Below, piece by piece: positions 1-25,976 of a stretch of 25,976 nucleotides of DNA. A model generated the notes under the pieces. The model had not been told where the DNA came from. It worked only from the letters and a program-made list of their open reading frames with translations, and made no database searches. A program made the position numbers and the translations under genes. Each line of letters opens with the position of its first letter. The first letter of the stretch is position 1. This DNA comes from a virus: positions 1 to 25,976 of the IMG/VR virus record IMGVR_UViG_3300030329_001187; one strand, written 5' to 3'.

Positions 1-275
1 CTCTGTTTCTTATGTTGGGGAACACATCAAACACAATCCTCTTGGCACTACCCAAGCCATTTAGTAGCACTTAGTAAGCCTTCCTTTTTTAACGTCTTGA
101 TTTCAACAATGACCAGTTACTAAGAAACCTGTTATATTTATGCCTACTACTAATTATTATATAAATAGACTACTGAATTACTATGGCAATACTTTTTTTA
201 TTTTTTTTTTATCTTGCGATACCTACTCAATATGATAATTATAGTTTCATTACTTTGCCACAGGGGGTACATTAT
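1..275. other. Leader region upstream of the primase gene
   Basis: I see no convincing gene in this stretch. The first 80 bases are less AT-rich than the rest and could be the end of something lying outside the window. Positions 130-180 are very AT-rich and contain TATTAT- and TATAAT-like boxes, but no -35/-10 pair with normal spacing stands out, so a promoter is likely by position only. The primase frame is open back to an ATG at 183, but the extra 31 residues are a Phe/Leu run with no counterpart in primases, so I treat 183-275 as untranslated. Repeated TTAGTA/TACTAA hexamers are listed separately. Confidence 0.5.
61..183. repeat. Cluster of TTAGTA/TACTAA hexamers with an 8-bp inverted repeat
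   Basis: TTAGTA occurs at 61-66 and 71-76, and its complement TACTAA at 118-123 and 148-153; TTACTA recurs at 178-183. CTTAGTAA (70-77) and TTACTAAG (117-124) form a perfect 8-bp inverted repeat about 39 bases apart. The cluster sits directly upstream of the primase, where a replication origin or an early operator would be plausible. In DNA this AT-rich some hexamer recurrence is expected by chance, so the function is inference only. Confidence 0.35.
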
Positions 276-1037
276 ATGCTACAGGAATATTTAAATACTT
301 TAAACTTAAACATAGGAGAATCACATCGAGGCGATTGTCCTGTCTGTAACCATAGTAACACTTTTTCTGTAACAAATTCTGGAACACGATTATTATATAA
401 TTGTTATCATGCTGATTGTACTATATCTGGTTTTAATAACAATAAAATAACAAAAGAAATATTTAATGCTACTATTAATAACACCGAACAAATTAATGTA
501 GATACAGAATATAAAGTACCAGATTATTTTGTATCAATAAGTAAAAATGATAGAGCAAAATTATATCTACAAAATAATAATTGTTGGTCAGCATATTTAA
601 AAAACTTAGATAACATTTTATATGATGTTAAAAATGATAGAGTTGTATTTTTAGTTAGACACAATAACAAAATTGTAGATGCTGTTGGAAGAAGATTAGG
701 AAAGTATGGTTCAAAGTGGCATAGATATAACAAAAGTAAATATCCATTTGTAATAGGAGATAGTGGTGTGTCAGTAGTGTGTGAGGACTGTGCTAGTGCT
801 TGTGCTGTATCAGATAAATATACAGGCATTGCATTAATGGGAACACATTTAACAAATGAAGCCTTGCGAATAATATCTGATAGTTTAGTAGTAATAGTGG
901 CATTAGATAAAGATGCAACAAGAAAAGCAATTGATATGGTTATGCGAATTAAATCTAAAGTGCCAACAAAGTTAGTAACATTAGATAGAGATTTAAAAGT
1001 GCTAACAAAAAATGAAATATGGGAGATATTAAAATGA
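276..1037 (+). CDS. DNA primase (zinc-ribbon plus TOPRIM, T7 gp4 N-terminal type)
   Basis: This protein should lay down RNA primers for phage DNA replication. With the ATG at 276 it has 253 residues. A zinc-binding pair is seen as C21-x2-C24 and C43-x4-C48. The TOPRIM part has its conserved acid at E170 (VVCEDCASA) and a DxD at D211/D213 (ALDKDA); between them a GRRLGKYGSKWHRYNKSKYP stretch resembles the primase core. I chose 276 over the ATG at 183 because an AGGGGG-like ribosome site lies just upstream at 263-267 and the zinc domain then begins at a normal distance from the N-terminus. In T7 the primase is fused to the helicase; here the helicase is a separate gene 1.3 kb downstream. The stop overlaps the next start as ATGA. 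Confidence 0.88.
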   Translation: MLQEYLNTLNLNIGESHRGDCPVCNHSNTFSVTNSGTRLLYNCYHADCTISGFNNNKITKEIFNATINNTEQINVDTEYKVPDYFVSISKNDRAKLYLQNNNCWSAYLKNLDNILYDVKNDRVVFLVRHNNKIVDAVGRRLGKYGSKWHRYNKSKYPFVIGDSGVSVVCEDCASACAVSDKYTGIALMGTHLTNEALRIISDSLVVIVALDKDATRKAIDMVMRIKSKVPTKLVTLDRDLKVLTKNEIWEILK

Positions 1038-1219
1038 AAAAATTAGTTAATATTTATAATAGGTGGGGAGAAAAAAAAGAAAATAAAAATCTTTCTCCTC
1101 TTACAAGTGCTGATGAAGTTTTGTGGAATGAAACTATTACTGAAAAACAAACTAAATGGATTGAAAGATTTATTAATGTTTGGGAAAAAGTAATGGATAA
1201 AGAAAGTGGTAGGGCATAA
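1034..1219 (+). CDS. Small hypothetical protein (61 aa)
   Basis: I do not recognise a family. The reading frame starts at the ATG whose last two bases begin the primase TGA stop, an ATGA overlap typical of translational coupling, with a GGGAG ribosome site at 1021-1025. A longer frame from 1019 would lie inside the primase and is less likely. The product is Lys/Glu-rich, with a WIERFINVWEKVMDKE helix-like C-terminus and no cysteine or membrane segment. It is the first of six small genes between primase and helicase, and the next gene starts on its stop (TAATG). Confidence 0.7.
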   Translation: MKKLVNIYNRWGEKKENKNLSPLTSADEVLWNETITEKQTKWIERFINVWEKVMDKESGRA

Positions 1220-1386
1220 TGAAAAAATTTGAATTTTTAATTAGTGAAAGTTGTGCAACAAAATTTGATATTTCTGCTGAAACAGAAGAACAAGCTAGAG
1301 AAATATTTTTAACAAAAGGATTACCAGATGATACTTATAGAGAATTTATAGATTATCAAATTGAAAGTGTTGAGGAACAAAAATGA
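1219..1386 (+). CDS. Small DpnD/PcfM-like protein (55 aa)
   Basis: This gene is shorter than usual ORF cut-offs but is tightly framed: its ATG shares a base with the stop of the gene before it (TAATG) and its TGA overlaps the next ATG. The product begins MKKFEFLISES and has an SAETEEQAREIF stretch, followed by a YREFIDYQIESVEE strand. This beta, then E-rich helix, then beta pattern is that of the small DpnD/PcfM-like proteins found in phages and plasmids, whose function is not established. The next gene has the same architecture, suggesting an old tandem duplication. Family assignment is from memory of the pattern and is moderate. Confidence 0.65.
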   Translation: MKKFEFLISESCATKFDISAETEEQAREIFLTKGLPDDTYREFIDYQIESVEEQK

Positions 1387-1574
1387 AAAAATATTTAGTA
1401 GATATATGGTCAGAAGAAACTTATAAAAAAGTATTTGAAGCAAACAGCGAAGAAGAAGCAGAAGAAATGGCTCGTAAAGAAATAGATGAAGGCGATGGTG
1501 TTGATTTTAAAAATGGTTGGAACACAGGTTTTAATGCAGATTGGGATGTTACAAGTGTTAGAAAAATAAAATAA
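1383..1574 (+). CDS. Small DpnD/PcfM-like protein (63 aa), paralogue of the preceding one
   Basis: The product opens MKKYLVDIWSEETYKKVFEA, followed by NSEEEAEEMARKEI, the same strand/acidic-helix layout as the 55-aa protein encoded just before. Its C-terminal part (FKNGWNTGFNADWDVTSVRK) differs and is Trp/Asn-rich. The ATG overlaps the upstream TGA, so the two are likely translated together. A role in protein binding, perhaps a host-directed early function, is possible from the family and position but is not shown by the sequence. Confidence 0.7.
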   Translation: MKKYLVDIWSEETYKKVFEANSEEEAEEMARKEIDEGDGVDFKNGWNTGFNADWDVTSVRKIK

Positions 1575-1575
1575 A

Positions 1576-1767
1576 ATGAAGTTGTCCTCTGAACACAAGT
1601 TTGAACTAACTGAAATTCAAGAGAAATTATCTAATATTTTCAATGAGTTAGGGAAGATTCTTGTGACAGAGGATGACAGAGATTTAGATGACATTATGCA
1701 AAGAGTGGAACAAATGAAATTAGAAATGGATGAATTAATTGAAGATTACAATATTAAAGAAAATTAG
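1576..1767 (+). CDS. Small acidic coiled-coil protein (63 aa)
   Basis: No family recognised. The whole protein is predicted helical by eye, with heptad-like spacing (LTEIQEKLSNIFNELGKIL, then DIMQRVEQMKLEMDELIEDY) and many Glu/Asp. It starts one base after the preceding stop and its 3' end overlaps the next gene by about 29 bases in another frame. There is no cysteine, signal sequence or membrane segment. A dimeric helical hairpin acting as an adaptor or inhibitor would fit, but this is a guess. Confidence 0.65.
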   Translation: MKLSSEHKFELTEIQEKLSNIFNELGKILVTEDDRDLDDIMQRVEQMKLEMDELIEDYNIKEN

Positions 1768-1957
1768 TTTTTTATTTTTAATAGTAACAATATTAAATGG
1801 TTGTGCCTTTATGGTTGCGAAAGAAACAGCGAGGGCTATAACTATTGTTGCAGAAGATAGTAAAGCAAAAGCAGAAAATAAAAAAAAGAACAATGAACAT
1901 AAAGATGAAAAACAAAGCATTATTGATTGTATAAAAATGGTGGTGTACTGTGATTAA
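1739..1957 (+). CDS. Small lipoprotein (TTG start)
   Basis: The N-terminus is a lipoprotein signal: MKITILKK, a hydrophobic run ISFLFLIVTI, and a lipobox LNGC placing the lipidated Cys at residue 22. The mature part is about 50 residues, Lys/Glu-rich (EDSKAKAENKKKNNEHKDEK) and ends with two cysteines (C64 and C71). No ATG is available before the signal, so translation must begin at TTG 1739 inside the previous gene. A phage lipoprotein in an early replication operon suggests a host-envelope function such as superinfection exclusion; o-spanins look somewhat like this but normally sit with late lysis genes and a partner. Function unproven. Confidence 0.6.
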   Translation: MKITILKKISFLFLIVTILNGCAFMVAKETARAITIVAEDSKAKAENKKKNNEHKDEKQSIIDCIKMVVYCD

Positions 1958-1962
1958 TAAAA

Positions 1963-2208
1963 ATGAATCCTAAAATAATCAGTACAAAAACATTTTCATG
2001 TGATAATGACCATCCCATTGTATGGTACACTTTTGATGAAGATAATAAAGTAATGTGTGGTTATTGTTCTACCCAATTTGTTTATGAACCAAAAGATTTT
2101 CATACCAAGATGTTAGAGGAAAAAGAATTACTTGATATGTCAATGAAAGAATCATTTCGTCAACGAGATGAAAGAATAGAAAAATTAAAAAAGATAAAAA
2201 ATGATTGA
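1963..2208 (+). CDS. CHCC-type zinc-finger protein (NDUFS6-like fold)
   Basis: The 81-residue product has C13, H17, C32 and C35 in the order of the zf-CHCC family: SCDNDHPIVWYTFDED, then VMCGYCSTQFVYEP. In bacteria and mitochondria this domain forms the small zinc subunit NDUFS6 and related short proteins, with the pattern C, GHPxVYL, CPYC, F. The family GHP is here DHP. After the finger comes a charged helical tail (residues 45-81) absent from the bacterial short proteins. It is likely an acquired host domain reused for protein or nucleic-acid binding. The metal ligands are clear; the role in the phage is unknown. Confidence 0.75.
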   Translation: MNPKIISTKTFSCDNDHPIVWYTFDEDNKVMCGYCSTQFVYEPKDFHTKMLEEKELLDMSMKESFRQRDERIEKLKKIKND

Positions 2209-2290
2209 ATTAATAATTAAAGTAATTTTATTTTTTATCCTTATGATTGCATTAGGGTTACTAATAAATACATTAGGTATTTCAAAATGA
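2201..2290 (+). CDS. Membrane mini-protein (29 aa)
   Basis: An ATG at 2201 inside the last codons of the zinc-finger gene opens a 29-residue frame that is almost entirely one hydrophobic segment: MIELIIKVILFFILMIALGL, then LINTLGISK. Its stop overlaps the next ATG (ATGA). The uninterrupted transmembrane helix, the flanking acid and lysine, and the coupling overlaps on both sides support a real gene, although hydrophobic short frames arise easily in AT-rich DNA. Confidence 0.5.
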   Translation: MIELIIKVILFFILMIALGLLINTLGISK

Positions 2291-2322
2291 ATAAAGTAAA
2301 TTTAAAAAAAAATAAAAAATGA
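2287..2322 (+). CDS. Possible 11-codon leader peptide before the helicase
   Basis: An ATG overlapping the stop of the membrane mini-protein opens MNKVNLKKNKK, and its TGA overlaps the helicase ATG (ATGA). The helicase has no good ribosome site of its own because the preceding bases are almost all A/T, so this mini-frame could deliver ribosomes to it by termination-reinitiation. It may equally be a chance frame. Confidence 0.3.
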   Translation: MNKVNLKKNKK

Positions 2323-3542
2323 TTGAAAAACAAGTAATAGCATTGTGTCTGCGAAAAGATTTTTGGGATAAAGCTAAAAACATTTTATCAAAAGATATGT
2401 TTCCAAAAGAATATTCAACAATTTTTGAAACAATAAATTCATCACAACAAAAATATGAAGTGGACTTAACAGTTGATGAATTACTTGCATTACATAGAGA
2501 TAGATATCCTGCAATGCCAGAATCTACTCGCAATAATATAGAAGAAGAAATAGAAAATTTAAAAGGTGTTGCACCTACAAATATGTCTATGGCTTTTGAT
2601 TTATTATTTAATTTATGGCGAAGAGATAAAGCTAGAGAAATAGGAGATAAAGCATTAGCAATATGGACAGGACAAAGTGATGACTTTGGAGTGTTACAAA
2701 GAATAATTGATACAGCATTAAAAGAAGACCCAGAACAGCATGAAACTTTTACAATTATAAAAGATACACTAAAAGATTTAATCGCAAATGAAACTAAAAC
2801 ATGTGATTTTAAATTTCCATTAAAACCTTTGTACTCACAAGTTATGGGTTTAAACAAAGGTGACTTAGGAATTATATTTGCAAGACCAGAAGTTGGTAAA
2901 ACATCTTTCTGTTGTTATTTAGCAAGTGAATATGTAAAAGCAGGACATAAAGTTTTTTATTGGGCTAATGAAGAAAGAGCAACAAGATTAAAAATTCGTA
3001 TCTTCTGTTCTTTATTAAATATGTCAAAAGATGATTTGTATGACAATGTTGAAAGTTGTAGTAACAAATTACAAGACATGGAAGTGGAAGATAAATTAAC
3101 AGTTATAGATAGTGTAGGTACAGATATATCGGAGATACAATCCTACTGTGATTTAAATAAACCAGATATTATATTTGTTGACCAATTAGATAAAATAAAA
3201 GTAAGAGGTAATTTTAATAGAGGGGATGAACGATTAAAAGAATTATATAGTTCAGCAAGAGAAATAGCAAAAAGAAATAATTGTTTAGTGTGGGCTGTAT
3301 CCCAAGCAGGTGCAGATGCAGAGGGTAAACAAATTATAAGTTATGATATGTTGGATGGTTCTAAAACAGGTAAGGCAGGTGAGGGTGATATAATTATAGG
3401 CATAGGTAGAAATAATGGTGATTACGATTTAGACCCAACAAGATTTTTAACAATATCTAAAAATAAAGTTAATGGTGTTCATTCTACTGTAACTTGTGAA
3501 ATGGATGTTAAAACAGGTGTATTTAAGGATTTTGCTGAATGA
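2319..3542 (+). CDS. Replicative DNA helicase (DnaB/T7 gp4 C-terminal type)
   Basis: This 407-residue protein should be the hexameric fork helicase. The RecA-like ATPase half has Walker A at about 188-196 (ARPEVGKTS), a conserved acidic WANEER near 215-220, Walker B DIIFVDQLDKI near 283-293, and a WAVSQAGADAEG sensor-like segment near 325-336. Residues 1-110 resemble the helical DnaB N-terminal domain and 110-165 a linker. Unlike T7 gp4 there is no fused primase, which is encoded separately at 276-1037. The start overlaps the mini-frame before it, and the exonuclease gene starts in the last codon. Confidence 0.9.
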   Translation: MIEKQVIALCLRKDFWDKAKNILSKDMFPKEYSTIFETINSSQQKYEVDLTVDELLALHRDRYPAMPESTRNNIEEEIENLKGVAPTNMSMAFDLLFNLWRRDKAREIGDKALAIWTGQSDDFGVLQRIIDTALKEDPEQHETFTIIKDTLKDLIANETKTCDFKFPLKPLYSQVMGLNKGDLGIIFARPEVGKTSFCCYLASEYVKAGHKVFYWANEERATRLKIRIFCSLLNMSKDDLYDNVESCSNKLQDMEVEDKLTVIDSVGTDISEIQSYCDLNKPDIIFVDQLDKIKVRGNFNRGDERLKELYSSAREIAKRNNCLVWAVSQAGADAEGKQIISYDMLDGSKTGKAGEGDIIIGIGRNNGDYDLDPTRFLTISKNKVNGVHSTVTCEMDVKTGVFKDFAE

Positions 3543-4069
3543 TGATAACGTGTTTAGATATTGAAACTACATTTAAAAAAGATGATGCTTATTTTTATAA
3601 TGGTAATAATCAATTAGTAAGTGTTGGTTTTAAAACACATACAGGGAAGAATGATTATTTATGGTTTTATCACAAAGAGAAAGAGCCAACAGAAAATGCT
3701 AAAGGAATATTACAAAATTTGCTACACAGTACTACTGTACTCATTGGACATAACATTAAATTTGATTTGGCTTGGTTGTATGGCTGTGGCTTTACTTATA
3801 ATGGTTCTTTGTATGATACTATGGTTGTTGAGTATATACTTGCACGAGGGGTACATTGTGATTTGTCGTTGGATGGTGCTTGTAAGAGGAGAAAAGTCAA
3901 ACAAAAAAAGAAACATTTAATTGAAAGTCAAATGAAAAGTGGAGTTGGTATGGATAATATTCCTTATAAATTAATAGAAGAGTATGGTAGAGGTGATGTG
4001 GATTGTACTTACGAATTAGCAATGGAACAATGTAAATTATTAGAGGTGGATATAAATGAGTTTAACTGA
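3539..4069 (+). CDS. Stand-alone 3'-5' proofreading exonuclease (DnaQ-like / DNA polymerase A exo domain)
   Basis: All three exonuclease motifs are visible: Exo I with D7 and E9 (CLDIETTF), Exo II with H71-N72 and D76 (LIGHNIKFDLAWLY), and Exo III with Y149 and D153 (YGRGDVD), the YxxxD form. The protein ends after 176 residues, where T7-type DNA polymerases would run on into the polymerase domain. That domain is in the next gene, which overlaps by 14 bases in another frame and has its own ribosome site. The pair should act together as proofreading replicase. The start overlaps the helicase stop (ATGATG), so either of two adjacent ATGs could be used. Confidence 0.9.
   Translation: MMITCLDIETTFKKDDAYFYNGNNQLVSVGFKTHTGKNDYLWFYHKEKEPTENAKGILQNLLHSTTVLIGHNIKFDLAWLYGCGFTYNGSLYDTMVVEYILARGVHCDLSLDGACKRRKVKQKKKHLIESQMKSGVGMDNIPYKLIEEYGRGDVDCTYELAMEQCKLLEVDINEFN
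4042..4050 (+). promoter_or_regulatory. Strong ribosome binding site of the polymerase gene
   Basis: AGAGGTGGA lies 5 bases before the ATG at 4056 and inside the exonuclease coding sequence. It is one of the better Shine-Dalgarno matches in this AT-rich window. It argues that the exonuclease/polymerase split is a true gene arrangement and not a sequencing frameshift. Confidence 0.7.
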
Positions 4070-5588
4070 AACACTTAAATTATCTTTTGATATGACAAAA
4101 GTATTGACAGATATGGAAGTTCATGGTATAAAAATTAATGTAGATACACTACATAAATTACGAGATGAATATCAGACAGAAATGATAATACTTAATAAAA
4201 AGTTAGATACAATGGTTAAAGAGGCAATGGGAGATACACCAATTAATTTAGATAGTGGCGAAGATAGGTCAGTAGTCATGTACAGTTGTAAGGTAAAAGA
4301 TAAGAATATATGGAAAAATTCTTTTAATTTGGGTACAGAAGTGCGAAGAGGTGGTGCAAAACGTCCTAAAAGGAGACCAAATTTAAGTAAAAGAGACTTT
4401 AATCGCATGGTAGCACAGATGACAGACGTTGTTTACAAAACAAAAGTACAACAATGCGACAATTGTTATGGAAAAGGAACAATAAAAAAATATACTGTTA
4501 AAGGAGATTTATATAAAATAGCACCAAAATGTCCTAAATGTAGTGGTAAAGGTGTTTTGTATATACCAACAAATGAAGTAGCAGGTTTTAAATTAGTACC
4601 TACAAATATTATGGATTGTACTGTTAATGGATTTAAAACTGATATGGACACAGCAATAAAACATATAACAGAAACTAATGAAACGGCAAAAGATTTTTTA
4701 CAATCATACACTAGATATAGTGCTATAAGAACGTATCTACGAACATTTATTGAAGGAATAGAAAGAGGTTTGGATGTAAATAATTTTATTCATCCACAAT
4801 TTATGCAATGTATAACAGCAACAGGTCGGCTGTCTTCTAGAAATCCTAACTTTCAAAATATGCCTAGAGGTGCTACTTTCCCTGTAAGAAAAGCCATTGT
4901 TAGTAGATTTAAAAATGGATTTATATTAGAAGGTGATTATAGACAATTAGAATTTAGAGTTGCAGGTTTCTTATCTAAGGATAAACAGCTATATAGAGAT
5001 GTAGAAAATAATGTAGATGTTCATCAATATACTGCAGATACAATGGGTGTTGAAAGACAAGAGGCAAAAGCACATACATTTAAACCATTATATGGTGGTG
5101 TTTTAGGTACTCCAAAAGAGATGAGATACTATGAAGCATTTAAACATAAGTATTGGCAAGTAACTAATTGGCATGATAAATTACAAAGAGAGGCAGTTGA
5201 AACTAAAAAAATTAAGTTGCCTTCTGGTAGAGAATACTCATTTCCTTATGCTAGATATACACAGTATGGTAATGTAACAAATTCAACAGCAATAAAGAAT
5301 TATCCTGTTCAAGGATTTGCAACAGCAGATTTATTACCTATTGCGTTAGTTAATCTATATGCTATAATGAAAAAAAGAAATATGAAAAGTGTTATATGTA
5401 ACACAGTTCATGATAGTATTATTCTTGATGTTTATCCAGAAGAAAGAGTTGAATGCATTGATGTTTTAAGAATAGCGATGCTAAGTATTAAGGATGAATG
5501 TAATAGTAGATACAATATTAATTATGATATGCCTATTGGTATTGAATTAAAAATAGGCGATAATTGGTTAGAGACTAAGGAAATATAA
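4056..5588 (+). CDS. Family A DNA polymerase, polymerase domain only, with zinc-knuckle insertion
   Basis: Family A hallmarks are clear in this 510-aa protein: TATGRLSSRNPNFQNMP (254-270), motif A with catalytic D294 (EGDYRQLEFR), motif B R334/K338/F342/Y346-G (RQEAKAHTFKPLYGG), and motif C H452-D453 (VHDSIILD). It begins at VLTDMEVHGIKINVD, the usual point after the exonuclease domain, which is encoded by the preceding gene. Exo plus polymerase total 686 residues, close to T7 polymerase (704). The thumb region carries a DnaJ-like double knuckle, C134-x2-C137 (CDNCYGKG) and C159-x2-C162 (CPKCSGKG), after a basic stretch RRGGAKRPKRRP. By position this corresponds roughly to where T7 polymerase holds its thioredoxin-binding loop, so it may serve processivity (inference). 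Confidence 0.92.
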   Translation: MSLTETLKLSFDMTKVLTDMEVHGIKINVDTLHKLRDEYQTEMIILNKKLDTMVKEAMGDTPINLDSGEDRSVVMYSCKVKDKNIWKNSFNLGTEVRRGGAKRPKRRPNLSKRDFNRMVAQMTDVVYKTKVQQCDNCYGKGTIKKYTVKGDLYKIAPKCPKCSGKGVLYIPTNEVAGFKLVPTNIMDCTVNGFKTDMDTAIKHITETNETAKDFLQSYTRYSAIRTYLRTFIEGIERGLDVNNFIHPQFMQCITATGRLSSRNPNFQNMPRGATFPVRKAIVSRFKNGFILEGDYRQLEFRVAGFLSKDKQLYRDVENNVDVHQYTADTMGVERQEAKAHTFKPLYGGVLGTPKEMRYYEAFKHKYWQVTNWHDKLQREAVETKKIKLPSGREYSFPYARYTQYGNVTNSTAIKNYPVQGFATADLLPIALVNLYAIMKKRNMKSVICNTVHDSIILDVYPEERVECIDVLRIAMLSIKDECNSRYNINYDMPIGIELKIGDNWLETKEI

Positions 5589-5785
5589 TGCTTAATGAAG
5601 TCTATTATTATAGTAAAAATAGGGATGAAGAAATACCAGTATCTGAAATGTCAGATGTGTATGTTAGAAGAGCATTTAAAAAAATGATTTTAAAAGAAAA
5701 AAAAAGACAGGATACTAAGGAAAAAATGAAAGTATTTATTCGTAATGCAATTAGTAATTTAGAAAGGGCTTTAGAAGATAAATGA
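5588..5785 (+). CDS. Small basic hypothetical protein (65 aa)
   Basis: No family recognised. The frame starts on the polymerase stop (TAATG) and its stop overlaps the next ATG. The product has an N-terminal Tyr-rich part (MLNEVYYYSKNRDEE) and a long Lys/Arg-rich helix (AFKKMILKEKKRQDTKEKMK) ending in a Leu-spaced helix. There is no cysteine or membrane segment. Placement just after the polymerase suggests a replication accessory role, but nothing in the sequence proves it. Confidence 0.65.
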   Translation: MLNEVYYYSKNRDEEIPVSEMSDVYVRRAFKKMILKEKKRQDTKEKMKVFIRNAISNLERALEDK

Positions 5786-6447
5786 CAGATTATAAAGATT
5801 ACAAATTAAGTGGTACATTACACGCACCATTTAGTCCTATGTTAATGGAGTTTAAAATTCCACAACCTTATGTGGATTTATTAAATAATTATGGAGATAA
5901 AATATCTAAAAGTGATAAAAAATCTAAGCAATTAGATTGGTCAGATAATCTTGTAGGTAATGTGAAACAAGAACATAAAATTGAAGACCATATATGGCAA
6001 GAAAAACCGAATGAAAATTTACCCTCATTATTTAATTGGATGGGTGCTTGTGTTAATTTGTATGTAAAAACAAAATTAAAACAAAGTGACCAATCAGACA
6101 ATGAAGCGGCTGAAAAAGGTATTAAAAAAGTTGCTATGCATAACAGTTGGCTTGTTAATTCTATAGCAGGAGATTTTAATCCTCCTCATATGCATTATGG
6201 TCAATTATCGGCTGCAGGGTGGTTAAGAATGCCAGAATCTGTAGAAAAAGATGAAGAAAGAGAACACGCAGGGTGGATTGAATTTTTGTATGGTACACCA
6301 CAAATATTTATTGACCCAAAATATTCTGTAAAACCTCATGTGGGACAAATATTTATATTTCCTGCTTGGTTATTACATCAAGTATATCCATTTAGAGGTA
6401 AAGGATTAAGAAGAACTATATCATTTAACGTAAGTGTTGAATTTTAG
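5782..6447 (+). CDS. Putative 2-oxoglutarate/Fe(II)-dependent oxygenase
   Basis: The C-terminal half resembles the small phage and bacterial 2OG-Fe(II) oxygenases of the CHP02466 / 2OG-FeII_Oxy_5 type. The metal site would be H136-x-H138 (NPPHMHYGQLSAAGWLRMPE) and H199 (FIFPAWLLHQVYPF), with R210/R211 just before a final strand (RRTISFNVSVEF) as the likely 2-oxoglutarate contact. The jelly-roll order of HxH, then GxIFIFPxWLxH, then R-S/T-I-S-F-N is intact in 221 residues. Such proteins are frequent in marine phages; the substrate (nucleic acid or protein) is unknown. It is the last gene of the replication operon and is followed directly by a new promoter. Confidence 0.78.
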   Translation: MTDYKDYKLSGTLHAPFSPMLMEFKIPQPYVDLLNNYGDKISKSDKKSKQLDWSDNLVGNVKQEHKIEDHIWQEKPNENLPSLFNWMGACVNLYVKTKLKQSDQSDNEAAEKGIKKVAMHNSWLVNSIAGDFNPPHMHYGQLSAAGWLRMPESVEKDEEREHAGWIEFLYGTPQIFIDPKYSVKPHVGQIFIFPAWLLHQVYPFRGKGLRRTISFNVSVEF

Positions 6448-6475
6448 TTGCTATAAGTTTTGTATATTGTATAAT
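6448..6475 (+). promoter_or_regulatory. Sigma70-type promoter for the second plus-strand operon
   Basis: TTGCTA at 6448-6453 and a consensus TATAAT at 6470-6475 are 16 bases apart, in the only sizeable gap of the plus-strand gene block and starting on the base after the oxygenase stop. Transcription would begin near 6482 and read the genes from 6578 onward. The -10 box lies inside the perfect dyad at 6461-6480, so a repressor bound there would block it. Confidence 0.6.
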
Positions 6476-6480
6476 ATACA
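6461..6480. promoter_or_regulatory. 20-bp perfect dyad overlapping the -10 box (candidate operator)
   Basis: TGTATATT (6461-6468) and AATATACA (6473-6480) are exact inverted copies around a 4-base centre GTAT. The dyad covers the TATAAT box. As RNA it would form an A/U-only hairpin without a following U-run, so an operator reading is better than a terminator reading. Chance is a real alternative in DNA this rich in A/T. Confidence 0.45.
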
Positions 6481-6491
6481 TATTGTTTAGG

Positions 6492-6517
6492 AATAATATA
6501 CTTGCAAATATATTATT
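6492..6517. promoter_or_regulatory. 26-bp near-perfect palindrome (second candidate operator or protein site)
   Basis: AATAATATA (6492-6500) pairs with TATATTATT (6509-6517), and the centre holds a palindromic TTGCAA (6502-6507); only the pair 6501/6508 mismatches. It lies just after the predicted transcription start. Two dyads about 20 bases apart around one promoter resemble a two-site repressor arrangement. No binding protein is identifiable in this window. Confidence 0.42.
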
Positions 6518-6577
6518 GCTTCTGGCTGAACAACAATCACAAAGTTGTAAGGCACATTTTTAGGCGAGTATGTCCAA

Positions 6578-6691
6578 ATGGATGAGAAGTCTAAAGGTGG
6601 TACTGAGTACCGTTATCATTTAATGGATGATTTGTCGGGAAAGGTTGTGGGTGAGTTCATCCAAGCCCCACGAAGCTACCTTTTAAATTAA
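6578..6691 (+). CDS. Possible 37-aa protein at the head of the second operon
   Basis: ATG 6578, preceded by AGGCGAG at 6562-6568, opens a 37-codon frame beginning MDEKSKGGTEYRYHLMDD and ending APRSYLLN, with TAA at 6689-6691. The codons include CGT, TCG, GCC, TAC and GAG, which are uncommon in the surrounding replication genes, and a 5-bp hairpin GGTAC/GTACC lies at 6599-6611. It may be a genuine small gene, the remnant of a larger one, or a structured 5' leader of the next gene. No family recognised. Confidence 0.45.
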   Translation: MDEKSKGGTEYRYHLMDDLSGKVVGEFIQAPRSYLLN

Positions 6692-6710
6692 TTTTGCAAA
6701 TTGGAGGTTC

Positions 6711-7577
6711 ATGTTGAACGCAAACGAAGTAGCAGATGTTGGTTATAATCCTCTTCCAACAACTCTAGACGATTTATCAGAGGATAAGCTAAAGAAATTA
6801 ATTGGTCAATCTGGTGATACATCAACTGGCGGTGGAACACCTAGATTATCAATTAATCATTCTACCGAAGATGATGATGGCAATCAGATTCCTAGAGGAT
6901 TTTATATGATAAGAAATTCAGAAGGTAAAAGTATCTTTGCTCCCAAAGTTATTTATAGACCTTTTGTTCGTACTTTCATGTATTCTGTATGGGATAATGA
7001 TAGTAATTCATTCGGTAGTCAGACAATCCAATCTCGTAGTATGAATGATTTATTTTATGATTCTACAGGTGGATTAAAATGTGGTAAACTTGCCCCCGAT
7101 GTCTTAAAAACACTTGACGAACATTCTCCCGATGCAGTACTTCAGAAGGGCATTAAATGTGTCCAAGTACTTTATGGTTTGGTGTCCATACCAGAGGGGC
7201 AGGATGCCACAGGTAACCCTGCAACTATAAAAGATATACCATGTGTTTGGTATGTAAGAGGTTCTAGTTTTATGCGTATTTCTGATTGGATTAAAACAAT
7301 CGAGGCACAAAGAAAACTTATGCCTACTGCAACAGCCGAACTATCTACTGTTAAAGGTAAAAGAGGTGGTAATATTTATTATGGTGCTAATGCTAAAACA
7401 GTAGGATTTGGTAAGTTTTCTAAAGACGACCAAGCTCAACTACTACAATTCTTTGAATCCATTAATTCTTTTAATAATGGTATCATGGAATCATATAGAA
7501 CCAATAAAAAACTTAAAGAAGATAGTGCAGATACTATTTTAGAAAGCAGATTGGTTAATAATGGTTCCAATACTTGA
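6711..7577 (+). CDS. Hypothetical protein, possible ssDNA-binding-type replication protein
   Basis: I do not recognise a family with confidence. The 288-aa product has an acidic flexible N-terminus, a beta-rich middle (FYMIRNSEGKSIFAPKVIYR through QVLYGLVSIPEG and CVWYVRGSSFMRISDW), and a helical tail. It is preceded by GGAGG (6703-6707), very close to the ATG at 6711, so the TTG at 6714 could also be the start. It follows the regulated promoter and precedes the nuclease genes, where T7-like phages keep the ssDNA-binding protein (T7 order: ssDNA-binding protein, then endonuclease I). Some codons (CGT, CTT, GGT) suggest higher expression. The ssDNA-binding idea rests on context only. Confidence 0.55.
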   Translation: MLNANEVADVGYNPLPTTLDDLSEDKLKKLIGQSGDTSTGGGTPRLSINHSTEDDDGNQIPRGFYMIRNSEGKSIFAPKVIYRPFVRTFMYSVWDNDSNSFGSQTIQSRSMNDLFYDSTGGLKCGKLAPDVLKTLDEHSPDAVLQKGIKCVQVLYGLVSIPEGQDATGNPATIKDIPCVWYVRGSSFMRISDWIKTIEAQRKLMPTATAELSTVKGKRGGNIYYGANAKTVGFGKFSKDDQAQLLQFFESINSFNNGIMESYRTNKKLKEDSADTILESRLVNNGSNT

Positions 7578-8451
7578 TTTAGTCAAGAATTATCTCCACG
7601 AAGCAAGTAAGGGCGAGGCTAAACTCTCGCCTAAACTTGTTAAAGAATTTGAAAAGGCTTGTGGAGAAGCATTAAGACGACAATTTAATCCCCAAAATAA
7701 AAAATGGCGAATGAGAATGTCTGGTTTAGGCAAACCATTATGTCAACAACAATTAGATAAAAAAGAACTCCCAAAAGATTTAGAATATAATGCTGTCATG
7801 CGATTTTTAATCGGTGATTTAGTAGAAGCATCTGCAATATTCATTATGAAAGCATCTGGAATAGATGTAGAACACACTCAAAAAGAAGTATCAACAGATA
7901 TAGGTGGAGAAGAAATTAGTGGAACATTAGATGTAAAAATTGATAATAAAGTTTGGGACATAAAATCGGCAAGTCCATATGCATTTACAAATAAATTTGG
8001 CAATTATGGTGGATACAATAAATTAAAAGAAGATGACCCATTTGGCTATCTCGTACAAGGTTATGGATATGCTAAAGCAGACAATTCACCATTTGGTGGG
8101 TGGATTGCTATTAATAAATCAACAGGTGAATGGGCTATATGTGAAGCCCCAACAGAACAGGAGGAAGAAAAAAATGAAGCACTACAAAAAGCTAGTGACA
8201 ATGTTAAGTCTTTGGTGGAAGACAAGCCATTTAAGAAGTTATTTGAACCGAAAAAAGAATCAATAAAAATTAAAGGTGAATCTATATTTACAGGAAATGA
8301 AATAATGCCAACAGCTTGTAGTTTTTGTAGCTACAAATATCATTGTTGGTCTAAAGCAGAGTTGCATAAGAAGGTTGCAACGAGGGCTGTGAACAGACCA
8401 ATGGTGTGGTATACTAAATTAAAAGAGAAAGATTTAGAAAATTGCCTGTAA
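7561..8451 (+). CDS. Cas4/RecB-like PD-(D/E)XK exonuclease with a four-cysteine Fe-S site
   Basis: The nuclease core is visible as GDLVE (85-89), D124 (SGTLDVKID), D133-x-K135 (WDIKSASPYAF), and the QxxxY-like helix near 166 (YLVQGYGY). Four cysteines are placed as in Cas4 and AddB: C61 near the start, and C253-x2-C256-x5-C262 (CSFCSYKYHC) near the end, which normally hold a 4Fe-4S cluster. Length (296) is that of single-domain Cas4-like phage nucleases. There is no CRISPR array or cas1/cas2 here, so the role is more likely DNA end processing in recombination or degradation of host DNA. The gene overlaps its predecessor by 17 bases and is followed by other nuclease genes. Confidence 0.85.
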   Translation: MVPILDLVKNYLHEASKGEAKLSPKLVKEFEKACGEALRRQFNPQNKKWRMRMSGLGKPLCQQQLDKKELPKDLEYNAVMRFLIGDLVEASAIFIMKASGIDVEHTQKEVSTDIGGEEISGTLDVKIDNKVWDIKSASPYAFTNKFGNYGGYNKLKEDDPFGYLVQGYGYAKADNSPFGGWIAINKSTGEWAICEAPTEQEEEKNEALQKASDNVKSLVEDKPFKKLFEPKKESIKIKGESIFTGNEIMPTACSFCSYKYHCWSKAELHKKVATRAVNRPMVWYTKLKEKDLENCL

Positions 8452-8795
8452 TATTTCAATTAGAGATTAATGATGCTGATATTGAGTCAAATCGTGATGT
8501 TTTTTACATAGAAGAGTACACAAAAGAACGAAATGCTCATAATGTGCTATTTTTACGCACTAGAGACCCTTTTCGTGTTCTCTGGGGTGATGAGACCTAT
8601 ACCACTAATAAATTCACTGTAGACGAAGATATGGAACAAATTAAAAATTTATTAGACAGAAATGCTATTGTAGTTGCTGATATTCATGGATATACAGAGG
8701 AATTACGGAAGACTTCCCCTAAAACAGCAGAGTATTTAGATTTACGACTAGAAGAGTTATATGAGATATATAAACCTAAAACTGTGGTTAAATGA
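8442..8795 (+). CDS. Hypothetical protein (117 aa, TTG start)
   Basis: No family recognised. The frame begins at TTG 8442, inside the last codons of the Cas4-like gene, because the first in-frame ATG would remove about half of the protein. An AGAGAAAGA stretch lies upstream. The product mixes beta-like segments (MPVIFQLEINDADI, VLFLRTRDPFRVLWGDETY) with a C-terminal helix of Glu/Leu/Tyr. It ends in an ATGA overlap with the endonuclease I gene, so the two are probably co-translated and may work together. Confidence 0.65.
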   Translation: MPVIFQLEINDADIESNRDVFYIEEYTKERNAHNVLFLRTRDPFRVLWGDETYTTNKFTVDEDMEQIKNLLDRNAIVVADIHGYTEELRKTSPKTAEYLDLRLEELYEIYKPKTVVK

Positions 8796-9163
8796 AATTA
8801 AGTCATGGCTTTAGAAGTAGATTTGAATTTGAATTTGCACAATATTTGGCAAAGAATAAAATTAAATACGAATATGAAAAAGATAAATTTAGATATATTT
8901 TACCCATTAAAACATATACACCAGATTTTTATTTAATTGAATATGGATTTTATTTAGAATTAAAAGGACATTTAGATGTGGTGGATAGAGTTAAACATTT
9001 ACTTCTTAAAACGCAGAATCCTCATTTGGATGTTCGGTTTATATTTCCTAATTCTAAAAAGAAGATATACAAAGGGAGTAAAACTTCATATGCTGATTGG
9101 TGTAACAGGCATGATTTTTTATATGCAGATAATAGGATACCAAATAAATGGATGAAGAAATAG
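8792..9163 (+). CDS. Endonuclease I, Holliday-junction resolvase (T7 gp3 type)
   Basis: T7 endonuclease I cleaves branched DNA during replication and packaging and helps degrade host DNA. The 123-residue product matches its active site: E12 (GFRSRFEFEF), D45 (TYTPDFYLIE), and E56-x-K58 (YLELKGHLDVVDRVKH), with spacings near those of T7 gp3 (E20, D55, E65, K67). The length is slightly under T7's 149. The ATG overlaps the previous stop. It is the third gene of a nuclease-rich run from 7561 to 9796. Confidence 0.9.
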   Translation: MKLSHGFRSRFEFEFAQYLAKNKIKYEYEKDKFRYILPIKTYTPDFYLIEYGFYLELKGHLDVVDRVKHLLLKTQNPHLDVRFIFPNSKKKIYKGSKTSYADWCNRHDFLYADNRIPNKWMKK

Positions 9164-9429
9164 TACTACCGAAAAATAAAATGTATGTTATAATGTCGCC
9201 TATAAGCGAAGACCAATTTAATATTATGTGTGTAGATAAAATGGATAAGCCCATTAACGAATTATATTATATGATGAGAGGATTATGTGAAATGTCTATA
9301 AAACATCAAGAAGATTTAATTGAAATAGGAAAGGAAGTAATGTTACAAGAAAAATTAAAAACAACAAAGAGGGAATTACTAAGTAATGTTATTCCATTTA
9401 GACCTAGGAAAACTAATGGTAAAAAATAG
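9148..9429 (+). CDS. Hypothetical protein (93 aa)
   Basis: No family recognised. It starts inside the last codons of endonuclease I, at MDEEIVLPKNKMYVIMSP, and contains a Met-rich helical middle (YYMMRGLCEMSIKHQEDLIE) and a basic tail (PFRPRKTNGKK). Two cysteines are present (C28 and C47). Its end overlaps the next gene by 14 bases. It sits between two nuclease genes, and the basic tail could contact DNA, but no motif shows this. Confidence 0.65.
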   Translation: MDEEIVLPKNKMYVIMSPISEDQFNIMCVDKMDKPINELYYMMRGLCEMSIKHQEDLIEIGKEVMLQEKLKTTKRELLSNVIPFRPRKTNGKK

Positions 9430-9796
9430 TAAATTTGATTTAGATTTGCAGTATGGACAATTACGAGAACAACAAGTTCACGATATGTTTCATAATAAAA
9501 AGATTGAAATTAAAACAGAAAGAGATTGGTGGAAAAAAACAGGTAACATTGCTATAGAATATGAATGTAATGGTAAGCCTAGTGGAATTGATAAAACAGA
9601 ATCTGATTTTTGGATACAAATATTATCTCTAGGTGTAGATAATTATTGTAAACTAATTTTTGAAGTTCCTAGATTAAAGAGAATTGTTGAAAAGTATAAA
9701 GCTACACACAGCAAAATGGTAGGGGACAGAAATGCTTCTAAATGTGTGTTAATACCTTTAAACGAATTATTTGAGAAAGATAATGTTGCTGTATAA
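9416..9796 (+). CDS. PD-(D/E)XK-like nuclease family protein (126 aa)
   Basis: The N-terminal third has the look of a PD-(D/E)XK site: DLDLQYGQLREQQVHDMF with E18 and D23, then IEIKTERDWWKKTGNIAIEY with E31-x-K33 on a strand, followed by ECNGKPSGIDKTESDFWIQI, a pattern I associate with small phage restriction-like nucleases. I chose ATG 9416, preceded by AGGAAAA, over an upstream ATG at 9386 because the first ten residues of the longer form lie wholly inside the previous gene. The role is unknown; it could trim DNA or act as a nicking enzyme. Moderate confidence on fold, low on function. Confidence 0.65.
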   Translation: MVKNSKFDLDLQYGQLREQQVHDMFHNKKIEIKTERDWWKKTGNIAIEYECNGKPSGIDKTESDFWIQILSLGVDNYCKLIFEVPRLKRIVEKYKATHSKMVGDRNASKCVLIPLNELFEKDNVAV

Positions 9797-9939
9797 TGGA
9801 CGAATTTTGGAAATGGTGGATTTTAAGTATGGTTACAATTAATACTGTAATTAATTCTATAGTTTTTATTGTAGGTCGTAAGTTTAATACTACTAGTCTA
9901 TATAGGTTTAAAAATAGAAAAAAAATAGGGGAGAAATGA
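9796..9939 (+). CDS. Small membrane protein (47 aa)
   Basis: The ATG shares a base with the previous stop (TAATG) and the TGA overlaps the next ATG. The product MDEFWKWWILSMVTINTVIN continues with SIVFIVGRKF and a basic Lys/Arg tail, giving one clear transmembrane helix with its positive end on the C-terminal side. It is shorter than usual gene-finder limits, but the coupling on both sides and the coherent topology support it. Its last codons include the GGGGAG ribosome site of the next gene. Confidence 0.65.
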   Translation: MDEFWKWWILSMVTINTVINSIVFIVGRKFNTTSLYRFKNRKKIGEK

Positions 9940-10226
9940 AAACATCAGAAATTTTAAATGAAGCAAAGAATCTTGTAGATGGGGATAGGCATAAGGATTA
10001 TGGGGATAAAACAGAAAACCATAGTAATATAGCTAAACTTTGGTCTGCTTATTTAGATACAAAAGTAGAACCACATGATGTAGCAATTATGATGGCTTTA
10101 TTGAAAATGGCAAGAACAAAATTAGGTGCTGTAAGTAAAGATACTTATATAGATATGGCTGCGTATGGTGCGATAGCTGGTGAAATACAATTTAAAAAGG
10201 AAAGTAATGAAGCAAATAACAATTGA
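9936..10226 (+). CDS. DUF6378-like phage protein
   Basis: The 96-aa product contains the signature of a widespread phage family: VDGDRHKDYGDKTENHSNIA, then KLWSAYL, then PHDVAIMMALLKMARTKLGA, then YIDMAAYGAIAGEI. I recall this family as DUF6378; an all-helical fold related to MazG/NTP pyrophosphohydrolases has been suggested from its Asp/Glu/His pattern, but I cannot confirm the enzymatic role. A strong GGGGAG lies 5 bases ahead of the ATG. If MazG-like, it would act on nucleotides and fit the DNA-metabolism content of this operon. Confidence 0.75.
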   Translation: MKTSEILNEAKNLVDGDRHKDYGDKTENHSNIAKLWSAYLDTKVEPHDVAIMMALLKMARTKLGAVSKDTYIDMAAYGAIAGEIQFKKESNEANNN

Positions 10227-10356
10227 ACAACTAAATATTTTAATAAAGTATTTAGGGAGTAGACCTTATAGTGAGGTTTTTAATTTAATAACAATACTAA
10301 CACAACTGCCAGATGTAGAGAAAAAAGATGGCAGAAAAGAAACTACCAAACAATAA
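10207..10356 (+). CDS. Small hypothetical protein (49 aa)
   Basis: An ATG at 10207, inside the end of the DUF6378 gene, opens a 49-codon frame MKQITIEQLNILIKYLGSRP, then YSEVFNLITILTQLPDVEKK, ending at TAA 10354-10356. The helical SRPYSEVFNLI pattern is one I associate with small conserved proteins of marine phages, from memory only. It fills what would otherwise be a 100-base gap and overlaps the genes on both sides (20 and 29 bases). Confidence 0.6.
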   Translation: MKQITIEQLNILIKYLGSRPYSEVFNLITILTQLPDVEKKDGRKETTKQ

Positions 10357-10567
10357 TGAAGCAATACTACAGTTATTATATTTTGGAATTGATTCAAAGG
10401 GTAATTTTTTTTCAGAGAAATGGACTTGCCCACCTAAAGAGTTTCGTAAACACATGGATAAGTGGAACGAAAATTACGTAGATACAATAAGGTATGAAAA
10501 CGTGATAAAATATATAAACAATCTTTTTGAACAAGATATTAAAGATGTCAAGGGATATTTAGGATGA
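10328..10567 (+). CDS. Hypothetical protein (79 aa)
   Basis: No family recognised. The product starts MAEKKLPNNNEAILQLLYFG and has an aromatic, charged middle (FFSEKWTCPPKEFRKHMDKW) with a single cysteine, and a helical end. The frame overlaps the previous gene by 29 bases and ends in an ATGA overlap with the next. No signal, membrane or catalytic motif is visible. Confidence 0.65.
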   Translation: MAEKKLPNNNEAILQLLYFGIDSKGNFFSEKWTCPPKEFRKHMDKWNENYVDTIRYENVIKYINNLFEQDIKDVKGYLG

Positions 10568-11094
10568 CAAAAACTATTATAAATATAGTGCAAAATGATT
10601 CTGGCGGTACCAATCCAGATACCCACGCACATGAAGATAAAATTTGGGAATTAACTTTTGAAGATAATGATACAACAAATCTAACAAGAATGAAAATGAT
10701 GGAATTGTTGACAAAGGGAACTGTACCTACAAAAACAGTACATTCGTTTAGGAAATGGGAATTAACAACAACACATGGTGCTCATATTAGAACTTGGGTT
10801 ATTGTATATGATGATAAATCACACGTACAATTAACAAATAATGATTTTTATTCGCTGTTATCTAATGGTCATAAAAATAAAGGAGATGAAGTAAAAGTTG
10901 AAGGGGAAAGAGGTGCAGTATCATCTGCTATTGCACAAGCCCAACGAGATGCTGGTGTGCAACTACCTACAAAATCAATAACAACTCCCGAAGAACGAGA
11001 GCAATTAAAAGAATTAAGAGAAGATATAAGGGATAATTATGTTCCTGTCTTTGGTAAAAAAGAAGATAAAAATTTAGAAGAAGAAATTAATTAG
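10564..11094 (+). CDS. Hypothetical protein, last gene of the plus-strand block (176 aa)
   Basis: No family recognised. The first two thirds look beta-rich (KIWELTFEDND, FRKWELTTTHGAHIRTWVIV), and the last third is a charged helix with an EEREQLKELREDIRDNY segment and an acidic end. His residues cluster at HAHEDKIW and THGAHIRTW, but no known metal motif is formed. The gene ends 8 bases inside the opposite-strand gene at 11087, so the two transcription units converge with no space between them and no clear terminator. Confidence 0.7.
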   Translation: MTKTIINIVQNDSGGTNPDTHAHEDKIWELTFEDNDTTNLTRMKMMELLTKGTVPTKTVHSFRKWELTTTHGAHIRTWVIVYDDKSHVQLTNNDFYSLLSNGHKNKGDEVKVEGERGAVSSAIAQAQRDAGVQLPTKSITTPEEREQLKELREDIRDNYVPVFGKKEDKNLEEEIN

Positions 11095-11590
11095 ATAAAG
11101 GATTATTAGATTTTAATTTAATCTCTTCTATTTGAACATCTTGTAATTCATTTTCTTTTTTAACTATAGCAACATCTTTGCTTAGTTGTTCAATGTCTTC
11201 TTCAAGTTCCCAACCATATTCTTCTAGTGTTTGAAGTGATTCAAGAATAGGTTTTGTATCAATAGGTTTAGGTAGCATAGCTATCTGTTCTCTTATTTTA
11301 CCTATCTCTTTGAATACTTTTGTTAAATCAACAGGTTGTATTTTTTCTTCTACAGTTGCAATTCTATCTATTAAATCTACTTTATATTCATTAGCATATA
11401 ACAATACTTCATCAAATTGTTTTTCTAATTCTTTATCTTTACTATGTAATGGCTGTAAATTTACAGGAGGCTCACTTTCTAATGCAGAAAGTCTAGTATT
11501 GAACTCGCCCCATGCATAAAAACCTCCTCCAATAGCTGTTACAGTTCCTATTAATGCCGCATATGTGCTAAGTTTATCCATTATTTTCAT
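11087..11590 (-). CDS. Membrane-anchored coiled-coil protein (167 aa)
   Basis: The product has an N-terminal membrane segment (about residues 8-28, TYAALIGTVTAIGGGFYAWG) followed by about 135 mostly helical, charged residues with long heptad-like runs (EDIEQLSKDVAIVKKENELQ). This single-anchor, coiled-coil layout recurs in the 131-aa protein at 14560-14955. It starts in an ATGA overlap with the end of the acidic-protein gene and is the last gene of the minus-strand block. Spanin inner subunits have this shape, but there is no lipoprotein partner nearby. No family assigned. Confidence 0.75.
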   Translation of the reverse strand: MKIMDKLSTYAALIGTVTAIGGGFYAWGEFNTRLSALESEPPVNLQPLHSKDKELEKQFDEVLLYANEYKVDLIDRIATVEEKIQPVDLTKVFKEIGKIREQIAMLPKPIDTKPILESLQTLEEYGWELEEDIEQLSKDVAIVKKENELQDVQIEEIKLKSNNPLSN

Positions 11591-13470
11591 TGTTTAAGTG
11601 CCTCCAGTTCAGCGATTAGTTTGTTTTTTTTACTATTTATTTCTATTAATTTAACTCTGTGTACTTCCACAGGGTCGTTTTCAGTGTAAGATTTCAAAGA
11701 AGTTCCTACATATATCTCCCCAGAATAGGAAGACAAATCTATTTGTAAAAATAGCCCCATATTTGTTTGTTCATATATATCTTTTGTGGTATAAAATACT
11801 ATATCTGAATACGAATCGAGGCTATTATTCTTAAAAAATAAATCCTCTTTTGATAAGTTTTGAGTTGTTTCTTTTGTAACTTTAGCTATTTGTTTAGCTA
11901 TCTTTTTTAAATTCTGTTTTAATTTTGTTTCTACTTTTGCAACATCTGTAATAGCCCCGTCCTCGGTGTCCACTTGTCCATCTTCCGATTGTATATCATC
12001 TTGCTCTCCACTTTCTTCTGCCGATACATCGGATTCCTCAGTTGTTTCGCTATTGGATTCCTCCTCCTGTGGTTCTTCTTGTTGCTCTGATTCATTACTT
12101 GCTACTTCTGTTTCTTCTTCCATTGGTTCAGCTTCTGACTCAAGCTCCACTGTTTCTTCTTCAGTCTCAATAATCTCTGGTGTGCTTTCTTCATTTGTTG
12201 CGACTTCTTCAAACTCTTCCTCAAACTCTTCAAAAGATTCCGTAGTAGGTTCATCATCAAACTCCTCCTCGGTTATCTCTTCAAAAAATTCCTCGGCTGT
12301 TATGCCTTCATCCTCTAGAAACTCCATGAACTCTTCTTCCATGCCTGTTTCTTCTAAAAATTCAGTAAAGTCCTCCTCAAATTCTTCTGTAAATATTTCC
12401 TCCATCATCTCAAGAGGTGGAGGTTCCATTATATAATCCTCTTCAAAAAATACCTCTTCTATTATAGGCATTTCTTCAAAAGTTTCAAACTCTTCAAACA
12501 TTGGTAGCTCTTCAAAGTCTACCATATCGAAATCTATAGTTTCTAATTCTTCTTCAAAATAAAAATCTTCTTCCCAAGCATAGTCATCTTCCCAAGTATA
12601 CTCTTCTTCTTCCCAAGTATATGTATCATCAAATACTATGTCGTCATTATACCAATCAAAATCTTCTGGTATATCTTCTATTATATCTACAATGTCGTCA
12701 TCAATATCATCAATAACATCTTGTGTGCTGTCATCAATAGGGTCATACTCTGTATTATTATAAGTCATCGTTAAAGATGAACCTAATAAATTTGGCCCTT
12801 GTCTAGATTGATTAGTGTAGTTACTATCTGTACCTAACCAAGACCAATCTACTTTATTACTGCCTACACCTAAGTATATAATTCTATCATTATATTGACC
12901 ACAATTTGCAGTTACACCTGTAGTAGTTGTACCCGGATAGCCATTACAATTACCTTGAAACCCTGTAACATCTGTTCTTGTTTGTGTTGTAGTACTTAAT
13001 ACATTACCACTAGAATCTTTTAATATTATAGTTGTAGTATGCGAATCATTATTACCACCTTTAGATTCACAATTACCTTCTGTACTTTCACAGTTTGCAA
13101 CATCCACATAACTATTTAATGTAACACCATTATCAAGCATTGATTGATTAATAGAATTATTTGTTAATGCTATATCATCTACACTTACTGTTGCTGTACC
13201 AGTAACTTCAAAATCACCACCTACACTATATTTATATCCACAATTAGATTGTGATGTAGAACAAGTAATATCAAATCCATTTATTGTACTACCATTACTT
13301 ACATAACCAGAACCAGAATCTGGATGAATTTGGTCTGTGCTACTAGAACCCCAATCTACCCCATCACCAGAATTAGGAAGTAAATTTCCTGTTGTTATAG
13401 TTTCGCCAAATGCTTTTTCCCATGCAAATAGGAAACTGCAAAGAGCTAATACAGCAATAATGTATTTCAT
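11587..13470 (-). CDS. Exported polyacidic protein of unknown function (627 aa)
   Basis: A signal peptide is clear: MKYIIAVLALCSFLFAWEKA, with cleavage likely after AFG at residue 22. Residues 25-235 are a Ser/Thr/Gly/Asn-rich, probably beta-type domain with six cysteines (C70, C77, C127, C134, C175, C190), well spaced for disulfides. Residues 241-510 are about 46% Asp/Glu by my count, and no Lys, Arg or His occurs between R223 and K512. The first part of this tract is rich in Trp/Tyr/Phe, the second in Ser/Thr/Gln. A basic helix follows (KLKQNLKKIAKQIAKVTKET, about 516-535), then a compact C-terminal domain of about 90 residues. The gene sits between two other exported or membrane proteins. 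I know no characterised homologue. Confidence 0.8.
   Translation of the reverse strand: MKYIIAVLALCSFLFAWEKAFGETITTGNLLPNSGDGVDWGSSSTDQIHPDSGSGYVSNGSTINGFDITCSTSQSNCGYKYSVGGDFEVTGTATVSVDDIALTNNSINQSMLDNGVTLNSYVDVANCESTEGNCESKGGNNDSHTTTIILKDSSGNVLSTTTQTRTDVTGFQGNCNGYPGTTTTGVTANCGQYNDRIIYLGVGSNKVDWSWLGTDSNYTNQSRQGPNLLGSSLTMTYNNTEYDPIDDSTQDVIDDIDDDIVDIIEDIPEDFDWYNDDIVFDDTYTWEEEEYTWEDDYAWEEDFYFEEELETIDFDMVDFEELPMFEEFETFEEMPIIEEVFFEEDYIMEPPPLEMMEEIFTEEFEEDFTEFLEETGMEEEFMEFLEDEGITAEEFFEEITEEEFDDEPTTESFEEFEEEFEEVATNEESTPEIIETEEETVELESEAEPMEEETEVASNESEQQEEPQEEESNSETTEESDVSAEESGEQDDIQSEDGQVDTEDGAITDVAKVETKLKQNLKKIAKQIAKVTKETTQNLSKEDLFFKNNSLDSYSDIVFYTTKDIYEQTNMGLFLQIDLSSYSGEIYVGTSLKSYTENDPVEVHRVKLIEINSKKNKLIAELEALKQ
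11941..12750 (-). repeat. Coding tract for the Glu/Asp-rich low-complexity region
   Basis: This part encodes residues 241-510 of the exported acidic protein. Short motifs recur irregularly: YTWEEEE, YTWEDD and YAWEED near residues 284-302, then FEE/EEF units to about 422, then Glu/Ser/Thr mixtures. On the plus strand the tract reads as a Ser-rich frame, which is only its complement (TCC/TCT/TCA). Such tracts expand and contract readily, so length may vary between related phages. Confidence 0.7.
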
Positions 13471-14261
13471 TATTTGTGTACGTTAATAATTTTTATTTCG
13501 TTTGTTTGTAAATCGGTTTCAATTATAATATTATCAACTTCTTCTTGTTGTTTTAGTGTTTCTAATTTTGCTTTTTCTTCTGCTATTTTTTTAGCAATAG
13601 CTTCCTGTTCTAATCTAAGTCTTTCTGCTTCTTCTTGTCTTGCTATTTCTGCAAGTTCTTCATCAATACGAGACCTGTTTTCCAGTTTTTGTATATACAT
13701 TTCATAATCTGGTCTTTCCAAATCATATTTATTCCATTGGTCTATAGCATCTTTACCAATTTTTCCTTCAAAAGGACATGGTGTACCAGCCATCATCATA
13801 GCTTCAAAAACTCTTTCATCTTGACATAATATAGAAACAGCCGCTACTTTCATTCCATAATCATATAGAACTTTAGATAACTTTATACGTTCACAATTTA
13901 AATCCCTAATATGTTTACCAACAGAAGCACCAAAACCAAGGGTAGAAACGGAGCCACTAACACCCATACTACACACATCTTGAGACATTGAGGAGTAACT
14001 TGGTGAATTTGCTGAGTTGACAGGTACATCTGACCCATTGGTAGTTGTTGTATTAGTTGTTGTTGATGTTGTTGTGTTTGTTTGCCCATCATTATTATTT
14101 GTTGTTGTTGATGTATATCCACCTGTTATTTGAGTATTACTTCCTGAAGAATTTGTCTGGGTATTATCATCATTTGTTGAATCTGCTATTACAGGCTTTG
14201 CCCATACAGCTATTAATATTAATATTGTAAGTAATATAAAATTGTTTCGTACCCATTTCAT
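13470..14261 (-). CDS. Exported protein with Thr/Asn linker, cysteine domain and coiled-coil tail (263 aa)
   Basis: A signal peptide (MKWVRNNFILLTILILIAVW, cleavage likely after VIA at residue 26) is followed by a Thr/Asn/Ser linker (27-95). Next comes a compact domain with C97, C123, C146 and C162 (QDVCSMGVSGSVSTLGF, DLNCERIKLSKVLYDYG, SILCQDERVFEAMMMAGTPC), and then a Glu/Lys/Arg coiled coil (about 185-242). The four cysteines suggest two disulfides in the periplasm or outside the cell. The stop overlaps the start of the acidic-protein gene (TAATG), so the two are probably made together. I have the impression that this cysteine domain recurs in marine phages, without a known function. Confidence 0.78.
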   Translation of the reverse strand: MKWVRNNFILLTILILIAVWAKPVIADSTNDDNTQTNSSGSNTQITGGYTSTTTNNNDGQTNTTTSTTTNTTTTNGSDVPVNSANSPSYSSMSQDVCSMGVSGSVSTLGFGASVGKHIRDLNCERIKLSKVLYDYGMKVAAVSILCQDERVFEAMMMAGTPCPFEGKIGKDAIDQWNKYDLERPDYEMYIQKLENRSRIDEELAEIARQEEAERLRLEQEAIAKKIAEEKAKLETLKQQEEVDNIIIETDLQTNEIKIINVHK

Positions 14262-14573
14262 TTAGTCCCTCTCCCATTTTTCCTTCGCTTTAAGTGTCCA
14301 CCTTTCAAATGCCTCTTTACTTATATTTTTTTTAACCATTTTAGCACCTTCGGGTACGTTATTATATAATGCAATTACTTCACCATCTTTAATTTCTACA
14401 ATAGCAGGGCTACAAAATGCATCTTTAGTATAATCTGTTTGTTGTTTTTTTAATATTCTAACTTCTTTCATACAGGAAGATAAGGATTCCATAGGAATAT
14501 ACTGTGTCATTTGATGTTTTTGGTCGTTCATATTACCAAACATGAACATTACAATTATACTAATAACTTCCAT
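14262..14573 (-). CDS. Small membrane or exported protein (103 aa)
   Basis: The N-terminus is short and hydrophobic (MEVISIIVMFMFGNMND), more an uncleaved anchor than a clean signal peptide. The remainder has two cysteines, C34 (LSSCMKEVRIL) and C54 (DAFCSPAIVEIKDGEV), and a Lys-rich helical end (FERWTLKAKEKWERD). The start lies 14 bases inside the previous gene and the stop abuts the next ATG. No family recognised. It belongs to the envelope-directed run of small genes. Confidence 0.68.
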   Translation of the reverse strand: MEVISIIVMFMFGNMNDQKHQMTQYIPMESLSSCMKEVRILKKQQTDYTKDAFCSPAIVEIKDGEVIALYNNVPEGAKMVKKNISKEAFERWTLKAKEKWERD

Positions 14574-14955
14574 TAGATTCTCTAATTTTATCTTTTAGCT
14601 TCTCCACATCCCCTAATAATCGTTCTATATCCTGCTGTGCTCTCTTAATATTCACGGTATTTGACATCATACTCTCCATATCAGACTGCATAGATTCAAG
14701 CTGAGAACTCATAAATTCTATCAATAAATCCTGTTGAGCATCTGCCGGGAGCGACCCCAATTCTCCTCTTGGCCATTTGATTCTAAACTCTGTATTCTTC
14801 GTAAGGTCAGCTTCTGATAAAGTGACACGAGTTTCCACGGAATTTAGCCTCTCGATAATCCCAAAGTAGGCCCACGTTCCTACAGCTACCAACGTGATGA
14901 GGGAAACAACCGTTTTAAGCGGCATCTGTACATTGGTGGATTCTGATACCTTCAT
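14560..14955 (-). CDS. Membrane-anchored coiled-coil protein, GC-rich for this genome (131 aa)
   Basis: A short polar head is followed by one transmembrane helix (about 13-33, LKTVVSLITLVAVGTWAYFG), then IIERLNSVETRVTLSEADLT, a distinctive segment TEFRIKWPRGELGSLPADA, and a long coiled coil to the end. By hand count this gene is about 42% GC against roughly a third for the neighbouring gene, and its codons differ too, as if acquired more recently or under different selection. From memory, close relatives with the same WPRGELGSLPADA core occur in other marine phages, including cyanophage-like ones, without assigned function. The periplasmic coiled coil could span to the peptidoglycan. Confidence 0.78.
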   Translation of the reverse strand: MKVSESTNVQMPLKTVVSLITLVAVGTWAYFGIIERLNSVETRVTLSEADLTKNTEFRIKWPRGELGSLPADAQQDLLIEFMSSQLESMQSDMESMMSNTVNIKRAQQDIERLLGDVEKLKDKIRESNGSY

Positions 14956-15389
14956 TATTTTTTTACCAGACTACCACCAAAATACAATCCAATAATTGAA
15001 GCCATTAAATGTGTATCCATCGGTGTTATTACAACACCTGCATATTGTCTATCAACAAGCATTTCTTTCTGTTCAATTAAGAACAAGAAACCTCTACTAA
15101 ATTCTGTCCATGTTAAAAAGACACTTGTATCAAAAAATACAGGTACAAGTTTAGGCCAGACTATAATAAAGAACACTGCTGTTAATGCAATTATTCTTCT
15201 TGTAAATTGAAACCCTTTATTTTCATATTTTCTAGCTTTATCTATTTCTTCCATTTGAAATTTGCCACGAGCAAGTAACATTTTTTGGGATTCTTGTTTT
15301 GCTTTTATGCTTTGACCCCAAATAGTCATAACACCGCCTAGTACACTAGACCCTAACATTGTAATCATTTCTACTGGTAATCCAAACAT
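14955..15389 (-). CDS. Multi-pass membrane protein (144 aa), possible holin-like role
   Basis: Three hydrophobic segments are visible: about 5-25 (VEMITMLGSSVLGGVMTIWG), 62-87 (ending FFIIVWPKLVPVFF), and 126-141 (HLMASIIGLYFGGSLVKK). Between the first two lies a charged helical stretch (AKQESQKMLLARGKFQMEEI). A small three-segment membrane protein among other membrane genes at the end of the late block could be a holin, but size, spacing and charge are not decisive. Its stop overlaps the next start (TAATG). Confidence 0.7.
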   Translation of the reverse strand: MFGLPVEMITMLGSSVLGGVMTIWGQSIKAKQESQKMLLARGKFQMEEIDKARKYENKGFQFTRRIIALTAVFFIIVWPKLVPVFFDTSVFLTWTEFSRGFLFLIEQKEMLVDRQYAGVVITPMDTHLMASIIGLYFGGSLVKK

Positions 15390-15390
15390 A

Positions 15391-15618
15391 TTATCCTCTG
15401 TTATCTTTCCAATTTGATTGTTTCTTTCCTGCCTGTGCAGTATTCCAAAGTTGTTCTCTTACTTTATTTTCATTACTACTAATTAAATTAGCAATTTTAA
15501 AACCAGTAGGTATTTGTACGATATTTTTATTTTCCAAATACCTATCATGTTCTTCAAAGGTCAGTAACTTTTCAAAAGTACGACCTGTTTTTTTATTTTT
15601 AAACTTATATAATGGCAT
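15391..15618 (-). CDS. FmdB-like small protein lacking the zinc cysteines (75 aa)
   Basis: The opening MPLYKFKNKKTGRTFEKLLT looks like the start of FmdB-type zinc-ribbon proteins, with consensus MPxYxYxCxxCG, but has no cysteine at all. The middle (FEEHDRYLENKNIVQIPTGF) also fits the family's later part, and the end is basic (AQAGKKQSNWKDNRG). Cysteine-less versions occur, to my memory, in T4-like cyanophages as small conserved proteins. It is the one clearly soluble member of this gene run. Function unknown. Confidence 0.7.
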   Translation of the reverse strand: MPLYKFKNKKTGRTFEKLLTFEEHDRYLENKNIVQIPTGFKIANLISSNENKVREQLWNTAQAGKKQSNWKDNRG

Positions 15619-15712
15619 TGTATGCTACTATAACTGCGATAACTACAACAGCAACTAGGGCAATCTTACCCTTTTTACTCAAGCCATTCCACATTGATTT
15701 TAGTTTTTCCAT
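15605..15712 (-). CDS. Single-pass membrane mini-protein (35 aa)
   Basis: The ATG at 15712 has an excellent ribosome site, GGGAGG at 15717-15722, 4 bases away and overlapping the upstream stop. The product is MEKLKSMWNGLSKKGKIALV, then AVVVIAVIVAYNAII: a basic amphipathic head and one transmembrane helix. The last codons overlap the start of the 75-aa gene. The topology fits a small phage membrane effector such as a holin or anti-holin helper. It is below usual gene-finder length. Confidence 0.72.
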   Translation of the reverse strand: MEKLKSMWNGLSKKGKIALVAVVVIAVIVAYNAII

Positions 15713-15721
15713 TTTTCCTCC

Positions 15722-15916
15722 CTAGTTAGTTATTTTCATAAAAGCCCAAATAGCTCCAAGTATACCACCTATAGCTAAAAAAACTTTTATTCCTCCAACT
15801 CCCATGTTGGATGTTTTATTTAAATCTCTTATTTGTTTTTGCATAATATTAATATCGTCTCTGATGTATCTAACATCTGTTTTGAGTTCAGCTATTTCTT
15901 TCTCCCATTCAGCCAT
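15722..15916 (-). CDS. XhlA-like membrane protein (64 aa)
   Basis: The sequence MAEWEKEIAELKTDVRYIRD is followed by a coiled coil (DINIMQKQIRDLNK) and a C-terminal membrane helix (about 43-61, GIKVFLAIGGILGAIWAFMK). This order and length match the XhlA family, first described with the Bacillus PBSX lysis genes, where it cooperates with a holin in lysis. Its start shares a base with the stop of the 1390-aa gene (TAATG). It gives the best evidence that the following run of membrane genes includes lysis functions, although no endolysin is visible. Confidence 0.72.
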   Translation of the reverse strand: MAEWEKEIAELKTDVRYIRDDINIMQKQIRDLNKTSNMGVGGIKVFLAIGGILGAIWAFMKITN

Positions 15917-18900
15917 TAGTCATCCTGCCATTCATAATCATCATCTGATTGTTCATTCCATAATTCATGCATTGTATTTTCAGCATAAATACCCGGTTTT
16001 ACAGGGTCATCATACCAATCAGTAGCAAATCGTTGTGTTGCTCCTGCCCAATATCTAGTAAATTCACTTCTTACTCTTCTATTTTTTATTTGATTGTAAA
16101 GAACAACATCAGCCATTATTCTTGCTGCATCTGGGTCAGTAGCTATATCTTCTAATAATTTACCTCTTCTAAATCTAGCATCTTGATATAATAATTCTGT
16201 TATTACATATTTAGGTGAAATAACTCCTCTAAATATACCATAAACTCTTGACATTACAGCCGGTATCGTCATTGGCTTAGGCATACCAGATACATTAGGT
16301 CTAGTAACTTGTCCTGCAACTAATTGAATTATTTCATTCAAATCCTGCATGTCTTTAAATTCTTTTTCAGAATATATTTTCTTTAACACATTTTTATTTG
16401 TAGCTATAAATTCATCTAAAGCTGCAGCATTAACATCTTGTCCAGATTTAAATGCTTTTTGTGTACTATCAAAACCAAGTTCTGGATTTCGTGTAATAAC
16501 TTTATCCATTGCACCTTGCCATAGAACAACTTTAAGTGACTTAGTTGCTTCTGCTTTTTCTGCAGGGTTGTCACTTCGATTAATTACATCTATAATAGCT
16601 TCTGCCATATTTTCATAACCACCTTCTTGACTAGGATTTAAAATAAATTCTCTAAATCTTTCTGGGTCAGTTTCTCTACTTAATCGTTCTATTGTAGAAA
16701 GTGGAATGTTGTCACCAAATACATCTTTTCTTACAGCACTTGTTCTAACCATTTTCATTAATGCTTCAAGGTTAGTTTTTGCTTCTGTTTGTATTCTATT
16801 TCTATCTGCTATAAATTCAGCCTGAGAATCTTTATAACCTTTAAGTCCTCCTTTACCATACTGTACAGAACCCGGAATAATTTCACCTGTATCTGCTTTA
16901 GTTAAAGGTTTTAAATCTAAAATATCACCGAAAGAATTAAACCATTCTCTTGATAAATTTTTAGCATCTGGTTGCATATAATAACGAGCTAAACTATCTT
17001 TTAATAATTCAACAGCAGATTGATTAACATCTCCTGCCTCATTAGCATAAACTTTCATAAATTGTTCTTTTGCTTTTACAGGATTCATTTTAAAGAATTT
17101 GTCAAATTCAGATAATTTATCATAATCTTTTTGTTGTAAAGCTCTACCAAACATAGTGTATGTTAAGCCTTCCATCCACTTATTAGCGTATCTTTCTTTG
17201 TATACTTTTTGAGCTTTTTTAAGTTCTGTATTTCCCGGTAGTTTATCTAATGAATCATTAATAGCTTGTGCAATTCTATATTCATACATACCTTTCATAG
17301 CACCTTCACCACCATTTTGTACAGAATGTTTATGTGCCATACGATACATCATTCCTCTAGCATCAACCATTCCTTTCAATTCAACCGGCATTTTAATTTT
17401 ACCTTGTTTTAAAACATCATAAATATCAGTATTGCTAATATCTTTAGAATATGCATCTATTAATGTTTGTCTATTTTCTGCAATTTCTTCAATAGTCACA
17501 TCTTCAAAGCCCTTTTTAGTTTTTTGATATTCAAATAAGAATGTATCTAAAGCCTCTTCACTTTTATTTCCTAAATTTCTTAATCCTGTTCTACGAGCAT
17601 TAATTATAAATGGAAATAAATTTTTCTCAAGCATAGGATATTGATTTATTCTTCCAATACCCCCACTCATTTCATCTACATTATCTAAGATAGCATTATG
17701 AACATTTTCCATCCAATCTGTACCTTCAACTTTTAATGTTCTATCACTGTATCCCGGGATAGCTTCATATAATGTTTTATATGCTTGTTTATCATCTTGA
17801 TATGCCCTTATTAATAAGTCATTATGTATCTTCATATTTTCAGCTAATGTTTTTTCTGATACACCATGATTAAACATAATACGTGAATCTCCAGTACCAT
17901 CTGCAACTATAAATGCACCCTGTTCATTTTTAAATTTATTATAATCATCTTGTAAATTTTTACTAAAGGTCGACATCTGACCATCATCAGTTATATCTAT
18001 TAATTCATTAACACCTTTTTTCTTCCAGTAATTATCTTTAGTAGCAGTTCCTAATAATTCTAAATCTTTATCAGTTAATTTTTGAGCATTAACATTTTCT
18101 TCAATTAATTGCATTGTTCTATTTCTAAGTCTATCAGCAGTTAATTGAATTTCTCTATTAGTTACAATTTCTAAATCATCTAAATGACTATTAACTTCAT
18201 CAACAATTCTATTGTTTAACATTTTCCAATGTTCATTATTTGAAACATCCGACCCTAACTTATCATATTTAAATTGTTCTAATCGAGTTATAAGACCTTC
18301 CATAGTTTGTATTTTTCTTTGTACGTGCTTTAATTGGTCTGCACTTAAATTAATTTTAACACCTTTACCTAAAGTATCTTTTGCTCTTGCGGATTGTTCA
18401 ATTGTTTCTAGTACAGTAATACCAGTAATAGCAGATAGAGAAGCATATATATCAGGATTCTCTCCTAATAATTCTTCTGCTCTTGCTATTCTTGCTGAAA
18501 TTTCTGCTTGTACATCAGCAGGTAAGTCTTGTATTTGTGTTGTTAATTCTCTGTATGCTTTTAATTTTTTTCTTTCACCACTAGCAAAATCAAATAATAT
18601 AGGAATTTTTGGAGCAGGTAAAGTTTTAGCCATATTAATTAGCTGTTCTCTTTGACCTTTATTTTTATCTAATTTTAATTCTTCTAATTGTTTTTTAGTT
18701 TTGCCAAAAGCTGCAGATAATAATGTATCTTCTTTTGTAGCAATATCTGCTGTTCCAAAATGATAACGCATAGTATTCCATGCATCTGGTACAGCACCAC
18801 CAACATTTTTAAATAAAGATGGCCCCATTAAACCACCACCTACTTCTCCAAGTACAACAAAATCTTCACCTAATCCTTCTCCTACCCATGCACCACCTGC

Positions 18901-20088
18901 TACAGCAGCAGTAGAAGCTATTAATTCTGTTTCTTTGTATGCACCTCCGGCACTTCCTCTAAATAAAAAACGTCCTTTTGATGAACCTGTCTGAACTAAT
19001 CTTTGTATTTTTCTTGCTTCTTTTGGATTTAATGTTTTAGATAATTTTTGTAAAGGATTTTTCCATGCTACATCACCTCTATCTCCTGCATCTTTTATAG
19101 TTTGAAAAAAGTCTTTATCATTACCATAACGTGCATTTAATTTTTGTAATGCTTTTGCTTCTCTTACACTAACTTTTCTATCTAAAGATTCTGATAGAGC
19201 TTCAGCCATTTGTTTATGTGTTCTTCCTGCATCTTCTCCTACATATCTAGCTTTTCTAGATGATAATGTTGGATGAACACCTAATTTTGCCATATCTAAA
19301 TCACTAGCATCCATAGGTTTCATATAACTTTTACCTGTTAATATTCTACCATAATTTTTATCAGCAACATTACTAAAATGTGTAACGTGTCTTCCTGCTT
19401 TTGCTAATCGAAGAAAAGCTAAAGGCCCCATAAATGCTATTTCATTTGCAACAATTTCTGCGGCTGTACCTATAGCACCTAAGTCTTCACCTTCAAAAGG
19501 CTTAGTCATTTTTAACCAAGGTCTTGCTTCATAAAAATCTGAATCATCAAAATACTTTTTAGCATCACCCGGAGTTGCTATAGCTCTACCATAAAAACCA
19601 AAGCCACCTTCTCGTTGTAATGCTTTAGCTTTCATTTCTTCTGTCCATCTCTCTAAAGCTAAAGGTTTTCCCGGTAATAATTTATTACCTACAAAATCTG
19701 TAAGTTTTGCATAGTTTTCCAAATCAACAAGTTCTCTACCTGCATCAATAAGAAAATTAAAAGTTCCTACAGCACCTCTACTAAATCCTTTTGCTGCTGA
19801 AGCACCTACTGATTCTTGTTCACCACTCCAGAAACTATCTTTATGAGCATCTCTATATGTAACAGCAAAATTATCTTCTGTTTGTAATTTTTTATTTCCC
19901 TGTTGTTCATTAAATTTATTTAATCTGCCACCCATACGTTCAATTTGGGCTGCAAATAATGGCCCATGTTGTTCTACAAATTCTTCATAGCCAATACCTC
20001 CTAAATCTTTAGGTTGCATTTGTTGTTGCCAATATCGAATAGTATCAATTTGTTCTTTATTATAATTTAATCTTTCTTTATCTGACAT
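15916..20088 (-). CDS. Very large virion protein, probable internal/ejection protein (1390 aa)
   Basis: No catalytic motif is recognised. Size and position among virion-type genes resemble the largest internal core protein of T7-like phages (T7 gp16, 1318 aa), which is ejected into the cell ahead of the DNA. Most of the protein is charged and helical; two hydrophobic, Gly/Ala-rich stretches are visible near 203-230 (AAEIVANEIAFMGPLAFLRL) and 387-428 (GGAWVGEGLGEDFVVLGEVG), which could enter membranes. Unlike T7 gp16, I see no lytic transglycosylase motif at the N-terminus. It starts on the stop of the 844-aa gene and ends on the start of the XhlA-like gene, both TAATG couplings. Functional assignment is by size, context and composition. 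Confidence 0.6.
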   Translation of the reverse strand: MSDKERLNYNKEQIDTIRYWQQQMQPKDLGGIGYEEFVEQHGPLFAAQIERMGGRLNKFNEQQGNKKLQTEDNFAVTYRDAHKDSFWSGEQESVGASAAKGFSRGAVGTFNFLIDAGRELVDLENYAKLTDFVGNKLLPGKPLALERWTEEMKAKALQREGGFGFYGRAIATPGDAKKYFDDSDFYEARPWLKMTKPFEGEDLGAIGTAAEIVANEIAFMGPLAFLRLAKAGRHVTHFSNVADKNYGRILTGKSYMKPMDASDLDMAKLGVHPTLSSRKARYVGEDAGRTHKQMAEALSESLDRKVSVREAKALQKLNARYGNDKDFFQTIKDAGDRGDVAWKNPLQKLSKTLNPKEARKIQRLVQTGSSKGRFLFRGSAGGAYKETELIASTAAVAGGAWVGEGLGEDFVVLGEVGGGLMGPSLFKNVGGAVPDAWNTMRYHFGTADIATKEDTLLSAAFGKTKKQLEELKLDKNKGQREQLINMAKTLPAPKIPILFDFASGERKKLKAYRELTTQIQDLPADVQAEISARIARAEELLGENPDIYASLSAITGITVLETIEQSARAKDTLGKGVKINLSADQLKHVQRKIQTMEGLITRLEQFKYDKLGSDVSNNEHWKMLNNRIVDEVNSHLDDLEIVTNREIQLTADRLRNRTMQLIEENVNAQKLTDKDLELLGTATKDNYWKKKGVNELIDITDDGQMSTFSKNLQDDYNKFKNEQGAFIVADGTGDSRIMFNHGVSEKTLAENMKIHNDLLIRAYQDDKQAYKTLYEAIPGYSDRTLKVEGTDWMENVHNAILDNVDEMSGGIGRINQYPMLEKNLFPFIINARRTGLRNLGNKSEEALDTFLFEYQKTKKGFEDVTIEEIAENRQTLIDAYSKDISNTDIYDVLKQGKIKMPVELKGMVDARGMMYRMAHKHSVQNGGEGAMKGMYEYRIAQAINDSLDKLPGNTELKKAQKVYKERYANKWMEGLTYTMFGRALQQKDYDKLSEFDKFFKMNPVKAKEQFMKVYANEAGDVNQSAVELLKDSLARYYMQPDAKNLSREWFNSFGDILDLKPLTKADTGEIIPGSVQYGKGGLKGYKDSQAEFIADRNRIQTEAKTNLEALMKMVRTSAVRKDVFGDNIPLSTIERLSRETDPERFREFILNPSQEGGYENMAEAIIDVINRSDNPAEKAEATKSLKVVLWQGAMDKVITRNPELGFDSTQKAFKSGQDVNAAALDEFIATNKNVLKKIYSEKEFKDMQDLNEIIQLVAGQVTRPNVSGMPKPMTIPAVMSRVYGIFRGVISPKYVITELLYQDARFRRGKLLEDIATDPDAARIMADVVLYNQIKNRRVRSEFTRYWAGATQRFATDWYDDPVKPGIYAENTMHELWNEQSDDDYEWQDD

Positions 20089-22622
20089 TAGAATGTCTCC
20101 TTAACTTTTGTAGTGAAACTTTTATTTGCTTCTTCCGGATGTAAAATTAAAGTCCCATCTGGATTGTAATATTTACCATATTTTAATTCCCAATTACGTC
20201 TTGCTATTCTTAATAGGTCTAATTCTTTTTGATTACGTTTTACATTAGCATCTCTTGCTAAAGTAGGTTTAGCCGGAACTTGTAATGGTAAATCATCAGG
20301 TCTTGGTAATACTCTGTTTTGTAATAATTTAATTATTTTTGATTTTTTATCTTTAAATAATTTATTTAAATCTTCAAATGGTATTTCACTAACACCATCT
20401 TTTAATGAGCCATCTTCCTTATACCATTGTCCATATTGTGTATCCCATTGTTTTTGTACTGTTTCTAAATCGTCTTCAAATAATCCAAATGGTTTTTGTA
20501 TAACCTTTGTTGGTCTTTTATCTATCTGTGCAGGAAGATTAATATAACCTTGACCTGCTAGTTGATTTCTTTGTTCATTTGCAACTGTCATTCCTTCTAA
20601 ATTTCCACTAACAATATTATCATTATTATTTGTTTCATTATTTGAAGTTACAGAATTATTATTACTAGTACCAGATTGATTTTCTGCATTTTTAAAAAAT
20701 CCTGCATCATCTAAAACCCATGCCATTTCATCTTCCGTTAAATCCTCATATAATCCTTTTCCTTTTTCCATCACACCAAGAGTAAAATTTAAATTATTTC
20801 GAAGATAAGATACTCTATTTGCCATTACTTCATTTAAAGAATCTATTTTTTTATTTGCACCACCACCATAAAAAGCATTATACTTTCTATCAATATCAGA
20901 CCATAAATTTTGTTTTTCTGTTCTAAAATGACCATACAAATAACGTAAATCTTTTGATACTTTCCAATTATAAGGATTACTAGTTTGAATATTTGTTGTA
21001 ATCATACCTCTAGAAGCTAATTGTAATTCTTTTTTTAATCCATCAATAACTTGCTCTTTTGAACTAAGTAAACCACTTTGTATTCTACCTAAAGATTTTG
21101 CAAAGTCTTTATCAGAAATTGTATTACCACCTGAGCCTTGTTCTAAAACTGTTAGACGATATGCTAAACTTATTTCTAAAATTTTTCTAGCTCTATATCC
21201 TTCACCCTGTCCTTGTTTAGTTTTACGTACCCATTTTTGTAGTTCATAATCCCAATACCTATCTTTACCTTCATTTGTATTACTTTTACGAATAGATTCT
21301 TCAAGACCTGCAATATGCCAAGCTAAACTTCCTTTTTGTTTACTATCAGTAGTCATTGTTCTTGCACCCATTGCTACATTACCTTTTACTGCCCCATCAA
21401 TTCCTTCAAAATTTGTCCATTTACCTGAGTCTTCACTTAAATATCTAAGTTGATTTATAATAGAACCTTCATCTGTAAATACACCTCTTGCTAGTGATTC
21501 CAATGGGCCTAATGGGCCAGTTTTATATACACCTCGTTCATATAACTCTATAAGGTCTAACAAATCTTCTCTAATTAAAGTAGATTGTTGTGCTGCATTA
21601 TCAATAGCTTTTTGTTGTGAATCAGTATAATCACTATTTTTTCTTTCAATTAATGCTCTTGTATTTCCTGCATTTGGACTTACAGTATACTTCATTAAAC
21701 CTCTAGAAGCTACCATCATTATTTTTTCATCATCTATACCATAAATAGCTTGTAACTCTGCCATTTCTTTTCCAAAAGTTTGTGCATCCATACCACCTGT
21801 ACTATAACCATATGCAGCATATACAGCTAAACCCGCCCAAGGCATATTTTTATTATTCATTAATGCTTGAGCTTCACCATCTTGCATACCTCCGAATTGT
21901 CTACTTGTTAATATAGAATTAATATCACTATAAAATTGTTTTTCTTTTTCTGGCCCACCAAAATCATATTTACCACCTAATTTTTTTGGTGTCATAATTA
22001 AAGAATTTGGAACATTAGTTGCATTTCCTGTTAATGATTCTTGTTTAAAAGATTCTTCATCTGCTGGTTTAAATATTGCAGGAGTACCCTGTTCATTATT
22101 ACCTATACCTAATATTTCATGTTCAGTATCATAAGTAATATCACCTGTTATACTTTTTGTTGGGTCAGAAGATAACATATATTCATGTAAATCTGGTAAT
22201 TTAGTAAAGGCATCTAAGTTTGGAAATATTCTGTAGTACTCTTTTAAATTATCACCACTTCCACCTGTTCCCGGACTTTGTAAAGCAGTAAAAGCACTCC
22301 ATGTCCCTTTAACATTCATTTCTAATTCTTTTCTTTCTGCATCAGATAAAGAAGCAATATCTTCAGCACTAGCTCCATCAAGCATATTAGCATAATCCGC
22401 AACTGCTTGAAATGCTTTTAAATCATCATTAGCTAAATCTCTAGGGTCAGTACGCATATATGTCATATTACCATATTTTTTTGTCTGTGGCCCAGAAGCA
22501 ATTGATTGTTTTTCTAATTCAAGCTGTGCAAGTTTTTCTTGCCCTGCTAAATTTCGTTGTTCTTGTTTTATATCAGAGTATCGCCCTGCTAATCCTGTTA
22601 CAAATGCGTGAAAAGCTGTCAT
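20088..22622 (-). CDS. Large virion protein, probable internal/ejection protein (844 aa)
   Basis: The protein opens with a helical segment (DIKQEQRNLAGQEKLAQLEL) and a long charged body without a recognised domain. Residues about 648-677 form an Asn/Ser/Thr linker (SNNNSVTSNNETNNNDN). The C-terminal part carries a duplicated 15-residue motif, at about 726-740 (WDTQYGQWYKEDGSL) and 811-825 (WELKYGKYYNPDGTL). A mid-size protein before the giant one fits the T7 gp15/gp16 internal core pair, though T7 gp15 shares no visible motif. Coupled by TAATG to both neighbours. Assignment is by context. Confidence 0.58.
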   Translation of the reverse strand: MTAFHAFVTGLAGRYSDIKQEQRNLAGQEKLAQLELEKQSIASGPQTKKYGNMTYMRTDPRDLANDDLKAFQAVADYANMLDGASAEDIASLSDAERKELEMNVKGTWSAFTALQSPGTGGSGDNLKEYYRIFPNLDAFTKLPDLHEYMLSSDPTKSITGDITYDTEHEILGIGNNEQGTPAIFKPADEESFKQESLTGNATNVPNSLIMTPKKLGGKYDFGGPEKEKQFYSDINSILTSRQFGGMQDGEAQALMNNKNMPWAGLAVYAAYGYSTGGMDAQTFGKEMAELQAIYGIDDEKIMMVASRGLMKYTVSPNAGNTRALIERKNSDYTDSQQKAIDNAAQQSTLIREDLLDLIELYERGVYKTGPLGPLESLARGVFTDEGSIINQLRYLSEDSGKWTNFEGIDGAVKGNVAMGARTMTTDSKQKGSLAWHIAGLEESIRKSNTNEGKDRYWDYELQKWVRKTKQGQGEGYRARKILEISLAYRLTVLEQGSGGNTISDKDFAKSLGRIQSGLLSSKEQVIDGLKKELQLASRGMITTNIQTSNPYNWKVSKDLRYLYGHFRTEKQNLWSDIDRKYNAFYGGGANKKIDSLNEVMANRVSYLRNNLNFTLGVMEKGKGLYEDLTEDEMAWVLDDAGFFKNAENQSGTSNNNSVTSNNETNNNDNIVSGNLEGMTVANEQRNQLAGQGYINLPAQIDKRPTKVIQKPFGLFEDDLETVQKQWDTQYGQWYKEDGSLKDGVSEIPFEDLNKLFKDKKSKIIKLLQNRVLPRPDDLPLQVPAKPTLARDANVKRNQKELDLLRIARRNWELKYGKYYNPDGTLILHPEEANKSFTTKVKETF

Positions 22623-23188
22623 TATACTTCCTTCCTTGTCATAAATCCTTCAATACTTTGACCTTCATCTGGAATTGTTTGTTCTGGTTCTTCTACCATT
22701 CCATCCATAACAGCTACATTATTTTCACTTTGTGGTAATTCTGTCATAGCCATTTCAAATTCATCTGGTCTAAAGTCTTTCATAATTCTAATTAAATCTT
22801 GTTCAGATTGTTGATTTTCTTCATTTGGTTCTACATTATATACAGTAGCTTCTATATTATTTTCTAAAGCTGCCCCAATAAAATAGAACATTAAAGCTGG
22901 TTTAATTAATTCTGCTGTATCTGGTGTCCATTCTCCATTTACAAAACCCATAAATGTAACAGTATTTACAATAGTTTCTATAGGCGACCCAACTGACATA
23001 AGATTAAGCATTTGTTCTTTAACTTGTGGTTGCCCTTCAATTTTTTCAATAATAATATTAGCTGCTTCTTCTGGGTTATCTACTTTTGCGGGACGTTCCC
23101 AAGGAAAATTTCCTTTAGGAGATGTCATACCAATACCCGGAGGTGTTGCTGCAAATGAATCTAAATTTTCTAAACCTTCTCTTTCCAT
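22622..23188 (-). CDS. Hypothetical virion-associated protein (188 aa)
   Basis: The N-terminus (FAATPPGIGMTSPKGNFPWE) is Pro/Gly-rich, the middle has helical segments (EEAANIIIEKIEGQPQVKEQ, then SVGSPIETIVNTVTFMGFVN) and WTPDTAELIKPALMFYFIGA, and the C-terminus is acidic and disordered. From memory, proteins with this PPGxGxT...PWE and IVNTxxFxGF order recur among structural genes of several marine phage groups, both podo- and myovirus-like, without known function. An AGGAG site precedes the ATG. Confidence 0.65.
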   Translation of the reverse strand: MEREGLENLDSFAATPPGIGMTSPKGNFPWERPAKVDNPEEAANIIIEKIEGQPQVKEQMLNLMSVGSPIETIVNTVTFMGFVNGEWTPDTAELIKPALMFYFIGAALENNIEATVYNVEPNEENQQSEQDLIRIMKDFRPDEFEMAMTELPQSENNVAVMDGMVEEPEQTIPDEGQSIEGFMTRKEV

Positions 23189-23196
23189 TTTACTCC

Positions 23197-23649
23197 TTAA
23201 CTAAGTTTTGTTGAATCTAAATTTATTGTTGGACTAGCTGCTGTTATTGATTCATCAATATCATCACTAGAAGATAATTTTGGAAGTCTATTACTAGTGC
23301 TAATAGCATCATAAACAGCATTCCAATTATCTCTTGCTAGTAAAATTTGAGCATTATTTAGTTTTGAAAAATAATCTAAACCTCGTAAAGCGTTACCCAT
23401 CTGACCACCTTGATAACCTACACTAACACCAGTTGGTTTAAATGTAGGCCATTTATCTATTGCACTTTTTGCCATTCCCGGTGTAGTTATTCCTTTAGCA
23501 TCTGTTTTATCTGTAAAACTTCCTAATGCTTTCGCCATAAAACCTGTTGATTCTTTACCTTCTTCTATACCTAATGTACCACGAACTAAACCTTTAATAT
23601 CCTTACCCATAGTACCTAATGCATTAAGTATTCCTAATTTTTTTGACAT
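23197..23649 (-). CDS. Hypothetical virion-associated protein (150 aa)
   Basis: No family recognised. The product is Gly/Ala/Lys-rich at the start (LGILNALGTMGKDIKGLVRG), has a Gly-rich middle (VSVGYQGGQMGNALRGLDYF), and a helical segment (LNNAQILLARDNWNAVYDAI), and ends in a Ser/Asp tail. It sits between the 22-residue-repeat protein and the large ejection-type proteins, with AGGAG 5 bases ahead of the start. A small internal or neck component is plausible by position only. Confidence 0.6.
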   Translation of the reverse strand: MSKKLGILNALGTMGKDIKGLVRGTLGIEEGKESTGFMAKALGSFTDKTDAKGITTPGMAKSAIDKWPTFKPTGVSVGYQGGQMGNALRGLDYFSKLNNAQILLARDNWNAVYDAISTSNRLPKLSSSDDIDESITAASPTINLDSTKLS

Positions 23650-23657
23650 AATTACTC

Positions 23658-25367
23658 CTAACCAAATATCCCATCAATAATAGCACCACCAATAGCTAAC
23701 CACATACTATCTTTTGATTGTTTTTCGTAAGTATCCCAACTAAAGTTATTTTGTTGTGCTTGTAATGCTGCTTGATGTGCTCTTGCTTCTCTCGATTCTT
23801 GTAATTGTAGTAACCAACCTGCTTCATCTCTATATCTATTCCATAATTGATTCTGTGCAGATGTAGTTAAATCTAAAAGATTTTGAGCATTAACTTGATT
23901 AACTCTATTTTGTTCTGCATTTGTAGTAGTATTAATTCCACGTCTCCATACTACATTAGATTGGTCTATTAATAAATTCATTTCAGAATCAAATTTATCT
24001 CTTTCATTTTCCATTTCAGTATTAAATTTACGTACAGAATTTGCTTGGTCAACATTAAACTGTTCTTGTGCTGATACTCTATTTGCGTTAGCAGTTTGTA
24101 TACTTGTACTTAATGTTTTATAAAATTGGTCAACTTGGTCTTGAGCTTTTGCATTAAATTGAGAAGCGGCATTTTGTCCTGCTGTATCACTTAAAAGACT
24201 TTGTATTTTTGATTGATAAGTTAAAGTCTTTGCTTGTTGGTCGTTTGTTAAATTTGCCATATCTAAATCTAAAAATGATTTAGCATTTTGTACTGCCGCA
24301 GTTAATCTAGCATCTAAATTTCTTACATCCATATTTGCTAATGTTGCAGCATTTTGTAAAGCTGATTGTTGTGCATTATTTAAATTTGCTAGAGACATAT
24401 TTTGCATTAATCTTGCATTTTCTAATGCTACTGTTTGTTCAGCAGTAAAATTTAAATTATTAACTTCAGAAACTTTTGCTGTATTTAAAACTCTTGATTG
24501 TTGTTCATTAGTTAATTCTTGTCCAGTTAATGTAGCTCTTAATTGTGCATTTACAATTGCTGTTTGTTGTTTATTACTCAAATTAGCCATATTAAATTGA
24601 GCATACATATTTGCATCTTGTACAGCTATAGCAGTAGTTGCTTCCATTGCTGCTTTTAATATAGCTTGTCCTGCCATACTAGAAGCACCAAGACCTCTTT
24701 GTAACATTGCATCATTTGCAACTTTTATTGCAGGTGCAGCAAATGCAGGAATTTGATTATTATCAAACTGAGACATTAATTGAGTTAATTGGTATTGTAC
24801 AGTAGCTTCTTGAGGAGTACTCATTGTTTGTTCTGATGCTGATTGGTATCCCCCAATATCAGATAATGTTGCTGACTCTACTAATTCTTGCGTTGATAAA
24901 GTTCTTACAGGAGTTGTTGCTTGTGTAGCCTGTCCAGTTGCTGCTTGTGATAGTGCTTGAGAACTAACAGTTCCTTGTGGTGAATTTATTTGAGCATTTT
25001 GACTTAACGCACCTAATGCAGCATTAGCATCAGTTACTTGATTATATACAGCAGTTGCTGCATATGTTCCGGGAGTAGGTGCTGTTGGAGAAGTTATTTG
25101 AGTAGGAGTTGTTCCTTGAGCTGCTGTTACTGGAGTTGATGTACCAACTAATTTTCCAGTTGATGTCATTAACTCATTAGTTTGTATTGCTTGAGGTGTA
25201 TGAATCATTTCAGTACCCGAAGGTAATGAAGTAGTTGCTTGAGTAGGGTCAATACCAGATTGTGTTTCAACTTTTCCTAATATAGGGTCATGTCTCTGCT
25301 CTAAAGTAGGTGCTGCTCCTTGAGTTACAGTCGAACCTTCCTGATATTTTTTCTTTTTAGTTGCCAT
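23658..25367 (-). CDS. Repeat-rich helical virion protein (569 aa)
   Basis: After a basic start (MATKKKKYQEGS) comes a Thr/Pro/Gln/Ala-rich, probably extended region (15-185). Residues 241-394 are seven consecutive 22-residue units, for example LTNEQQSRVLNTAKVSEVNN and LNNAQQSALQNAATLANMDV, with a consensus of L-x-N-x-Q-Q at the start and N-A about ten residues later. Hendecad-like helical repeats (QEQFNVDQANSVRKFNTEME) follow to about 470, and the end is hydrophobic (MWLAIGGAIIDGIFG). This suggests a long amphipathic rod with a membrane-active tip, as in ejection or tail-needle-type proteins. I know no characterised homologue. The ATG shares a base with the stop of the upstream 46-aa gene. 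Confidence 0.65.
   Translation of the reverse strand: MATKKKKYQEGSTVTQGAAPTLEQRHDPILGKVETQSGIDPTQATTSLPSGTEMIHTPQAIQTNELMTSTGKLVGTSTPVTAAQGTTPTQITSPTAPTPGTYAATAVYNQVTDANAALGALSQNAQINSPQGTVSSQALSQAATGQATQATTPVRTLSTQELVESATLSDIGGYQSASEQTMSTPQEATVQYQLTQLMSQFDNNQIPAFAAPAIKVANDAMLQRGLGASSMAGQAILKAAMEATTAIAVQDANMYAQFNMANLSNKQQTAIVNAQLRATLTGQELTNEQQSRVLNTAKVSEVNNLNFTAEQTVALENARLMQNMSLANLNNAQQSALQNAATLANMDVRNLDARLTAAVQNAKSFLDLDMANLTNDQQAKTLTYQSKIQSLLSDTAGQNAASQFNAKAQDQVDQFYKTLSTSIQTANANRVSAQEQFNVDQANSVRKFNTEMENERDKFDSEMNLLIDQSNVVWRRGINTTTNAEQNRVNQVNAQNLLDLTTSAQNQLWNRYRDEAGWLLQLQESREARAHQAALQAQQNNFSWDTYEKQSKDSMWLAIGGAIIDGIFG
24186..24647 (-). repeat. Seven tandem 66-bp units encoding 22-residue repeats
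   Basis: The units begin at residues 241, 263, 285, 307, 329, 351 and 373 of the 569-aa protein, all exactly 22 residues with no insertion or deletion. Six of them start L/F-x-N/A and most carry QQ or Q at positions 5-6 and N-A near 11-12; the first is the most divergent. The DNA of the units has diverged, so this is an old amplification held in register by protein structure; 22 is two turns of the 11-residue (hendecad) helix period. Confidence 0.75.
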
Positions 25368-25507
25368 TATTTTCCTTGCCTATTATATTTTTTCCATGAT
25401 TTTAATTTATGTTTATTTTTAGGTTTACTCCTTGTTGAATTTCCTATACTTGTTCTTTTTCTTACTGGTGTAAAATATGTGTCTCTTGTACTTATTCTTT
25501 TAGCCAT
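25367..25507 (-). CDS. Small very basic protein (46 aa)
   Basis: The ATG at 25507 shares a base with the stop of the tail-type gene, and its TAA shares a base with the ATG of the 569-aa gene. The product begins MAKRISTRDTYFTPVRKRTS, followed by IGNSTRSKPKNKHKLKSWKK and a short end. About a third of the residues are Lys/Arg and there is no hydrophobic segment. It is probably a nucleic-acid-binding or packaged peptide of the virion. The double coupling makes the gene convincing despite its size. Confidence 0.72.
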   Translation of the reverse strand: MAKRISTRDTYFTPVRKRTSIGNSTRSKPKNKHKLKSWKKYNRQGK

Positions 25508-25976
25508 TAAACTGCTGTTGCTGGTACTCCATCTGATGAGACAAATGGAAATTCAGCCCAAGCACAATATATCATTGTATCTCCACTACCATTTATATTA
25601 TCTCCTTCTTCCCAGAATTTAAATCCATTACTAAGAAAATCTAGTTGATAATATACATGTGTTTTTGTTGCATCGGCAGTATCTGCTTCAAGTCTTGTCG
25701 TTATTTCATTATACTTATGTATTCCATTTGCAGAACTAGAATACATATGCCATGCACCAGAATTATTAACTCTTTTTATCATTACCAACGATGGTTTGAA
25801 TCCTGTATAAATGAATGGGCCATTATCATTCCCATTACCTGTGAAACTACCAAATCTACTGTAGCCTTGTATGGGTGCCCAAGCATAACAGACAATATTT
25901 TCTGATTCATTTACATCAGAGTTTCCTAAAGTAAAAATTGAATTAGTTGGTGATGATTTAAAATTATTATTTGTAC
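25507..25976 (-). CDS. Phage tail-type protein, C-terminal part (5' end outside the window)
   Basis: The frame is open through the right edge; the visible 156 residues are the C-terminus, ending DGVPATAV. The sequence holds two copies of a motif typical of phage tail or receptor-binding proteins: IVCYAWAPIQGYSRFGSFTG and MIYCAWAEFPF, with GPFIYTGFKPSLVMIKRVNN between them. I associate this IYTGFKPxxVMIKR pattern with a domain labelled DUF7483, seen in marine phage tail proteins. An apparent start at 25788 (TTG) is only an internal codon. The gene starts the visible part of the late minus-strand block. Confidence 0.75.
   Translation of the reverse strand, partial: TNNNFKSSPTNSIFTLGNSDVNESENIVCYAWAPIQGYSRFGSFTGNGNDNGPFIYTGFKPSLVMIKRVNNSGAWHMYSSSANGIHKYNEITTRLEADTADATKTHVYYQLDFLSNGFKFWEEGDNINGSGDTMIYCAWAEFPFVSSDGVPATAV

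Follow-up and report, generated by a model that had tools for sequence, protein, structure and literature searches.

The virus fragment analysed here (IMG/VR record IMGVR_UViG_3300030329_001187, 25,976 nucleotides; hereafter the window) encodes on its minus strand an exported polyacidic protein of 627 aa (gene B; 11587..13470). B sits between two further genes, A and C, with which it forms a cassette, A-B-C. No description of this cassette was found in the library and databases searched, and it appears to be undescribed. The general kind is already known: phages encode accessory proteins that are exported and act at the envelope. From the sequences, the co-location of the three genes, their translational overlap in the window and the export-type N-termini of A and B are well supported. 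The same holds for the membrane helix, coiled coil and NPL end of C, for the lectin-like jelly-roll front of B and, by comparison between phages, for the replacement of this front domain by unrelated ones while A and C were kept. Tentatively, and with a probability somewhat below one half, we read A-B-C as an envelope complex in which B would present a variable front domain on a spacer.

The window was deposited as a linear virus fragment of 26 kb. Its DNA polymerase showed the best full-length matches to HTVC033P (47.5%), followed by CRP phages and HMO-2011; judged from this polymerase, the phage would be of HMO-2011 type. HTVC033P has been placed in a subgroup of HMO-2011 type that probably consists of SAR11 phages (PMC9038755). 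Given this placement and the closest polymerase, SAR11 is the likely host. The plus strand also carries a 2OG-Fe(II) oxygenase gene (5782-6447; PHROG 81), a common auxiliary gene in marine phages, and, in the early region away from the lysis genes, a possible lipoprotein of 72 aa (1739-1957; LNGC, TTG start).

Gene B and its basic-free acidic tract

The open reading frame of B starts with ATG and has more than 100 homologues, which are up to 84% identical and come from other metagenome assemblies. Between R223 and K512, 288 residues (224-511; 11938..12801, minus strand) are free of Lys, Arg and His, as an earlier note on this DNA had claimed. Its count of 123 Asp/Glu among the 270 residues of the polyacidic tract proper (241-510) was reproduced as well (88 Glu, 35 Asp), and 34 aromatic residues are interspersed. 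Across the 23 other genes of the window, Lys, Arg and His make up 14.1% of the residues. With this baseline, the chance of a basic-free run of 288 residues is about 1e-19 under independence, and it is about 3e-12 when computed from B's own composition outside the tract. The next longest basic-free run among these 23 genes spans 93 aa and lies in the adjacent gene A. Close relatives of B have 2-6 basic residues in the aligned region and keep 100-126 acidic ones. Since relatives carry a few basic residues, strict absence was dropped as a conserved feature; in window B it is the extreme case of a family trait.

Among B relatives, dN/dS was 0.30-0.41 for the tract versus 0.11-0.22 for the N-terminal domain. 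When 1372 Asp/Glu positions of the window protein were aligned across 12 relatives, 1231 stayed Asp/Glu and 19 changed to Lys. These substitution patterns indicate that purifying selection acts on the tract. The earlier note had listed translation of a mis-assembled low-complexity region as a possible refutation; this, like a non-coding repeat, was ruled out by the independent assemblies, the purifying selection and the weak tandem-repeat content of B.

The AF2 model of B is of low confidence overall (mean pLDDT of 58.5, pTM of 0.41), and most of the tract is disordered in it. Within the tract, model and alignment point to a conserved acidic helical element at residues 353-404 (12259..12414, minus strand; FTEFLEETGMEEEFMEFLEDEGITAEEFFEEI), with helices at 353-375, 378-387 and 392-404 (pLDDT about 70-77); E401-E403 are nearly invariant among B homologues. 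A similar stretch was seen by eye in Mosig_00201 and in L158. The remaining acidic stretch was mostly modelled with low confidence.

Residues 1-22 (13405..13470, minus strand) resemble a signal peptide, with MK at the start, a hydrophobic core and AFG followed by E. The leader was recognised by inspection, in agreement with the claimed export of B; it coincides with a model helix at 2-20 and has no lipobox. The next segment (residues 24-238; 12757..13401, minus strand) is the proposed six-cysteine domain (C70, C77, C127, C134, C175 and C190); C11 falls inside the leader. Its pLDDT is mostly 75-96 outside the loops 34-45, 130-133 and 172-189. In Foldseek, it matched the Fbs1 sugar-binding domain 2e31 (E 6.9e-6, probability 1.00) and also CBM4 and MAM domains, which have the jelly-roll fold in common with it (E 7e-6 to 1e-3), with identities of 6-15% among the best matches. 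By the model, the domain has a carbohydrate-binding jelly-roll (beta-sandwich) fold; sugar binding itself is putative. The Pfam family CBM_4_9 matched two B homologues weakly (E 0.009-0.02, below the gathering cut-off), while no gathering-level CBM4/9 match was obtained in the B family and not even a weak one for window B. Neither Pfam nor PHROG has a family for window B, and PDB sequence searches with the B and A profiles returned coiled-coil or histone-like noise alone.

The front domain varies across phages and includes several jelly-roll-like forms and Cys-rich repeats. Two homologues (L046:7965-9770 and L077:278-2059) have the same acidic tract and C-terminus as B with a different, cysteine-poor front domain, and their sequences indicate that front-domain exchange occurs within the B family. 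The C-terminal domain (residues 512-627; 11590..11937, minus strand) is recognisable by conserved columns and is matched in Mosig. The earlier note described it as structured; the model shows it structured only in part, with a helix at its end (600-626; pLDDT 84-91 over 601-620). Homology between the C-termini of the window family and the wider family is weak, the best E value among about 70 sequences being 0.002.

Partner genes and spread of the cassette

In the window, A lies upstream of B and C downstream, with start/stop overlaps at A-B (TAATG) and B-C (ATGA). Gene A (13470..14261, minus strand) would encode an exported partner, for which profile, alignment and model show a T/N-rich segment, a domain with four conserved cysteines and a long C-terminal helix; in several distant phages, A has a C-terminal hydrophobic anchor. 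The PHROG 20531 profile matched window A (E 4e-13) and also the A proteins of distant, very different phages; no function is assigned to this entry. A link between A, B and C is not recorded in the library, and neither Pfam nor PHROG has a family for B or C. No Pfam match reached gathering level for the three proteins or for those late neighbours that were scanned, and Foldseek with the A model gave no structural match. Gene C (11087..11590, minus strand; 167 aa) has an N-terminal membrane helix and a coiled coil and ends with an NPL motif (11096..11104, minus strand) that is nearly universal in the C family. Frequent neighbours on the same strand are a membrane-anchored coiled-coil gene (14560..14955; PHROG 20984, by profile and synteny) and a small holin-like gene with multiple TM segments (14955..15389), recognised by inspection, with a homologue beside A in S28C10 (L084). 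A 64-aa protein with a coiled coil and a C-terminal TM segment (15722..15916, minus strand) is a possible holin partner. The neighbours of B are exported or membrane coiled-coil proteins, in line with the coiled-coil partners named in the earlier note. The note also proposed that the tract could hold these partners by charge. For C, simple attraction of this kind is disfavoured, because C is itself acidic in this phage (net -7.2 per 100 aa).

The order A-B-C was kept in nearly all untruncated B loci, and likewise in the podoviruses HTVC033P, Baldr, HTVC202P, S28C10 and HTVC023P and in the myovirus Mosig; the cassette thus extends to podoviruses unrelated to the window phage. HTVC033P gp45 and BAQ94057 of uvMED S28C10 share B's slot, leader, jelly roll, acidic tract and C-terminal domain, but identity is about 27-33% in the best-aligned parts and their tract has basic residues. 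Relatives of this type are annotated as 'putative carbohydrate binding domain containing protein'. An A-seeded scan yielded at least 597 confirmed matches to gene A. The sample defined by A comprised 80 loci kept, of which 66 had a complete B slot. The B slot showed an export-type N-terminus in 65/66 of these, and a C ending with NPL was present within 2.5 kb in 57/66, compared with 8/2135 background ORFs. Matches to gene A filed under bacterial genomes traced to one single-cell assembly and to bins of marine metagenomes; they look like phage contigs, and a place of A in bacterial genomes proper was rejected.

Several further observations concern individual loci. An A-family protein of 531 aa (L173:1419-3014) has a basic-free stretch of 342 residues with few acidic residues (4% Asp/Glu overall), and the related A of L175 has a long repeat region rich in Asn and Thr that may be a beta-solenoid. 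In L200 (7374-9092), L231 (7415-7909) and L168 (2970-3823), additional small exported genes follow B and, where C was identified, precede it; they encode a 'GNV(A)SKC...GVYG' family, a 'PxYPxxKPSY' family and an EF-hand-like protein with two TM segments. The first two families had no Pfam match. CRP-207 gp73 (L089:3292-3873) and CRP-810 gp51 (L090:6162-6584) are annotated as (putative) lysozyme, yet group with the C family. No lysozyme domain was detected in CRP-207 gp73 by Pfam scan and it matches the C family, while CRP-810 gp51 joins it by profile and NPL end alone; both labels are probably misannotations.

Envelope complex or lysis machinery

If A-B-C forms an envelope complex, B would be the variable middle member of three phage-encoded proteins. 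C in the inner membrane and the exported A, which is membrane-anchored in some phages, may hold the C-terminal helices of B at the periplasmic face. The mostly disordered acidic stretch of about 290 residues would then act as an extended spacer of roughly 15 nm from end to end, whose acidity may keep B soluble and extended in a high-salt envelope and which would carry the sugar-binding-like domain towards the peptidoglycan, the outer membrane or the cell surface. Most likely, the complex would serve as an accessory that alters the envelope or surface of an infected cell, and not as an enzyme or metal trap. Candidate effects are the masking of receptors from other phages and adhesion to sugars or to nearby cells; the exact role is a guess. 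In large phages, the neighbours of the cassette are auxiliary genes and not lysis genes, as expected for an accessory trait. The low confidence of the AF2 model, the missing structural match for A and the weak homology of B's C-terminus with the wider family count against the complex, and so do the endolysin and holin genes beside the cassette in several podoviruses, which point to lysis.

Lysis is the main rival, although we consider it unlikely. Here, C would be similar to an inner-membrane spanin, and B and A would weaken the periplasm and outer membrane or form a bridge across them late in infection. The cassette lies in a late-strand operon. Directly after C, HTVC023P and several related contigs have an M15 peptidase gene; in others, a Phage_lysozyme-type or Amidase_2 gene is nearby, and GTA_holin_3TM lies beside A in Mosig. 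A known endolysin type was present within 3 kb downstream in 24/110 loci, but most loci had none in this range; a holin-like gene was present within 1.5 kb upstream in 29/94 loci. The linkage to lysis genes is real in podoviruses but weak overall. Judged by sequence, C would carry the i-spanin plan (N-terminal inner-membrane helix and periplasmic coiled coil), and its predicted topology and its size resemble those of i-spanins (PMC6139136). Like Rz/Rz1-type spanins (PMC6139136), it is predicted to combine an inner-membrane helix with a coiled coil, and it has lysis-gene neighbours in some podoviruses. In contrast to these spanins, the cassette has no lipoprotein partner, and B is 5-10 times larger and has a folded lectin-like domain and an acidic tract. 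The lipobox pattern [LVI][ASTVI][GAS]C occurred in 1/147 A, 1/146 B and 0/139 C proteins, and no late minus-strand lipoprotein was recognised in the window. Lacking the lipobox that defines o-spanins on A or B, A-B-C was rejected as a two-component spanin. Moreover, lysis proteins are usually small and do not need a variable lectin-like domain, and the auxiliary-gene setting in large phages also speaks against lysis.

Acidity of the tract and meaning of the cassette

The B slot was strongly acidic in 20/66 A-defined loci and not acidic in 46/66. In acidic-B loci, A, C and the front domain of B were also more acidic (Mann-Whitney p of 5e-9, 5e-8 and 1e-10) and the other genes slightly so (p of 3e-4), in a comparison that treats loci as independent and ignores shared ancestry. 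Of 132 acidic basic-free runs, 128 belonged to B and a further two to a gene adjoining a distant A; most of these loci were gathered by B, with a bias due to search patterns that included tract peptides. In ctXG6705, a phage from a freshwater spring, the B slot carries a linker of mixed Lys, Glu and Pro. Contigs whose numbers we take to be marine tend towards the acidic group and presumed freshwater ones towards the neutral group; papers yielded nothing on the habitats of the IMG contigs. Since B is acidic in 20/66 loci and A, C and the front domain are co-acidic, the data suggest a lineage-linked shift of the whole exported cassette, or one linked to habitat or salinity, with habitat being our assumption. 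Acidity would then probably reflect a salt-tuned spacer and not a conserved function of the cassette.

The earlier note had offered the acidity as a functional device, and in this form the tract itself would be the effector, through binding of Ca/Mg, mimicry of nucleic acid or sequestration of cationic peptides in the periplasm. Its extreme and conserved acidity under purifying selection and the conserved helical element are in its favour. However, the 46 exported proteins without an acidic tract in the same slot speak against it, and the tracts of cultured pelagiphages contain lysines. Absence of the tract from homologues, which the note had accepted as counter-evidence, was found in the wider slot and not among close homologues. 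In seawater, Mg and Ca reach tens of millimolar and the ionic strength is high; with divalents in excess and charge screened, divalent capture or long-range electrostatic binding is an unlikely purpose. We regard an effector role of the tract as improbable.

Equally improbable is that B, despite its leader, is a virion or tail-associated adhesin: jelly-roll front domains are common in tail proteins and the gene sits in the late region near internal virion proteins, but virions assemble in the cytoplasm, whereas A and B consistently have an export-type N-terminus and C a membrane helix. A literature search for proteomics of HMO-2011-type virions returned nothing relevant. Pelagiphage curli (type VIII secretion) genes likewise encode exported surface proteins of SAR11 phages and have moved between podo- and myoviruses (PMC9599517), but a relation to A-B-C was rejected, as the genes are different, the cassette has no described secretion pore and no CsgG, CsgF or CsgA Pfam domain reached gathering level in the cassette or the late neighbours scanned.

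The envelope reading can be extended, as a doubtful possibility, to an undescribed envelope-spanning display system of podo- and myoviruses, marine and probably freshwater, in which a variable recognition domain, borne on a salinity-tuned spacer, would alter the contacts of infected cells with other phages or other cells. The charge differences among cassettes offer a simple test of salinity tuning in exported phage proteins. Many aquatic phages carry the cassette, among them some of the most abundant SAR11 phages, and most of it has no family entry. If infected cells have their envelope altered by A-B-C, the consequences for superinfection, lysis or contact between cells would be ocean-wide.
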